A stretch of 64,000 bases of DNA, taken from assembly GCF_900142085.1 (NCBI RefSeq), contig NZ_FQZQ01000003.1:221829-285828 (forward strand), in the 5' to 3' direction. The notes beneath the pieces are model-generated. The model did not search any database, had not been told where the DNA came from, and saw only the letters and a list, made by a program, of their open reading frames with translations. Positions 1 through 64,000 of this stretch are shown piece after piece; position 1 is the first letter of the stretch; each line of letters starts with the position of its first letter. Both the position numbers and the translations under genes were made by a program. The DNA comes from Shimia gijangensis (lineage in GTDB: Bacteria; Pseudomonadota; Alphaproteobacteria; Rhodobacterales; Rhodobacteraceae).

Positions 1-67
1 CTGCCTTGGCAAGGTTTGTCGCCATTGGGCCGCCCATATTACCTAGTCCGATAAAGCCGATCTTCAT
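1..67 (-). CDS. mmsB: 3-hydroxyisobutyrate dehydrogenase, N-terminal fragment (runs off the left edge)
   Basis: Only the first 22 codons are in the window. They read MKIGFIGLGNMGGPMATNLA, the Rossmann NAD-binding start (GxGxMGxPMA) typical of 3-hydroxyisobutyrate dehydrogenase and related beta-hydroxyacid dehydrogenases. The enzyme oxidises 3-hydroxyisobutyrate to methylmalonate semialdehyde in valine breakdown. The ATG lies 3 bases beyond the stop of the upstream hydrolase gene, so the two are almost certainly cotranscribed. The specific substrate is inferred from this context; the fragment alone would also fit other members of the family. Confidence 0.85.
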   Translation of the reverse strand, partial: MKIGFIGLGNMGGPMATNLAKA

Positions 68-70
68 GGG

Positions 71-1111
71 TTAGTCTCCCTTTTCAAATGTCAGTGTCGC
101 GTCGCCAAGGGGCATGAGCATCTGGCTGACTGCCACGGCGGGTAGGGCGTTTAGGTCATGTTTCCATTGCGGATTGCGGTCTTTGTCAATGATCTGAGCA
201 CGAATTCCTTCAAGGAAATCGCCGTGCTCCATCGCGCGATACGTAAAACGGTATTCCTGCTCGAGTGCGGCCCGAATGCTCTCGGTGGCTCGCACCCGGT
301 GAATGATCTCCAAGGCGCAGCCCATCGCCAATGGCGAATTACGCGATAGTTTTTTCAACGCGTCGCGGGCAAAGTCGCTATCGGATGCTTTTAGCGCATT
401 GACGATATCGGTGAGGCTTTCGCCACCAAAGTTGGCGTCAATCTCAGTCTGTTGTGTCTCCAATGTCCCATTTGGTGCGGTTTGCGCGGCAGTGTCGATC
501 AGTGTCCAGTCGCCCGTGGCTTCCAATTGAGTGATCAGATCGGGCCAGTTTCCTTCGGGCAGAAAGTAATCGGCAAATCCGGCAAGGATTGCATCTGCGG
601 CGCCAAGCCGGGCAGCTGTCAGGCCCAGATACTCACCCAGACGTCCAGGTGCGGTGGCCAAAATATGAGACCCGCCCACATCTGGAACCAATCCAATGCC
701 GCACTCTGGCATGGCGATTTGACTGCTGTTGCCGACAACCCGGTGGCTGCAATGACAGCCCACACCGACCCCGCCGCCCATGGTGAAACCTTGCATGAAG
801 CTCGCGACAGGTTTGCCAAATTCGAACATTTTAGCGTTCATTCGGTACTCATCGGCCCAGAAAGTTTGTCCAAATGCGAAATTATTTGCTGTTCCGGTTT
901 CATAGAGTTCGGCGATGTCTCCGCCTGCACAGAACGCCTTTTCACCTTCGGCGTCGACGACGATCATTGCGACATCGTCGTCGTTTTCCCAAGCGTCCAG
1001 CGCGTCTTCAATCGCTGTGCACATTTTATAAGACATCGCATTCAGCGCTTTGGGGCGTGTGAATGTGATGCGGCCGGTTTTTCCGACCTTGCGGATGTTG
1101 ATATCGCTCAT
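71..1111 (-). CDS. 3-hydroxyisobutyryl-CoA hydrolase (crotonase family)
   Basis: 346 aa, the usual size for bacterial 3-hydroxyisobutyryl-CoA hydrolases and longer than the ~260 aa of simple enoyl-CoA hydratases. Crotonase-fold signatures are visible: FCAGGDIAEL near residue 61 (oxyanion-hole loop), MGGGVGVGCH near residue 110, and PECGIGLVPDVGGSHIL near residue 135, which carries the acidic active-site residue. The enzyme releases free 3-hydroxyisobutyrate from its CoA ester in the cytoplasm, between the acyl-CoA dehydrogenase/hydratase steps and mmsB. It sits 19 bases after the acyl-CoA dehydrogenase and 3 bases before mmsB, which supports a valine role over a generic hydratase. Confidence 0.88.
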   Translation of the reverse strand: MSDINIRKVGKTGRITFTRPKALNAMSYKMCTAIEDALDAWENDDDVAMIVVDAEGEKAFCAGGDIAELYETGTANNFAFGQTFWADEYRMNAKMFEFGKPVASFMQGFTMGGGVGVGCHCSHRVVGNSSQIAMPECGIGLVPDVGGSHILATAPGRLGEYLGLTAARLGAADAILAGFADYFLPEGNWPDLITQLEATGDWTLIDTAAQTAPNGTLETQQTEIDANFGGESLTDIVNALKASDSDFARDALKKLSRNSPLAMGCALEIIHRVRATESIRAALEQEYRFTYRAMEHGDFLEGIRAQIIDKDRNPQWKHDLNALPAVAVSQMLMPLGDATLTFEKGD

Positions 1112-1130
1112 CTGGTCAAGTCTGCCTTGC

Positions 1131-2276
1131 TTAGCTTGCGTCTGCGATCATCTGACGTGACACGATAAGACGCATGATCTCGTTGGTGCCTTCCAAAATC
1201 TGGTGCACCCGAAGATCGCGTACGATTTTCTCGATGCCATAGTCCGCAAGGTATCCGTAACCGCCGTGCAGTTGCAGACAGCCATTGGCCACCTCAAAGG
1301 CTGCATCGGTGACCATCAGTTTGGCCATCGCACAGAATTTGCTGGCGTCATGCGTGCTGTTGTCCAATTTCCACGCTGCCTGACGCAGGAAGGTACGCGC
1401 GGCTTGAAGCTTGGTCTCATATTCCGCGAGCCGGAACTGTAAGGCTTGGAATTGATTGATAGATTTTCCGAAAGCCTTGCGTTCGGACATGTACTGCATA
1501 GTCAAATCCAGCGCGTTTTGCGCCCCACCCAAAGCCGAAGCCGAGATGTTCAAACGCCCACCATCCAGACCTGCCATAGCATAAGAGAACCCTTTGCCCT
1601 CTTCGCCCAACAGGTTTTCCAGGGGCACCAGACAATCGTCAAATTGCACCTGTGAAGTTGGTTGTGATTTCCAGCCCATCTTGGACTCATTGGCACCGAA
1701 ACTCAGACCCTCGGTGCCGGTCTCGACAATCACAGTGGAAATGCCTTTGGGTCCATCATCCCCGGTCCGGCACATGGTGACGTAGACATCGGAGTAATTG
1801 CCGCCAGAGATGAACGCCTTGGTGCCGTTCATGTTGTAGCCAGTGTTGGATTTATCAGCGCGTGTGCGCAGGGCCGCCGCGTCCGACCCTGAGCCGGGCT
1901 CGGTCAGGCAATAGGAAAACACTTTTTCCATAGAGCACAGGTCGGGTAACCACTTTTGTTTGGTGTCTTCACTGCCAAATTTGTCGATCATGCCGCCACA
2001 CATATTGTGGATCGACAAAAACGCGCCAACCGAAGGGCAGGACATGGCCAGGGCTTCGAAAACCAATGTGCCATCCAGTCGCGACAGGCCAGAGCCACCA
2101 TATTCTTCAGAGACATAAAGCCCACCGAACCCCAGCTCGGCCAACTGCGGCCAAAGCTGTTTTGGAATAAGCCCTTCGGCCTCCCAAGCTTGGGCGTTTG
2201 GCGCGATATTGTCTTCGCCAAAACTTTTGGCCATGTCAAAAATCAGGGTTTGTTCTTCGGTCAGAGCAAAGTCCAT
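1131..2276 (-). CDS. acyl-CoA dehydrogenase, probable isobutyryl-CoA dehydrogenase
   Basis: 381 aa flavoprotein with the full acyl-CoA dehydrogenase architecture. CLTEPGSGSDAAALRTRA near residue 123 is the first family signature. LQLHGGYGYLADYGIEKIVRD near residue 335 and the final LEGTNEIMR (catalytic Glu about residue 362) form the second. It oxidises a short branched acyl-CoA with FAD and passes electrons to ETF. Position as the first gene of a run into 3-hydroxyisobutyryl-CoA hydrolase and mmsB argues for isobutyryl-CoA as substrate. The substrate is inferred; the family assignment is direct. Confidence 0.9.
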   Translation of the reverse strand: MDFALTEEQTLIFDMAKSFGEDNIAPNAQAWEAEGLIPKQLWPQLAELGFGGLYVSEEYGGSGLSRLDGTLVFEALAMSCPSVGAFLSIHNMCGGMIDKFGSEDTKQKWLPDLCSMEKVFSYCLTEPGSGSDAAALRTRADKSNTGYNMNGTKAFISGGNYSDVYVTMCRTGDDGPKGISTVIVETGTEGLSFGANESKMGWKSQPTSQVQFDDCLVPLENLLGEEGKGFSYAMAGLDGGRLNISASALGGAQNALDLTMQYMSERKAFGKSINQFQALQFRLAEYETKLQAARTFLRQAAWKLDNSTHDASKFCAMAKLMVTDAAFEVANGCLQLHGGYGYLADYGIEKIVRDLRVHQILEGTNEIMRLIVSRQMIADAS

Positions 2277-2388
2277 TTAAGGTCTCCCGGCACGTACAAT
2301 TGAACGTTTGTTAAATTATACAACTCTTACACCAATGTGTCAGTGCGAAAAAAACGCCAACCCAATCTGCAATATTCAGGGCAGTAAT

Positions 2389-3522
2389 TTACAAATCGAC
2401 ATGAAATTCTTCCGTCAGATGCCGAACCACAGCGCGCAGGGCTTCGGATTGGCTGTATTCGGCTTGAAGTGCGTCGTTGTAGACCGCCCTCTGGCGGTCC
2501 GAACTGTTCCCGGATTTCAGAATATTCATGACGTTTTCGATCTCCTGGGCAGAAGACAAAGCTTCTGCATCTTCCTGTAGCAGGCCTAAAAGTTCTTCCA
2601 TCAGATCGGCAAAGGGCACGATCTCGCGGCGCCCCCAATCAATCAATCCGGCAGACATGCCATAGCGTTGCGCGCGCCATCGATTTTCCTCGATCAGGAA
2701 CCGATCATACAGGCGCCAACGTTGGTTTTTGGTCGAAAGGCGCCACAACATCCGTGTCAGCGCCTGGATCAAAGCCGCCAGGGTCAACGTGTCCTCTAAT
2801 CGCGGGGTGACATCACAAATACGGGTTTCCAATGTCGGAAACCTTGATGAGGGGCGCAGATCCCACCAGACCTTGGATGCGTCTTCGATCACACCGACAT
2901 CCGTCATTGCCTGAACCGAACGTTCATAGGTTGACCAACTGTCCATGTTGGGCGGCAGACCCGTGCGGGGGAGGTTGTCAAACACCGTCAGGCGATAACA
3001 GCTTAACCCTGTGTCCTCGCCCTGCCAAAATGGCGAAGAGCAGCTCAGGGCAAGAAGGTGTGGCAGAAAGTACCGAAGTTGCCCCATAAGATCGATGCGG
3101 CGATCTGCATTGTCGATGCCCACATGCACATGCATGCCGCAAATCAACATGCGCCGTACCACCCCGGCCAAATCATCACGCAGGGCGTTGTAGCGATCTT
3201 TGTCGGTATGATGCTGATCCCGCCAGTCCGAGAACGGATGGCAAGAGGCCGCAATGGGGGCGAGATTATACTGCCCGGCGACGCGGGCCACGGTCGAGCG
3301 CAAACGCTTGAGGTCTTCACGGGCTTCGCCAACGGTGCGACAAACGCCAGTGCCGATCTCGATCTGACAGCTCAGAAATTCCGGGCTGACCTGACCTTCC
3401 AGCTCTGCCTTGCACGCATCCATGAGCCCATCCGGGGCAGGGGCCAAGTCCAGGCTGTCCTTGTCGACAAGAAGATATTCCTCTTCAACGCCAATGGTAA
3501 AACTAGGTTCCTTCAGGGACAT
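2389..3522 (-). CDS. carboxylate-amine ligase, YbdK/GCS2 family
   Basis: About 377 aa. The N-terminal [13 protein letters not shown] motif and HVHVGI near residue 131 are hallmarks of the glutamate-cysteine ligase type 2 fold, in which an ATP-dependent ligase joins a carboxylate to an amine. YbdK proteins have weak glutamate-cysteine ligase activity and their in vivo substrate is mostly unknown, so no pathway is assigned. The start was set at the ATG at 3522 because GGGAGG stands 8 bases before it; an in-frame ATG 19 codons upstream has no such site. The gene precedes the valine genes by ~110 bases on the same strand but has no obvious link to them. Confidence 0.85.
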
Positions 3523-3698
3523 GGCCGTCCTCCCAAACGGTTGCAGGGCAAGTTCAACAGGAAAGTTCAAAGATTTCAAGGGACGGGTTTTTTCGAACCT
3601 GCGTCAACATAACCTTCCTGTATGGTAGGGTTTGTCATATTACGTATGCGGAATGTGAAATATGATGCCTGCGGAACCGCGCTGATATGGAGAAAAAA

Positions 3699-4145
3699 AT
3701 GCGATTGATTCTAAGAAGGGGTCTTTTGGCTCTGGTCCTTATTTTGAGTCCTATGATTGCCTTGGCAGAAGAGGCAAAGCCGCGCTTGTTTGTAAATCTC
3801 ACGACCGATGACACCTGGGCTGCGACAAAGGCCATCATGTTCGCCCATCAAAAAGCTCAGAAGAATGGCTATGATGCCGCAATCTGGTTGAATGTGCGCG
3901 CCGTATATCTGGCGGACAAAAAACGGCCAAGCCATGTACACGGATTGATGGTCGAAAAAGGCGCTTCTGTTCAGGATATGCTTGTGGCTTTCATCAATGA
4001 TGGAGGCACAGTCATCATGTGTGGTGCCTGCTCGAAAGCCGCCGGTCTGACCAAAGCTGACTACATTGATGGGGTTACTATGGGCAATTTTGAACTGATC
4101 GAAAGCTGGCTGTTTGATCCCAACACTCAGACTCTGGGGTGGTGA
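3699..4145 (+). CDS. exported DsrE-like small protein
   Basis: 148 aa. Residues 1-24 form a signal peptide (Arg-rich start, hydrophobic core, Ala-Leu-Ala before Glu-Glu), so the protein is likely periplasmic. The remainder resembles the DsrE/DsrF fold: an alpha/beta domain with RLFVNLTTDDTWAATKAIMFA at the start and a late MCGACSKAAG loop holding two cysteines. Such proteins bind or relay sulfur, but the function here is not known. ATG 3699 is preferred to ATG 3687 because GGAG lies 6 bases upstream of it. A strong terminator follows. It is divergent from the YbdK-type ligase gene. Confidence 0.7.
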   Translation: MRLILRRGLLALVLILSPMIALAEEAKPRLFVNLTTDDTWAATKAIMFAHQKAQKNGYDAAIWLNVRAVYLADKKRPSHVHGLMVEKGASVQDMLVAFINDGGTVIMCGACSKAAGLTKADYIDGVTMGNFELIESWLFDPNTQTLGW

Positions 4146-4168
4146 GATCGCGGTCGCCTAAAATAACT

Positions 4169-4195
4169 AAAACTCCGGTTACGTGCCGGAGTTTT
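4169..4195. terminator. bidirectional intrinsic terminator
   Basis: Perfect 10-bp inverted repeat AAAACTCCGG / CCGGAGTTTT with a 7-base loop, A-rich on one side and T-rich on the other. It lies between the stop of the DsrE-like gene (plus) and the stop of the STAS-like gene (minus), so it can end transcription from both sides. Confidence 0.85.
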
Positions 4196-4229
4196 AATCC
4201 CTTTGACGCATTTGAACCGCAGTCACGTG

Positions 4230-4646
4230 CTATGCCGACGTCAGCAATTCAGAAAGGCTGGCTTCCTTGAGACCAAGGATTGCCAAGGATTCGGCTTCGT
4301 CATCCAGAACGATCGGCACCACACTGTCAAAGGGCTCCCAGGATTTCAGGATCATTTGGGCAATGCCGAGACCTTCTGGATTTGGGGCGTAGTAGACGAT
4401 CAGCGTCTCGGCGTTGTTTCCCGCGAAAACGTCCGCTTTTTGCGCCTGCAATTGCATCAGTTTGGTGAAATTCTTTTCCATGCTGGTGATGCCGGACAAA
4501 TCGACCAATTGCTTCTGGCCCGGTCGGCAATCGGGATGCTGTGCATATTCTGCGAAAGCCTGGGCAGTGTCATCAAACCGGGCTTCGCCTTCGTATTTTA
4601 CAAAGACCAGACCACGGGATTTTAAAATTCGAAACGATACGGGCAT
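4230..4646 (-). CDS. SpoIIAA/STAS-like protein of unknown role
   Basis: About 138 aa from the ATG at 4646 (an ATG 18 codons upstream would give 156 aa but overlaps the terminator stem of mmsA). The alternating strand/helix pattern (FRILKSRGLVFVKYEGEARF, then QKQLVDLSGIT) looks like the SpoIIAA-like or STAS fold, in which a small domain binds partner proteins or lipids. No catalytic motif is visible. It lies 81 bases after mmsA on the same strand, but a terminator stands between, so a shared role in valine catabolism is doubtful. Confidence 0.6.
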   Translation of the reverse strand: MPVSFRILKSRGLVFVKYEGEARFDDTAQAFAEYAQHPDCRPGQKQLVDLSGITSMEKNFTKLMQLQAQKADVFAGNNAETLIVYYAPNPEGLGIAQMILKSWEPFDSVVPIVLDDEAESLAILGLKEASLSELLTSA

Positions 4647-4676
4647 TGATACTGATACTGCCAGACTTAAAGAACA

Positions 4677-4700
4677 GTGGGCGACCCGAAGGCCGCCCAC
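4677..4700 (-). terminator. terminator after mmsA with UUCG loop
   Basis: On the minus strand the sequence GTGGGCGGCC, loop TTCG, GGTCGCCCAC forms a 10-bp stem (one G-T wobble) capped by a stable UUCG tetraloop and followed by TGTTCTTT. It stands 28 bases beyond the mmsA stop. Confidence 0.75.
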
Positions 4701-4727
4701 ATAGACAATCAGAATGTGACCAAAGGG

Positions 4728-6227
4728 TCAATCCATGGCTTTAAAGTTAAACTCGCCGCCCTCTTTGATGCCTGACGGCCAACGCGAGGTCACGGTCTTG
4801 GTGCGCGAGTAGAACTTGAACGAATCTGGGCCATGCTGGTTCAGATCGCCGAACATGGATTTCTTCCAACCACCAAAGGTGTGATAGGCCAATGGAACTG
4901 GAACAGGCACGTTAATACCAACCATGCCGATGTTGATCCGGTGGGCGAAATCACGAGCTGTGTCACCGTCGCGTGTATAGATCGCGGTGCCGTTTCCATA
5001 TTCGTGGTCCATCGCCAGCTTCAGCGCTTCTTCGTATGAGGCAGCGCGGATAGTGGAGACAACCGGACCAAAGATTTCCTGACGATAGATGTCCATGTCT
5101 GGAGTGACGTTGTCAAAAAGGTGTGGGCCTACAAAGAAACCGTCCTCATAGCCCTGAAGCGAGAAGTCACGGTTGTCGACAACCAGCTTGGCGCCTTGGT
5201 CAACACCGGACTGGATCAGACCCAGAATGCGTTCTTTGGCCGCTGCGGTCACTACTGGTCCCATGTCGACGTCGTTGCCTGCAGTCCAAGGACCGATTTT
5301 CAGGTTCTCAACGCGTGGAATCAACGCTTCGATCAAACGATCAGCGGTTTCTTCGCCCACTGGTACTGCCACCGAAATCGCCATGCAGCGTTCGCCAGCC
5401 GCACCAAAACCGGCGCCCACGATAGCGTCAGCCGCTTGCTCGATATCCGCATCCGGCATGATAATCATGTGGTTTTTGGCGCCGCCAAAGCACTGCGCGC
5501 GTTTGCCGTTCGCAGTGGCGCGCGAGTAAATATATTGCGCGACTGGAGTCGAACCCACAAAGGACACACCTTGAATGGTTTCGCTGTCCAGCAGTGTGTC
5601 AACGGCTTCTTTGTCGCCGTTCACAACCTGGAAACACCCGGCGGGCAGCCCGGCTTCGACAAACAGTTCTGCCAGCATCAAAGGCACAGATGGGTCACGC
5701 TCGGATGGTTTCAGAACCACGGCGTTGCCACAGGCCAAAGCCGGACCAACATGCCACAACGGCATCATCGCAGGAAAGTTGAATGGCATGATTGAGGCCA
5801 CAACACCCAAAGGCTGGCGCATGGAGTACATGTCAATGCCGGGGCCGGCGCTGTCGGTGAATTCCCCTTTCAGCATTTGCGGGGCCGCGATGCAGTACTC
5901 AATAACTTCAAGTCCGCGTTGCAGATCACCTTTGGCGTCGGGGAATGTTTTGCCGTGCTCCTTGCTCAGCGCTTCGGCCAGCTTGTCCATGTCACGGTTC
6001 ATCAGACCAACCATGGCCATCATCACACGGGCGCGGCGCTGAGGGTTCATCGCACCCCATGCAGGCTGTGCAGCAGCGGCATCAGCGATGGCTTTTTCAG
6101 TTTCAGCAACACTTGCCATTGGGCATTGCGACTGAACTTCGCCTGTGGCGGGATTGAAAACGTCATCAAAACGGCCGGATGTGCCTTTGACATATTCGCC
6201 GTTCAGGAAGTGAGTAAGTTCTTGCAT
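4728..6227 (-). CDS. mmsA: methylmalonate-semialdehyde dehydrogenase (CoA-acylating)
   Basis: 499 aa, aldehyde dehydrogenase superfamily. The N-terminal HFLNGEYVKGTSGRFDDVFN, the IMPFNFPAMMPLWHVGPAL segment, GVSFVGSTPVA (NAD binding) and GAGFGAAGERCMAIS with the catalytic Cys are characteristic of the MmsA/IolA subgroup. It converts methylmalonate semialdehyde to propionyl-CoA with NAD and CoA, the last step of valine degradation. The ATG at 6227 has GGAGG 8 bases upstream; an ATG 10 codons earlier lacks a site. It is divergent from a LysR gene whose product may control it. The other valine genes lie 3-4 kb downstream on the same strand. Confidence 0.95.
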   Translation of the reverse strand: MQELTHFLNGEYVKGTSGRFDDVFNPATGEVQSQCPMASVAETEKAIADAAAAQPAWGAMNPQRRARVMMAMVGLMNRDMDKLAEALSKEHGKTFPDAKGDLQRGLEVIEYCIAAPQMLKGEFTDSAGPGIDMYSMRQPLGVVASIMPFNFPAMMPLWHVGPALACGNAVVLKPSERDPSVPLMLAELFVEAGLPAGCFQVVNGDKEAVDTLLDSETIQGVSFVGSTPVAQYIYSRATANGKRAQCFGGAKNHMIIMPDADIEQAADAIVGAGFGAAGERCMAISVAVPVGEETADRLIEALIPRVENLKIGPWTAGNDVDMGPVVTAAAKERILGLIQSGVDQGAKLVVDNRDFSLQGYEDGFFVGPHLFDNVTPDMDIYRQEIFGPVVSTIRAASYEEALKLAMDHEYGNGTAIYTRDGDTARDFAHRINIGMVGINVPVPVPLAYHTFGGWKKSMFGDLNQHGPDSFKFYSRTKTVTSRWPSGIKEGGEFNFKAMD

Positions 6228-6261
6228 AATTGAGTCCTCCAGATTCTGCGCAAACAATAGG

Positions 6262-6309
6262 CTTGCAAAAATGATTGGAAAAGAGGCAAGATTTCAAAAC
6301 CGTTTTGCA
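6262..6309. promoter_or_regulatory. candidate operator between mmsA and the LysR gene
   Basis: The 105-bp divergent region holds two inverted repeats: CTTGC (6262-6266) with GCAAG (6286-6290), and TGCAAAA (6264-6270) with TTTTGCA (6303-6309). LysR regulators commonly bind dyads of this kind between their own gene and a divergent target. No binding data exist here. Confidence 0.45.
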
Positions 6310-6332
6310 TTTTTTCAGGAGGAGGGTGCGCA

Positions 6333-7229
6333 TTGGAACCTCATTGGGACGACCTGAGGGTCTTTCTGGCTGTTGCGCGTGAAGAAAGCCTGTCTGCAGC
6401 TGGACGGCGCCTTGGGGTGGACCCAGCCACGGTAGGTCGTCGGATCGGGCGTCTTGAAGAGGCACTTGAGTCGCCGCTGTTTGTGAAGTCACCTACCGGA
6501 TATGCGTTAACTGATGCCGGACAACGGCTTATGGGACATGCAGAGCGGATTGAACAAACCATGCAACTGGCGTCCGAAGAACTGAGCGGCGAGGCAGGGG
6601 GGCTTTCCGGCCAAATTCGCATCGGGGCTCCGGACGGATCCGCGAATTTCTTGCTACCGCAGGTGTGCAACAAAATTGCGCAGGAAAACCCTGATTTGGA
6701 AATCCAGATTGTGGCCTTGCCAAGGGTGTTCAGCATGTCAAAGAGAGAAGCGGACATGGTGGTCGCCGTCAGCCCGCCCACAGCCGGTCGCCTGATGGTG
6801 CAGAAGATTACCGACTATAAACTGCACCTGGCAGCTGCGCGATGGTACCTTAAAACGGCCCCACCACTTAAGACCTTGGACGACCTGAAAAACCACCAGA
6901 TTGTCGGCTATATTCCGGACATGATTTTTGACAAGGAACTCGATTATCTGAGTGAAGTTGGAATTGAAAAGCCGACGATATCCTCAAACTCTGTGGCCGT
7001 TCAGATCAATTGTGTACGCATTGGCGGCGGCGTTGGTATCGTGCATGACTTTTCATTGCCGTTTTTTCGAGGAGTGCACAAAGTTCTGGAAGACGAGATC
7101 AGCCTGACACGCGGATTTTATCTGGTGCGGCATGAAGACGACAAGCGATTGGAGCGGTTAAATCGATTTTCTCAGGCATTATGCGATGGAATCCGCGAAG
7201 AGGTGTCGCGGTTGGAAGCGCGAACTTGA
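6333..7229 (+). CDS. LysR-family transcriptional regulator, divergent from mmsA
   Basis: 298 aa. Residues 1-60 form the winged helix-turn-helix (WDDLRVFLAVAREESLSAA, then LGVDPATVGRRIGRLEEAL). The rest is the periplasmic-binding-like effector domain. The start is a TTG preceded by AGGAGGAGGG; no in-frame ATG or GTG is closer to that site. Divergence from mmsA across a 105-bp spacer with dyad repeats suggests control of valine or branched-chain acid catabolism, but the effector cannot be read from sequence. Confidence 0.88.
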   Translation: MEPHWDDLRVFLAVAREESLSAAGRRLGVDPATVGRRIGRLEEALESPLFVKSPTGYALTDAGQRLMGHAERIEQTMQLASEELSGEAGGLSGQIRIGAPDGSANFLLPQVCNKIAQENPDLEIQIVALPRVFSMSKREADMVVAVSPPTAGRLMVQKITDYKLHLAAARWYLKTAPPLKTLDDLKNHQIVGYIPDMIFDKELDYLSEVGIEKPTISSNSVAVQINCVRIGGGVGIVHDFSLPFFRGVHKVLEDEISLTRGFYLVRHEDDKRLERLNRFSQALCDGIREEVSRLEART

Positions 7230-7288
7230 CAATAGCGTTTCTTGCGGCGACGCTTGGATTTAAGCAATAATCTTAAGGAGCTTCGCAA

Positions 7289-7723
7289 ATGCTGGTCAGT
7301 CAGATTCTCAAGTCCAAAGGCGATCAGGGCGTCGTAACAGTCAAGCCGGGCACCTCAGTGTCTGATGCAGCCAAAATTCTCGCTGAAAAGCGTATCGGAA
7401 CCGTGGTTATTTCGGCCACCGGTAAAAGCCTGGAAGGGATTTTGTCCGAACGCGATATTGTGCGTGAATTGGGAAACCGCGGCGCGGGTTGCATGAGCGA
7501 TAAGGTCGACGACTATATGACCACGGAATTGGTGACTTGTAATTTGGGCGATGATGCGGTCGTCATTCTTGAAAAAATGACCGAAGGTCGGTTTCGTCAC
7601 ATGCCTGTTGTTGACGGAGGTGACATGATCGGGCTGATCACGCTTGGGGATGCTGTGAAAGCGCGCCTTAGCGAGCTGGCAATGGAAAAAGATGCCCTTG
7701 AAGGCATGATTATGGGGCACTGA
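7289..7723 (+). CDS. tandem CBS-domain protein
   Basis: 144 aa consisting of two CBS motifs, residues ~10-65 (GTSVSDAAKILAEKRIGTVVI and ILSERDIVREL) and ~75-130 (MTTELVTCNLGDDAVVILEKM and GLITLGDAVKARL). Stand-alone CBS pairs of this length bind adenosine nucleotides and act as energy sensors or partners of other enzymes; the partner is unknown. AAGGAG lies 9 bases before the ATG, and a strong terminator closes the gene. It is separate from the LysR gene by 59 bases and probably independently transcribed. Confidence 0.88.
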   Translation: MLVSQILKSKGDQGVVTVKPGTSVSDAAKILAEKRIGTVVISATGKSLEGILSERDIVRELGNRGAGCMSDKVDDYMTTELVTCNLGDDAVVILEKMTEGRFRHMPVVDGGDMIGLITLGDAVKARLSELAMEKDALEGMIMGH

Positions 7724-7758
7724 GCGTCACCCTGGATCAAGCCAAAAATGATGCTTTT

Positions 7759-7783
7759 AACGCGGTCCGCTTCGGGCCGCGTT
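7759..7783 (+). terminator. intrinsic terminator after the CBS gene
   Basis: 11-bp stem AACGCGGTCCG / CGGGCCGCGTT with one G-T wobble and a 3-base loop, followed by TATGTTTTG, 36 bases after the stop codon. Confidence 0.8.
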
Positions 7784-7869
7784 TATGTTTTGAACGTCAG
7801 GTAACGAGTGACAGACGTGGGTTTGCTCTCGCATGCTATCTTCACAGTTTGTGTATTAGAGGAATTGTT

Positions 7870-8910
7870 ATGAAAAAAACTCTGTTGATGAGCGGTCTCT
7901 TCGCGGTTTTTGGACAAGCAGCGTTTGCAGATCTCGACATTCAGGAAGCCTTTGACTCAATGGGGCCTGAAGTGCGCACGGTGGTGCTAGAGTCAGGAAA
8001 AACCGTGGGATATTTTGACGAAGGGCCAAAAGATGGTCAGCCAGTCCTGTTTATTGGAGGCTCTGGAACATCGGCCTACGCCTATGCGCTAACGGGTTTC
8101 CTGCGCAGTATGAGTAACGATCTGGGATTGCGCTTTATTGGCGTTGAGCGTGATGGATATGGTCAAACTGGCCTGACCGAGGGCTATACCTACGACATGT
8201 ACGCCGACGAAGTGAACGAGATTCTGAGCCATGTAGACGTCTCGGAATTTTCGGTTGTAGCCATATCTGGAGGAGGTCCATATGCCTCGGCGGTTGCGGC
8301 AGCTCATAGTGACCGATTGAAATCGCTGCACTTTTTGGCGGCCTTTTCACAATATGACCCTGAAAACCCGAATACCAGCGGCATTTGTGGGCTAGGTGAA
8401 GAACGGATTGCAGGCGCCGCCGCATATTATGCGGCCAATCCTGCGGCTTGGTGGGATCTGGGGGAAAACCCGCCCACGGCCCGGATACATGGCTTTCAGA
8501 CAGTTGCGCAGAATGACGGCGCGCGTACCTTTACGATGGGTGGTCAGGCGGCAAGCGGTGCGGCTCTCCTGGCTGAGTTTAACCGGTATTGCACGATGCC
8601 TGCTGTCAATGGCGATGAGGTGAAGGCTCCTGTTTACATCTACGAAGGGACTGCCGATGAAACCGTTAAATCGGTACATGGTGATTTCTGGGCGGGTCAC
8701 TATTCCAACATTGCCGCACGTCGAACCTATGAAAACGTGGGGCATACGGTTCAATACCGTCACTGGGATCAGGTTTTGCTGGACGTGGCCGGGATGGCTG
8801 ACAAATCAGTGGTTTGTCTTGATGGGCAATCTACACTGTTACCAGCCGAGGAGGCCGCTGTGCAAATCTCACAAGGTGCAAGCGCCGGCATCTGCGCTTG
8901 GGCTGACTAA
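7870..8910 (+). CDS. exported alpha/beta-fold hydrolase
   Basis: 346 aa. Residues 1-21 are a signal peptide (MKKTLLMSGLFAVFGQAAFA before Asp), so the enzyme acts outside the cytoplasm. The mature part has GGSGTSAYAYAL near residue 55 (oxyanion loop) and the nucleophile elbow AISGGGPYA, with Ser near residue 132. A late His in NVGHTVQYR is the likely catalytic base. Substrate unknown. AGAGGA precedes ATG 7870, whereas the longer in-frame start at 7849 has no site and would bury the signal peptide. Confidence 0.8.
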   Translation: MKKTLLMSGLFAVFGQAAFADLDIQEAFDSMGPEVRTVVLESGKTVGYFDEGPKDGQPVLFIGGSGTSAYAYALTGFLRSMSNDLGLRFIGVERDGYGQTGLTEGYTYDMYADEVNEILSHVDVSEFSVVAISGGGPYASAVAAAHSDRLKSLHFLAAFSQYDPENPNTSGICGLGEERIAGAAAYYAANPAAWWDLGENPPTARIHGFQTVAQNDGARTFTMGGQAASGAALLAEFNRYCTMPAVNGDEVKAPVYIYEGTADETVKSVHGDFWAGHYSNIAARRTYENVGHTVQYRHWDQVLLDVAGMADKSVVCLDGQSTLLPAEEAAVQISQGASAGICAWAD

Positions 8911-8992
8911 CCAAAAGGGGGCAGGGCGTCTGAAACTGAACTCCCTGTCCGTAAGACTACTCATGAGACACAGAAGCTCTTGCATTTCTTGA

Positions 8993-9007
8993 CGCAATAT
9001 TGTTGCG
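8993..9007. repeat. 15-base hairpin sequence upstream of coaD, identical to one before nrdJ
   Basis: CGCAATATTGTTGCG, a 5-bp inverted repeat with a 5-base loop, extended to 6 bp by flanking A and T. The same 15 bases occur at 59769-59783, where the extra outer pair is C-G. Both copies end 32-34 bases before the start codon of the next gene. Here it overlaps a TTGACG that could be a -35 element (8989-8994). Confidence 0.6.
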
Positions 9008-9039
9008 TGCGCACAAGGAACTGACAACGGAGAAGTGCC

Positions 9040-9531
9040 ATGCGCGTTGGATTGTACCCAGGAACCTTTGACCCGATTACGATGGGTCACATCGACATCA
9101 TTCGTCGGGCATCGTTATTGGTCGACAAACTGGTGATTGGTGTTGCGATCAATCGCGACAAGGGACCGCTGTTTAGCCTGGAAGAACGCGTTGAGATGAT
9201 CGAGGCCGAATGTGCCAAATTGTCTGCGGAAACCGGTACAGAAATCGTTGCTCATCCGTTTGAGAACCTTCTGATCGATTGTGCCAAGGACGTAGGGGCA
9301 CAAGTCATCGTGCGTGGTTTGCGGGCGGTTGCGGATTTTGAATATGAATTTCAGATGGTTGGCATGAACCGTGCGCTGGACAGTTCTGTCGAGACTGTGT
9401 TCCTGATGGCCGAAGCCAGGCATCAGGCCATCGCATCCAAACTTGTAAAAGAGATTTCCCGCCTCGGCGGAGACGTGTCAAAGTTTGTCACCCCGATGGT
9501 CAATGACGCGCTGAAGGAAAGATTTGGCTAG
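9040..9531 (+). CDS. coaD: phosphopantetheine adenylyltransferase
   Basis: 163 aa, standard family length. The nucleotidyltransferase signature GTFDPITMGHIDIIRRA (residues 8-24, with the TxGH box) and IVRGLRAVADFEYEFQM (residues ~88-104) identify CoaD. It joins ATP and 4'-phosphopantetheine to form dephospho-CoA, the penultimate step of coenzyme A synthesis. CGGAGA lies 8 bases before ATG. It is followed by 132 bases before the next start, so it may be monocistronic. Confidence 0.95.
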   Translation: MRVGLYPGTFDPITMGHIDIIRRASLLVDKLVIGVAINRDKGPLFSLEERVEMIEAECAKLSAETGTEIVAHPFENLLIDCAKDVGAQVIVRGLRAVADFEYEFQMVGMNRALDSSVETVFLMAEARHQAIASKLVKEISRLGGDVSKFVTPMVNDALKERFG

Positions 9532-9663
9532 GGGTCGCACCAAAGCCGAAATGGCCGCGCCTTTACCTTTAGCCCTGTCAGAGTCCTCTAGCGGGGATAG
9601 TTGTCTCCATTTGGAAGTGTGCGAAGTGCATTCTTTGATGTGTTTGGGCTGAAAGGGCGGAAA

Positions 9664-10626
9664 ATGAGCGGATTACTGGCACTGTTGGATGATGTCGCGG
9701 GGATTGCCAAAGTGGCCGCGGCCTCTGTTGACGATGTTGCCGCACAGGCAGCAAAAGCGGGCGCGAAGGCCGCCGGTGCGGTGATAGACGATGCCGCTGT
9801 CACTCCAAAATATGTGCAGGGGTTTCGCGCTGAGCGGGAATTGCCGATCATTTGGAGGATCGCAAAAGGGTCGTTCAAAAACAAACTACTGTATTTGTTG
9901 CCGGTGGGATTGCTGCTGGCTAATTTTGCGCCCTGGCTGATTGCGCCATTGTTGATGCTGGGCGGCGGGTACCTGTGTTTTGAGGGAGCGGAAAAAATCT
10001 GGCATGTGTTGGTGCCGCATCCAGAAGGTCATCATGATCCCGATGAAGAAATAGACGATCCCGCGCATTTGGAAGAAAAAAAAGCAGCTGGCGCGATCAA
10101 GACAGATTTTATTCTGTCAGCGGAGATTATGACAATCGCGCTGGCGGCAATCCCGGATACCAATATCTGGATGGAAGCAGCGACCCTTGCGCTGGTCGGG
10201 ATTGGCATCACTGTCGCCGTCTATGGCAGCGTGGCGCTGATCGTAAAGGCGGACGATCTGGGGTTGTATCTTTATGCCAATGGCCGCCTTGCAATGACAC
10301 GGGCCTTAGGCCGCCGCCTGGTGCGGGTCATGCCGGGATTTATGAAGCTCCTGACCATTGTTGGGACCGGAGCAATGCTGTGGGTTGGCGGGTCTATCAT
10401 CGTGCATGGACTGGAAGAACTTGGGTTCGGTTGGATCGGGCATCATGTGCATGATTTAGCACATTCTGTGTCGCACAATGTCCCTGAGGGAATAAGTGGT
10501 TTTGTGTCCTGGGGCACAAAGGCTGCTTTGGATGGGGTCTTTGGTTTGGCCTTGGGCTTGTGTATCATTCCCTGTGTTACTTTAATTACCCGGATATTTT
10601 CGGGGGGCAGCAAAGCTGCGGACTGA
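9664..10626 (+). CDS. DUF808 (YedI-type) inner-membrane protein
   Basis: About 320 aa from ATG 9664. The N-terminal MSGLLALLDDVAGIAKVAA and the following Ala-rich stretch with VTPKYVQGFRAEREL are typical of the DUF808 family. At least five hydrophobic segments follow (for example LYLLPVGLLLANFAPWLIAP and WLIAPLLMLGGGYLCFEGAE), with a His/Asp-rich loop after the second. The function of the family is not established. An in-frame upstream start 21 codons earlier gives an N-terminus not seen in the family and was not used. Confidence 0.85.
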   Translation: MSGLLALLDDVAGIAKVAAASVDDVAAQAAKAGAKAAGAVIDDAAVTPKYVQGFRAERELPIIWRIAKGSFKNKLLYLLPVGLLLANFAPWLIAPLLMLGGGYLCFEGAEKIWHVLVPHPEGHHDPDEEIDDPAHLEEKKAAGAIKTDFILSAEIMTIALAAIPDTNIWMEAATLALVGIGITVAVYGSVALIVKADDLGLYLYANGRLAMTRALGRRLVRVMPGFMKLLTIVGTGAMLWVGGSIIVHGLEELGFGWIGHHVHDLAHSVSHNVPEGISGFVSWGTKAALDGVFGLALGLCIIPCVTLITRIFSGGSKAAD

Positions 10627-10648
10627 GCCGGGTTTCGCGCTCAAAACA

Positions 10649-11485
10649 ATGAGATTGGACACTATGAAGGATTGGATCAGAGGAAAGCTGCGGGCGCGCA
10701 GAGCCAACCGTTTGCTGCAAAAAGAAGCTGTTCAAACTGACCTTGGTTTCTTGTTTGCGGGCCCTGAAGCTATGACCAGCGGTGTTTTTGAGCCCAAGGA
10801 AACGGCCATCCTGACTGCACTTTTGTCGGATGCGGACAAGTTTGTGAATGTGGGTGCAAACTTTGGCTATTACGTCTGTTTGGCGCAAAGTCTTGGGGTG
10901 CCTTCAGTCGCGGTTGAGCCTGTTCCTGTCAATCTCGAGATATTGCATGGCAACATCGCCCGCAACGGGTACGGGGACAACGTGACTGTCTTTCCCAATG
11001 CTTGCGGAGAGGCCGAAGGCGAAGCCGAGATTTTTGGGGTCGGAACTGGCGCCTCTTTGGTCAAAGGCTGGGCGCGCAACCCGGAAAGCCTTGCGCATAA
11101 GGTACCGATCCGACGCTTGGACGACATGGTGCCCGCAGCCTCGGTCACGTCCCGCACAGTCTTTCTGGTTGATGTGGAAGGTTTCGAGCTGGAGGTGATC
11201 AAAGGGGCGGATGGTATCTTGTCGCGCGAAGACAAGCCCATTTGGCTGATGGAAACTGGCCTGACGGATCATCGCAGTGAAGGTGGTCTGAACCCGCAAT
11301 TCGAGGAAGTGTTCACGCGTGTTTCGCAATACGGGTATGAATTTTATTGCGTAGAACAGCCGGATAAGCCGGTGACGCGGGACATTATCCAAGAAAGCCT
11401 AGAGCGTGGCGTCGACCTTATCGGGGGCATCAACTTTTTGCTGGTGCCGGTTGGGCACCCAGTTGGCCATCTTTTCCCCGCGTGA
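10649..11485 (+). CDS. FkbM-family methyltransferase
   Basis: 278 aa (a start at ATG 10664 is equally possible). FVNVGANFGYYVCLAQSLGV near residue 65 is the SAM-binding motif I with the FkbM-type Gxx-GYY spacing. VEPVPVNLEILHGNIARNG is motif II, and FLVDVEGFELEVIKGADGIL near residue 172 is the characteristic FkbM DxEGxE-x3-L/I-x-G block. Members O-methylate sugars or lipid-linked substrates. No glycan genes flank it, so the target is unknown. A strong terminator follows. Confidence 0.85.
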   Translation: MRLDTMKDWIRGKLRARRANRLLQKEAVQTDLGFLFAGPEAMTSGVFEPKETAILTALLSDADKFVNVGANFGYYVCLAQSLGVPSVAVEPVPVNLEILHGNIARNGYGDNVTVFPNACGEAEGEAEIFGVGTGASLVKGWARNPESLAHKVPIRRLDDMVPAASVTSRTVFLVDVEGFELEVIKGADGILSREDKPIWLMETGLTDHRSEGGLNPQFEEVFTRVSQYGYEFYCVEQPDKPVTRDIIQESLERGVDLIGGINFLLVPVGHPVGHLFPA

Positions 11486-11510
11486 GATCAGGGGCATTTT
11501 TCGACTTCAA

Positions 11511-11538
11511 AAAAGGGGCGCAAAGAAGCGCCCCTTTT
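11511..11538. terminator. bidirectional terminator between FkbM gene and tkt
   Basis: Perfect 11-bp stem AAAAGGGGCGC / GCGCCCCTTTT with a 6-base loop, placed between the convergent stops at 11485 and 11563. Confidence 0.9.
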
Positions 11539-11562
11539 CTATTGGATTTCGATCCAAGTGGT

Positions 11563-13587
11563 TCAGAGCAGAGCCTTGGCTTTGTCCGCGACATTCTGAG
11601 CCGTGATGCCGAATTTCTCAAACAATTCGCCAGCAGGCGCCGAAGCCCCAAAGCGGTCCATCCCGACAAAATCGGATTTGCCCGGTTTGGCGCGTTCTCC
11701 CAACAACCACTGATCCCAGCCCTGACGCACCCCGGCTTCGATACCGATACGTACAGCGGACCCTGCCGGAAGAACTTTGCGACGATAGGCTTCGTCTTGC
11801 TGAGCGAACAGTTCCATACACGGCATGGATACCACACGTGTGCCGATGCCCATCTCTTCCAGCTTGGCTTTGGCGTCCATCGCAGTGGCCACTTCAGACC
11901 CCGTGGCAATCAGGATCACCTGACGTTTGCCTTCCGCTTCGGCCAGCACATAGGCGCCCTGGGCGGACAGGTTTTTTAACTTATGTTCGGTACGTACCGT
12001 TGGCAGGTTCTGGCGGGTCAGCGCCATCACTGAAGGCGTTTCTTTGGAAGAGATCGCGATTTCCCAGGCTTCTGCCGTTTCCACAGTGTCGGCGGGGCGG
12101 AAAACATAAGTGTTTGGTGTTGCGCGGCAAATCGCCAAATGCTCGACCGGCTGGTGTGTCGGTCCATCTTCACCGACGCCGATGGAATCGTGTGTCATGA
12201 CGAACACGGTGGGGATTTTCATCAATGCGGCCAGACGCATGGATGGGCGGGCGTAATCCGTGAAGCAAAAGAACGTGCCCGAGTAGGGGCGCATGCCGCC
12301 ATGCAACGCCATGCCGTTCATTGCGGCGGCCATGCCGTGTTCGCGGATACCCCAATAAACATAACGGCCCTTGCGGTTGTCCGTGTCAAACACGCCCAGA
12401 TCAGCCGTTTTGGTGTTGTTTGAGCCTGTAAGGTCAGCAGAGCCACCGACTGTTTCCGGCATGATTGGGTTGATGACGGCCAACGCCAATTCCGAGGATT
12501 TGCGTGTCGCGACCGAAGGTTTGTCTTCGGAGATTTGCTTTTTCAGGGCTTTAATGACCGCAGACAGTTTGTTGGGCACATCCAGCGTATAAGCACGGTT
12601 AAAGCGGTTTTGCTTTTGCGTGGAAACTTCAGCAAAACGGCCTTCCCATGCAACGCGATCTGCCGCACCTCGTGACCCGATGGCTTCCCACTGTGCTTTG
12701 ACGTCAGCGGGCACTTCGAAAGGCCCAGTGGTCCAGCCATAAGCCTCTTTTGCGGCTTTCATCTGGTCGGCATCGGTCAATGCGCCGTGACCTTTGGACG
12801 TGTCTTGCGCCGCGTGGCCCAGTGCAATGTGGGTTTTGCAGGCAATCATCGATGGTTTTTTGGTTTTCTTGGCGGCTGTCAGAGCGGCATCAATCGCCTC
12901 GGGGTCGTGACCGTCGATTTCCTGTACGTGCCAGCCAGAGGCCTTAAAGCGCTGGATCTGGTTGGTGCGATCTGAAAGCTCAACAGTGCCATCAATGGTG
13001 ATGTTGTTGTTGTCCCACATCAGGATCAGTTTTCCCAATTGGTGGCGTCCGGCAAGGCCAATGGCCTCGTGGCTGATGCCCTCCATGAGACACCCATCGC
13101 CTGCCATCACATAGGTATAGTGATCGACGATCTTTTTACCGTATTGCGCGCGTTGCATTTCTTCGGCCATGGCAAAGCCAACCGCGTTTGCAATACCCTG
13201 ACCCAAAGGTCCGGTCGTGGTTTCTACAGCGTCCAAAAGGAAGTTTTCCGGATGGCCGGCAGTCAACGCACCCATTTGGCGGAAGTTTTTGACCTGATCC
13301 AGCGTCACTTGGGCGTCGCCACACAGATGCAACAGCGAATAGATCAGCATTGATCCATGACCCGCTGACAGGATGAACCGATCACGGTCTGGCCATTGCG
13401 GGTTGGCCGCATCAAATTTCAGGTGCTTTTCAAACAGCACAGTGGCAACGTCAGCCATGCCCATCGGCATGCCTGAGTGGCCGGAATTGGCGGCAGCTAC
13501 CGCATCCAGCGTTAGGGCGCGGATGGCAGCAGCTTTCATCCAGTGTTCGGGGTTCTTTTTGCGAAGAGCAGCGATATCCACGGGCAT
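11563..13587 (-). CDS. tkt: transketolase
   Basis: 674 aa, normal family length. Thiamine-diphosphate domain motifs include [19 protein letters not shown] near residue 29 and [13 protein letters not shown] with [10 protein letters not shown] near 155-190. The pyrimidine-binding domain shows [17 protein letters not shown] and [20 protein letters not shown]. The enzyme moves two-carbon units between ketose and aldose phosphates in the pentose phosphate pathway. ATG 13587 was chosen because AAAGGA precedes it and the sequence upstream (to 13794) does not resemble the family. The divergent gene on the other side is the zapA operon. Confidence 0.96.
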
Positions 13588-13823
13588 TTCCTTTGACTGG
13601 TCGCTTAAAGTTTGACGTTGAATATCAGGCTGGGGGTGAAGATCAAGCGCGGCGTCCAAGTGGTTGATGTCAAAAGGCGAGCAATTTGCATTTTCATTGG
13701 CTAATATCGGCCTAAGTGGAAAAAAATGCCGATTCGTGCGTTGTCGGGACAGCACCGCACAGATAAAATCTGCGGTAGGGCACAAGCTCTGCAAAAAAGA
13801 CCCGCACGGAAGGGAAGAGGCGA

Positions 13824-14489
13824 ATGAGTGATATCAGCGATCTGGAAAGCAGGATCAGCGCTGCGATGGACCGGATTGGTCGCGGGTTAGAAGCGCTCGA
13901 CAAGCCTGCTATCGACGATGGCGGTGCACAATCTGAGGCTTTGCAAAATGAGCTGGATGGTGAAAAAATCGCCAATGCCCAGCTCGAAGAACGCAACAAA
14001 GCGCTGCATGCTAAAGTAGAAGACATGGAAACCGCGCTGGCGGCTTCCAGTGATGCGGTCGAAAAAGCAGTCGAAGCGCGCGAGTCCGCGGAAAAAGACC
14101 TCGCGTCTGCACGCGTTGAGGCCGAGTCTGCCCGGGCAGAAGCGGATGCCGCCAAAGAGAGTGCGCAAGAGGCAAAAAACAATGAGCCTGCCGTGAATTT
14201 GGATATAAACCGCGATCCTATTTTAAAGCTTTCGAAGCGACTCAATCGGATGCGACGCACCAGCCGTCAGGTGCGTGGCGCAAGTGTGGTGCTGCGTGAG
14301 GCCGCCGAAAAAGGTCTTTCTGATCCGTCTTTGATCAATCAGGCGATGGTGACAGAACTTGAAAACCTCAAGGCATTGCGGGCCTCTGAACAGGCCGAAA
14401 TGGATCTCATTATCGGAGCACTTCGGCCTATGCTGGAGCACAACGATGGTGAGCCCGCTGATGCGGCAAGTCAAAAAGGAGACGGTTGA
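13824..14489 (+). CDS. coiled-coil protein encoded upstream of zapA
   Basis: 221 aa. A predicted coiled coil covers about residues 40-130 ([20 protein letters not shown] and an Ala/Glu-rich run). It is followed by an Arg-rich segment ([16 protein letters not shown]) and a C-terminal helical part. No known catalytic domain. The stop codon shares one base with the zapA start (TGATG), so the two are translationally coupled. A role in cell division next to ZapA is an inference from this arrangement, which is common in alphaproteobacteria. Confidence 0.8.
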
Positions 14490-14872
14490 TGGCCGAAGTG
14501 GAAATCCTAATCGGTGGTCGCGCCTTTGAAGTGGCATGTCAGGAAGGCGAACAACATTACCTCCAAGCTGCCGCAAAGATGCTGGATGACGAAGCTCAGG
14601 TTCTGGCAAACCAAATCGGCCGCATTCCTGAAAACCGGATGCTGTTGATGGCGGGCCTTATGCTGGCCGACAAAACGGCTGGTGTCGAAGATCGTTTGCG
14701 CGAACTTGAAGGCAAGTTGGCTGAAACCGAAGCCCAGTTGACAGCATTGAAAAACGCCGATCCCGAACAGGTCAAGATCGCGGTTATTCCGACCGAAGTT
14801 ACGGATACATTGGCTGAACTTGCCGCTCGGGCAGAAGCTCTGGCCGCCACGGTCGAGGAAAAAGCGGGCTGA
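14489..14872 (+). CDS. zapA: cell division protein ZapA
   Basis: 127 aa. The N-terminal AEVEILIGGRAFEVACQEGE followed by YLQAAAKMLDDEAQ is the ZapA globular head; the C-terminal half is a coiled coil (ELEGKLAETEAQLTALKN). ZapA binds and bundles FtsZ protofilaments at midcell. AAGGAGACGG precedes ATG 14489; the TTG immediately before it is not needed. A strong terminator stands 28 bases after the stop. Confidence 0.88.
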   Translation: MAEVEILIGGRAFEVACQEGEQHYLQAAAKMLDDEAQVLANQIGRIPENRMLLMAGLMLADKTAGVEDRLRELEGKLAETEAQLTALKNADPEQVKIAVIPTEVTDTLAELAARAEALAATVEEKAG

Positions 14873-14900
14873 TTGTACCCTGCCAAAACACTGTGTTTTA

Positions 14901-14938
14901 ATGGAAAAGGCCGCTCGATGATGAGCGGCCTTTTCCAT
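14901..14938. terminator. bidirectional terminator between zapA and the glutaredoxin gene
   Basis: Perfect 16-bp inverted repeat ATGGAAAAGGCCGCTC / GAGCGGCCTTTTCCAT around a 6-base loop, between convergent stops at 14872 and 14955. Confidence 0.92.
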
Positions 14939-14954
14939 TTGTTGTCTGTTAGTT

Positions 14955-15317
14955 TTAGCCGTTGGCTTCGCGGATTTTGTCGGCTGCATCTTTGTCAAAG
15001 CCCACACCGTTGGTTTCAAACATAGTGTCCAATTCACCCGAAAGCGTCATTTCGGTGATGATGTCACAGCCACCAACAAATTCACCTTTGATGTAAAGCT
15101 GCGGGATGGTCGGCCAATCCGAATAGTCCTTGATGCCCTGGCGAATGTCTTCGTCAGCCAGAACGTTTACGTCGGCGAAATCCACGCCCATGTAATTCAG
15201 AACGCCAGCCACGCGGCTGGAGAACCCACACTGCGGCATTTCTTTTGTACCTTTCATGAAAAGCACAACGTCATTGGCTTTGACGGTCTCGGTGATCCGG
15301 GTATTTGCATCGCTCAT
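14955..15317 (-). CDS. grxD: monothiol glutaredoxin, Grx4 type
   Basis: 120 aa. [20 protein letters not shown] near residue 20 contains the CGFS active site of monothiol glutaredoxins. [20 protein letters not shown] near residue 68 is the glutathione-binding TIPQ-x-G-GG block. Grx4 proteins carry a [2Fe-2S] cluster shared with glutathione and often with BolA. Here bolA lies two genes upstream in the same overlapping run, matching that partnership. Its start overlaps the stop of the small membrane-protein gene by 4 bases (ATGA). Confidence 0.93.
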
Positions 15318-15547
15318 TGGCGCGTTTCCTTTTGGCTCTGCGCCGACTTGAGGCGCTGTCTGTCTGCAAGCATATCCTGAAGAATGCTGGTGGTGGTTGC
15401 GTCCTGGCCGAGTGCACGTCTGGCCACGTTTTGCGGCTGAACACTGGAAAGGGGCTTGTATCTTTGTCCTCTGAGATAGGCCTCTGCTATGGCGGCGGCA
15501 ACCACCAAAAGCACAATAACGCCTATAATCAGAAGGGCTGTGTTCAT
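15314..15547 (-). CDS. small single-pass membrane protein between bolA and grxD
   Basis: 77 aa. Residues 4-25 form one hydrophobic helix ([20 protein letters not shown]), followed by a basic, probably cytoplasmic tail with no recognisable motif. Start and stop overlap both neighbours by 4 bases, so it is a genuine member of the bolA-grxD transcript. Function unknown. Confidence 0.75.
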
Positions 15548-15774
15548 TCAGGTGCCTTGGTTGTCAAAGCAAGAGCATGCAGCGCCCCACTGTCGATGGC
15601 GGATTTCACGGTGGCGTTCACGGCGCGTTGTTGTTGAACGCGGCTCACACCACGAAAACTTTCGTCAATAACCTCGGCAGAGAAATGCGCGCCGTCGTCG
15701 CCCAAAACTGTGATTTTGGCATCCGGGAACCCCGCGCGGATCAGGGTTTCGATTTCAGAAGCAAGAATGGCCAT
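15544..15774 (-). CDS. bolA: BolA-family protein
   Basis: 76 aa. The fold-defining sequence runs from [20 protein letters not shown] to [20 protein letters not shown], with the conserved late His in [14 protein letters not shown]. BolA partners with CGFS glutaredoxins to hold or sense [2Fe-2S] clusters. The class (BolA2/BolA3-like, short, no extra loop) and the overlap-linked grxD gene support a role in iron-sulfur handling rather than cell-shape control. Confidence 0.9.
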
Positions 15775-15838
15775 GGGCGGAATCCTAAATGATGTGTTTG
15801 AGTGAATTTAGTCATGTCAGCCGCGAGCTTCAAGCAGG

Positions 15839-16333
15839 TCATGGCCTGCCTCTTGGCCCGTCGCTGCGATCATAATTGAATACAAGAAGATCCACGGAGA
15901 CACCATCTCGGCGATGCCAAATCTTTGTGGCGTTATGATCCTGACAGAAACCAGCTTTGTTATATGAGCGGATGGCGCGGGCGTTTTCGGGTGCAACATC
16001 CAACCAAACCCGATCTTTTCCAAGAGTCATCAGACCAAAGTGCACTAAATCCTTTAAAAACAATTGGCCAAGTCCCGTGTCAGTTTGATCCAACGCCAGA
16101 CGTCGCAGCTCGGTTTGCTGATCGGGGTGTGTCAATTCGTTGAACAATGCAAATCCGGCGGGGGACCCGTCATAGATCCAGATCAAAAGTGCGGCATCAA
16201 CGTCTTCTATATAAGCCTGCAAAACATCGTCTGGTGAATCCTCAATAAAGGTGAGGTTTTCTTTTCGCCCGGCGTTTCTGTGAATAAAGGGAAAATCAGA
16301 GGCTTGCGCAGGTCGTAGGGTTGAAACGGTCAT
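15839..16333 (-). CDS. GNAT-family N-acetyltransferase
   Basis: 164 aa. The GNAT fold is seen in STLRPAQASDFPFIHRNA at the start, an acetyl-CoA loop region near TDTGLGQLFLKDLVHFGL (Q/RxxGxG/A-type) and DVAPENARAIRSYNKAGFCQ near residue 118, the usual C-terminal N-x-RA-x3-Y-x-K-x-GF block. Substrate unknown. It overlaps the upstream AllA-like gene by 4 bases. Confidence 0.85.
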   Translation of the reverse strand: MTVSTLRPAQASDFPFIHRNAGRKENLTFIEDSPDDVLQAYIEDVDAALLIWIYDGSPAGFALFNELTHPDQQTELRRLALDQTDTGLGQLFLKDLVHFGLMTLGKDRVWLDVAPENARAIRSYNKAGFCQDHNATKIWHRRDGVSVDLLVFNYDRSDGPRGRP

Positions 16334-16986
16334 GGGTGCTCTCTTAGGGGGACGGACAGATACACACCGAATTCCTGGCCAATGTCTGCACTGACCCGCG
16401 CATGCACGGCGCCCTGCCGATCCAGAAATCTCTGCTGGTCACGAACCGGAAAAATCCCTTCGTGCCAGATATTTGCGTGGATATGTAAACCTTGGGTCCC
16501 GTCACACCAAAAGGCCACGACCTTGTCCGGGCTGAGATCATCTCCGGGCAGCGCCAGGGGCACAACAAAAGGTTTTTTCTCAAGTGGAAAGAACAATTGT
16601 CCCCCGTCAGGGTGATAATTCATATGCCAAAGCAGGATTTGATCGCGGGGTGTGGTTTGACGCTCTGTGCTGGCGGTTTGTGGGTCCGCCGCCCAACCGA
16701 GCACATATTTGCCTTTGACGGCGTCATTTTCGCCAAACAACACGTCCCCCCGCCAGTCGCATGTGAATGTCCCCTCTACAAAACCACCCTCATCCCCGGT
16801 GCCTTCGTCTATCTGTCGCCACCCTTGAGCTGGCCAACGCGTTATATCAATCTGAAACCCTTCGGGGTCATCGACAAGACAGCCATAGCCTTGCAATGCG
16901 TGATCCGTGGCCACCACCAATGGCACTTCATACAGCGGCAACGAGGGCTTGCTGGCTGCATCAAACATGTAAACTGGGGCGGACAT
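16330..16986 (-). CDS. ureidoglycolate lyase-like cupin protein
   Basis: About 218 aa from ATG 16986. The segment ILLWHMNYHPDGGQLFFPLE and the later LHIHANIWHEGIFPV and GVYLSVPL resemble the ureidoglycolate lyase (AllA) superfamily, a small beta-barrel with histidines arranged near the active site. Purine-ureide use is suggested by the family and by purL nearby, but no other allantoin gene is visible, so the substrate remains open. GAGGTG precedes the start; an in-frame ATG at 17094 was rejected as it overlaps the purL terminator. Confidence 0.6.
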   Translation of the reverse strand: MSAPVYMFDAASKPSLPLYEVPLVVATDHALQGYGCLVDDPEGFQIDITRWPAQGWRQIDEGTGDEGGFVEGTFTCDWRGDVLFGENDAVKGKYVLGWAADPQTASTERQTTPRDQILLWHMNYHPDGGQLFFPLEKKPFVVPLALPGDDLSPDKVVAFWCDGTQGLHIHANIWHEGIFPVRDQQRFLDRQGAVHARVSADIGQEFGVYLSVPLREHP

Positions 16987-17057
16987 CAGTAGGCACCTCA
17001 CCGTAAAAGGGACTCGTTGGTTTGACCCTACGAGCGGTCGAAAGGCAGGAAAAGAAA

Positions 17058-17084
17058 AAAGGCAAACGCTGGACGCTTGCCTTT
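17058..17084 (-). terminator. intrinsic terminator after purL
   Basis: On the minus strand AAAGGCAA / TTGCCTTT forms an 8-bp stem with an 11-base loop, followed by TTTTTTCTTTTCC. It is 48 bases beyond the purL stop. Confidence 0.8.
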
Positions 17085-17131
17085 GTCTTTTCACACTATG
17101 CGGGGTAAGCGGCCGTTGCCCTTAACCCGTT

Positions 17132-19297
17132 TTATCCGATCGCTTCGGCAAAACTGCTACGGAACAGAACGGCCATTTCCGCCAGCGGCGCACCTGAATT
17201 GCCAAACCACACGTGATCACCGGTGAATTTGCCCACAGAGGTGACACTTACACCGGACGGACCGGCTGCAATCATCAGGGCTTCGGCCTGATCAAAGTTA
17301 CAGGCCACCAGATAACGGCCCTGATCTTCGCCAAACAACGTCGCAGTGTCATCACTGTCCAACTGCACTCCGACACCTGCGGCTTCGGCCATTTCAAAAG
17401 CGGCCAGTGCCAGACCACCGTCTGCAATATCCGTGCACGCTTTGATAAAATCGCGGTTGGCGCGAATGAACTCGCCGTTGGCTTTCTCGACAGCCAGATC
17501 GACATGGGGCGCGTCCCCGTCTTCCCGGTTGAACACTTCAGCCAGCAATGCAGACTGCCCCAAATGCCCGGCGCTTTCGCCAACCATCAACAAAACATGA
17601 CCGTCACGGGCGTCGCCGACGATGGGTTCTTCTCCGGCTGCGATAAGACCCACGGCACCAATAGTTGGCGTCGGCAAAATCGCGCTGCCGTCGGTTTCAT
17701 TGTACAAAGACACGTTGCCCGACACGATTGGCATGTCCAGCGCTGCAACTGCTTCGCCAATACCTTTGATCGCGCCCACGAACTGACCCATGATCTCGGG
17801 CTTTTCCGGGTTGCCAAAGTTAAGGTTGTCGGTCGTCGCCAAGGGCAGGGCGCCCACAGCACACAAATTGCGGTAGGCTTCGGCTACAGCCTGTTTGCCG
17901 CCCTCGGTTGGGTTGGCTTTGACATAACGCGGTGTCACGTCTGAAGTGAACGCCAGTTTCTTGTCCGTGCCGTGCACACGCACAATGCCAGCCCCTTGGC
18001 CGGGCAGGCGGGCGCTGTCGGCCATGACCATCGTGTCATATTGCTCATACACCCATTGCTTACCGGCATAGTTTGGCGACGAAATCAGGCCCTTGAGACC
18101 GTCAATAGGATCGATCTGCGGCACGCTGTCGGCGTCAAGTTCTTCGGCGGCTGGAGTGGGCACCCAAGGGCGGTCATATTCAGGCGCTGTTGAAGACAGT
18201 TTGGACAGTGTCAGATCAGCTTTGACCTCACCATTGTGCAACACAAGGAACCGGTCTTCGGCAATGGTTTCGCCAACGATTGCAAAATCGAGGTCCCATT
18301 TTTCGAACACGGCGCGGGCCTCAGATTCGAGCTCCGGCTTGAGAACCATCAGCATGCGTTCCTGGCTCTCAGACAGCATCATCTCATAGGCTGTCATGTT
18401 GTCTTCGCGCTGTGGCACATCCTCGAGGTTCAGCTTCACGCCCAACTTGCCCTTGTCACCCATTTCGACCGCAGAACAGGTCAGACCCGCGGCCCCCATA
18501 TCCTGGATTGAGATCACGGCGCCGGTTTGCATCAGTTCCAGTGTGGCTTCCATCAGACGTTTTTCGGTGAAAGGATCACCAACCTGAACGGTGGGGCGTT
18601 TCTCTTCGATGGTGTCGTCAAATTCGGCGGATGCCATTGTGGCACCGCCAACGCCGTCGCGACCGGTTTTCGCGCCAAGGTACACAACCGGCATGCCAAT
18701 GCCAGACGCGGCCGAGTAGAAAATACTGTCAGTCTTGGCCAGGCCAGCAGCAAAGGCGTTTACCAGACAGTTGCCGTTATAGGCCGGGTGGAAGCGGACT
18801 TCGCCACCAACTGTGGGCACGCCAAAGCAGTTGCCATATCCGCCAACGCCTTCGACGACGCCGTTGACCAACTGGCGGGTCTTATGGTGGCTGGTTTCGC
18901 CAAACGACAATGAGTTCATCGCAGCGATGGGACGGGCACCCATCGTAAAGACGTCGCGCAGAATGCCGCCAACCCCTGTGGCAGCCCCCTGATAGGGTTC
19001 GATGTATGAGGGGTGGTTGTGGCTTTCCATTTTGAAAACCACGGCGTCTCCGTCGCCAATGTCGACAATACCGGCGTTTTCACCGGGACCACAGATCACC
19101 TGAGGGCCGTCGGTGGGCAGGGTGCGCAACCAGAGTTTCGACGACTTATACGAACAGTGTTCGTTCCACATCGCCGAGAAAATCCCCAACTCGGTAAAGC
19201 TCGGCTCGCGCCCGATAATCTCGAGAATACGCTCGTATTCATCCGGCTTAAGGCCGTGAGCTGCGATGAGATCGGGTGTGATGGCCGGTTCCTGCAT
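17132..19297 (-). CDS. purL: phosphoribosylformylglycinamidine synthase II
   Basis: 721 aa, the length of small-type PurL (the synthetase subunit that works with PurQ and PurS). Diagnostic runs include [18 protein letters not shown] near residue 41, [20 protein letters not shown] near residue 86 (ATP/FGAR binding), and [20 protein letters not shown] near residue 268. It performs the ATP- and glutamine-dependent fourth step of purine synthesis. purQ and purS are not adjacent, so they lie elsewhere. Confidence 0.96.
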
Positions 19298-19380
19298 GGT
19301 CGTGAGATTCCCATTAAAGACGCGTTTAACAGGGCTTTTAGGTCAGTCAGGCCATAAGGGAAAGGGCTAACAGGTCGCAG

Positions 19381-20541
19381 TCAGAAGCGTTGGCCAACAT
19401 AGATGTACACAATTTCTTCGTCTTCATCGTTATATGAGACATCTATTGAAAAATCGGTTTCGAATTTTTTGGTCAATTGGAACCGCACACCCAAACCGCC
19501 AGCCGCATGAACGCCACCCAAATCAAGCGAAGCATAGTCCGGACCGGTCATACCTGCGCCTGCAAAGGCCACAAGGCCAAGCCTTGTGCCAAGTTTCCGA
19601 CGAATTTCTAACTGCAGAGACAAGCTGCGGTCATCATAGTATTGCGTTGTTGAAAACCCTCGAAATGAATCCTCTTTGCCTAGCGCACACTGATCGAAAA
19701 ACGGCGTGTCGCTTGAAGCGGCACAAGTGGACAATTGTGAGGCAAAGACAGTTCTGTCGCCAATTGAGCGATACAGTGCAAAGTTTATGAACCCTCTGGC
19801 GTACTCCTTAGCGATACCTTCAATGGTCCACCCCCCCAAAATGGCTGAATCCAGATAAACCCCCAAACGCGGGTACAGTGAATCGTCACGTGTGTCATAG
19901 CGGGTTACCAGGCCAAAGTTGCCTAGGGTGAGTTTGCTGTCAGGAACCAGTCCAGGCGGAAGAAAGCCCGGCCCATCAAGCCCGACCGTTGTATCGAGAT
20001 ATCGAACTTCGGGCCCAAAGAAGAAATGCGGGGTCACACCATAGAGCAAACTGGCTTTGAAAAGAGACCCTTCTTGACGCAACGCTACAGGCACGCCGCC
20101 GACGTAAAGGTCATAAAACGCCTCGGCTTCTGCCACCGTCGCGTCAAGGATCCAGCGGTTGTTATTCCACGCAAGAGAGGTAGCAGCACCAATTCCGTTG
20201 GTGCCATTGTCACTTAACATGGCGCCCAATGCGACGTGGGAGGTCTTACTGGCTTCGTCAAACTTGAACAAATACCCAGCACCCAAGGCCAAGCCGGCGC
20301 CGATTGTTGGGTTTTTAAAGGGAATAGGTGCAACCAAGAAGGACCCCGAGCGAAAGCCATAGGTTTCATGGTCGTCGGTCGTGTCATTGATGGTGTTTGA
20401 TGTATTGTCTATCGGACCTTCTGCCTGACTTGCGTCAGGGAAACTCAGACCAACGACAGCCGAGATCAAAAGAACCTGCAATCCCCTGCGGACACCAGCA
20501 ATGGATGCACGGGTGCTGAATGGTTGCAAGATAGAATACAT
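19381..20541 (-). CDS. outer-membrane beta-barrel protein, BamA/TamA-like barrel without POTRA domains
   Basis: About 386 aa from ATG 20541. A signal peptide ends at ASQA before Glu (residues ~20-40). The rest is a chain of amphipathic strands ending in Phe (VYIYVGQRF), typical of an outer-membrane barrel. RYDTRDDSLYPRLGVYLD and the RGF-like FRGFSTTQYYDDRSLSLQLE segment resemble the Omp85/surface-antigen barrel. No POTRA repeats are visible before the barrel. Function is therefore unknown: it may be a porin-like or assembly-related protein. It lies 58 bases after the mechanosensitive channel gene on the same strand. Confidence 0.75.
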   Translation of the reverse strand: MYSILQPFSTRASIAGVRRGLQVLLISAVVGLSFPDASQAEGPIDNTSNTINDTTDDHETYGFRSGSFLVAPIPFKNPTIGAGLALGAGYLFKFDEASKTSHVALGAMLSDNGTNGIGAATSLAWNNNRWILDATVAEAEAFYDLYVGGVPVALRQEGSLFKASLLYGVTPHFFFGPEVRYLDTTVGLDGPGFLPPGLVPDSKLTLGNFGLVTRYDTRDDSLYPRLGVYLDSAILGGWTIEGIAKEYARGFINFALYRSIGDRTVFASQLSTCAASSDTPFFDQCALGKEDSFRGFSTTQYYDDRSLSLQLEIRRKLGTRLGLVAFAGAGMTGPDYASLDLGGVHAAGGLGVRFQLTKKFETDFSIDVSYNDEDEEIVYIYVGQRF

Positions 20542-20599
20542 GCCCGCGATTTCGCGCAGGCATGTGTGTTTTGTCAATGGTTTCAATCGCCGCATCACC

Positions 20600-22903
20600 C
20601 TAGTCACCGGGTTTAGAGCCCTCACCAGATCCCGGCACCTCTTCTGTTTGCTGGGATGCAGCCGCTGCTGCTGCGCCAGCTGCCGCCACTTGAGCTTTTT
20701 CTTCGTCTGTCATCTCGTCATGGTGCTCCAAACCGGGGATCGCCACACGCACTTCACGGCGGGCAAAATCGATACCAGCCTCAGCAAATGCGGCCTTGAC
20801 CTTGTTATAGATCTCTTTGCGGATCATGAACTGTTTGCCAGGCTTGGCCATAAATTTGCCCCGGATCACCATGCCGACGTCGTCGATATCGAAGACGCCT
20901 TGTGACTTAAATGGCTGCAGGAAATCATCTGCGAACAAGGGATCTACCAGCATGTCCTGACCGATCTTTTTGAAGATCTTTTTGACCTTGTTGGGGTCAG
21001 TATCAAACGGCACTGTGAATTTGAGCTTCATAATAACCCAGTCACGACTGTAGTTGGTCAGCTTGGGGATTTCACCATAAGGAATGGTATGCACAGGCCC
21101 CCTGTGATGGCGCAACTGCATAGAGCGGATCGATATTTTCTCCACCGCACCCATGGTGCCGTCCATTTCGACGTATTCGCCGACACGGAAGGCGTCGTCA
21201 ATCAGGAAGAAGACGCCCGAAACCACGTCTGTGACCAGTTTTTGCGCGCCAAAACCAATAGCGAGGCCAATGACACCAGCACCTGCCAGAAGCGGTGTGA
21301 TGTCTATTCCCAAATTGCCAATCGCCAAGAGCCCGAAGACAACAATGATCGCCGAACGTGCGGTCAACAACATCAACGGCAAAACCGTGGAAAGCCGCGA
21401 CCCGCTGGCCCCACCCATTTCCGCATCAGCGTCCTCCTGAGACAAGCCAAGTGCTGTCTGTTCAGCTGCCAGACGGCGGTTAATCCATAGCGATGCTGCT
21501 TCGTAGGCGATGTAGCCAAACACACAAGTCATGGCAAAGCTGAACAAATTGTCTGCGATGCCAGCTTGTTGACGGAACAGTTCCAGATAATTGGTATCCC
21601 ATGCGTGGGCGATCAGTAGCAGGACAACACCAGCTGCAATCACCCGGCCAATACGAACAAAACTGCGCTTGGTTTCCTTATACGCGGCTTCGGCCACAGG
21701 ACCTTCGCCTTGCATTGGCGGCACCACATGACGCACGACACCTCGAATGGCCGTATCGATGATAGGCATCGCCAGCAACAGACCCATGGTATAGTAATGC
21801 GCGCCATTCAAAAGCGCATCGACTTTGCCCATGCCGAGCAGAATAGTTACCAGAACCCAGGTTCCGGCCGCGACTGCGACTGCAAAATACGGATATCCAT
21901 GCGCCACCCGCTGATCAAACGATGTGGGGTCCGGATCAGAGCCCAGCATCATTGCTTGCAGACCTTCGCGTGCAGTCAAAGCGATGACCGCGACAAAGAC
22001 ATAGACCATGGTATCCAGCATGTATCCAAGGCGTGTCGCACCCGGCGGTACACCCATCGCTGCGTTAAAGCCGACGATGTACATCGTGAAACCTGCCAGA
22101 AAAACAAGCCCGACGAGATTGCGGTGCAAAAAACGGGCCCAATGATCATCAATTGTTACAAGCCGCAGATCCGGGCGATGCGGGGCCAGCATAAACCGTG
22201 ACATCGCGGCGGCAAGTCTTGGCATCCAGATCAGATAGGTCACAAGAGGGGCCGCAAAGGTTAGCATGGCCGGGGACAAGATGGCCCGTCCCGCAATACG
22301 CAACGCGATGTAGAACACAACAAGACCAAAGATCTCGCGCAGAAAGCGCCGCATCAAAAAGCCCAGCGCATCCCGTAAAGTTTGCTCGCCTGAGAGGTCA
22401 GCATTCTGACGGACACGGCGGGCCAGAAATGTCCGCACAATATATTCGGCGGCAAAACCGATGACCAAGACCAAAGCGATCAGACCAAGAAGGACAAGCA
22501 ATCCTCCAAACCCGCCTGTGTGGCCAAGCAGGTTGCCAAAAGCCAGCCTCTCCATTTCGATCAGGCGAGGAAATTTCTGCACCACTTCGATCGGCGGAGA
22601 GATAAAGGCGTTCCAAAGGTTTGTGACGCGTTGCCCCAAGGTTGCTTTGGGGGCCACGTCATCAGCTTTTGCGGCAACAGAATCCAACCGTTCCAGCAGC
22701 AATGCGCGAACCTGGTCGTCCGACATGCGGGCAACCATCGCGTCAATGGCCTCAGGGGTCATGTCTTCGGGTGTTATGACAGGTGCCGTCTCATCAGTCG
22801 ATCCTGATCCTGTCAGAGCAGCGACGGACTGTGCCAGCGCAAGAGGCGCAATGAAAACGGAGAGTAGCGTCGAAAAAGCAATGGTTCTGAGAATGCGTAA
22901 CAT
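20600..22903 (-). CDS. large MscS-family mechanosensitive channel
   Basis: 767 aa from ATG 22903, with a signal peptide (residues 1-24, LSVFIAPLALA before Gln). A long periplasmic part comes first, then roughly ten hydrophobic segments, then the MscS core: ITPLLAGAGVIGLAIGFGAQ (pore helix region), LVTDVVSGVFFLIDDAFRVGEYVEM and the cytoplasmic beta domain. The C-terminus is an Ala/Gln/Glu-rich tail. Large MscS homologues open under membrane tension to protect against osmotic down-shock. The upstream TTG start at 23086 was rejected because it would pass through a terminator stem and hide the signal peptide. Confidence 0.9.
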   Translation of the reverse strand: MLRILRTIAFSTLLSVFIAPLALAQSVAALTGSGSTDETAPVITPEDMTPEAIDAMVARMSDDQVRALLLERLDSVAAKADDVAPKATLGQRVTNLWNAFISPPIEVVQKFPRLIEMERLAFGNLLGHTGGFGGLLVLLGLIALVLVIGFAAEYIVRTFLARRVRQNADLSGEQTLRDALGFLMRRFLREIFGLVVFYIALRIAGRAILSPAMLTFAAPLVTYLIWMPRLAAAMSRFMLAPHRPDLRLVTIDDHWARFLHRNLVGLVFLAGFTMYIVGFNAAMGVPPGATRLGYMLDTMVYVFVAVIALTAREGLQAMMLGSDPDPTSFDQRVAHGYPYFAVAVAAGTWVLVTILLGMGKVDALLNGAHYYTMGLLLAMPIIDTAIRGVVRHVVPPMQGEGPVAEAAYKETKRSFVRIGRVIAAGVVLLLIAHAWDTNYLELFRQQAGIADNLFSFAMTCVFGYIAYEAASLWINRRLAAEQTALGLSQEDADAEMGGASGSRLSTVLPLMLLTARSAIIVVFGLLAIGNLGIDITPLLAGAGVIGLAIGFGAQKLVTDVVSGVFFLIDDAFRVGEYVEMDGTMGAVEKISIRSMQLRHHRGPVHTIPYGEIPKLTNYSRDWVIMKLKFTVPFDTDPNKVKKIFKKIGQDMLVDPLFADDFLQPFKSQGVFDIDDVGMVIRGKFMAKPGKQFMIRKEIYNKVKAAFAEAGIDFARREVRVAIPGLEHHDEMTDEEKAQVAAAGAAAAAASQQTEEVPGSGEGSKPGD

Positions 22904-23023
22904 AAGAAAATCCGAAATTTGTCCCTTTGAGACAACCATAGCGCAGCTACGGACAAAATCACTGAGTTTCTGGCAGATTGACATATGGTCATCAGGCTGC
23001 CCCAGCGAGACACCAAAAAAAAA

Positions 23024-23045
23024 GGCCGAGCAAATAAGCTCGGCC
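23024..23045 (-). terminator. intrinsic terminator after the LsrB/VtlR-like gene
   Basis: GGCCGAGC / GCTCGGCC with a 6-base loop; on the minus strand the stem is followed by nine T. It is ~130 bases beyond the LysR stop, leaving a long 3' untranslated region. Confidence 0.9.
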
Positions 23046-23172
23046 GAAGTCCAACAGGGAGGTGAAGATGATGCGCTTTTAAGCAATCATCGCCTTCAAG
23101 AGATGAATTAGGCATCAGTTCTGAAACGATCAAGAGAAACCATGCAGCAATTGCAGCATTGCCGTTATGCGT

Positions 23173-24090
23173 TCAGCGCATGGCTTGGGGATTTTCCTTT
23201 GCCCTCAATTGCTTGCGATGTGAAATAATCTCTTCCTGTACAAAGTCGCGAAAGGCCGAAATCCGTTTGGATTGACGTAATTCTTCTGGGTAGGCCAAAA
23301 ACACAGGGATTTCGCCCGAGTCGACATCGGGCAAAACGCGCACCAGATTCGGGAAATCCTGGGTCACATAGTCAGGCAATACGCCGATTCCGAGATTGTG
23401 CAGCACGGCTTGTAAAACGCCAAAGTAGTTGTTGACGTAAAGAACCGATGGAATTTCGTTACTGAGCAAGGTCTGAACAAGGTTCGCGCCCGCACCAACC
23501 TGCGCAGAACTGATGTTCTGGCAAATCAGTCGGTGATTTCCGAGTTGCTTCTCGGAGTCAGGATTGCCCTTTTGAGCAATGTACTCAGGTGTCGCATAAA
23601 GGCGCATGTGAACGCTCATCAGGCGTTTGCGGATCAGGTCCGCCTGAGAGGGCTCTTTCATCCGAATGGCCACGTCTGCTTCGCGCATCGGCAGGTCCAG
23701 AACACGCTCTTCCAGCATCAGGTCAATGTTGAGGTCCGGGTATTTTTCGTAAAGCTTCGGCAAGCGCGGGGCCAACCAAAGAGTTCCGAATCCGATTGTG
23801 GTTGTGACTCGCAGTTCACCAAAGACCTCTTCTTCGCTGTCGCGTATGCGCGCAGCTGCAGCATCCAGACGCTTGTTCATCGATTTGGTCGCGTCAAACA
23901 ACAACTCGCCCTGTTCGGTGAGAATCAATCCACGGGCGTGGCGATGAAAAAGTGTGGTGTTCAGGCTTTCTTCCAATGCGCGAATTTGACGCGAAACTGC
24001 TGATTGCGACAAATGCAGCGAGTCGCCTGCATGGGTGAGGCTCCCTGCATCCGCGACCGCGTGAAAGATTCTAAGCTTATCCCAATCCAT
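23173..24090 (-). CDS. LysR-family regulator of the LsrB/VtlR type
   Basis: 305 aa. The N-terminus MDWDKLRIFHAVADAGSLTH and LHLSQSAVSRQIRALEESL with LFHRHARGLILTEQGELL is close to the LsrB/VtlR group known from rhizobia and Brucella. That group controls redox, envelope and small-RNA genes. The effector domain carries FGTLWLAPRLPKLYEKYPDL and a late GIGVLPDYVTQDFPNLVRVL. It is divergent from the indolepyruvate oxidoreductase gene across 170 bp, so it may regulate it and itself. Subgroup placement is from memory of those sequences and should be confirmed by a tree. Confidence 0.88.
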   Translation of the reverse strand: MDWDKLRIFHAVADAGSLTHAGDSLHLSQSAVSRQIRALEESLNTTLFHRHARGLILTEQGELLFDATKSMNKRLDAAAARIRDSEEEVFGELRVTTTIGFGTLWLAPRLPKLYEKYPDLNIDLMLEERVLDLPMREADVAIRMKEPSQADLIRKRLMSVHMRLYATPEYIAQKGNPDSEKQLGNHRLICQNISSAQVGAGANLVQTLLSNEIPSVLYVNNYFGVLQAVLHNLGIGVLPDYVTQDFPNLVRVLPDVDSGEIPVFLAYPEELRQSKRISAFRDFVQEEIISHRKQLRAKENPQAMR

Positions 24091-24193
24091 GTTCGCAACT
24101 TTCGTTAACCCGTTTCCTGTCTAGGCGAAACAGAATGAAAACGTAACCGCTAGCCACGGATTGTCACGGGGAATTCGCAGAAATTTGTTGATG

Positions 24194-24210
24194 GGTCAGA
24201 AATTATGACC
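24194..24210. promoter_or_regulatory. candidate LysR operator (T-N11-A dyad)
   Basis: GGTCA GAAATTA TGACC is a 5-bp inverted repeat with 7-base spacer that contains the LysR-type T-N11-A pattern. It lies in the divergent region, 50 bases before the oxidoreductase start and just upstream of a TATATT element (24222-24227). Confidence 0.5.
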
Positions 24211-24260
24211 TATTGTTCCTCTATATTATATCAACACCATCAAACGAGGGGAGGCGTCCG

Positions 24261-27200
24261 ATGAGTATCCAAACAGTGTCGCTGAATGACAGGTTTGACC
24301 TGAGTAAACGCAATGTCCTGCTGAGCGGGACTCAGGCGCTTGTTCGTTTGATGTTGATGCAAAATGCACGGGACGCCAAAGCGGGATTGAACACGGCTGG
24401 GTTTGTCACCGGGTATCGTGGCTCACCGCTTGGGGCTGTGGATAGCCAGATGATGCGCGCCGAAAAAGAGCTGACGGCTGCAAATGTGCGGTTTCAGTCT
24501 GGGTTGAACGAAGACCTGGCCGCCACCCATCTTTGGGGTGCCCAACAGGCCGAGCTGCGTGGCGAGGGCAAGTTCGACGGTGTTTTCGGGCTGTGGTACG
24601 GCAAAGGCCCGGGGGTAGATCGCACCGGCGATGTCATGCGCCACGCCAATATGGCCGGTACATCGACGAACGGTGGCGTGTTGATGGCTATGGGGGACGA
24701 CCACACGGGTGAAAGCTCAACAGTACTGCACCAATCGGAATGGGCTTTGGTGGATGCCTATATGCCGATCGTTTCCCCGGCGGGTGTGCAAGAGGTCATG
24801 GATTTCGGGCTTTATGGCATTGCCCTGTCGCGATTTGCGGGTGTCTGGGTTGGTCTGAAGACTATGAAAGACACGATTGAGGCGACATCGGTGGTGAATG
24901 GTGATCCACATCGCCTGAGTTTTGTGACACCCGAATTTGACATGCCCGAGGGTGGATTAAATATTCGCCTGATTGATACGCCGCACGCTCAGGAAGCGCG
25001 GATGATCGATTACAAGCGCTTTGCAGCCGAGGCATTTTCGCGAGCCAACAAGATGGACAAACGTGTTTGGGGCAAACCGGGCGCGAAAATTGGCTTTGCC
25101 GCCGCCGGTAAGAACTGGCTGGATTTGGAGCACTCTCTGGATTTGCTGGGGATCGATGAAGCCGAAGCCGAGCGGCTTGGTATCACCACTTACAAAATCG
25201 GGCAAACTTTCCCGCTGGACATGCATAGTTTCAGTGAATGGGCTGAAGGCCTTGAATTGATTGTAATTGTTGAAGAAAAGCGCAAGCTGATCGAAGTTCA
25301 AGTCAAAGAAGCCATCTTTGATGACCGACGAGGGCGCCGTGTCTATGGCTGGCACAAAGGCGGCGGTGCGGGCTCTATGCACGGAGAGGAGCTGTTCCCG
25401 ACGCGCGGTGCGCTGGATCCGATTATGATTGCGCAAAAACTGGGCGATATATTGATAGAAGAAGGTCGTGGCACAGAAGGTGTCAAGGCTGGCATGCAGG
25501 CGCTGGATGATGCGCGCCGCGCGGACAATGCCGAAGATATCGCAGCACGTATTCCTTACTTTTGTTCGGGTTGCCCGCACAACTCATCCACCAAGCTGCC
25601 AGAGGGCAGTCGCGCCTATGCCGGGATCGGGTGTCACTATATGGTGCAGTGGATGGACCGCGAAACCACCGGCTTTACCCATATGGGTGGCGAAGGCGCC
25701 AACTGGGTCGGCGAAGCGCCATTTTCGACCCGCGATCACGTCTTTCAGAACCTTGGTGACGGCACATATAATCATTCGGGCGTTCAGGCGATCCGGGCGG
25801 CCTTGGCGGCGGGCACCAACATCACTTACAAAATCCTGTTCAATGATGCCGTGGCGATGACCGGCGGGCAGGCCAATGACGGCGATCTGTCTCCGCAGCG
25901 TATAGCGTCAGAAGTGATGGCAATGGGCGTTGAAAAGCTGACTGTGGTTTACGACGATAAGGAAGATCTGGACAGGGCTGAGTTCCCTCAAGGGGTGGAA
26001 TTCAAAGAGCGGGAATACCTGATGCCCGTTCAGGAGGAAATGATCAAAATCAAAGGTGTATCTGTTATTGTTTATGTTCAGACCTGCGCGTCCGAGAAAC
26101 GGCGTCGCCGCAAGCGCGGTTTGTTCCCGGACCCGGACAAGCGGGTCTTCATTAACACCGATATCTGCGAAGGCTGTGGTGATTGCGGCGTGCAATCGAA
26201 CTGTATTTCAATCGAACCCGTCGAAACCGAACTGGGCCGCAAACGGGCGATCAATCAATCTTCTTGCAACAAAGATTTCTCATGTGTGAATGGCTTCTGC
26301 CCGTCCTTTGTGACTGTCGAAGGGGCCAAAATTCGCAAGGAAGCCACGGCTGATCTGGACTTGCCCAATATGCCGGAGCCGGAAATCAAGCCCATAGACG
26401 GCACCCATAATGTGGTCATCACAGGGGTCGGAGGCACAGGCGTTGTAACCATCGGGGCTGTGTTGGCGCAGGCTGCGCAGATTGATGGCAAAGCGGCCGG
26501 TATGATGGAAATGGCGGGGCTCGCCCAAAAGGGTGGCGCGGTGCACATTCACTGTCGTCTCGCTGAAACGCCTGAAGACATCAGCGCGATCCGCGTCGCC
26601 ACTGGCGAATGTGACGCGCTTATTGGCGGGGATCTGGTGGTCAGCGCTGGGGCTAAAACACTGGGCCTCACCAGCACAGGACGCACGGGAGCCGTGGTCA
26701 ACAGTCACGAGATCATCACCGGAGACTTTACGCGTGATACAGAGTTTTCACTTCCTATCAGTCGCTTAGAGATTGCTCTTGAGGCGCGTCTGCGTGATGG
26801 GCTGTCTTTGTTTGACGCATCGGATCTGGCGCGGGTCGTGCTGGGTGACAGCATCTTTTCCAATATGATGATCTTTGGGGCGGCATGGCAAAAAGGCCTG
26901 ATCCCAGTCAGCGGCGAAGCGCTGCGGCACGCGATCACGGTCAATGGCGCGGCCGTCGAGCGGAACCTGCGGGCCTTTGAAATCGGTCGTTGGGCTGTGT
27001 TGCACCCAACTGAGGCCGCAAACTTGATTGAGCCAATTGTGATCAAGTTGCCCAAAACATTGGACGAAAAAGTCGCCTTTCGAGCGAACCATCTGACGAA
27101 ATACCAAGGCAAAGGATTGGCCAAACGGTATCGCAAAATGGTGGACAGCATTCAGGACGAAACTCTCAAAGAAGCGGTTGCCGTTGGGTATCATAAGTTG

Positions 27201-27680
27201 CTGTCTTACAAGGATGAATATGAGGTCGCGCGCCTCCATCTTGAAAGTCGCGCCAAGGCGATTGAAGTGTTCGAGGGTGATTTCGAAATCAAATACCATT
27301 TGGCACCGCCAATGCTAACCAGCGATGGCCCTAACGGTCGGCCCCGCAAAAAGGAATACGGGGCGGGTATGGAGCGCTGGTTCCGCGTGCTGGCGCGCAT
27401 GAAATCCCTGCGTGGCACGCCATTTGACATCTTTGGCCGCACAGAAGAACGCAAAATGGAACGCGCTCTGATCCGCCAATATGAAGGTGACATGAAAATG
27501 GTGCTGCGCGATCATGGTGATGAAGTGCCGGATGCGGCCATCGCTTTGGCCGAATTGCCAAGTCAAATTCGCGGATTTGGTCCTGTGAAACTGGCCAACG
27601 AAGCCAAAGCTGCCAAGCGCCGTGAAGAACTGCTTGCGGCTTTGCAGGGAAGTGGAAAAGTGGCCGCCGCAGCCGAGTAG
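24261..27680 (+). CDS. indolepyruvate ferredoxin oxidoreductase, fused single-chain form
   Basis: 1139 aa from ATG 24261 (GAGGGGAGG 6 bases before it). The N-terminal part has the thiamine-diphosphate pyruvate-oxidoreductase fold (LNTAGFVTGYRGSPLGAVDS). The middle has the TPP-binding core (TGGQANDGDLSPQRIA). A cysteine-rich stretch INTDICEGCGDCGVQSNC (residues ~634-651) is a 4Fe-4S site. The C-terminal part carries the gamma-type domain (ITGVGGTGVVTIGAVLAQAA). This fusion joins functions of IorA and IorB. It oxidatively decarboxylates aryl or branched 2-oxo acids to acyl-CoA with ferredoxin, linked to aromatic or branched amino-acid catabolism. It is divergent from the LsrB/VtlR-like regulator. 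Confidence 0.92.
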   Translation: MSIQTVSLNDRFDLSKRNVLLSGTQALVRLMLMQNARDAKAGLNTAGFVTGYRGSPLGAVDSQMMRAEKELTAANVRFQSGLNEDLAATHLWGAQQAELRGEGKFDGVFGLWYGKGPGVDRTGDVMRHANMAGTSTNGGVLMAMGDDHTGESSTVLHQSEWALVDAYMPIVSPAGVQEVMDFGLYGIALSRFAGVWVGLKTMKDTIEATSVVNGDPHRLSFVTPEFDMPEGGLNIRLIDTPHAQEARMIDYKRFAAEAFSRANKMDKRVWGKPGAKIGFAAAGKNWLDLEHSLDLLGIDEAEAERLGITTYKIGQTFPLDMHSFSEWAEGLELIVIVEEKRKLIEVQVKEAIFDDRRGRRVYGWHKGGGAGSMHGEELFPTRGALDPIMIAQKLGDILIEEGRGTEGVKAGMQALDDARRADNAEDIAARIPYFCSGCPHNSSTKLPEGSRAYAGIGCHYMVQWMDRETTGFTHMGGEGANWVGEAPFSTRDHVFQNLGDGTYNHSGVQAIRAALAAGTNITYKILFNDAVAMTGGQANDGDLSPQRIASEVMAMGVEKLTVVYDDKEDLDRAEFPQGVEFKEREYLMPVQEEMIKIKGVSVIVYVQTCASEKRRRRKRGLFPDPDKRVFINTDICEGCGDCGVQSNCISIEPVETELGRKRAINQSSCNKDFSCVNGFCPSFVTVEGAKIRKEATADLDLPNMPEPEIKPIDGTHNVVITGVGGTGVVTIGAVLAQAAQIDGKAAGMMEMAGLAQKGGAVHIHCRLAETPEDISAIRVATGECDALIGGDLVVSAGAKTLGLTSTGRTGAVVNSHEIITGDFTRDTEFSLPISRLEIALEARLRDGLSLFDASDLARVVLGDSIFSNMMIFGAAWQKGLIPVSGEALRHAITVNGAAVERNLRAFEIGRWAVLHPTEAANLIEPIVIKLPKTLDEKVAFRANHLTKYQGKGLAKRYRKMVDSIQDETLKEAVAVGYHKLLSYKDEYEVARLHLESRAKAIEVFEGDFEIKYHLAPPMLTSDGPNGRPRKKEYGAGMERWFRVLARMKSLRGTPFDIFGRTEERKMERALIRQYEGDMKMVLRDHGDEVPDAAIALAELPSQIRGFGPVKLANEAKAAKRREELLAALQGSGKVAAAAE

Positions 27681-27779
27681 TTGCCCTAGCGTAATGAAAA
27701 CGTCACAGCGGCATTTTAAACTCTGTTCAGTGACGTTGATCCTTCTTATACGGCAGGCGACAGATACGGATGGCCAGCC

Positions 27780-28658
27780 ATGACGATGCAAAGCGATGTG
27801 ACTCGCGAGATCAGCTATGCGCATTCCGCCGCCACACGCGGCGGGCGCACTTTGATCCGTGTGCTGGAAAACGCAACAGGGCGTCTGGGCCTGATCAAAC
27901 GGGCCGAGGGCTACGAAAGTGAAATCGCCGAAGGGCGCGATTTCTGGCGTGTGATGATGGAACGCTATGGTCTTAGCCTTGAGGTGGTCGCCGGATCGCT
28001 GGAAAATGTCCCCCGCGACGGTCCGCTTTTGTTAGTGGCCAACCATCCTTTTGGCATTCTCGACGGGATGATGATGGGCCATATTTTGAGCGAAGTGCGC
28101 GGCGATTTTCGCATTCTGGCCAACAACGTTTTCCAAAAGGCCGAAGAGCTGAATCGGATTGTCCTGCCGATCTCGTTTGCGGAAGACAAAGCCGCGGTGA
28201 AGCTTAACCTGAACACGCGCAAGGTGGCGCTGGACTATCTAAATCAGGGCGGGGCCATCGGGATTTTCCCTGGCGGAACCGTCAGCACCGCTGCCAAGCC
28301 CTTTGGCCGCCCGCTCGATCCCGGTTGGCGCAGCTTTACGGCGCGCATGATTACCAAGTCCAACGCGCAAGTGGTGCCGGTATTTTTTGATGGCCATACC
28401 AGCAGGCTGTTCCAGATCGCCAGCCATTTGCACAGTACCTTGCGGTTGGGGTTGCTGATCAAGGAATTTGGCAAACGGGTGGACACACCGGTGCGGGTTT
28501 CGATTGGAAAACCGATTGGGCAGGCCGAACTACAAGTGTTCTCTGCGGATTCCAAAGGTCTCATGGACTTCCTGCGACAACGGACGTATGAATTGTCACC
28601 AAAGCCGGTCCCGGTAGACGGCTATGGGTTTGAATTTGAAGAGAAACACCGGACATAA
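27780..28658 (+). CDS. lysophospholipid-type acyltransferase (PlsC superfamily)
   Basis: 292 aa. The acyltransferase motif I appears as ANHPFGILDGMMMG near residue 89, with five rather than four residues between His and Asp, as in the hemolysin/ornithine-lipid-like branch. Motif III is GAIGIFPGGTVST (FPGG in place of FPEG). A hydrophobic C-terminal half contains the VPVFFDGHTSRLF segment. It would transfer an acyl chain from acyl-ACP or acyl-CoA to a lyso-lipid at the inner membrane. Candidate acceptors include lyso-ornithine lipid, but the olsB partner is not adjacent. Confidence 0.82.
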   Translation: MTMQSDVTREISYAHSAATRGGRTLIRVLENATGRLGLIKRAEGYESEIAEGRDFWRVMMERYGLSLEVVAGSLENVPRDGPLLLVANHPFGILDGMMMGHILSEVRGDFRILANNVFQKAEELNRIVLPISFAEDKAAVKLNLNTRKVALDYLNQGGAIGIFPGGTVSTAAKPFGRPLDPGWRSFTARMITKSNAQVVPVFFDGHTSRLFQIASHLHSTLRLGLLIKEFGKRVDTPVRVSIGKPIGQAELQVFSADSKGLMDFLRQRTYELSPKPVPVDGYGFEFEEKHRT

Positions 28659-28679
28659 AGCCTTTGGGTGGGCAATGAG

Positions 28680-29492
28680 ATGGCAGTTGGCATATTTGAT
28701 AGCGGTTTAGGTGGACTGACAGTTCTGGACGCGGTGACCAAGAGGTTGCCGGATGTGCCGTTTGTCTATTTTGGCGATAACGCAAACGCGCCCTACGGCG
28801 TGCGAGATGCGGATGATGTTTACAACCTGACCACTTCAGCGATCGAAAAGATGTGGGATGCTGGCTGTGATCTCATCATTTTGGCCTGCAATACGGCGAG
28901 CGCAGCAGCACTGCGGCGGATGCAGGAAAGCTGGCTTCCCACTGACAAGCGTGTGCTCGGTGTGTTTGTCCCGTTGATCGAAGCCCTGACCGAACGTAAC
29001 TGGGGTGACAATTCTCCTCCCCGTGAAGTTGAGGTCAAGCATGTGGCATTGTTTGCCACCCCCGCAACCGTCGCCAGCCGGGCTTTTCAACGTGAATTGG
29101 CGTTTCGTGCCATTGGTGTCGATGTTGAGGCCCAGGCCTGTGGTGGCGTTGTGGATGCCATCGAAGAGGGTGACTTGATTTTGGCCGAGGCCTTGGTGCG
29201 CAGCCACGTAGACGCGTTAAAACGCAAAATGCCGGACCCACAGGCGGCTATTTTGGGCTGCACGCATTACCCATTGATGCACGAAACGTTTCAAACGGCG
29301 TTGGGCGAGGATGTGAAAGTCTATTCACAAGCCAATCTGGTCGCTGAATCCCTTGCGGATTACTTAACGCGTCATCCCAATATGATCGGCTCGGGGGCTG
29401 AGTCTCTGTTCCTGACAACTGGTGACGCGGGCCGGGTGTCTGATCGTGCGACCCAGTTTCTCCGACGAAAGATCACCTTTCAGTCGGCGTGA
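28680..29492 (+). CDS. murI: glutamate racemase
   Basis: About 270 aa from ATG 28680 (a GTG 4 codons earlier is also possible). [16 protein letters not shown] with Asp-Ser near residue 8, [12 protein letters not shown] with the first catalytic Cys near residue 66, and [13 protein letters not shown] with the second Cys near residue 193 are the family signatures. It makes D-glutamate for peptidoglycan. It follows the acyltransferase gene by 21 bases and probably shares its transcript. Confidence 0.94.
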
Positions 29493-29570
29493 TAAAGACG
29501 CCTCTCGCAATTTTCCAAATCAAAGATTAAGTTCCGCTTAAATGTGGGGCGGCAGACCCGTTTAGGGTTT

Positions 29571-29617
29571 GTACAAAACGGACAAAGGGGTCCAGAAAAA
29601 TGTACAAAACGCACAAA
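29571..29617 (+). repeat. 16-base direct repeat over the argC ribosome-binding site and start
   Basis: GTACAAAACGGACAAA (29571-29586) and GTACAAAACGCACAAA (29602-29617) differ at one base and start 31 bases apart, close to three helical turns. The second copy covers codons 1-6 of argC and the Shine-Dalgarno GGGG lies between them. The first copy sits in the palindrome TTTGTACAAA (29568-29577). Confidence 0.6.
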
Positions 29618-30634
29618 ATCGCCATTTTAGGGGCGTCTGGCTATACCGGAGCCGAATTGGTTCGGCTGATTGCAACCCACCCAAAAATGGAGGTGGTTGC
29701 GTTGTCGGCGGACCGTAAGGCCGGCATGGAAATGTCCGAAGTTTTCCCGCATCTGCGCCATCTGGCATTGCCGACGTTGTGCAAGATTGATGAGATTGAT
29801 TTCTCGGATGTTGACCTGTGCTTTTGCGCGTTGCCCCATGCCACCAGTCAACGGGTGATCAAGGTTCTGCCAAAGACGTTAAAAGTGGTTGATTTATCAG
29901 CAGATTTCCGGCTGCGCGACCCCGAAGAATACGTCAAATGGTACGGTGGTGAACACGATGCTCTCGAGTGTCAGGCCGAGGCCGTTTATGGCCTAACCGA
30001 ATTTTACCGCGAAGATATCAGATCTGCGCGGCTGGTGGCGGGCACAGGCTGCAATGCGGCCACGGGTCAGTACATGTTGTCGCCATTGATCAAAGCCGGG
30101 GTAATTGACTTTGATCATATCATCCTCGATCTCAAATGTGCTGTATCGGGCGCGGGTCGGTCGCTTAAGGAGAACCTTTTGCATGCTGAGCTGAGCGAAG
30201 GTTATCACGCCTATGCGGTGGGTGGAAAACACCGGCATCTGGGCGAATTTGACCAGGAGTTCAGTAAGTTAGCCGGGCGTGAGGTGCGCATTCAGTTCAC
30301 CCCACATCTGGTGCCTGCAAACCGGGGTATTCTAGGCACGGCCTATGTGCATGGAAATGCACAAGAAGTACATGACACGCTGGTTACAGCCTATCACGAT
30401 GAGCCTTTCGTTAAGGTTCTGCCGTTTGGCGAGGTACCCAGCACGAAACATATCCGGGCGTCGAACTTTTGCCATGTGGGCGTGGTGGCCGACCGGATCG
30501 AGGGCCGCGTGATCGTGATCGCGGCACTGGACAATTTGACCAAGGGCTCAAGCGGGCAGGCGTTGCAGAATGCAAACCTGATGCTTGGGGAAGAGGAAAC
30601 AGAGGGCCTGATGTTGGCGCCGGTCTTCCCCTAA
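29600..30634 (+). CDS. argC: N-acetyl-gamma-glutamyl-phosphate reductase
   Basis: 344 aa. [18 protein letters not shown] (residues ~11-28) binds [22 protein letters not shown] near residue 146 contains the catalytic Cys; [16 protein letters not shown] near residue 235 is the conserved His region. It reduces N-acetylglutamyl phosphate to the semialdehyde, the third step of arginine synthesis. ACAAAGGGG precedes the ATG. It leads into ccmE 20 bases later. Confidence 0.95.
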
Positions 30635-30654
30635 AGCCGAGAAAGGGAACGAGG

Positions 30655-31098
30655 ATGAAAAACCTCAAGAAACGTCGCCGGATACAAGTGATTGTGCTGG
30701 CCTTTGTGGCGCTGGCTGTTTCAACAGCTTTGATTGGCTATGCCATGCAGGACGGGATCAACTTTTTCCGCTCACCCAGTGAAGTGGCCGAAGCCCCACC
30801 TGCGCCCAACGAAACATTCCGCATTGGCGGACTGGTCGAAGAGGGCACATTGGTGCGGGGTGAGGGTGACACGATCAAGTTCAACGTGACCGATGGTGGC
30901 GCGTCTATTCCAGTGACTTTTAAGGGTGTGTTGCCAGACCTGTTCGAGGAAAATCAGGGCATGATTGGCACCGGAAGCTACGTGAATGGCGTGTTTGAGG
31001 CCGACGAAATTCTGGCAAAACACGATGAGACCTATATGCCCAAAGAAGTGGTCGATGCGCTGAAGGAACAAGGCGTGTATCAAGAGCCTGAATCCTAA
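30655..31098 (+). CDS. ccmE: cytochrome c maturation protein CcmE (heme chaperone)
   Basis: 147 aa from ATG 30655 (an in-frame ORF runs further upstream but overlaps argC and lacks homology). Residues ~10-27 form the signal anchor (QVIVLAFVALAVSTALIGYA). FRIGGLVEEGTLVRGEGD and LPDLFEENQGMIGTGSYV follow, then LAKHDETYMPKEVV with the His that binds heme covalently. CcmE carries heme across to the CcmFH lyase in the periplasm. A hairpin terminator follows, before the lysis genes. Confidence 0.95.
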   Translation: MKNLKKRRRIQVIVLAFVALAVSTALIGYAMQDGINFFRSPSEVAEAPPAPNETFRIGGLVEEGTLVRGEGDTIKFNVTDGGASIPVTFKGVLPDLFEENQGMIGTGSYVNGVFEADEILAKHDETYMPKEVVDALKEQGVYQEPES

Positions 31099-31127
31099 AA
31101 CCCAAGGCGCCAACCGACTGAGTTAAA

Positions 31128-31150
31128 GACCCGTAGCATGGCTGCGGGCC
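31128..31150 (+). terminator. intrinsic terminator between ccmE and the endolysin gene
   Basis: GACCCGTAGC / GCTGCGGGCC, 10-bp stem with one mismatch and one wobble, 3-base loop, followed by TTTTCCGTTT. It should separate argC-ccmE from the lysis pair. Confidence 0.7.
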
Positions 31151-31189
31151 TTTTCCGTTTGGCCCACAGAACGGTGCCATCGCGGTCCG

Positions 31190-31197
31190 TTAACCAT
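31190..31197 (+). promoter_or_regulatory. CtrA half-site upstream of the lysis cassette
   Basis: TTAACCAT matches the extended half-site of the alphaproteobacterial response regulator CtrA. It lies 43 bases before the endolysin ATG. CtrA is known to be needed for lysis-gene expression in Rhodobacter capsulatus GTA production. Confidence 0.5.
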
Positions 31198-31240
31198 TCC
31201 ACCCCAGTGTTCCAACGTGAATTCGTGAATGAGGTGAGCC

Positions 31241-31852
31241 ATGAAAGACGTACGGGCAATTGCGCAAGAGATCATCGATCGTGAAGGTGGATATGTGAAC
31301 GATCCGGATGATCCCGGGGGGGTGACAAACCACGGTGTGACGATTCACACGATGCGCCGCTTGGGGCTTGATCTGGATGGCAATGGCAAGATTGACGCAC
31401 GCGATGTGCGCCGTCTTAGCCGGGATCAGGCGGTTGATATCTACCTTAAACACTACTTCGAAACCCCGGGCCTGGCTGAATTGCCAGAGATGCTGCAGGC
31501 GTCAGTGTTTGATATGTATGTCAATGCAGGCAGTAATGCGATCCGCATCCTGCAACAGCTTTTGTGCGACATGAGCTATGCAGTGGATGTGGACAGTGCT
31601 TTGGGACCGCAAACGCTGGCGGCCTGTCAAAGTGCTGCTGAAGATGCGCCGAGTCATCTGGCGGATGCATATGGGATTGCACGGCGTAATTACTATTTCC
31701 GATTGGCAGACAAACGCCCGGCAAGCCGAAAATACGCGCGCACCCGGGCCGGGGGCAAAGGTGGCTGGATCAAACGCGCCGAAGAGTTTATCTCGCCGCG
31801 CTACCACCTGAGCAACGCGGCATTTTCCGAAAGGGTGGCAGCATGGGGATAA
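31241..31852 (+). CDS. GTA-type endolysin (GH108 N-acetylmuramidase family)
   Basis: 203 aa. REGGYVNDPDDPGGVTNHGV (residues ~14-33) is the glycoside hydrolase 108 signature; the first Glu is the presumed catalytic acid. The remainder holds the peptidoglycan-binding module common in this family (MLQASVFDMYVNAGSNAI and DVDSALGPQTLAACQ). No signal peptide is visible, so access to the wall needs the holin encoded immediately downstream. Stop and start overlap by 10 bases. GH108 plus this holin type is the gene-transfer-agent release pair of Rhodobacterales. GAGGTGAG precedes the ATG. Confidence 0.88.
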   Translation: MKDVRAIAQEIIDREGGYVNDPDDPGGVTNHGVTIHTMRRLGLDLDGNGKIDARDVRRLSRDQAVDIYLKHYFETPGLAELPEMLQASVFDMYVNAGSNAIRILQQLLCDMSYAVDVDSALGPQTLAACQSAAEDAPSHLADAYGIARRNYYFRLADKRPASRKYARTRAGGKGGWIKRAEEFISPRYHLSNAAFSERVAAWG

Positions 31853-32358
31853 TTGGGAACCTATTAAACCTGATTTTTGGTGGCGGCCGCAATGTGGTGG
31901 TCGAAACAGCAGGTGCGTTTCTTGAAAATGCCGAGGCAGGTGCTGAGCGTGGCAAAAACGTGCAACTGGCGGCCATGGCAGCGCACAGCGCCGAGTTTTA
32001 TCCCGCCCAGCGTGGCTGGTTTGATCGCGCAATGGATGGCGTGAACCGCCTGCCACGTCCGATGATGGCGTTGGGTTGTCTGGGGCTGGTAATCTCGGCC
32101 ATGGTGAACCCGGTGTGGTTTGCCGAACGCATGGCGGGCATTGCCTTGGTGCCCGAGCCGCTTTGGTGGCTTTTGGGGGGCATTGTCAGTTTCTATTTCG
32201 GCGCGCGTCATCAGGTCAAGGGCCAGGAATTCCAACGCTCCATCGCACATACCATGGGGCAGGTGCCGACTGTGGTTGAAAATCTGCATCGCTTACAAAG
32301 CCTGAGACCCCGTGAAGGCAACCCGGCTCTTTTGGACTGGCGCAAAACACGTGGCTAA
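31843..32358 (+). CDS. GTA-type holin (three transmembrane segments)
   Basis: 171 aa. A Gly-rich start (MGIIGNLLNLIFGGGRN) leads to an amphipathic helix, then PMMALGCLGLVISAMVNPVW and PEPLWWLLGGIVSFYFGARH as clear membrane segments, and a basic tail. This matches the 3TM holin family described for GTA release. Holins open the inner membrane so the endolysin can reach peptidoglycan. The gene begins inside the last codons of the endolysin gene, so translation is coupled. The first hydrophobic segment is weak, so the number of membrane spans needs checking. Confidence 0.85.
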   Translation: MGIIGNLLNLIFGGGRNVVVETAGAFLENAEAGAERGKNVQLAAMAAHSAEFYPAQRGWFDRAMDGVNRLPRPMMALGCLGLVISAMVNPVWFAERMAGIALVPEPLWWLLGGIVSFYFGARHQVKGQEFQRSIAHTMGQVPTVVENLHRLQSLRPREGNPALLDWRKTRG

Positions 32359-32395
32359 ACGCGACAATGTGATCGCCGCGACCTAACGAAAGTCA

Positions 32396-32424
32396 TTGGC
32401 CCCGGGGGGCAGGCGCTCTATATA
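32396..32424 (+). promoter_or_regulatory. sigma-70 type promoter giving a nearly leaderless ccmF mRNA
   Basis: TTGGCC (32396-32401), 17-base spacer, TATATA (32419-32424). The ATG of ccmF begins 8 bases after the -10 element, where transcription would start. No Shine-Dalgarno sequence precedes that ATG. Confidence 0.55.
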
Positions 32425-32431
32425 TCCGACC

Positions 32432-34405
32432 ATGATTACTGAACTTGGCCACTTTGCCCTGATCCTCGCTGCTTTCACCGCATTGGTGCAGGCAGTCGTT
32501 CCTCTTATTGGTGCCTATAAACGCTGGCCCGGCTGGATGGCCGTGGCGGAACCGGCGGCGGGTATTCAATTCCTTCTGACAGCCTTTTCCTTTGCGGCAT
32601 TGACCTATGCCTTTGTGGTATCGGACTTTTCCGTACGTCTGGTCACGATGAATAGCCATACGATGAAGCCGATGTTGTATAAAATCAGCGGGGTATGGGG
32701 CAACCACGAGGGATCGATGCTGTTGTGGGTGCTGATCCTGACGCTGTTTGGGGCTTGCGCAGCTTGGTTCGGAGGCAACCTACCGCCGACGTTGCGCGCG
32801 CGGGTTCTGTCGGTTCAGGCGGCTGTTGCGGTGGCCTTCTTCGGCTTTATTCTTCTGACATCAAACCCGTTCACGCGATTGGGCACCGCGCCATTTAATG
32901 GCGAAGGTCTGAATCCGTTGTTGCAGGATCCCGGTTTGGCCTTTCACCCGCCGTTTTTGTACCTTGGCTACGTTGGTCTTTCGATGGCGTTTTCCTTCGC
33001 TGTTGCGGCATTGATCGAAGGGCGCATTGATGCCGCTTGGGGGCGTTGGGTGCGACCATGGACGCTGGCGGCTTGGGTCTTTTTGACCTTGGGCATCGCT
33101 CTGGGCTCATGGTGGGCCTATTACGAGCTCGGCTGGGGTGGATTCTGGTTCTGGGACCCGGTTGAAAACGCATCCTTCATGCCGTGGCTTTTGGCGGCAG
33201 CGTTGGTGCATTCGGCAATTGTGGTTGAAAAACGCGAAGCGTTGAAAAGCTGGACTGTCTTATTGGCCATTCTAGCGTTCGGTTTCTCGCTGATCGGAAC
33301 ATTCATTGTGCGTTCGGGCGTCATTACGTCTGTGCACGCATTTGCCAACGATCCCGAACGCGGGGTGTTCATTCTGGCCATTCTGGCGATCTTTATGGGT
33401 GGCGCGTTGATGCTTTTTGCAGCGCGTGCCAGCGCGATGGAGGCCAAGGGTATCTTTGGCATGGTCAGCCGCGAAAGCGCTCTGGTGTTGAACAACATTC
33501 TGCTGGCCGTGGCCTGTTTTGTTGTCTTCATTGGTACCATCTGGCCGCTGGTGTCTGAGATATTCTTTACTCGCAAGCTGAGCGTGGGCGCGCCGTTTTT
33601 CAACATGGCCTTCACGCCCTTTATGGTGGCCCTTGGGGTCATCTTGCCAGTTGGGGCCATGCTGCCCTGGAAACGCGCCAAACTGGTGCGCACGATCAAA
33701 CCTTTGGTGCCTGCTTTTATCCTGGCCCTGGCTTTGGCCGGGCTGGTTTGGGCGATGCAAACCGAGCGGAGCCTTTTGGGTCCCGTTGGCCTGTTCCTTG
33801 GCGCATGGCTGGTGTTTGGCGCGATTGTCGATTTGATGAGCCGCACAGGGCGCGGAAGCTGGGGTAAACGTCTTGGACGTCTGGGCCGGTTGCCGCGTGC
33901 CGACTGGGGCAAAACGCTGGCGCATGCCGGATTTGGGATCACCATGTTTGGGATTGCTGGATTGACAGCCTGGGAGCAGGAAGACATCCGTGTTGCCTAT
34001 AAAGGCCAGCCCTTTACCGTTGGGGCCTATGAGTTGACCCTGGACGATGTTCGTGAAACCCAAGGGCCGAACTATCTGACCACCATGGCGGATGTGACCT
34101 TGCGCAAAGATGGCAACGTGGTTACGTCGCTGCATCCCGAGAAACGCGTTTACCCGGTGGCGTCCATGCCAACAACTGAGGCCGCGATTGATTATCGTAT
34201 CATGCGTGACGTCTATGTGGTGATTGGCGATCCTCAGGCAGACGGTGGTTTCACCATGCGTGTATACATTAAACCGTTCACAAACTGGATCTGGTTTGGC
34301 ACGTTGCTGATGGCCATTGGTGGGGTATTCTCGCTGAGTGATCGGCGGTATCGCGTCGCTGCCGGGGCCCGCAAGGCACCGGTATCCGGAGTACCTGCAG
34401 AATGA
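32432..34405 (+). CDS. ccmF: heme lyase subunit CcmF
   Basis: 657 aa, polytopic. WGGFWFWDPVENASFMPWLL near residue 235 is the tryptophan-rich WWD heme-handling motif. Around 14 hydrophobic segments flank it, with several periplasmic His. The C-terminal periplasmic part precedes a final helix (WIWFGTLLMAIGGVFSL). CcmF takes heme from CcmE and attaches it to apocytochrome c with CcmH. The start at 32432 is supported by family N-termini (MITELGHFALILAAF) and by the promoter just upstream; the ORF extends 12 codons earlier with no support. It overlaps ccmH by 4 bases. Confidence 0.95.
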   Translation: MITELGHFALILAAFTALVQAVVPLIGAYKRWPGWMAVAEPAAGIQFLLTAFSFAALTYAFVVSDFSVRLVTMNSHTMKPMLYKISGVWGNHEGSMLLWVLILTLFGACAAWFGGNLPPTLRARVLSVQAAVAVAFFGFILLTSNPFTRLGTAPFNGEGLNPLLQDPGLAFHPPFLYLGYVGLSMAFSFAVAALIEGRIDAAWGRWVRPWTLAAWVFLTLGIALGSWWAYYELGWGGFWFWDPVENASFMPWLLAAALVHSAIVVEKREALKSWTVLLAILAFGFSLIGTFIVRSGVITSVHAFANDPERGVFILAILAIFMGGALMLFAARASAMEAKGIFGMVSRESALVLNNILLAVACFVVFIGTIWPLVSEIFFTRKLSVGAPFFNMAFTPFMVALGVILPVGAMLPWKRAKLVRTIKPLVPAFILALALAGLVWAMQTERSLLGPVGLFLGAWLVFGAIVDLMSRTGRGSWGKRLGRLGRLPRADWGKTLAHAGFGITMFGIAGLTAWEQEDIRVAYKGQPFTVGAYELTLDDVRETQGPNYLTTMADVTLRKDGNVVTSLHPEKRVYPVASMPTTEAAIDYRIMRDVYVVIGDPQADGGFTMRVYIKPFTNWIWFGTLLMAIGGVFSLSDRRYRVAAGARKAPVSGVPAE

Positions 34406-34857
34406 TTAAACGCCTGTTGATGATCTTGTTGCTGGTTGCTGCGCCGGTTTGGGCGGTGCAACCAGACGAAGTCCTGGACGACCCTGTTTTGGAAGAACGT
34501 GCGCGTGAGGTCTCTAAAGACCTGCGGTGTCTGGTTTGTCGGAACGAAAGCATCGACGAATCTAACGCGGATTTGGCCCGGGAGCTGCGCATATTGGTGC
34601 GTGAACGACTGGTAGCTGGAGACAGCAATTCCGAGGCGATCGCCTATATCGTGGACCGTTATGGCGAGTATGTGTTGCTGCGACCTCAACGTACGGGATC
34701 GAACCTTTTGCTGTGGCTGGCTGGGCCGGTCATGTTGCTAATCGCTCTGGCCATGGCGCTGGTCTATCTGAGGCGCCGATCCGTCGCCCCGGTGGCAGTT
34801 GAACAAGGCCTCAGCGACGAAGAAAAGACGCGCCTGAGTAAGATTCTCGACGAATGA
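34402..34857 (+). CDS. ccmH: cytochrome c maturation protein CcmH
   Basis: 151 aa. A signal peptide (residues 1-19) precedes the periplasmic domain with LRCLVCRNESIDES near residue 50, the LRCxxC pair that reduces or holds the apocytochrome. A hydrophobic helix (NLLLWLAGPVMLLIALAMAL) follows, then a short tail. It starts by ATGA overlap with ccmF, so it depends on ccmF for translation. CcmI, CcmG and CcmABCD are not in this window. Confidence 0.94.
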   Translation: MIKRLLMILLLVAAPVWAVQPDEVLDDPVLEERAREVSKDLRCLVCRNESIDESNADLARELRILVRERLVAGDSNSEAIAYIVDRYGEYVLLRPQRTGSNLLLWLAGPVMLLIALAMALVYLRRRSVAPVAVEQGLSDEEKTRLSKILDE

Positions 34858-34882
34858 CGCGCCGTTGCGTTTTTCTGAGGCG

Positions 34883-34897
34883 TTAACAGTGCTTAAC
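34883..34897. repeat. TTAAC direct repeat, one helical turn apart
   Basis: TTAAC (34883-34887) and TTAAC (34893-34897), start-to-start 10 bases, 31 bases before the next ATG. The same arrangement occurs at 59346-59360. The spacing is one base shorter than a full CtrA site. Confidence 0.4.
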
Positions 34898-34928
34898 TTG
34901 CGTCGAATACAGGATCGCGGAGAGCCCC

Positions 34929-35705
34929 ATGGATTATCAGACAATCACTTACGACGTTACTGACGGCATGGCAGTTATCACGCTGAACAGGCCCGACGTG
35001 ATGAATGCTCTGACCGCGCAGATGCGCGCTGAGATTACCCATTCGGTGCTTGAGGCTGGGAAGTCTGCCCGGGTGGTCGTTCTGACCGGTGCTGGCCGGG
35101 CATTTTGCTCGGGTCAGGATCTGGGTGACAATGGTAGTGCGGCCACGATGGACCTGGAACGTGGGCTGCGTGATGAGTACACGCCGATGATCCGCGCCAT
35201 AACGGATTGCCGTGTACCGGTGATTGCCGCCGTCAACGGTGCGGCTGCGGGGGCAGGGGCCAACCTTGCACTGGCCGCGGATGTGGTGATAGCCGCCGAG
35301 AGCGCCTTTTTCATGCAGGCGTTTTCTAAAATTGGCCTGATCCCGGATGCGGGCGGCACTTATGTGTTGCCGCGCCTTGTGGGAACAGCTCGTGCGATGG
35401 GGGCCTCATTGTTTGCCGAAAAGATCGACGCCCGTACGGCTGAGCGCTGGGGCATGATTTGGGAAGCGGCGGCAGATGACGCCTTTGAGGACACCTGGAA
35501 AGCCCGTGCGCGCCATCTGGCGGAAGGACCCACCCAAGCCTACCGCCGGATCAAGCAAGCACTGCAAGCCTCAACCGCAAATGAACTGGACACCCAGTTG
35601 ACTCTGGAAGCCAAGCTGCAGGGGAAATGCGGTAAAACCCGCGACTTTCAAGAAGGTGTAGTCGCGTTTCTGGACAAGCGCCCCGCGACATTCGAGGGGC
35701 GCTGA
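34929..35705 (+). CDS. enoyl-CoA hydratase/isomerase, PaaG-like
   Basis: 258 aa crotonase. VITLNRPDVMNALTAQM near residue 17, GRAFCSGQDLGDNG near residue 56 (oxyanion loop), AAVNGAAAGAGANLALAAD and KIGLIPDAGGTYVLPRLVG near residue 136 are conserved. FCSGQDLGD and the tail KRPATFEGR match the phenylacetate-pathway ring isomerase group. No other paa genes are present, so PaaG function is an inference; a general hydratase is the alternative. GCGGAGAG precedes the ATG. Confidence 0.85.
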   Translation: MDYQTITYDVTDGMAVITLNRPDVMNALTAQMRAEITHSVLEAGKSARVVVLTGAGRAFCSGQDLGDNGSAATMDLERGLRDEYTPMIRAITDCRVPVIAAVNGAAAGAGANLALAADVVIAAESAFFMQAFSKIGLIPDAGGTYVLPRLVGTARAMGASLFAEKIDARTAERWGMIWEAAADDAFEDTWKARARHLAEGPTQAYRRIKQALQASTANELDTQLTLEAKLQGKCGKTRDFQEGVVAFLDKRPATFEGR

Positions 35706-35715
35706 ACCGGCACGT

Positions 35716-36516
35716 TTATGCCTGAAGCAACACGATGTTGTTGGCATTGAGACTTGGACCGGCATTGATAACCACGATCACCTCATTGCCATCAGCGTAG
35801 ACAGTCGCGTCACCCGTAGTCGCGTTCACATCAGTAGTGATCGCGGGCTCGGTTGAACCTTGGTATGTGTAGGTCAGAAGGTCTTCTGCTTCGTCATAAT
35901 CTTCAACAATGGCTGGTTCGCCATCTCGAATCCACCAACCGCCGGCAAAGAGATCTGCGCCATCCCCTCCAGTGACCGAGTCTTCGCTGCCCATGGTGAT
36001 AAGATCATCACCAGCACCAGCGTCGATGTCGTCACCTTGGTCCGTGTCTTCCGCGTCGTTGAATTCAAACACGATATCACCCACAGATTCGGCCGTCTGA
36101 GCCGAGGCAATCAAAACGTCCTCGTTCAACTGCGATGTTCCGTCGATAATGTCGTCGCCACTGCGGCCTTCAATGGTATCCTGACCGTCGCCACCAAATA
36201 GCGCGTCATCACCGTCACCACCGATCAGAAGGTCGTTATCTTCATTGCCGAGCAAAAGATCGTCGTCGTCACCGCCACGCAAGCTATCGTTGCCTTCTTC
36301 ACCGATCAGGATGTCAACGCCCTCGCCACCAGACAGGCTGTCATCGCCTTCAAGACCTTGAAGCAGATCTATTGCGCCTTCACCCAAGGCAACCTCTTCG
36401 GTTACAACTTCTTCTTCCGCCGATGAACTTTTGTCGTCGTCGTCGTCGTCATTGATTACCTCATCAATGACCCATACCCAGAATACGACACCCAAAATAC
36501 TAAGAGCAGCAATCAT
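35716..36516 (-). CDS. membrane-anchored RTX (hemolysin-type calcium-binding) repeat protein
   Basis: 266 aa from ATG 36516 (AAAAGGGG upstream). Residues 2-24 form an N-terminal membrane anchor (IAALSILGVVFWVWVIDEVI), followed by a run of six Asp and a Ser/Glu-rich linker. Residues ~50-110 hold about seven RTX nonapeptide-like repeats (GGDGDDALF, GGEGVDILI, GGDDDDLLL). A second Asp/Gly patch lies near 160-185 before a beta-rich C-terminus. RTX repeats fold on binding calcium. The anchor at the N-terminus is unusual, since RTX proteins are normally secreted by a C-terminal signal. No type I transporter gene is near. Confidence 0.75.
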   Translation of the reverse strand: MIAALSILGVVFWVWVIDEVINDDDDDDKSSSAEEEVVTEEVALGEGAIDLLQGLEGDDSLSGGEGVDILIGEEGNDSLRGGDDDDLLLGNEDNDLLIGGDGDDALFGGDGQDTIEGRSGDDIIDGTSQLNEDVLIASAQTAESVGDIVFEFNDAEDTDQGDDIDAGAGDDLITMGSEDSVTGGDGADLFAGGWWIRDGEPAIVEDYDEAEDLLTYTYQGSTEPAITTDVNATTGDATVYADGNEVIVVINAGPSLNANNIVLLQA

Positions 36517-36657
36517 GACAAAACCCCTTTTGCCTAAATATTGCCACAAAGCTGCTGGGAATTGGTCAAAAAGTCAATAATTTCAGCATATTGTTCATGA
36601 CCCGTTAACAATTGCCCTTCTTCCGTCGGACTGGTGACGAATTGGCACGAAAAAACA

Positions 36658-36678
36658 CGCCCTGATCGAATCAGGGCG
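36658..36678 (-). terminator. intrinsic terminator after gltA
   Basis: CGCCCTGAT / ATCAGGGCG, 9-bp stem, 3-base loop; on the minus strand it is followed by TGTTTTTTCG. It is 34 bases beyond the gltA stop. Confidence 0.88.
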
Positions 36679-36711
36679 CGTTGTAATGTGTCTTTTGTGT
36701 GCCGACCGAAA

Positions 36712-38007
36712 TTACCGGTCTTCAATATCCGCGTAGTTGCGAAGAGTTTCACCAAGGTAAAGCTGACGAGGACGGCCAATTTTATGCGCCGGATCCGAGA
36801 ATTGCTCTTTCCATTGAGAAATCCAACCGACCGTGCGTGAGAGCGCAAAGATCGGAGTGAACATCGATGTCGGGAAACCCATCGCTTCCAAAATGATGCC
36901 GGAATAGAAATCCACATTCGGGAACAGTTTCTTTTCAACGAAATAGGGATCGTTAAGCGCAACCTGCTCCAGCTCTTTGGCAACCGCCAACAGAGGATTG
37001 TTTTCAACGCCCAACAACTCCAGCACTTCGTCAGCTGATTGTTTCAGCACCGTCGCACGAGGGTCGGTGTTCTTATACACACGGTGTCCAAAGCCCATCA
37101 GGCGGAACGGGTCGTTTTTGTCTTTGGCGCGTGCGATGTATTCAGGGATACGATCCACCGAGCCGATTTCTTTCAACATCTCAAGGCAGGCCTGGTTTGC
37201 GCCACCGTGGGCCGGACCCCAGAGACAGGCAATACCTGCGGCGATGCAGGCAAATGGGTTGGCACCAGAAGATGAGGCCAAGCGCACAGTCGAGGTTGAA
37301 GCATTTTGCTCGTGATCGGCGTGCAGCGTAAAGATACGGTCCATTGCGCGGCTGAGGATTGGGTTCACTTCGTATTCTTCGCAAGGCACTGCAAAACACA
37401 TGCGCAGAAAGTTCGACGCATAATCCAGATCATTGCGCGGGTACACAAACGGCTGACCCACAGTATATTTGTAAGCCATTGCCGCGATTGTCGGCATCTT
37501 GGCAATCAGGCGATGTGACGCGATTTCGCGCTGCAAAGGATCGTTGATATCTGTTGAGTCGTGATAGAAGGCGGACATTGCGCCAACCACACCCACAATG
37601 ATCGCCATTGGATGCGCATCACGGCGGAAGCCACGGAAGAAGTTGTTCATTTGCTCATGCACCATGGTATGGCGCGTGATCGTGTTTTCAAAGTCTTCAA
37701 GCTCGGCTGCAGTCGGCAAATAACCATAAAGAAGTAGAAAGCAAACCTCGAGGTAGTGCGATTTACCAGCCAGTTGGTCGATCGGATAGCCACGGTGCAA
37801 AAGAACACCTTTGTCGCCATCAATAAATGTAATGGTCGAATCGCACGATGCTGTTGACGTAAAGCCGGGATCGTAAGTGAATACACCCGCCTGAGCGTAA
37901 AGTTTGCGAATATCCAGTACATCTGGCCCCGCGGTTGGTGAATAGATGGGCAGTTCAAATGACTGGCCGTCAATGGCCAATGTCGCGGATTTTTGTGTGT
38001 CAGACAT
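36712..38007 (-). CDS. gltA: citrate synthase (type I)
   Basis: 431 aa. [20 protein letters not shown] near residue 262 and the later [19 protein letters not shown] hold the catalytic His residues, with the Asp in the final third ([15 protein letters not shown] region). It condenses acetyl-CoA with oxaloacetate as the first step of the TCA cycle. AGAGGAAAGGA lies upstream of ATG 38007; an ATG 20 codons earlier has no site. It follows gltX by 76 bases on the same strand, so both may be cotranscribed. Confidence 0.96.
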
Positions 38008-38083
38008 ACTGTTCCTTTCCTCTGATGCCCCATGCGCGGACCGCCGGGGCTCTGTTGTGAGAGCCAATTAGCAGATCAGGGTG

Positions 38084-39508
38084 TTACCCGTCCTGAACTT
38101 CTGGCTCCTTGTCTGCTGCTTCATTCAGTCTGGCGAGAGTTTCCTCACGCCCCAGAACAAGCATCATATCGAATACGCTGGGTGTTACTGCTCGTCCTGC
38201 AAGTGCTGCCCGAAGGGGTCCAGCCATCTTACCAAACTTAATTTCTTTTGCCTCAGCAAAAGTGCCTGTAACAGCCTCCAATCCGTCTCGGGACCAGCTA
38301 GCATTTTGCAGCTGCGGCGTCAATTCCTTCAGTATACAACGGGATACCGCATCAAGGTTTTTGGCCGCTTTTTGATCGGGAATCAACGGCCGGTCAGCTA
38401 TAACAAATGTTGCCTTTTCAAGAAGTTCCGGGAAGGTTTTGGCCCGTTCTTTGAGGCAATACATCGCAGTGCTCATCAGGGCAGACTTTTTCGATCCCAG
38501 ACAGTCTTCTCCGGTTGCAGAGAGAAAATCCTGCAATTCTTGCAGCAGTGCAGCGTCATCGCTAACAGCGATATGCTGGCCGCTGAGATTTTCGAGCTTT
38601 TTGGTGTCGAACCGGGCCGGACTTTTGCCAATTCCGTCTAAGTCAAACCATTCCAGCGCTTGTGCATCCGAAAAGAACTCATCGTCGCCATGACTCCAGC
38701 CTAGGCGCGCAAGGTAATTGCGCATGCCAGCGGCCGGGTAGCCCATTTTTTGGTACTCTTCGGCCCCAAGCGCGCCATGGCGTTTCGACAGCTTCTTTCC
38801 GTCGGCGCCATGGATCAGCGGAATATGGGCCCAGACCGGCACGTCCCAGCCCATCGCCTGATAGATCATCATCTGGCGCGCGGCATTGTTCAAATGATCA
38901 TCCCCACGGATCACATGGGTCACGCCCATGTCATGATCATCCACCACCACAGCGAGCATGTAGACAGGTGTACCATCCGAACGTAACAGAATCATGTCGT
39001 CCAGCTGATCGTTACGGATTGTGACATCGCCTTGCACCTGATCGCGGATCACGGTTGTACCGTCTTGCGGGGCCTTGATGCGGATCACATAGGGCTCGTC
39101 CGGGTGGCTTTCGACTGCCACATCACGCCAAGGCGAGCGATAAAGCGTTGATTTACCTTCAGAACGGGCCTGTTCGCGAAAGGCGGCAATCTCATCTTGA
39201 GACGCGAAACATTTGTAGGCTTTGCCTTCTGACAGCAGCTGTTTGGCAACCTGTGCGTGGCGTTCAGCCCCTTCAAACTGGCTGGTAACGTCGCCGTCGT
39301 GGTCCAGACCTAACCATGCCAACCCTTGCAGGATGGCATCCGTGGCTTCCGGAGACGAACGTTCACGGTCAGTATCTTCGATGCGCAACAGGAATTTGCC
39401 GCCACGTCCGCGGGCAAACAACCAGTTAAACAGCGCAGTGCGTGCGCCGCCGATATGAAGAAACCCCGTCGGTGATGGAGCAAAGCGAGTAACGACCTGA
39501 CCTGACAT
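38084..39508 (-). CDS. gltX: glutamyl-tRNA synthetase
   Basis: 474 aa from ATG 39508. [20 protein letters not shown] (residues ~8-27) is the HIGH region of class I synthetases, and [16 protein letters not shown] near residue 245 is the KMSKS-like KLSKR motif. It charges tRNA-Glu. The start was fixed by the family N-terminus; the ORF to 39712 would overlap the divergent comEC gene. It leads into gltA. Confidence 0.95.
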
Positions 39509-39661
39509 GGTTGGCTTAACCTTTTCGTAACCAAGAATGGAATAGCGTTGGCGCCTATCTAGAGTGTTTCGGCATATACCAAAAGGCGGCAATATTCGAA
39601 ACGCGGCACATGATAGCAGTGTTGCCTGCGTTTTAGCGATCTGCCCGAGAGAGGACAAGGC

Positions 39662-41701
39662 TTGCGCAGATTTGCCTGGATCGCAGGTGCTGTTCAGCGC
39701 CAAAGAGGGCACCTGTTCCCTTGGGTTCCTGTGTGTCTTGCAACGGGTATTGGTCTCTATTTTTTGCTGCGGTTTGAACCCACAGGTGGACAGTTGGTGG
39801 TATGTGGCGCGAGCACGGCGCTGTTGTTGGTCTTCGCGTCACGGGCGATTGAAGAGTTCACGCCAGTCATACTAGCAATTTCTGTGGTGCTTTTGGGCAT
39901 TCTTCTTGGGGCTTTCCGCGCGCATCAGGTTGCGGCTCCGGTGCTTGGGTACCGTTACTATGGCGCTGTCGAGGGCACGATTGTTGGAATGGATCGGTCG
40001 GGGTCAGACAAACTGCGCCTGACTCTCAAAGATGTCCTTCTCGAAAGAACATCCCAAGCCAAAACACCACGCTACGTTCGTGTATCTTTGCATGGAGATC
40101 AGGAGTTTGTCGATCCTGTTCCCGGTTTACGGGTTGTTCTGACAGCGCATTTGTCGCCTCCGTCCGGTGCTGTCGAGCCAGGCGGGTTTGATTTCCAGCG
40201 TCATGCCTGGTTTCGTGAAATCGGTGGGGTCGGCTACAGCCGCACGCCTGTTCTGGCCATCGAACCGCCACCTGAAACGCTAAGCTTGTTTGGCCTGCGC
40301 ATGGCGATGTCCAGACATATTCAGTCTCATCTTGGGGGGGAAGTCGGTGGGTTTGCCGCTGCCGTATCGACCGGAGACCGGAGTGGCATTCACAAGAGCA
40401 CTGTTGAAGCTTTGAGAGCGTCCAATCTCGCGCATCTTTTGGCAATCTCAGGTTTGCATCTTGGCCTGTTGGCAGGGTTTGTATTTGCCGTGGTTCGCTT
40501 TGGTCTGGCGCTGGTGCCGCCATTGGTTTTACGTGTGCCCTCAAAAAAGGCAGCCGCAGCAGTCGCGCTCGCGGCCTCAGCGGGTTATTTGGCCTTATCT
40601 GGGGGAAATGTGGCCACGCAACGTGCTTTCATCATGGCGGCAGTCGCTCTGATCGCGGTGATGCTGGACCGTCGCGCTCTTAGTTTACGGGCCGTCGCAC
40701 TTGCAGCCATAATTGTGATGGTGATGCGCCCCGAGGCCATCTTGGGTCCCGGTTTTCAGATGTCCTTTGCGGCTACAACGGCCCTGGTTGCGGTGTTTGG
40801 GCTCATGCGGGACCATGACGGGTTTGGATTGCCGAGGTGGGCAAGGCCGGTCGCGTCAGTGGTTATTTCGTCTCTGGTTGCAGGGCTCGCGACGGCGCCC
40901 ATTGCTGCCGCACATTTCAACGTGGTGGCCCACTATGGATTGCCTGCCAATCTGTTGGCTGTGCCTGTCATGGGGATTATTGTGGTGCCTGCGGCTGTGC
41001 TGGCCGTTTGCCTTGCACCTGTGGGCTTGGAGGGGATCGGGCTTTGGGCGATGGGAGCCGGGCTTGAGTGGATATTGAGCGTGGCGCATTTTTTTGCGGA
41101 GCGTCCAAACGCGCGCGGGTTTGTTCCAGGACCGCCAGCGATGGTGATTCCGGTGTTTTCGCTGGGCATGCTGGTGCTCATCTTGTGGCAGGGAAAGGCA
41201 CGGGCAGTGGGGCTGGTTGCAGTCGGGTTCGCTGCCACGCTTTGGGTGCAATCGGAACGGCCCAAAATTTTGGTGTCGGACACTGGTGGATTGGTAGGGG
41301 TAATGACCGAAAACGGCCGCGTCCTGAGCAAACCCCGAGGGCAGGGGTTTGTAGCGTTGAACTGGCTTGAAAATGACGGTGACCCCGTTGATCAGACAAA
41401 AGCCGCAGAGCGATCAGGTGTGGAAGCCGGGCATCTGTTCGAGGTCAAAGTTGGCGAAAAACGCCTGCTTCACGTCCAAGGAAAAAAGGCATCGCTGGCG
41501 TTTGATACCTGTGTTGCAAACGAAATCGTTGTATTCACCCATGTGCCCGAGGCTGATATGCCTTGTATGGCTTTGACACCGCAAAACCTGCGCCACTCTG
41601 GTTCCGTGGCTTTCTCACAAAAAAATGGCAGGCTTGAAATGACAACAGCCCGCCAGATCAGCGGGCTGCGTTTGTGGAATTCGCATTTCTGGGATCAGTA
41701 G
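39662..41701 (+). CDS. comEC: ComEC/Rec2-family DNA uptake channel
   Basis: 679 aa polytopic protein, TTG start with GAGAGGA upstream. An N-terminal DUF4131-like part comes first. The competence domain follows with [20 protein letters not shown] near residue 260, then [20 protein letters not shown] and [20 protein letters not shown] (residues ~310-370). Roughly nine membrane segments are seen. The C-terminal metallo-beta-lactamase domain found in many ComEC proteins is absent. ComEC carries single-stranded DNA across the inner membrane in natural transformation. In Rhodobacter capsulatus it is needed by recipients of GTA DNA. Its 3' end overlaps the convergent lexA stop by 7 bases. Confidence 0.92.
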
Positions 41702-42423
41702 GTTCGGATCAGCCCCACAAGACAGCCCTGCACCTTGACCTGATCTTCGGGGTAAACCCGAGTTTCATAAGCCGGGTTGGCGGCCTCAAGCGCGATAGAA
41801 GTGCCATTATGATGGAACCGTTTCAGGGTCGCTTCCTGATCTTCGACAAGGGCAACAACAATTTCTCCGTTGTCGGCGGTCTGGGTTTCTCGGATGATCA
41901 CAACGTCGCCATTGTTGATTCCAGCATCAATCATAGAATCTCCTTTGACTTCAAGAGCATAGTGGCTGCCAGCATTGCGCAACATTGCGCCGGGCACGGC
42001 CACGTGGTGATCCACATGGCTGATCGCTTCTATTGGAACACCGGCGGCAATCTTGCCCATCACAGGCAATTCGCGTGTATGCAGCATAACTTCATCTGCA
42101 GTCACATTGGCCGGTTGCGACGGCGACGGGTGCGGTCCGTTGATAACCCGTGGTTTAAAACCTGTTCCGGACGAGGCACCTGTTGGTGCACTGGGTGCGC
42201 CACCCAGAGATTCAGGCAACTTCACAATCTCAATCGCACGGGCCCGATGGGCAAGACGCCTGATAAACCCGCGTTCCTCCAGGGCAGTTATCAAACGGTG
42301 AATGCCGGATTTTGAGCGCAAATCCAGCGCATCTTTCATTTCATCAAAACTGGGTGGGACCCCGTCGCGTTGAAGACGTGTGTGAATGAACTCAAGAAGG
42401 TCCAGTTGTTTTTTGGTCAGCAT
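41695..42423 (-). CDS. lexA: SOS repressor LexA
   Basis: 242 aa, the longer alphaproteobacterial form. [20 protein letters not shown] at the start and the winged-helix region to residue 65 bind DNA. A long Pro/Gly-rich linker follows. [13 protein letters not shown] contains the Ala-Gly autocleavage site. [17 protein letters not shown] holds the nucleophilic Ser, and [17 protein letters not shown] the catalytic Lys. LexA represses DNA-repair genes until RecA* triggers cleavage. Two LexA boxes lie upstream of its own start, overlapping the promoter. It is the last gene on the strand carrying trp, ung and moa genes. Confidence 0.96.
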
Positions 42424-42452
42424 AAGCGGGACTCCGACTTGGATTTCCCTTT

Positions 42453-42505
42453 GTTCTATCCATGTTCCTGTTTTGTGTCAACAAATTTGGGAACAAGACG
42501 GGAAC
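42453..42505 (-). promoter_or_regulatory. lexA promoter with two LexA (SOS) boxes
   Basis: On the minus strand: TTGACA (-35, forward 42476-42481), 17-base spacer, TAGAAC (-10, forward 42453-42458). LexA boxes of the alphaproteobacterial GTTC-N7-GTTC type lie at 42453-42467 (over the -10) and, as GAAC-N7-GAAC on the plus strand, at 42491-42505 (just upstream of the -35). This is a self-repressing SOS promoter. Confidence 0.88.
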
Positions 42506-42533
42506 ATGCGAGTGGAGGTAAATATTTCCTCGA

Positions 42534-43709
42534 TCAAATCGGCAAGTAGGACAAGGTGTCTCCGACGTCGCGGGCACCGTCGCTTGGGGGGCGAACCGCA
42601 AGCGCGTTGGAGTCCGACAAAACCGTCAATAGTGAACTGTCCTGATCGCAAAAAATCGTGATCTCGCCGTTTTCAACGCGTGCGCGCATATAGTGTTGGC
42701 GTGGACCGTTTGCACCTGCAGGTGCTGCAAGCGTGGCAGTATGTTCTTGTGCTGGTGCATCCCCAAGACCCAGCATGGCGCGGATAACAGGAGTCACAAA
42801 CACATGCCCGCACACCATCGCAGACACCGAGTTGCCAGGAAGCCCCATCATCATGGCCCCGGATGCCAGTCGCCCTGCCATCAAAGGTTTGCCGGGGCGC
42901 ATTGCGATTTTGTAAAAACTGCGTTCCATTCCAAGATCGGCGGCGACATCCCCCACCAGGTCATGATCTCCAACCGAGGCCCCGCCGATGGTCAACACTA
43001 GATCAGCGTCATCGGTCAGCGAAAAGGCTGTTTCCAGCGAGTCGCGTGTGTCGCGGGCAATGGGCAACAGACGGGCTTCGGCACCTAGGTCGCGTAACAT
43101 GGCCTGCAGACCAAAGGAATTAGAGGCAATAATTTGATCCGGGCCGGGCGATTCACCGGGCATAACCAGTTCGTCCCCTGTGGACATGATGGCCACAACT
43201 GGGCGGCGCGTTACAGGGACTTCGTCGATGTTCATGGCAGCCAAAAGCGCAATATCGGAAGGGCGCAAAAGACGAGGGGCGGAAAAAATCTGACCATCGG
43301 TAAAATCTGCCCCTGCAGGGCGGATATGAAAGCCTTTGTCGATTGAGTCTCCCAAAGTGATGCAGTCGCCGTCGCGGGTGACATCCTCTTGGATGACCAC
43401 ACGTGTAGCCGTTGAGGGAACCGGCGCACCGGTAAAGATCCGGATGCATTGACCCGCGGCCAGTTGGCCATCAAAACCATGACCAGCTGCTGCTTCTCCA
43501 ATCACTTGGAAATGAGCACCCGGCACAACCTCTTCGGCGACCATGGCGTATCCATCCATGGCTGATCCGGCAAAAGGGGGCTGATCACGCCGGGCTGTGA
43601 CGGATTTCGCCAATACGCGGCCGTTGGCTTGCGCCAAGGGAACAATTTCAGTGTTCAGTGGGGACGCCAAAGAAAACAGATGCTCAAGAGCTTCGGAAAC
43701 AGAAATCAT
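42534..43709 (-). CDS. moeA: molybdopterin molybdenumtransferase
   Basis: 391 aa. The [20 protein letters not shown] start, [11 protein letters not shown] near residue 46, [20 protein letters not shown] near residue 175, [17 protein letters not shown] near residue 245 and [12 protein letters not shown] are the MoeA signatures. It inserts molybdate into adenylated molybdopterin to form the molybdenum cofactor. It overlaps moaC by 4 bases, so the two steps are made together. Confidence 0.95.
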
Positions 43710-44194
43710 TTAGCTTCATACCTTCCTGATTTTCCACCATCTTTCAGCACAACCCGGATGCCACCAATCACCATACCCTTATCCACGGCCTTAGACATGT
43801 CATAGACCGTCAGCGCCGCAACATTCACCGCCGTCAACGCTTCCATTTCAACACCGGTCTGTCCGGTTGTCTTGACCGTGGCCTCAATGCGCACACCGGG
43901 AAGGTCCGGGTCCGTGGTCAATTCAACGGCCACTTTGGTTATAGGCAGCGGGTGACACAGTGGTATCAGTGTCGAACATTGCTTGGCGCCCATGATACCC
44001 GCCAAGCGCGCAACTCCCAGCACATCGCCCTTTTTGGCGCGTCCCTCGGAGATGATGTCATAGGTGGTCTGGGCCATCTGCACCCAGCCTTCGGCCACAG
44101 CCACACGTGACGTAAATTCTTTTTCGGACACATCGACCATATGGGCGTCGCCCTTGCCGTCGAAATGGGTTAGGCCCGTTGGAGTCCCAGTCAT
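43706..44194 (-). CDS. moaC: cyclic pyranopterin monophosphate synthase accessory protein MoaC
   Basis: 162 aa. [20 protein letters not shown] at the start, [24 protein letters not shown] region (residues ~64-83, [18 protein letters not shown]) and [20 protein letters not shown] near residue 113 with the [14 protein letters not shown] end are diagnostic. MoaC forms cyclic pyranopterin monophosphate in the first stage of molybdenum-cofactor synthesis. moaA is not in this window. It shares one base with the trpC stop and overlaps moeA. Confidence 0.95.
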
Positions 44195-45006
44195 CAGAAG
44201 CCCCCTGATCTCAAAGGGTTAGCCAGCAAAGCTCGGGTTGCTGTTTCAACATCTTCCTGGCGCATCAGGCTTTCGCCTATCAGAAAACAACGTGCGCCAT
44301 AACGCGCCATATCAGCCAGATCTTCGGGGGTGTTCAACCCGCTCTCTGACACCAGCATGCGGTCGACCGGCACTTGTTTGGATAGGGTGCGGGTCGTGTC
44401 AAGCGAGGTTTCAAAGGTTTTGAGATTGCGGTTGTTGATGCCCATCAAAGGAGATTTCAGCAACGTAGCGCGTTCCAACTCTTCGGCGTCGTGTACTTCG
44501 ATCAACACATCCATGTCCCAGCCAAAGGCGGCGTCTTCCAACTCCTGAGCCTGGGCATCGCTGACCGAGGCCATGATAATCAAGATGCAGTCGGCGCCCA
44601 AGGCACGGGCTTCGGCTACCTGATAAGTGTCATACATGAAATCCTTGCGCAGAACTGGCAGAGTGGTGGCTTCGCGGGCGGCTACCAAGAACTCTTTGGC
44701 GCCATGAAAGCTGGGCGTATCCGTCAACACAGATAGGCAAGTTGCTCCTCCGGCCTCATAGGCTTGCGCCAAAGCGGGAGGATTAAAGTCCGGGCGGATC
44801 AAGCCCTTGGAAGGTGAGGCTTTTTTGACCTCTGCGATCAATCCATACCCTTCACGGCTTTTCATCTGAAGAGCCTCGGCAAAGCCACGCGGCGCGTCGG
44901 CGGCGCGGGCCTCGGCCTCAATGTCAGCAAGCGGTTTGACGGCTTTGTCTGCGGCCACCTCGTCGAGCTTATAGGCCTTGATCTTGTCCAGAACCGTTGG
45001 GGTCAT
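44194..45006 (-). CDS. trpC: indole-3-glycerol phosphate synthase
   Basis: 270 aa TIM barrel. [20 protein letters not shown] near residue 54 with the catalytic Lys, [20 protein letters not shown] near residue 118 and [20 protein letters not shown] near residue 188 are the signature regions. It closes the indole ring from CdRP in tryptophan synthesis. Its start overlaps the ung stop by 4 bases and its stop shares a base with moaC. Confidence 0.95.
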
Positions 45007-45668
45007 GTGTCAGTCCAGTCGATTTGTGGTTGGCCCTGATCGGCCAGCCAGGTGTTGATCCGTGAAAACGGGCGGGAGCCAAAAAAACCGCGCCGCGCCG
45101 ACAGGGGCGACGGATGCGCAGATTCGATCAGCAAATGTGCGCCGCCAGTTTTAGGCTCTGAAATGTGACGTGCAAGGGCCTGTGCCTGTTTGCCCCAGAG
45201 AACAAACGCCGTGGGCCTTTTTGAAACCTCGTGAAGAACCTGTTCCGCCAAAGACTGCCAGCCCAATTTGGCGTGGCCGTTGGCTTCGCCAGCAGGCACG
45301 GTCAAAACTGTGTTCAACAACAAAACTCCCTGTTCCGCCCAAAATCGCAGATCGCCAGTCAGCGGGGCTGCGCCAAGATCACTGACCATCTCCTTGTAGA
45401 TATTGTTCAGCGAGCGCGGCAGCGGGCGCACTTCGGGGGCGACCGAAAAGGATAGCCCATGGGCGTGGCCGGGAGTCGGGTAGGGATCCTGACCCAGGAT
45501 AACCACGCGGATGCCCTCCGGCCCACAGCTATCTAACGCTGCAAACACCTGACCGTGGGGGGGCAAAATGTTGCGGCCATCAGCCTCTAGAGCCGAATTG
45601 ATCGCTGGTAAGTGGTCGGCGAAAAACGAAAGATGCGACCACTTGGTTGGAGGCGTAAGAGTGTCCAA
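45003..45668 (-). CDS. ung: uracil-DNA glycosylase (family 1)
   Basis: 221 aa. [20 protein letters not shown] near residue 56 contains the GQDPYH-like active-site loop (here GQDPYP). [18 protein letters not shown] near residue 110 and [16 protein letters not shown] near residue 183 hold the other two conserved motifs. It removes uracil from DNA in base-excision repair. It sits between trpD and trpC, with a 4-base overlap with trpC, which is an odd partner for a repair gene. Confidence 0.94.
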
Positions 45669-45689
45669 GCCTGTGGTCTCCTATTTCGA

Positions 45690-46712
45690 TTAACCGGCTT
45701 CGGATGTGATTTTGGCCAAAGCTTCGATCTTGGCCTTTGCCGCACCGCTGTCGATGCTTTCACGCGCCTTTTCAACGCCTTCACGCAAATCCGCTGCCGC
45801 ATCTGCTACAACCAGTGCGGCGGCTGAGTTCAGCAACACAGCATCTCGATATGCGCTCGGTTTGCCAGCCAGAAGGTCTCGAAATGCCACAGCGTTTTCC
45901 GCGGGCGTACCACCGATGATCGCCTCAAAGGGGTGTTCTGGCAGGCCTGCGTCTTCCGGGTGCAACTCTACGTCTTTTACGGAGCCATCAGCTTCAAGCG
46001 CAGATACCCAGCTTATACCAGTGATGGTCAACTCGTCGGTGCCGTCCGACCCATGAACCAACCAAGCGCGTTCGCTGCCCAGTTGCCCGAGAGTTTCAGC
46101 CATAGGGCGGATCAAATCGCGGGAGAACGCACCTGTCAGTTGGCGTTTGGCGCCAGCCGGGTTGGTCAAAGGTCCAAGGATGTTGAAAATCGTGCGCGTG
46201 CCCAGCTCTTGGCGAGTGGGCATCACATGAGCGATTGCCGGGTGGTGCATTGGCGCCATCATGAAGGCGATACCGCAGGTTTCCAGAGCCTGTTCGACAA
46301 CATCCGGACCAACCATCACGTTGATTCCCATCTGCCCCAATGCGTCAGCGGCACCCGATTTTGACGAAAGGTTCCGGTTGCCGTGTTTGGCCACAGGTAC
46401 TCCGGCGCCGGCCACAACAAAGGCAGTTGCGGTTGAAATATTGAGCGTACCTTTGCCGTCACCACCAGTGCCAACGATGTCCATCGCGCCCTCGGGGGCC
46501 TTAACGGCATTACATTTTGACCGCATCACAGCGGCGGCGGCGGCATATTCATCCACAGTTTCGCCGCGCGTCCGCAGCGCCATAAGCAGCCCGCCGATCT
46601 GGCTGGGCGTGGCTTCGCCATCAAATAGAATCTGGAACGCGTTTTCGGCCTGCGCGCGGCTCAATGGGCCCTCGGCTGCGGCATGGATCAGTGGTTTGAT
46701 GTCGTCGCTCAT
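45690..46712 (-). CDS. trpD: anthranilate phosphoribosyltransferase
   Basis: 340 aa. [20 protein letters not shown] near residue 79 (PRPP loop), [20 protein letters not shown] near residue 108 and [19 protein letters not shown] near residue 172 are the TrpD hallmarks. It adds phosphoribose to anthranilate. It overlaps trpG by 4 bases and precedes ung by 21 bases. Confidence 0.95.
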
Positions 46713-47302
46713 GCGGGTTCCCTTTGCGCATTTGGCATCATGTTCACGAAGTTTTGCAACAAAGAATGGCCGTGTTCCGAAGCAATGGATTCAGGGTGGA
46801 ACTGAACGCCTTGAATGGGCAGTTCCTTGTGTTGCAGCCCCATGATTGTGCCATCATCCAACCACGCGGTGGTTTCAAGGCATTCAGGCAGGCTTACGGA
46901 TTCCACCACCAGCGAATGGTAGCGCGTGGCCTCAAACGGTGTAGGCAGGCCGGAAAAGACGCCTTTGTTGTTGTGATGCATCGTACCCATTTTGCCGTGT
47001 ACGATCTCGTGACAGCGCACAACTTTGCCGCCAAAGGCCTGACCAATGGTCTGATGCCCAAGGCACACACCCATCAGCGGTGTTTTGGTTTCGGCTGCCG
47101 CTTCGACCAAGGCCAGACAAATGCCCGCCTGATCGGGATCACAAGGACCTGGAGACAAGAGAATCCCTTGTGGATTTAGGCCCATCGCGTCCTGCACCGT
47201 GAGCGCATCGTTGCGATAAACGCTCACATCTGCGCCCAGCTCGCCCAGATAATGCACGAGATTGTAGGTAAAGCTGTCATAATTGTCGATCAGGAGCAGC
47301 AT
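46709..47302 (-). CDS. trpG: anthranilate synthase glutamine amidotransferase subunit
   Basis: 197 aa. [20 protein letters not shown] at the start, [15 protein letters not shown] near residue 50, [20 protein letters not shown] near residue 75 with the nucleophilic Cys, and [20 protein letters not shown] near residue 165 with His-Glu of the triad. It supplies ammonia to TrpE. TrpE itself lies 3 kb away on the same strand, beyond the divergent deacetylase pair. ATG 47302 fits the family start; the longer ORF does not. Confidence 0.94.
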
Positions 47303-47473
47303 TTTGCACTTCTTTGTCCAAAGGTGAGAAACAGGGTAGAGACCCTGCCCATGGTCGCGGTATACATGTTCAGGCTTGGCCCGTGTGGTCAAGGGGGCGA
47401 GTGCAGGAACGCCCTATGAATTACATTTCGCAGCACATGATTGCTGCATGAGGTTAACAAAGGGGCAAAGCAG

Positions 47474-48877
47474 ATGTTGCGAGGGTTTCTTTCCGGAATT
47501 TTCTGGGGTGGGGTGCTGATTGTCGCCGTCATGGGGTTTGTGTCACTTCTGGCGCCATTGCCGGCCACAGTCGCTCCTCAGCTGAGTACAGCTGAAACCT
47601 CGGCCGGGTCTGGCGAAGAAGGTAGCGGAGATATCGGTGAGGTATCCCAGACTGATGAAGCGGTGGATGAGAGTGACAGCCCGGCTGTGTCGGCGCCAGG
47701 AACCGAGGATGCGGCCCCATTGGCGGACACGCAATCCGCGCCACAACCCAACCCGGAGGCTTCTGAAACATCAATGAACGCGCCGAGCGCAGAAGAAGCC
47801 CCTGAAGGCGTGTCATCTCAGACAGACGCGCCCGTTGGAACCTCCACTCCCACACCAGACGCGCCGGAGGCCCCCGAAATGAGCCCTGAGGTGTCGCAAG
47901 AGGTGCCGCAAGGATCGATCACCAACAACCCGGAGCAACCGATGCCGCCGGCTGTGACAGAAGAAGGGGCTTTTGGCGAACCAGACTCCGCGAGCACGGA
48001 TCCTGTGAAAACTCCCGAAAGTGCAGATGTCTCACCGCAGGCGGAATCGCAGGAAGAACAGAAAAAAACAGAAAGCCTGTTAAAACCAACCAAAGATCTG
48101 ACACAAAAAGTCGACCAGCACAGCTCGTCGCGCCTGCCTACCGTAGGAACGCAAGCAGAGACTGCCGAGACAGATTCGGCTCAAGCACCGGTGCAAAACG
48201 AAGCGCCGTTTGTGCGAAATGCGGTGCCCTATGATGCTGCCGAAGGCAAACCGCTGATGGCCATTGTTCTTATGGACGACGGCGCACCGGAAATTGACCC
48301 CGAAGCTTTGCAAAACTTTCCGTACCCTCTCAGTATTGCGATTGGCACATTGGTGCCAGACGTCGCTGAACGGGTGAAAATGTATCAGGGAATGGGGTTC
48401 GAAGTTATGGCGATGGTCGACCTGCCAGGGGCCGCGTCTCCGGCTGATGTTGAGGTCGCTTTAGACGCCCATCTGTCGGTCATGCCTGAGGCTGTGGCCA
48501 TCATGGAAGGCACAGGCGATGGGCTGCAAGGCAGCAAAGCTTTGTCGGATCAGGTTACGGCAGTGCTAAAAGACAGCGGCCATGGTTTGTTGCTTTTTCC
48601 AAAAGGTTTGAACACGGCCCAAAAGCTTGCCAGCCGAGAAGGTGTTCCTGCTGCGAGCGCCTTCCGCGACTTTGACCAAAAAGGTCAGAACGCCAACGTT
48701 ATTCGTCGGTTCCTAGATCAGGCGGCATTCAAGGCCGACCAAGAGGGTGGCGTTGTCATGGTGGGTCGCTTGCGCGAAGAGACCCTTTCGGCGTTGTTGG
48801 TTTGGGGATTGCAGGATCGCGCGGGATCAGTTGCCTTGGCGCCTGTTTCGACAGTGATCGCGGCTAAGCAACCCTGA
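47474..48877 (+). CDS. divergent polysaccharide deacetylase family protein
   Basis: 467 aa from ATG 47474 (AAAGGGGCAAAG upstream). One N-terminal membrane helix (FFSGIFWGGV-like region, residues ~4-25) anchors it. Residues ~40-240 are an extended Pro/Glu/Ser/Ala-rich linker. The C-terminal ~220 residues resemble the divergent polysaccharide deacetylase domain (IVLMDDGAPEIDPEALQNFP, then PYPLSIAIGTLVPDVAERVK). The metal-binding pattern of true deacetylases is not obvious, so activity is uncertain. It probably acts in the periplasm on the cell wall or a glycan. It is divergent from trpG. Confidence 0.75.
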   Translation: MLRGFLSGIFWGGVLIVAVMGFVSLLAPLPATVAPQLSTAETSAGSGEEGSGDIGEVSQTDEAVDESDSPAVSAPGTEDAAPLADTQSAPQPNPEASETSMNAPSAEEAPEGVSSQTDAPVGTSTPTPDAPEAPEMSPEVSQEVPQGSITNNPEQPMPPAVTEEGAFGEPDSASTDPVKTPESADVSPQAESQEEQKKTESLLKPTKDLTQKVDQHSSSRLPTVGTQAETAETDSAQAPVQNEAPFVRNAVPYDAAEGKPLMAIVLMDDGAPEIDPEALQNFPYPLSIAIGTLVPDVAERVKMYQGMGFEVMAMVDLPGAASPADVEVALDAHLSVMPEAVAIMEGTGDGLQGSKALSDQVTAVLKDSGHGLLLFPKGLNTAQKLASREGVPAASAFRDFDQKGQNANVIRRFLDQAAFKADQEGGVVMVGRLREETLSALLVWGLQDRAGSVALAPVSTVIAAKQP

Positions 48878-48905
48878 TGCAGAGCTGCCCATAACGGAGT
48901 ATATG

Positions 48906-49706
48906 ATGCCACGTATCGACGTGAACGGAACCCGGATGCACTACACCGATACCGGTGAAGGGACAGAGACCATCGTGTTTTCCCATGGACTATTGTTCAG
49001 CGGGGCAATGTTCGAAGCGCAGGTGGAACATTTCAGCAAAACCTATCGCTGCATCACCTTTGATCACCGTGGACAGGGCCAAAGTGAAGTCACAGACAGC
49101 GGTTATGACATAGACACCCTGACAGATGATGCCAGCGCCTTGATCGAGAAACTGGGTGTTGGTCCTTGTCATTTTGTGGGCCTGTCTATGGGTGGTTTCG
49201 TTGGCATGCGCCTTGCGGCACGTCGCCCTGATCTGTTGAAATCGCTAATCCTTTTGGAAACCTCGGCGGATCCGGAACCCGAGGAAAACCATGGCAAATA
49301 CAAGAAACTGAATTTTGTCGCCCGCTGGATCGGGCTTTGGGCAGTGATCAATCAGGTGATGCCGATCATGTTCAGTCAGTCGTTTTTGAATGACGCCACA
49401 CGCGATGCGGAAAAAGCGAAGTGGAAAAAGGCGATCGTGGGCAACAACAGGATCGGCATCACCCGTGCCGTCATGGGGGTGGTCAATCGTCTTCCTATTT
49501 ATGATGAGCTGGACGAGATCGTACTGCCTACTTTGGTAATCGTCGGCGAAGAAGACGTGGCCACGGTGCCAGCCAAAGCCGAGCGGATCCACAGGGCGAT
49601 AAATGGGTCCCGCCTGATTTATGTGCCACGTGCCGGCCACAGTGCTACGATCGAGCAACCCGTGCTAGTGAACACTGCGATCGATGAGTTTTTGCAAAAA
49701 GTCTGA
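48906..49706 (+). CDS. alpha/beta-fold hydrolase
   Basis: 266 aa. FSHGLLFSGAMFEAQVEHFS near residue 26 (oxyanion region), FDHRGQGQSEV near residue 54, VGLSMGGFVGMRLAARRPDL near residue 94 with the nucleophile elbow GLSMGG, and a late His in RAGHSATIEQP. This is the 3-oxoadipate enol-lactonase/esterase-like branch, but the substrate cannot be read. Two adjacent ATGs (48903 and 48906) are possible; the second has better spacing from GGAG. Confidence 0.88.
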   Translation: MPRIDVNGTRMHYTDTGEGTETIVFSHGLLFSGAMFEAQVEHFSKTYRCITFDHRGQGQSEVTDSGYDIDTLTDDASALIEKLGVGPCHFVGLSMGGFVGMRLAARRPDLLKSLILLETSADPEPEENHGKYKKLNFVARWIGLWAVINQVMPIMFSQSFLNDATRDAEKAKWKKAIVGNNRIGITRAVMGVVNRLPIYDELDEIVLPTLVIVGEEDVATVPAKAERIHRAINGSRLIYVPRAGHSATIEQPVLVNTAIDEFLQKV

Positions 49707-49730
49707 CGCTGACCAGATAGAACAAGTGGT

Positions 49731-50438
49731 TTAGCTGGGTGTCTGCTGTTTCGAAAAGAATTTCAAAAACGGGCCAATCGCCCCAAATTCCCGCTTGCCA
49801 CGTAGCAGCCAGATCAAAGGCGCGAGGACAAATGCCAGTACGCGCAACTTTCCAGTCTGCCGCTGGGCTTCCTGCCATATCCCGAGAGTGTCTTTGTTCT
49901 GATATCGTTGTTTCGCCGCCTGAACGACGGGGCCAGTACCACCGGTTTCTGCGATCAGGCTGAAAAAAAACACCAAAACATCCAGAGCGTAACCCTTTTT
50001 GTTGTCTCGGCTGGGATCAACACGCTCGAGGTCGATGAATGTGATTTTTGTCTGATCCCAGCAGATATCCTTTAGGGCAGGGCGACCGTGCGAAAACCCC
50101 ATCACATGAAACTGAGCGAGCGCTTCGGCGGCGCATCCTACGGCTGTCTGAAATTGCGTGCTCTCTGCGCCAAAGTCTCGCAGTATGCTGACAAGAATGG
50201 TACCAGACTCTGCCGTGACGAAAAAATCCTCGCCTTCGGCGAGCAGACTGGGAACCGGCAGGCCAAGCGTACTAAACCTTCTGTAAGCTTCCTTTTCCTT
50301 TTGAAACGCCGCAGTCGAGTCGCCTTTTTGTAGACGCATCCGTCGACTCAGGGTTTCCGGACGTTTCAGCCAACCGGCCTGACCATCAATCTCAACGCGC
50401 TCAATACGCGGTTTCGCTGGGTGATGTGAGGTATCCAT
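49731..50438 (-). CDS. WaaP/Bud32-like small kinase
   Basis: About 235 aa from ATG 50438. GWLKRPETLSRRMRLQKGDS and an AFQKEKEAYRRF stretch give the N-lobe. The C-lobe shows FSHGRPALKDICWDQTKITF (His-Gly and Asp-like catalytic loop) then FIDLERVDPSR in the DFG-like position, as in the Kdo/heptose kinases and Bud32. Phosphorylation of a lipopolysaccharide sugar is the usual role, but no LPS gene adjoins. It follows trpE by 40 bases on the same strand. Confidence 0.72.
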   Translation of the reverse strand: MDTSHHPAKPRIERVEIDGQAGWLKRPETLSRRMRLQKGDSTAAFQKEKEAYRRFSTLGLPVPSLLAEGEDFFVTAESGTILVSILRDFGAESTQFQTAVGCAAEALAQFHVMGFSHGRPALKDICWDQTKITFIDLERVDPSRDNKKGYALDVLVFFFSLIAETGGTGPVVQAAKQRYQNKDTLGIWQEAQRQTGKLRVLAFVLAPLIWLLRGKREFGAIGPFLKFFSKQQTPS

Positions 50439-50478
50439 CCTGAGCAGCTCACATATGGCGCGACGAGAGCAGGCGCAT

Positions 50479-51990
50479 TTAAGAGTTTCCGCTGCCTGTA
50501 AAGCGCGCCGCATCGGCCGCTGCGCGACGGATCGCGTTGGATTTATGCACGGTTTCCATGTACTCGGCCTCGGGGTCGCTGTCATAGACAACACCGCCTC
50601 CTGCCTGAATATAAAGCTTTTCGTCTTTCACAATGGCCGTGCGCAGGGCGATACAGATATCCATATCACCGCCCGAGCTAAAATACCCAACACCACCGCC
50701 ATAAAGCCCGCGTTTTTCCGGTTCCAGCTCGTCAATGATTTCCATTGCGCGGACCTTGGGTGCCCCGGATACGGTGCCTGCGGGCATGCCCGCAAAAAAC
50801 GCATCCAGCGCGTCTTTGTCGTCGTGCAATTCACCCACAACATTGGACACGATATGCATCACGTGACTGTAACGCTCGATGATGAATTTTTCAGTGGGCC
50901 GCACAGTGCCAATCTTTGAAACACGGCCGGTATCGTTGCGTCCCAGATCCAGAAGCATCAGATGTTCTGCCAACTCTTTCTTGTCGGCCAGCAGATCTGC
51001 TTCCAACGCGTTGTCTTCTTCCGGTGTCGCACCGCGTGGGCGAGTGCCCGCAATGGGACGGATGGTGACTTCATCGCCAAAAACACGCACCAGAATTTCC
51101 GGGCTGGCACCAACCACCTGAAAGCCGCCAAAGTTGAAATAGAACATGAATGGCGAAGGGTTGGTACGTCGTAGCGAACGATAAAGCGCAAATGGTGGCT
51201 GGCGAAAGTCTTGTGTCCAGCGTTGTGCGGGCACGACCTGAAATATGTCGCCCGCGCGAATATAGTCTTTGGCCTTTTCGACGGCGGCCATATAGCCATC
51301 TTTGGTGAAGTTCGACACCGGTGGTGCAATCTCATGCGCATCGCCCAGATCGCGAGCGGCTTGCGGCATCGCGCGTTCCAAATCGCGCACCGCGTCCATG
51401 ACGCGTTCTGCGGCCTGTGCATAGGCGGCACGCGCCGATTGACCATCACTGACCCACGCTGGGCTCACAACAGTCACTTCACCTTTGACACCATCCAGCA
51501 CTGCCACCACCGAAGGACGCAGCATACAGGCGTCCGGCAATCCCAATGGGTCCGGGTTCACATTCGGAAGATTTTCGACCAGACGGATCATGTCATAGCC
51601 GAGATACCCAAACAGCCCGGCTGATGCCTGAGGAAGATCTTCTGGCAGATCGATGTGGCTTTCTTCAATGATGGCGCGCAGGGCGGTCAGCGGGTCGGCG
51701 TCCTGATCGACAAAGGCATCTGAATCAAAGCGGGCATCCCGGTTGATGCGTGCCGTAGAACCGTGGGTTTGCCAGATCAGGTCCGGCTTCATTCCGATAA
51801 TTGAATAGCGCCCGCGCACTTCTCCACCGGTGACCGATTCCAGCATAAAGGCGTCTTTTTGGGCTCCAGTCAGCTTGAGCATCAAGGAAACGGGCGTATC
51901 CAGATCGGCCGCCAGTCGGGCAAACACAACCTGATTGCGTCCGCCCTCATAGGCGCTGGCAAATTCGTCTAGTGACGGGGTCAATTCCAC
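50479..51990 (-). CDS. trpE: anthranilate synthase component I
   Basis: 503 aa from a GTG at 51990. GRYSIIGMKPDLIWQTHG near residue 61, GDIFQVVPAQRWTQDF near residue 247, FYFNFGGFQVVGASPEILVR near residue 285, RPIAGTRPRGATPEEDNALE near residue 312 and AGTVSGAPKVRAMEIIDELE near residue 405 are conserved in chorismate-using enzymes. It makes anthranilate from chorismate with TrpG ammonia. The N-terminal residues ELTPSLDEFASAYEGGRN hold the region where tryptophan binds for feedback in the family. It lies 41 bases after ppiD. Confidence 0.95.
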   Translation of the reverse strand: MELTPSLDEFASAYEGGRNQVVFARLAADLDTPVSLMLKLTGAQKDAFMLESVTGGEVRGRYSIIGMKPDLIWQTHGSTARINRDARFDSDAFVDQDADPLTALRAIIEESHIDLPEDLPQASAGLFGYLGYDMIRLVENLPNVNPDPLGLPDACMLRPSVVAVLDGVKGEVTVVSPAWVSDGQSARAAYAQAAERVMDAVRDLERAMPQAARDLGDAHEIAPPVSNFTKDGYMAAVEKAKDYIRAGDIFQVVPAQRWTQDFRQPPFALYRSLRRTNPSPFMFYFNFGGFQVVGASPEILVRVFGDEVTIRPIAGTRPRGATPEEDNALEADLLADKKELAEHLMLLDLGRNDTGRVSKIGTVRPTEKFIIERYSHVMHIVSNVVGELHDDKDALDAFFAGMPAGTVSGAPKVRAMEIIDELEPEKRGLYGGGVGYFSSGGDMDICIALRTAIVKDEKLYIQAGGGVVYDSDPEAEYMETVHKSNAIRRAAADAARFTGSGNS

Positions 51991-52011
51991 GGATCAGGCC
52001 CTTGCGTTATC

Positions 52012-52031
52012 AGCCGGCAGGTAGGCCGGCT
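52012..52031 (-). terminator. hairpin between ppiD and trpE (weak terminator or attenuator)
   Basis: AGCCGGC / GCCGGCT, 7-bp stem with 6-base loop immediately after the ppiD stop. The T-run is missing on the minus strand, so read-through into trpE is likely. Confidence 0.45.
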
Positions 52032-53876
52032 TTATTGAAACTGCGCGTGAACTGCGTTCAGCGCCGGTTGGTTCAGCGTGACACCCTGTTCGAACTGGAT
52101 GTTTTGCGCATAAGCTTCGAAGATATCCTGTGACAATCCAGCAGCCCCCTGATCCAACACCGACGCCAGCAAATTGGAAACTTCCGGCGCATTGGGATCA
52201 GGTTTCACGATTTCAATCAGTCGTACAATAAGCAGACCATTTTCTGTCGCCGCAGAAGAGACCGCACCCAGTTCCATTTCGAAAACACTTTGAACAAACC
52301 CTTCCGGAGTGTCGGCCACAAAGCCACTACGCAAAAGGTTGGGCTGGACTGTCGCCTCAAGTCCGAAAGCTGCGAATTCTACCTCGCCCTCAAGCAGAGG
52401 CACCAAACCGTCAGCCATTTCCTGCAGTCGCGCGACCACCTCAGCTCTGCGCCATGCGGTTGCCACGTCGTCTTTGACTTCGGCAAATGGCGCCGGAGCG
52501 GCAGGCGTCTCATCATCAAGGCGCAGCGCGAACATGCCACCATCTGCCAGCGTGTCGATCTGTGGGAAATCCTCTTTGGTCACAACCGCGGCAAGGGCGC
52601 GGAAGGTTTCGTAACCGGAAATACCATCGCTCACGCCCGCATGCCAGCCAACCTGGCCCAGTTCCATTTCTGTTTCATCTGCCAGTTCTTCCAGCGTCGC
52701 ACCCGCAGCCAACAGATCATCCACATCACCCACTTGTGCGTCAATCACACGGCGGGCACGTTCAGCGGCCAGCTCTTCGCGCAGCTGAGGCAAGGCATCT
52801 TCAAATGAGGTCGAAGCCGCAGGCAACACTCCGTTAATGCGAAATAGGGCCGGGCCAAGGTCAGACTGTACTGGACCTGTCAAAGACCCGACGACGGCTG
52901 CAAATACGGCTGGGCCAGCGTCGCCAAGTTCGGCTGCGCTGACATCACCCATATCCACGTCCACCATGTTCAGACCCCGGTCAAGGACCAGTGTTTCAAA
53001 GGATACTTCTTCGTTGTCCAGACGGGTTTTGGCCGCTTCAGCACTTGCCATATCCGCAAAAGCCAGACGCTCAACAAGACGGCGTTCGGGGCGGTTAAAC
53101 TCAGCGTCACGCTCGGTATACAGGTCTTTCAGCGCAGCTTCGTCTACGTCGACACTGTCGATCAACATGGCAGGCGACAGCCATGCATAAGTGATCTGAC
53201 GCTGTGCAGGCACTGTAAACTGATCAATATTGGCGTCGTAGAACGCTTTGAGATCAGCTTCGGTTGCCTCAGTCACCGGAAAGGTCAAAACGTCTTCGTC
53301 CAGACGCGCAATCTCGATTGTACGCTGCTCTCCGACGAAGTTTAGCAAAACATCGCCGTAGGTTTCGTTCATGATCACACCGGATACGATGGCCGCCTGT
53401 AGCAATGTCCGGGCAGCATCTTCTCGAATAGACGCCTCAAACTGGGCCTCAGACATGCGGGTTTGCTCCAGCGCATAGCTGTACGCCGCCCGGTCAAACG
53501 AACCGTCGGCGTTTTGAAATTCCCGAATTTGCAGCAGTTCTTCACGCAGGTTCTCATCCCCGATGGAAATCCCCATGCGGGTGGTCTCTGCGTCCATTGC
53601 ACGGGTCGCGATCAGCCGGTTCAAAACGCCGCGATCGATCCCAGCAGCTTGCGCTTCGCCAAAGCTGACTGCGCGACCCGTTTGCGCATCCAGCGCATTC
53701 ATTTCCTGCTGAAGCGCGCGTGCGTATTCGTTGATGTCTATTTCTTTGTCACCAACAGTGCCGACGCTACGCACCGCGCCGCCGGAAAGATTGGTAATAC
53801 CAAAGCCTCCCAGCCCAAAAATGAGCATGGCCATAAGAATCCAGACCAGTGTTTTCGATGCGCTACCTTTGGACAT
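52032..53876 (-). CDS. ppiD: periplasmic folding chaperone PpiD-like (SurA N-terminal/parvulin family)
   Basis: 614 aa. The N-terminal membrane anchor (SKTLVWILMAMLIFGLGGFG) is followed by a long SurA-N-like helical domain (EYARALQQEMNALDAQTGRA). A parvulin-like middle (residues ~225-400) follows, with poorly conserved active-site residues, as in many PpiD proteins. It assists folding of outer-membrane or periplasmic proteins as they leave the Sec translocon. Its coupling with trpE is context only. Confidence 0.85.
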   Translation of the reverse strand: MSKGSASKTLVWILMAMLIFGLGGFGITNLSGGAVRSVGTVGDKEIDINEYARALQQEMNALDAQTGRAVSFGEAQAAGIDRGVLNRLIATRAMDAETTRMGISIGDENLREELLQIREFQNADGSFDRAAYSYALEQTRMSEAQFEASIREDAARTLLQAAIVSGVIMNETYGDVLLNFVGEQRTIEIARLDEDVLTFPVTEATEADLKAFYDANIDQFTVPAQRQITYAWLSPAMLIDSVDVDEAALKDLYTERDAEFNRPERRLVERLAFADMASAEAAKTRLDNEEVSFETLVLDRGLNMVDVDMGDVSAAELGDAGPAVFAAVVGSLTGPVQSDLGPALFRINGVLPAASTSFEDALPQLREELAAERARRVIDAQVGDVDDLLAAGATLEELADETEMELGQVGWHAGVSDGISGYETFRALAAVVTKEDFPQIDTLADGGMFALRLDDETPAAPAPFAEVKDDVATAWRRAEVVARLQEMADGLVPLLEGEVEFAAFGLEATVQPNLLRSGFVADTPEGFVQSVFEMELGAVSSAATENGLLIVRLIEIVKPDPNAPEVSNLLASVLDQGAAGLSQDIFEAYAQNIQFEQGVTLNQPALNAVHAQFQ

Positions 53877-53966
53877 GTTGGCTCCCTGCCTTGGCGGTCA
53901 TTCCCGGTGATTTTGGTTGTCTACGATGCCAGTCCCAGAGGGGCAAGGGGGCGGCCGGATACAGGC

Positions 53967-55142
53967 CTATATTTCAAAGCTTTTCAGACGATGAAACAAC
54001 GCTTCTATGCCCTGTCGGTCCACATTGGCAAAAGCAATGCGCATCTGTTGCCGGCCTTCTTGGCTGTTTTCAGGATTGAACATCGTGCCGGGCAGGGTCA
54101 GCACATGCGCCTTTTGCACCAAAGCCCGCGCCAGATCATCTGACGCCATATCAAACGGATGCCGCAAATAGGCGAAATAGGCACCAACGCCCATCACTTG
54201 CCATCCCTGATCTGCAATCAGGGGCATGTGATCCGTAATCGCTGCGCGTCGATCCAGAATCTCTGCCCGTTCTCCAGCCAGCCATTGACCTAGATTGCGC
54301 ATGCCCCAAAGGGCTGCGTGTTGGCCTAGTTGGTTGGGGCAAATAGTGACAGTGTCGAGAAACTTTTCGACCTCTGAGAGGCGTGCCTCGCTGGCGATCA
54401 TGGCGCCAACCCTGTGACCAGTCAGACGATAGGCCTTGGAAAACGAATAAAGTTGGATCAGATGATCCGCCCAATCCGGGTTTTCAAACAGAGCATGTGG
54501 CGCGCCGGTTCGAGAATCGAAATCACGATAGGTTTCGTCCACAATCAATTGCAGGTCGCGCCGCGCTGCCAGATCAGCAAAGGCCCTGACCAGCTCTGCC
54601 GAATATTCAACGCCGCCGGGATTGTTTGGAGTCACCAACACAACGGCCCGGGTCTTTTCAGTAATCAGCGCCTCGGCGATCTCGGGATCTGGTAGCAAAT
54701 CTGCCCCCGTGGACAAAGCAACGGTCTTAATACCTTGCATATCAAGCCACATTTTATGATTGAAATACCAAGGCGTTGGAAGAATAACCTCATCTCCTTC
54801 ACCGGCCAGAGACATCATGGCGGCGCAAAACGCCTGATTACACCCGGACGTGATAGCAACCTGAGTATCCGAGATCTTTCCACCATACGCCGCAGAAAAC
54901 TGCGCGGCCACTTCGGCCCGCAATTCAGACATCCCAAACACCGGGCCATAAAGATGCGCTTCGGGCACATGCAATGCGACCTCTGCAATATGCTGGCGCA
55001 AGGCTTCAGGCGGGGGATCGACCGGAGCTGCCTGACTGACATTGATCAGCGGGTGTTCGTCTGTAAATTCCACACCCTGCCGCCAGCGATACGCCTCCAT
55101 TACTGGCGGAGCAAAGGTCGTGGCAGTGCGGGGCAGGGACAT
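53967..55142 (-). CDS. pyridoxal-phosphate aminotransferase, class I/II
   Basis: 391 aa from ATG 55142 (CGGAGA 9 bases upstream). YGPVFGMSELRAEVAAQFSA near residue 69, AITSGCNQAFCAAMMSLAGE near residue 99, VVLVTPNNPGGVEYSAELVR near residue 165, IVDETYRDF near residue 202 and SFSKAYRLTGHRVGAMIA near residue 240 with the PLP Lys. It belongs to the aspartate/aromatic aminotransferase fold type I; the substrate pair is not known. The short ORF extension to 55220 is not supported. Confidence 0.9.
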   Translation of the reverse strand: MSLPRTATTFAPPVMEAYRWRQGVEFTDEHPLINVSQAAPVDPPPEALRQHIAEVALHVPEAHLYGPVFGMSELRAEVAAQFSAAYGGKISDTQVAITSGCNQAFCAAMMSLAGEGDEVILPTPWYFNHKMWLDMQGIKTVALSTGADLLPDPEIAEALITEKTRAVVLVTPNNPGGVEYSAELVRAFADLAARRDLQLIVDETYRDFDSRTGAPHALFENPDWADHLIQLYSFSKAYRLTGHRVGAMIASEARLSEVEKFLDTVTICPNQLGQHAALWGMRNLGQWLAGERAEILDRRAAITDHMPLIADQGWQVMGVGAYFAYLRHPFDMASDDLARALVQKAHVLTLPGTMFNPENSQEGRQQMRIAFANVDRQGIEALFHRLKSFEI

Positions 55143-55166
55143 AGGTATCTCCGATGTGTCGTACAA

Positions 55167-55193
55167 CATGAGCGACCCTAGGGGTCGCTCATG
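55167..55193. repeat. perfect 12-bp hairpin before the aminotransferase
   Basis: CATGAGCGACCC / GGGTCGCTCATG around TAG, between the gpt stop and the aminotransferase ribosome-binding site. No T-run follows on either strand, so it is more likely an operator or mRNA structure than a terminator. Confidence 0.6.
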
Positions 55194-55272
55194 AATAGGG
55201 CAATCCACCCAGGACTTCATCTTGCCAAAAATACTCCCGCCGGAGGCATCAGCCCTTCAAAAGGCAAAAGCC

Positions 55273-55776
55273 TTAGTCAGTGCCGCGGTAGGGCTCAACA
55301 TATTGCAATGCCATATCCCATGGGAAGAAAATCCAGGTGTCCTGGCTCACTTCGGTAATGAAAGTATCCACCATCGGGCGACCTTTGGGTTTAGCATAAA
55401 CCGTTGCGAAATGCGCTTTTGGGTACAGTTTGCGTACCAGATCCAGCGTTTTCCCCGAATCCACCAGATCATCGATGATCAAAATGCCATCGCCATCGCC
55501 CATCAGTTCTTTGTCAGGAGATTTCAACACCTGAGCTTCACCCCGATCTTGGTGGTGATAGGACATGACGCTGATTGTATCGACGGTGCGAATATCCAAC
55601 TCACGGCTCAGGATCATCGCAGGGGCCATGCCGCCTCGGGTGATCGCAACCACGGCCTTCCAGGCCCCATCATCCGGACCCTGACCATCCAAACGCCAGG
55701 CCAAAGCGCGGCTGTCGCGGTGGATTTGATCCCAGCTGATGTGAAACCCTTTTTCGTGTGGAAGACGTTCGCTCAT
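55273..55776 (-). CDS. gpt: xanthine-guanine phosphoribosyltransferase
   Basis: 167 aa. [20 protein letters not shown] near residue 41 and [20 protein letters not shown] near residue 98 (PRPP-binding DDLVDSGKT) identify a type I phosphoribosyltransferase close to E. coli Gpt. [18 protein letters not shown] follows as the base-recognition part. It salvages xanthine or guanine to the nucleotide at the membrane. The adjacent LysE-type gene is 22 bases upstream on the same strand. Confidence 0.92.
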
Positions 55777-55798
55777 TATTTTTCTCCTGCTCTGGCGC

Positions 55799-56362
55799 TC
55801 AGCTCAGAGCGATTTTCAATTCGAATAGCGCGATCAATCCGCCAAAGGCCCGGTCGATCGTTGATTTGAGCCGGATATACCCGGCGCGGGCTCCCGGCAA
55901 GGAAAACGCGCGGGCCACAAAGACATACCAAACAGTTTCATTGACGAAAACCGCGGAAACGATGGCGCACATCCACAAGGCTGAGGTGTCTTGCGGAATT
56001 AGACCAGCAAAGATCGCGCCGAAGAATACCGCTGTTTTGGCATTGGAAGCTGCCGTAAAAACTCCCAACCGCAAAGACGCGACAAATCCCATAGACTCGC
56101 GGCTGTCATCAGTTGTGACAATAGGTTGCGAGGCCTGACGCCACATCCGCAACGCAATCCAGAACAGAAAACCGGTGCCAGCAATCTTAAGGACCAAAAG
56201 CAGGCTGGGCAGCAATTGGAAGACCAACGCAAGGCCGGTGATGGCTGCTGCCGCCCAGAACGCGGCCCCAAGACCAAAGCCAAGAGCCAGACCTGCCGCT
56301 GCCCGAAAACCATCCGATGCGGCCACGCGCACCGACACAACAAATGACGGTCCTGGGCTCAT
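55799..56362 (-). CDS. LysE/RhtB-type exporter with an apparent frameshift at its 5' end
   Basis: 187 aa from ATG 56362 ([20 protein letters not shown]). The family begins about 17 residues earlier. Those residues (DFRAAFLSILAIHLAAA) are encoded in frame directly upstream, but no start codon precedes them before the fabI stop. An ATG at 56415 begins MTF, the usual family start, in a frame off by one base; that frame stops at the TGA overlapping ATG 56362. A single missing base after the third codon would restore a normal protein. Otherwise there are six hydrophobic segments, including [19 protein letters not shown] and [14 protein letters not shown]. Members export amino acids or homoserine lactones. 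Confidence 0.72.
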
Positions 56363-56422
56363 TGCGGCGGCCAGGTGGATTGCCAGAATGGACAGGAAGG
56401 CGGCGCGAAAGTCATTGCAGCT

Positions 56423-57241
56423 CTATTTGCGGCCTGTGGCGGCGTCGATATCCGGTGCGTCGACGGCCTTCATGCCAACCACGTGATACCCGGCGTCGAC
56501 GTGCAGGTTCTCACCGGTCACACCGCTGCCAAGATCGGACAACAAGTACAGTGCCGATTTGCCGACATCATCAATCGTCACATTGCGGCGCAGTGGAGAG
56601 TTCAGCTCGTTCCATTTCAAAATATAGCGGAAGTCGCCGATGCCGCTGGCCGCCAGCGTTTTGATCGGACCTGCCGAAATTGCATTGACGCGAATCCCGT
56701 CCTTACCCAGATCCTCGGCCAGATACTTTACGGAGGCTTCAAGTGCTGCCTTGGCGACACCCATCACATTGTAATGCGGCATCACTTGTTCGGCGCCATA
56801 GTAGGTGAGCGTCAGCATCGAGCCACCTTCGTTCATGATCTTCTCCGCACGTGCGGCCACGGCGGTGAAGGAATAAACCGAAATATCCATGGTCATCAGG
56901 AAGTTGTCTTTGGACGTATCCACATAACGACCGCGTAATTCGTTTTTGTCGGAGAAGCCAATGGCGTGGACCAAAAAGTCAATCTTTCCCCATTTGGCCT
57001 CGATGTCGGCAAATGCCGCATCAATCGACGCCGGGTCGGACACATCACAATCAAACAGGGTTTCGACCCCAAGCTGCGCGGCCAATGGTTCAACACGTTT
57101 CTTGAAGGCATCGCCCATAAATGAGAACGCCATTTCCGCACCCGCGTCGGCGCAGGCCTTAGCAATTCCCCAGGCAATCGATTTATCGTTGGCAAGACCC
57201 ATAATCAGGCCGCGCTTGCCCGCCATCAGATTGTTTGACAT
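56423..57241 (-). CDS. fabI: enoyl-[acyl-carrier-protein] reductase (NADH)
   Basis: 272 aa short-chain dehydrogenase. [20 protein letters not shown] (residues ~8-27) binds NADH. The [20 protein letters not shown] region and [20 protein letters not shown] (residues ~152-171, Tyr-x6-Lys pair) form the active site. It finishes each fatty-acid elongation round. It is divergent from pdxH across 94 bp, and its stop lies 7 bases before the presumed real start of the LysE-type gene. Confidence 0.95.
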
Positions 57242-57335
57242 TCCCGTCCACTCCGTCCCAATTCAATTAAAGGGACGTTTAGGCGATCCCAGACGACGCA
57301 TCAAGTGCAGCTTGCCGCTGCGGAAGGGGAGAGCC

Positions 57336-57941
57336 ATGTCAGACAGAACCGGAATCTTTGCGGGTGATGACCCATTCAAAATTGCACAAAACTGGTTGAC
57401 CGAAGCTGAGGCAAGCGAAGTCAATGATCCCAATGCGATTGCCTTGTCGACCGTCGATGCAGACGGTCTGCCAAATGCGCGGATGGTTTTACTGAAGGAA
57501 ATAGCGCCAGATGCTTTCGTGTTTTACACCAATTACGGCAGCGCCAAGGCTCAGGAAGTCGAGCAAGCTGGCAAGGCAGCCTTTGTGATGCATTGGAAGT
57601 CTTTGCGACGTCAACTGCGGGTGCGTGGGGTTGTGACCCGAGAAGATGGCCTAAAAGCCGACCAGTATTACGCGTCCCGTTCTCTCAAAAGTCGTCTGGG
57701 GGCGTGGGCGTCACATCAGTCACGACCTTTGTCATCACGCACTCATTTAATGGCTGAAGTGGCCAAAGTAACCGCCCAGCACGGGCCTAACCCCAAACGC
57801 CCGCCTTTTTGGGGCGGATTCAGAATAGAGCCCTTGGAAATTGAGTTTTGGGCCGATGGGGCTTTCCGTCTGCATGATCGGTTTGTGTGGCGTCGGAAGT
57901 CTTTGAGTGAGGGCTGGGCCATACAGAGGCTAAACCCGTGA
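57336..57941 (+). CDS. pdxH: pyridoxamine 5'-phosphate oxidase
   Basis: 201 aa from ATG 57336 (GGGGAGAG upstream). [20 protein letters not shown] near residue 41 (FMN binding), [19 protein letters not shown] near residue 65, and the C-terminal [20 protein letters not shown] with LHDRFVWRR match PdxH. It oxidises pyridoxamine or pyridoxine phosphate to pyridoxal phosphate. The ORF begins much further upstream but overlaps fabI on the other strand. Confidence 0.95.
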
Positions 57942-57960
57942 TATTCGCGCAACGTAAAAT

Positions 57961-57995
57961 GCAAGTAATTGAAAACATGATGGAGTTTTACTTGC
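57961..57995. repeat. hairpin between pdxH and the cold-shock gene
   Basis: GCAAGTAA / TTACTTGC, extended by AAAAC / GTTTT with a small bulge, followed by TGTCTTCATCATTTT. It could end pdxH transcription or lie in the leader of the cold-shock gene. Confidence 0.5.
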
Positions 57996-58059
57996 TGTCT
58001 TCATCATTTTAACGCACACTCTGCTGATCATGGGGATGATATTACGTAAGGTTAAGACG

Positions 58060-58593
58060 TTGAGTGATAACGAAAAAGACACGACTCGAATCGTCGGGCA
58101 AGTGAAATGGTTCGACCCAGTTAAGGGATTTGGCTTTGTTGTTTCCGAGAGCGGCGGGCCAGATATTTTGCTGCACGCAAATGTTTTGCGCAACTTTGGG
58201 CAAAGCTCTGTTGCGGATTCCGCACGAATTGAGATCGATATTCAGGAAACTTCCCGAGGTGTCCAGGCCATTGAGGTGCATAGAATCGATGCGCCGGAAT
58301 CTGCTTCCGCCGCCGTATTGGCTGACTTTGCGGGGCTGGACGAAGAAGAAATACGCAATGCGCCACTTGAGCCTGCTCGGATCAAATGGTTCGACAAAGG
58401 CAAAGGATTCGGCTTTGCCAATATATTTGGCCGCGACGAGGATATTTTTGTTCATATAGAAGTCCTGCGACGCTCAGGCCTGTCTGACCTGCAACCCGGA
58501 GAAGCCTTGGCGTTGCGTGTGATCGACGGTAAACGTGGATGTATGGCCACTGAAGTTATGGCTTGGGAAAACGCGTCAACGAAAGACGAGTGA
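58060..58593 (+). CDS. two-domain cold-shock protein
   Basis: 177 aa if translation starts at the TTG at 58060 (AAGG 8 bases upstream; an in-frame ATG at 58030 has no site). Residues ~12-70 form the first cold-shock domain (GQVKWFDPVKGFGFVVSESG with the RNP1 KGFGFV). Residues ~107-170 form the second (RIKWFDKGKGFGFANIFGRD). Two-domain CspA-like proteins bind single-stranded nucleic acid and act as RNA chaperones. The stop overlaps the DUF192 start by one base. Confidence 0.9.
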   Translation: MSDNEKDTTRIVGQVKWFDPVKGFGFVVSESGGPDILLHANVLRNFGQSSVADSARIEIDIQETSRGVQAIEVHRIDAPESASAAVLADFAGLDEEEIRNAPLEPARIKWFDKGKGFGFANIFGRDEDIFVHIEVLRRSGLSDLQPGEALALRVIDGKRGCMATEVMAWENASTKDE

Positions 58594-59078
58594 TGGTCCG
58601 AACAGTGTTTGCCGGATTGCTGGTGACAATTCTTAGCCCAGTGACGGTTCTGGCCGAGGTCGCGTGTCGTGAAGATTCCATTATGGTGCGCGGTGACTGG
58701 GGCATGGCCAAGTTTCGTGTTGGGGTGGCCGACACACCTGAGGAACGCGCCCAAGGATTGATGAATCGCGAATCTCTTTCTGCCGGGGCAGGCATGCTGT
58801 TTGTTTTTGAGAAAACAGAACCAGTGTCCTTTTGGATGGAAAACACACTGATTCCTCTGGACATGATCTTTATTTCGGAAAATGGCGTGGTCGCGCATGT
58901 GCATCACAACGCAAAACCACTGGACCGCACACCAGTGTCCAGCAAGCACCCGGTGCGATATGTCCTTGAAATAAAGGGGGGGCTGGCCCAAGCGATGCGT
59001 ATCGGCGAAGGCAGCCAGCTGCGTCATCCATCATTTTTGCAGATAGATGCGATTTGGCCTTGTGAGGGCGGAGCGTAG
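58593..59078 (+). CDS. exported DUF192 protein
   Basis: 161 aa. Residues 1-21 are a signal peptide (VRTVFAGLLVTILSPVTVLA before Glu). FRVGVADTPEERAQGLMNRE near residue 41 and GMLFVFEKTEPVSFWMENTL near residue 67 are the DUF192 core, a small beta domain with no established biochemical role. TGATG overlap with the cold-shock gene points to one transcript ending at the tRNA. Confidence 0.88.
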   Translation: MVRTVFAGLLVTILSPVTVLAEVACREDSIMVRGDWGMAKFRVGVADTPEERAQGLMNRESLSAGAGMLFVFEKTEPVSFWMENTLIPLDMIFISENGVVAHVHHNAKPLDRTPVSSKHPVRYVLEIKGGLAQAMRIGEGSQLRHPSFLQIDAIWPCEGGA

Positions 59079-59099
59079 GAGCTAAACCCTGCCTCGGTC

Positions 59100-59176
59100 C
59101 GGGGCGTAGCGCAGCCTGGTAGCGCACCTGTTTTGGGTACAGGGGGTCGTAAGTTCGAATCTTACCGTCCCGACCA
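59100..59176 (+). tRNA. tRNA-Pro (anticodon UGG)
   Basis: 77 bases including an encoded CCA. Acceptor stem CGGGGCG / CGTCCCG (one G-T wobble), D-arm GCGCAGCCTGGTAGCGC, anticodon stem CCTGT / ACAGG around TTTGGGT with TGG at 59134-59136, T-arm GTAAG TTCGAAT CTTAC. It reads CCA and probably other proline codons. It lies 21 bases after the DUF192 stop. Confidence 0.96.
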
Positions 59177-59192
59177 TATTCTCCCACATGAG

Positions 59193-59228
59193 ACAGCCAG
59201 ACCTGCTTTGCAGGTTTTCGGGCTGTTT
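59193..59228 (+). terminator. nested hairpin terminator after tRNA-Pro
   Basis: ACAGCC / GGCTGT outer stem enclosing ACCTGC / GCAGGT with TTT loop, ending in TTTCC, 17 bases after the tRNA. Confidence 0.75.
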
Positions 59229-59345
59229 CCTGTTGGTGAGGTCGACCTACCCAAGGTCCGGAAACATACCCAACCAAGAGAATCATTCGCCCGGTTTACG
59301 GGGAAAATTTAGAGTGTGTCATCAATATGACATATCTTGTGGTTG

Positions 59346-59360
59346 TTAACGTTTCTTAAC
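59346..59360. repeat. TTAAC direct repeat upstream of nrdJ
   Basis: TTAAC GTTTC TTAAC, start-to-start 10 bases, the same geometry as at 34883-34897. Confidence 0.4.
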
Positions 59361-59367
59361 TACATGT

Positions 59368-59376
59368 TGTGGATAA
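59368..59376 (-). promoter_or_regulatory. DnaA box upstream of nrdJ
   Basis: TGTGGATAA on the plus strand, that is TTATCCACA on the minus strand, the full consensus. It lies 450 bases before nrdJ. DnaA control of ribonucleotide reductase genes is known in other bacteria. Confidence 0.55.
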
Positions 59377-59592
59377 CTAGGGTATCCATGGACACCTAAG
59401 GACGGTCAGTTCGGGATTTCCCTTGTTTCATAAGTGTTTCGGGGAACTGGTTGATGCAGGGCGGGAATTGGTGGGACATATGTGAACTGTCGGGAATCGC
59501 AATCACTGGGCGAACCGATCGATATCTTTGCTTTGGTCAACCGGAAAAAACGCAGAAAACAGTAAATAAAACGTTTGACGGTTTGGGGGCAA

Positions 59593-59640
59593 ATACGCCA
59601 GATTGTGTGGGTAGATCGGGGCGGCCACTATATGTTGTGG
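59593..59640. promoter_or_regulatory. nrdJ: tandem NrdR-like boxes in the nrdJ promoter region
   Basis: Box B (59625-59640) reads CCACTATATGTTGTGG, a strong match to the NrdR consensus (ACACWATATATWGTGT). Box A (59593-59608) reads ATACGCCAGATTGTGT, a weaker match with an intact right half. They start exactly 32 bases apart, three helical turns, as NrdR pairs do. A TTGACG at 59574-59579 could be the -35 element, putting box A over the -10. Confidence 0.7.
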
Positions 59641-59768
59641 TAATGCGGATCAGGCTGGGACAGTAACCATACAAACATCCAGGCTTCGGCCTTTGGGTAC
59701 ATTCGGCAAATGCACTTTGCCGGAACGGTTCGTTTTGCGCCTCCTTCCCCGACGCGACAGTTAGGTGC

Positions 59769-59783
59769 CGCAATATTGTTGCG
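59769..59783. repeat. 15-base hairpin sequence upstream of nrdJ, identical to one before coaD
   Basis: CGCAATATTGTTGCG with an extra flanking C-G pair, 34 bases before the nrdJ ATG. The other copy is at 8993-9007, where the flanking pair is A-T. Confidence 0.6.
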
Positions 59784-59817
59784 GTGGACAAAAACAGGCA
59801 GGAACTGAGGCTCTGAA

Positions 59818-62800
59818 ATGAGAATTGAACGAAAATTTACCAAATCCGGGCAGGACGCGTACGCAGAGCTGAACTTTGTGACCACCGAATCCGAAATTCG
59901 CAATCCGGACGGCACCATCGTATTCAGTCTTGAGAATGTCGAAGTGCCGTCCAGCTGGAGCCAGGTTGCCAGCGACGTGATCGCACAGAAGTATTTTCGC
60001 AAAGCTGGTGTTCCGTCAAAGCTGAAGCGCGTGAAGGAGAAAGGTGTTCCTGAATTCCTGTGGCGCTCGGTCCCGGCAGAGGGTGCCGAGATTGGCGGCG
60101 AAACATCGTCAAAGCAAGTGTTCGACCGTCTAGCAGGTGCGTGGACTTATTGGGGCTGGAAGGGCGGGTACTTCTCGTCCGAAGCAGATGCCCAAGCCTA
60201 TTTTGACGAAATGCGCTTTATGTTGGCCTCGCAACGCGCGGCACCAAATAGCCCGCAGTGGTTCAACACCGGCCTGCACTGGGCTTATGGCATCGATGGC
60301 CCCGCGCAAGGGCACTATTATGTCGACCATAAATCCAAAAAGTTGACCAAATCAAAATCCAGCTACGAACACCCGCAACCGCACGCCTGCTTTATCCAGT
60401 CGGTCAGCGATGACCTTGTGGGCGAGGGCGGCATCATGGACCTATGGGTCCGCGAAGCACGTCTGTTTAAATATGGCTCGGGCACCGGCACCAACTTTTC
60501 GTCTTTGCGTGCAGATGGCGAGTCGCTCTCGGGCGGTGGCAAGTCTTCGGGCCTGATGGGCTTCCTGAAAATTGGCGACCGCGCCGCTGGTGCGATCAAG
60601 TCGGGTGGCACAACCCGTCGTGCGGCCAAAATGGTGATTGTTGATGCTGATCACCCGGATGTCGAAGAGTACATCAACTGGAAGGTCAAAGAGGAACAAA
60701 AGGTTGCCTCCATCGTGGCTGGCTCCAAGATGCACGAGCAAAAGCTGAACGGCATCTTTGCTGCAATCAAAGCTTGGGACGGTGCTGAAGCAGATGCTTA
60801 TGACCCCAAGGTCAATGAGACTCTGAAATCAGCGATCCGCGATGCCAAGAGCGTCATGATCCCTGAGACTTACATAAAACGTGTGCTGGATTATGCCAAA
60901 CAGGGTTATGCCAGCATTGAGTTCCCGACCTATGACACTGATTGGGATTCCGAGGCCTATGCCTCTGTTTCAGGACAGAACTCGAACAACTCAATCCGCG
61001 TAACGGACGCTTTCCTGAAAGCCGTCAAGGACGACGCCGATTGGGAACTGATCCGCCGCACCGATGGCTCGGTAGCTAAAACCATCAAAGCACGTGATCT
61101 TTGGGAAAACGTTGGCCACGCCGCTTGGGCCTGCGCCGATCCCGGCATTCAGTACCACGACACTGTGAATGCGTGGCACACGTGTCCCGAAGATGGTGAG
61201 ATCCGCGGATCGAACCCATGCTCCGAATACATGTTCCTAGACGACACGGCCTGTAATCTCGCGTCTATGAACCTGCTGACCTTCCTTAAGGACGGTGTGT
61301 TCCAAGCCGAAGACTACATCCATGCCACCCGTCTGTGGACCGTGACGCTGGAAATCTCGGTGATGATGGCGCAATTCCCATCCAAAGAGATTGCGCAACT
61401 GTCGTATGACTTCCGCACATTGGGTCTGGGCTATGCTAACATCGGCGGCCTGCTGATGAACATGGGCTTTAGCTACGACTCGGACGAGGGGCGGGCGCTG
61501 ACTGGTGCACTGACTGCGATCATGACCGGCGTATCCTATGCCACATCGGCTGAAATAGCAGGTGAGTTGGGTGCATTTGACGGATACGAGCGCAACAGCG
61601 AGCATATGCTACGTGTGATCCGTAACCACCGCCGTGCATCTTACGGCGAAAGCGAAGGTTACGAAGGTCTGGCGATTAAGCCGGTTGAATTGGACATGGA
61701 CAACTGTCCAGACCAGAAACTGGTTGCTCTGGCGCAATCCGCTTGGGACGAAGCGCTGAAACTTGGCCAAAAGAACGGCTATCGCAACGCACAGGTCTCG
61801 GTGATTGCCCCAACCGGCACCATCGGTCTGGTGATGGACTGCGACACCACCGGTATTGAGCCTGACTTTGCGCTGGTAAAATTCAAAAAGCTGGCAGGCG
61901 GAGGATACTTTAAGATCATCAACCGCTCGGTGCCGGCTGCTCTGGAAAAACTGGGCTATGGCTCGGCGCAGATTGAAGAGATCGTTTCTTACGCAGTTGG
62001 CCACGGTTCACTGGGCAATGCGCCCGGCATCAACCATACCTCGCTGGTCGGTCACGGCTTTGGTCAAAACGAATTGGACAAAATCGAAGCCTCGCTGGCC
62101 TCGGCCTTTGACATCCGTTTCGTGTTCAACCAATGGACTTTGGGTGAAGCGTTCTGCACCAATGTACTGGGCATCCCTGCGGCCAAGCTGAACGATCCGT
62201 CGTTTGATCTGCTGTCGCACCTTGGCTTTACCCGTAAGGACATTGAGGCTGCCAACGACCATGTGTGCGGTACGATGACCCTTGAAGGTGCGCCGTTCCT
62301 CAAAGAAGAGCACTATGAGATATTTGATTGCGCCAACCCTTGTGGCAAAAAAGGTAAGCGTTACCTGAATGTCGACAGCCATATCACCATGATGGCCGCA
62401 GCGCAGTCGTTCATCTCTGGTGCGATCTCAAAGACCATCAACATGCCAAACGATGCCACTATCGAAGACTGTCAGAAAGCCTATGAGCTCAGCTGGTCTT
62501 TGGGCATCAAAGCCAACGCGCTGTACCGCGATGGATCAAAACTTTCACAGCCTCTGGCAGCTGCCCTGGTCGAAGATGACGAGGATGCCGCAGAAGTTCT
62601 GGAAAGCGGAAACGCCCACGAAAAGGCGACCGTTCTGGCGGAAAAGATCATTGAAAAAGTGATTGTCAAAGAGATTGTTAAATCTCACCGTGAAAAAATG
62701 CCGGAACGCCGCAAGGGCTATACTCAAAAAGCCGTTGTTGGGGGCCACAAAGTCTACTTGCGCACCGGTGAGTACGAAGACGGCAACCTTGGTGAGATTT

Positions 62801-63483
62801 TCATCGACATGCACAAAGAGGGTGCTGGCTTCCGGGCGATGATGAACAACTTTGCGATCGCGGTATCTGTGGGCCTGCAATATGGCGTGCCGCTGGAAGA
62901 GTTCGTCGATGCGTTTACCTTCACCAAGTTTGAGCCTGCGGGCATGGTGCAGGGCAACGATTCGATTAAGAACGCGACTTCAATCCTTGATTACATCTTC
63001 CGCGAACTGGCTGTGTCTTACCTTGATCGCACCGATTTGGCCCACATCAAACCCGAAGGCACATCGTTTGATGACTTGGGGCGTGGCGAAGAAGAAGGGG
63101 TCAGCAACATTCAGGAAATGAGTGAAACAGCGGCCTCTAAGTCATTGGAAGTGTTGAAACAAATCTCTTCGACCGGGTATTTGCGAAAACGTCTTCCACA
63201 AGAATTGGTGGTTCTGAATGGTGGTGCAGCTTTGAACACCACGACGAACCCAGTGGCGACGCTTCAAACGTTGGTGCCCGAAACGACGACGGGAAGTGTT
63301 GCGGCGGTCTCGACGACGACCACGGCGATTTCAAGCGGTTCCGTCAGCATGGATGTACGCACCAAAGCCAAAATGCAGGGCTATGAGGGCGATCCTTGTG
63401 GGGACTGTGGAAACTACACGCTGGTGCGCAATGGCACCTGCATGAAATGCAACACTTGCGGTTCCACGTCAGGCTGCTCTTAG
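59818..63483 (+). CDS. nrdJ: vitamin B12-dependent ribonucleotide reductase (class II)
   Basis: 1221 aa, the long form. [20 protein letters not shown] near residue 140, [20 protein letters not shown] near residue 190, [20 protein letters not shown] near residue 219, and [20 protein letters not shown] near residue 466 with catalytic Cys residues. [20 protein letters not shown] near residue 660 is also conserved. The C-terminal part includes [20 protein letters not shown] (TSCPD-like domain) and a Cys-rich tail ([20 protein letters not shown]) that shuttles reducing power. It makes dNTPs with adenosylcobalamin, with or without oxygen. Promoter signals point to NrdR control. Confidence 0.97.
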
Positions 63484-63539
63484 TATGACGACAGAGGGTC
63501 AATAACTGATAAGACACTCATAGTTTGTCCAAAAACTTC

Positions 63540-63566
63540 GCGAACCCCTGTTTTACTGGGGTTCGC
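63540..63566 (+). terminator. hairpin after nrdJ
   Basis: GCGAACCCC / GGGGTTCGC, 9-bp stem with 9-base loop, 57 bases after the stop. The T-run is absent, though AAAGCGGCTTTT follows. Confidence 0.55.
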
Positions 63567-63969
63567 AAAGCGGCTTTTGGGGTTGAAACTCTTGCAGAGT
63601 TGAAGTGTGCCGCGAATCCAAGACACTTGACGAATTGCCGTCTGAGATCAATCAATGACGCTATGGATTCGAACAAGCTCACATCGCCCATAGGCTAAAC
63701 GCTCACCTGCTGATCTCCTATCAGCTGGCTGGTTACCTTTTCAAAACCAGCTCTTGACTTCGAACCATACCAAGACAAAGCGTCAATCTCATGCACTTCC
63801 TGCTCACATCATCCTGCCTGCGAATATCGGATTCTATCCGATAACCCGATTTTCGGGAGGCAGCATGGGTATGCGGGCGGGGCTTATATCCCTGTAGCTC
63901 CAGATTTGGACCTGTCGCGGTTTGATGCCGCTCCTTTGATAGCATTTACTGCAACAAAGGAGACTGACT
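63567..63969. other. intergenic region before the transposase
   Basis: About 400 bases without a supported gene. It contains two back-to-back hairpins (ATCGGAT TCT ATCCGAT at 63826-63842 and CCCGA TTT TCGGG at 63845-63857) and a possible IS left end from about 63893 (TGTAGCTCCAGATTTGG). A 70-codon minus-strand ORF (63733-63945) was rejected. Confidence 0.5.
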
Positions 63970-64000
63970 ATGGGACTGAAACGGACGGACGAATTCCGCC
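63970..64000 (+). mobile_element. IS3-family transposase OrfA, 5' fragment (runs off the right edge)
   Basis: The first ten codons read MGLKRTDEFR, the usual start of IS3-type OrfA proteins in Rhodobacterales, preceded by AAAGGAG 9 bases before ATG. The rest, including the helix-turn-helix and the OrfB integrase, lies outside the window, so completeness of the element cannot be judged. Confidence 0.65.

Follow-up and report, generated by a model that had tools for sequence, protein, structure and literature searches.

A pair of phage-type lysis genes stands between cytochrome c maturation (ccm) genes of Shimia gijangensis, within the 64-kb stretch of DNA analysed here (the window). What is a lysis cassette doing at this address, and what switches it on? 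The first gene (31241..31852, + strand) encodes a GH108 endolysin (N-acetylmuramidase) of 203 aa with a PG_binding_3 domain. The second (31843..32358, + strand) encodes a 171 aa holin of the GTA_holin_3TM family, and by the ORF coordinates its start overlaps the endolysin end by 10 bp. Upstream is ccmE (30655..31098, + strand; Pfam CcmE 4.1e-31 and the NCBIfam CcmE equivalog), preceded by argC. Downstream, 73 bp past the holin, is ccmF (32432..34405, + strand; Pfam CcmF_C 3.8e-116), followed by ccmH (34402..34857, + strand; Pfam CcmH 3.1e-47). The nearest genes are thus argC, ccmE, ccmF, and ccmH, with no phage gene adjoining the pair.

The family assignments are clear. The endolysin matches Pfam Glyco_hydro_108 (E 2.4e-26), PG_binding_3 (6.7e-23), and NCBIfam NF040573, "holin-associated N-acetylmuramidase" (355 bits against a cut-off of 240), and the holin matches PF11351, GTA_holin_3TM (E 1.4e-27, 97 bits against a cut-off of 24.8); the holin protein has no match in PHROG. 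A search of the genome gives a single match each for PF05838 and PF11351. The ORFs and the Pfam and NCBIfam matches bear out the earlier note, which had described a GH108 endolysin and a gene transfer agent (GTA)-type holin overlapping by 10 bases and standing alone between ccmE and ccmF. The note had also spoken of a three-segment holin; the family is right, but the hydropathy profile has two distinct membrane-spanning stretches and not three (19-residue windows that begin at residues 70-77 and 97-100), and "3TM" is the family's name. Glu15 of the endolysin, which we take to be the catalytic residue, lies within a stretch (R-E-G-G) that is invariant. No signal sequence is visible by eye in the endolysin. 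The holin would permeabilise the inner membrane, and the endolysin would reach the wall through the membrane so opened. Spanin genes are also usual in Gram-negative lysis.

The genome contains an RcGTA-type head-tail cluster on the same contig as the window (C67:173320-186803), and the endolysin gene starts at C67:253069, about 66 kb away. The cluster families include the large terminase, portal, capsid, connector, head completion protein, DUF2460, the g13 baseplate hub, a g14 NlpC/P60 peptidase, and a 1306-aa g15 with a GTA_TIM domain. Our scan of the cluster covered ten ORFs (the small terminase and the protease fall outside it), and one ORF, at L004:11720, has no family match. There is a single DUF6456 (GafA-type) gene in the genome, on contig C48; relatives of GafA are described as carrying the DUF6456 annotation (PMC9638019). 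Absence of a structural cluster, which the earlier note had named as evidence against its proposal, therefore does not apply, and the pair lies apart from the main cluster as the note had said it does in Rhodobacter capsulatus. With the head-tail cluster and the DUF6456 gene both present, the GTA reading holds, and the organism has, as judged from its genes, the main parts for GTA production.

We compared the locus across 149 genomes drawn at order level, every one of which is listed in the window's own family. NF040573 is present in 144 of these (over the cut-off in 143), with ccmE within 1.5 kb upstream of the endolysin gene in 127 and ccmF within 3 kb downstream in 112. Both neighbours flank the endolysin in 101/144 genomes, at least one does in 138/144, and neither in 6/144. 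The gap from ccmE to the endolysin has a median of 86 bp, with both genes on the same strand. Left out of the 144 are second endolysin copies in G038 and G072, filler regions (L311 and L314), and extended duplicates (L312, L313, and L315). Three of the six genomes with neither neighbour (G015, G019, and G114) were judged on a 1.5 kb flank only, and G114 still has no ccm neighbour when the flank is widened to 10 kb; G072 was counted as having no ccmF owing to a short flank, and the gene is present in a longer stretch (L312). Among named contig loci (the best 80 of at least 541 relatives), both ccm neighbours are found in 51/80, at least one in 75/80, and neither in 5/80. Four loci from the family (L205 in G096, L260 in G008, L264 in G142, and L289 in G059) have no ccmF or ccmH match in the stretch examined, and the next match past the holin is a hydratase-like gene.

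The endolysin is absent from five of the 149 genomes. One of these, G145 (L319), has an empty site in which argC and ccmE are followed about 190 bp on by ccmF with no lysis pair, and its congener G097 has the cassette. In a class-level sample of 192 genomes, five are over the NF040573 cut-off, three from this family and two from another; the two also have the holin, but no ccm match was found within the 1.5 kb examined. The ccm placement, which the earlier note had found striking in one genome, is therefore a trait of the whole family. We found no paper on the ccm position of GTA lysis genes by title or abstract, which is weak evidence of absence as most of the subscription literature lies outside that search.

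The cassette appears to have its own promoter. The window has TTAACCAT at 31190..31197 (+ strand), starting 51 bp before the endolysin ATG, which we predict by motif and comparison to be a CtrA half-site at the -35 position of a promoter belonging to the cassette. It is the sole exact copy in the 64-kb window, but 1.17 copies are expected by chance, so the lone match proves little, and it is the comparison with relatives that makes the case strong. We set the endolysin start codons of the relatives by aligning them to the endolysin of the window; on that basis, 116/144 genomes have TTAAC in the 120 bp before the gene (28/144 are without an exact TTAAC). The same motif is rare upstream of ccmE (4/127), ccmF (2/112), argC (1/85), ech (2/90), and viral copies of the endolysin (1/58). 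The TTAA core falls at -65 to -40 of the endolysin in 124/144 genomes, against 2-4% for the neighbours (ccmE 2/127, ccmF 3/112, argC 3/85, and ech 2/90). Aligning on this core gives TTAACC as the consensus, followed by a common A at +16 (69%) and a common T at +20 (86%), and a second half-site at full-site spacing is rare (3/124). We read this as a half-site in the -35 place. TTAAC is presumably a CtrA half-site, and from this motif, together with the R. capsulatus lysis promoter, we infer that the element is a CtrA site. The CtrA half-site expected in the promoter of an RcGTA-type lysis pair is thus found here as a motif.

Could read-through from ccmE instead make lysis follow the state of the ccm operon? 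The genes share a strand with the short gaps given above, and the gap in the window has a terminator-like hairpin with a T-rich tail after ccmE (31130..31148, + strand) that only a minority of relatives share. By a relaxed rule such a hairpin occurs in the ccmE-endolysin gaps of 22/126 relatives (4.1 in shuffles). The element is also common by chance, with 8 sites of its class on both strands of 4 kb and 5.5 expected. We considered whether a terminator insulates the cassette from ccmE throughout the family, and rejected this on the relaxed count and on a strict rule that gives 2/126 (0.2 in shuffles). Coupling to the ccm genes is nevertheless very improbable in our view. The conserved half-site is specific to the cassette, and we found ccmF but no ccmE beside the cassette in 11 genomes and ccmE but no ccmF in 23. 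Either neighbour can be missing, so the ccm address is tolerant and neither neighbour is needed. Thus, while the proteins, the position apart from the head-tail genes, and the RcGTA-type cluster uphold the earlier reading of a GTA lysis pair, the suggested tie between GTA release and the state of the ccm locus is not supported, given the cassette-specific half-site and the family-wide position. Terminator prediction in the window gave nothing on the + strand from the holin to ccmF, so ccmF and ccmH may be read from the predicted lysis promoter.

Other features of the window were recorded beside these. A CtrA-like full site (TTAAC-N5-TTAAC) is at 34883-34897, between ccmH and an ORF at 34929 that reads by eye like an enoyl-CoA hydratase; TTAAC upstream of this gene is rare in relatives (2/90). 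The same arrangement is at 59346-59360; the ORF lying about 460 bp further downstream (at 59818, 1221 aa) looks by eye like a ribonucleotide reductase. At 35716-36549 (- strand) is an acidic ORF with repeated GGDGDD-type motifs that, by eye, resemble RTX calcium-binding repeats.

The two families also occur in phages. Viral contigs often carry prophage versions of the pair, with an endolysin that is 55-72% identical, and 79 of 80 viral loci (L036-L115) have both genes in the same order. No ccm neighbours were found in these 80 loci, and a homologue of any gene of the window's own GTA cluster occurs, within the stretch examined, in 2/80. (The upstream comparison above used the 58 viral loci that remain after dropping identical copies and those with too short an upstream sequence.) In a tree of endolysins (124 of 207 distinct rows, with the ccm rows thinned) phage and chromosomal copies interleave, with 13 label changes and a poorly resolved backbone, and on these grounds we rejected a single chromosomal clade apart from the phage copies. 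The phage relatives and the mixed tree suggest that copies of the lysis genes have moved between phages and chromosomes, and they speak against families that are specific to GTAs. An ordinary prophage lineage, the contrary outcome that the earlier note had foreseen for a family search, is therefore excluded only in part.

These viral relatives, found mostly with no homologue of the GTA cluster, and the mixing in the tree are what one would expect if the pair were an ordinary prophage remnant, the trace of a phage insertion at the ccmE-ccmF interval, with no present role. Against it are the four nearest genes, the presence of ccmE and/or ccmF beside the pair in nearly all of the 144 genomes, and the near absence of the half-site from viral copies. 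The endolysin dN/dS to nearest neighbours is also low, with medians of 0.130 in genomes with DUF2460 (n=106) and 0.075 in GTA-free ones (n=12). We judge a remnant to have only a slim chance of being right, and return to the cassette as a GTA lysis pair under host control.

The surprising result is that the cassette is kept in genomes without GTA markers. DUF2460 is missing from 20/149 genomes. Of these, 17 also have a defect in GTA_TIM, with no trace of the domain found in 6 and a match to its last third alone in 11; in the remaining three (G020, G138, and G145) GTA_TIM is present, and two of the three keep the endolysin. We used the window's own GTA capsid as a query against the 17 genomes and three GTA-positive controls. 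Capsid identity was 70-78% in the controls and 74% in G091, and only distant matches were found in G110 (37%) and G078 (30-31%). Leaving out G091, 16 genomes from 13 genera have no intact cluster by the three markers (DUF2460, GTA_TIM, and capsid). The endolysin and holin, with ccmE and/or ccmF adjoining, are present in 15 of the 16 (12 of the 13 genera); G110 has neither an intact cluster nor the cassette. Fourteen of the 15 carriers have TTAAC within 120 bp and all 15 have the TTAA core between -65 and -40. A full 203-aa endolysin reading frame is present in 14 of the 15, while that of G079 is shortened to 189 aa. The DUF6456 gene is kept in 16/16. Among genomes with DUF2460, the endolysin is kept in 126/129 (absent in G013, G081, and G141), so by comparison with 15/16 (Fisher p 0.38) cassette loss does not detectably follow GTA loss.

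Measured against nearest neighbours, dN/dS is not raised in GTA-free genomes for either gene. The holin shifts like the endolysin, with medians of 0.093 in GTA-free genomes (n=11) and 0.165 in those with DUF2460 (n=91), but a like shift is seen in ccmE and ccmF, and the values also span the time before the loss. The dN/dS values are therefore no proof of selection after GTA loss.

Retention counts against GTA release as the sole use of the cassette. Since genomes without the tested GTA genes still carry the cassette and its half-site, these may be a property of the host with a use beyond GTA release. In its strongest form, which overlaps with our preferred explanation and goes further, the cassette would be a host-owned, CtrA-wired module for programmed lysis at the ccm locus that GTAs borrow and that outlives them, with a use of its own such as releasing DNA, vesicles, or nutrients in stationary phase. 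The near-complete retention across genera, mostly with an exact half-site, at a rate not detectably below that of genomes with DUF2460, and the constant presence of the DUF6456 gene are in its favour. However, the GTA losses may be recent, as in several cases there are close relatives with intact clusters (G111/G127, G007 and G079/G069). The shortened endolysin of G079 and the lack of a cassette in G110 also weigh against it, and the R. capsulatus pair is reported to be co-expressed with GTA genes (PMC4158056). We hold this stronger form to be a tentative alternative. The retention means either that GTA loss is recent or that controlled lysis is worthwhile in itself, and we are doubtful of the second.

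The losses themselves have an unusual form. Eleven of the 16 genomes have a deletion that joins TerL residues 1-106 to a g15 part which starts at about residue 644-658 and reaches almost to the g15 C-terminus (loci L345-L355, in G007, G078, G002, G074, G079, G027, G009, G082, G110, G111, and G102). The fusion is in frame in 9/11; the frame is broken in G002 and G102, in the latter right at the junction. The junction consists of the TerL Walker B motif (...DE) followed by xGC of g15, and is identical in ten genomes of 8 genera. Among the best 120 of 5258 public relatives of one fusion, 63 are fusions and all 63 have the same junction, so the junction does not stem from our choice of genomes. 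Of nine pairs compared, seven have matching flanks that share 2-8 bases at the junction, and in the other two there is no overlap.

We built a tree from the g15 portion of 21 intact and 11 fused rows. Each fusion with sampled congeners groups there with its own genus, and the starred branches require the fusion to have been gained or lost at least ten times. Just past the junction, the first residue agrees with intact congeners in genera g2, g7, g21, and g33, and with the nearest congener (G127) in genus g3, with no match in genus g25. Horizontal spread of one deletion allele fits badly with the number of gains or losses and with a 3' codon that is mostly as in the intact congeners. Long-shared alleles combined with very close gene conversion are another possibility. 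A predicted structure of the fusion has a mean pLDDT of 66, a pTM of 0.41, and values below 50 for residues 173-294 (around and after the junction), and these confidence scores give no support to a new folded domain. No paper on the fusion was found by title; most of the subscription literature is outside such a search, which makes this weak evidence of absence.

Taken together, the endolysin-holin cassette likely opens the few cells that make GTA, by a predicted CtrA switch at its own promoter and not through the cytochrome genes. Most likely it belongs to a known kind, the GTA lysis cassette, and is controlled by the host, and it may also serve lysis in its own right. Phosphorylated CtrA, with GafA, would activate the promoter at the predicted half-site. 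This fixes the genomic address and the likely control of the producer-killing step of GTA across a bacterial family. Cassettes in genomes with no intact cluster make it testable whether lysis of the producer pays only through gene transfer or by itself. If the latter is true, lineages that delete the particle genes keep the switch, the promoter, and the GafA-type gene, and controlled self-lysis is of benefit by itself.

Several known systems resemble this cassette. The same two families in the same gene order are found in the prophage pairs of viral contigs, but these differ in their surroundings, with no ccm neighbours found, and in the all but missing TTAAC upstream. There is also a likeness, drawn from published descriptions, to rcc00555/rcc00556 of R. 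capsulatus, an endolysin-holin pair that is likewise apart from the head-tail cluster (PMC6854486, PMC9638019, PMC6363796). Disruption of rcc00555 lowers gene transfer, a result attributed to Hynes et al. 2012 (PMC3423380). The rcc00555/6 promoter is described as having putative CtrA half-sites (PMC9638019), with which our CtrA reading of TTAA/TTAAC fits. The R. capsulatus lysis promoter is reported to be bound by GafA, and induction of the endolysin to need CtrA (PMC6363796). Dinoroseobacter shibae Dshi_1756/1757, again likened by description, is named as an endolysin/holin system involved in GTA release and induced by quorum sensing (PMC6473078). In Caulobacter GTA is also released by lysis of the host cell, there via LypABC; the authors report finding no holin-endolysin homologues and describe a CARD-NLR-like system instead (PMC13236601), unlike the endolysin-holin cassette at the ccm locus described here.
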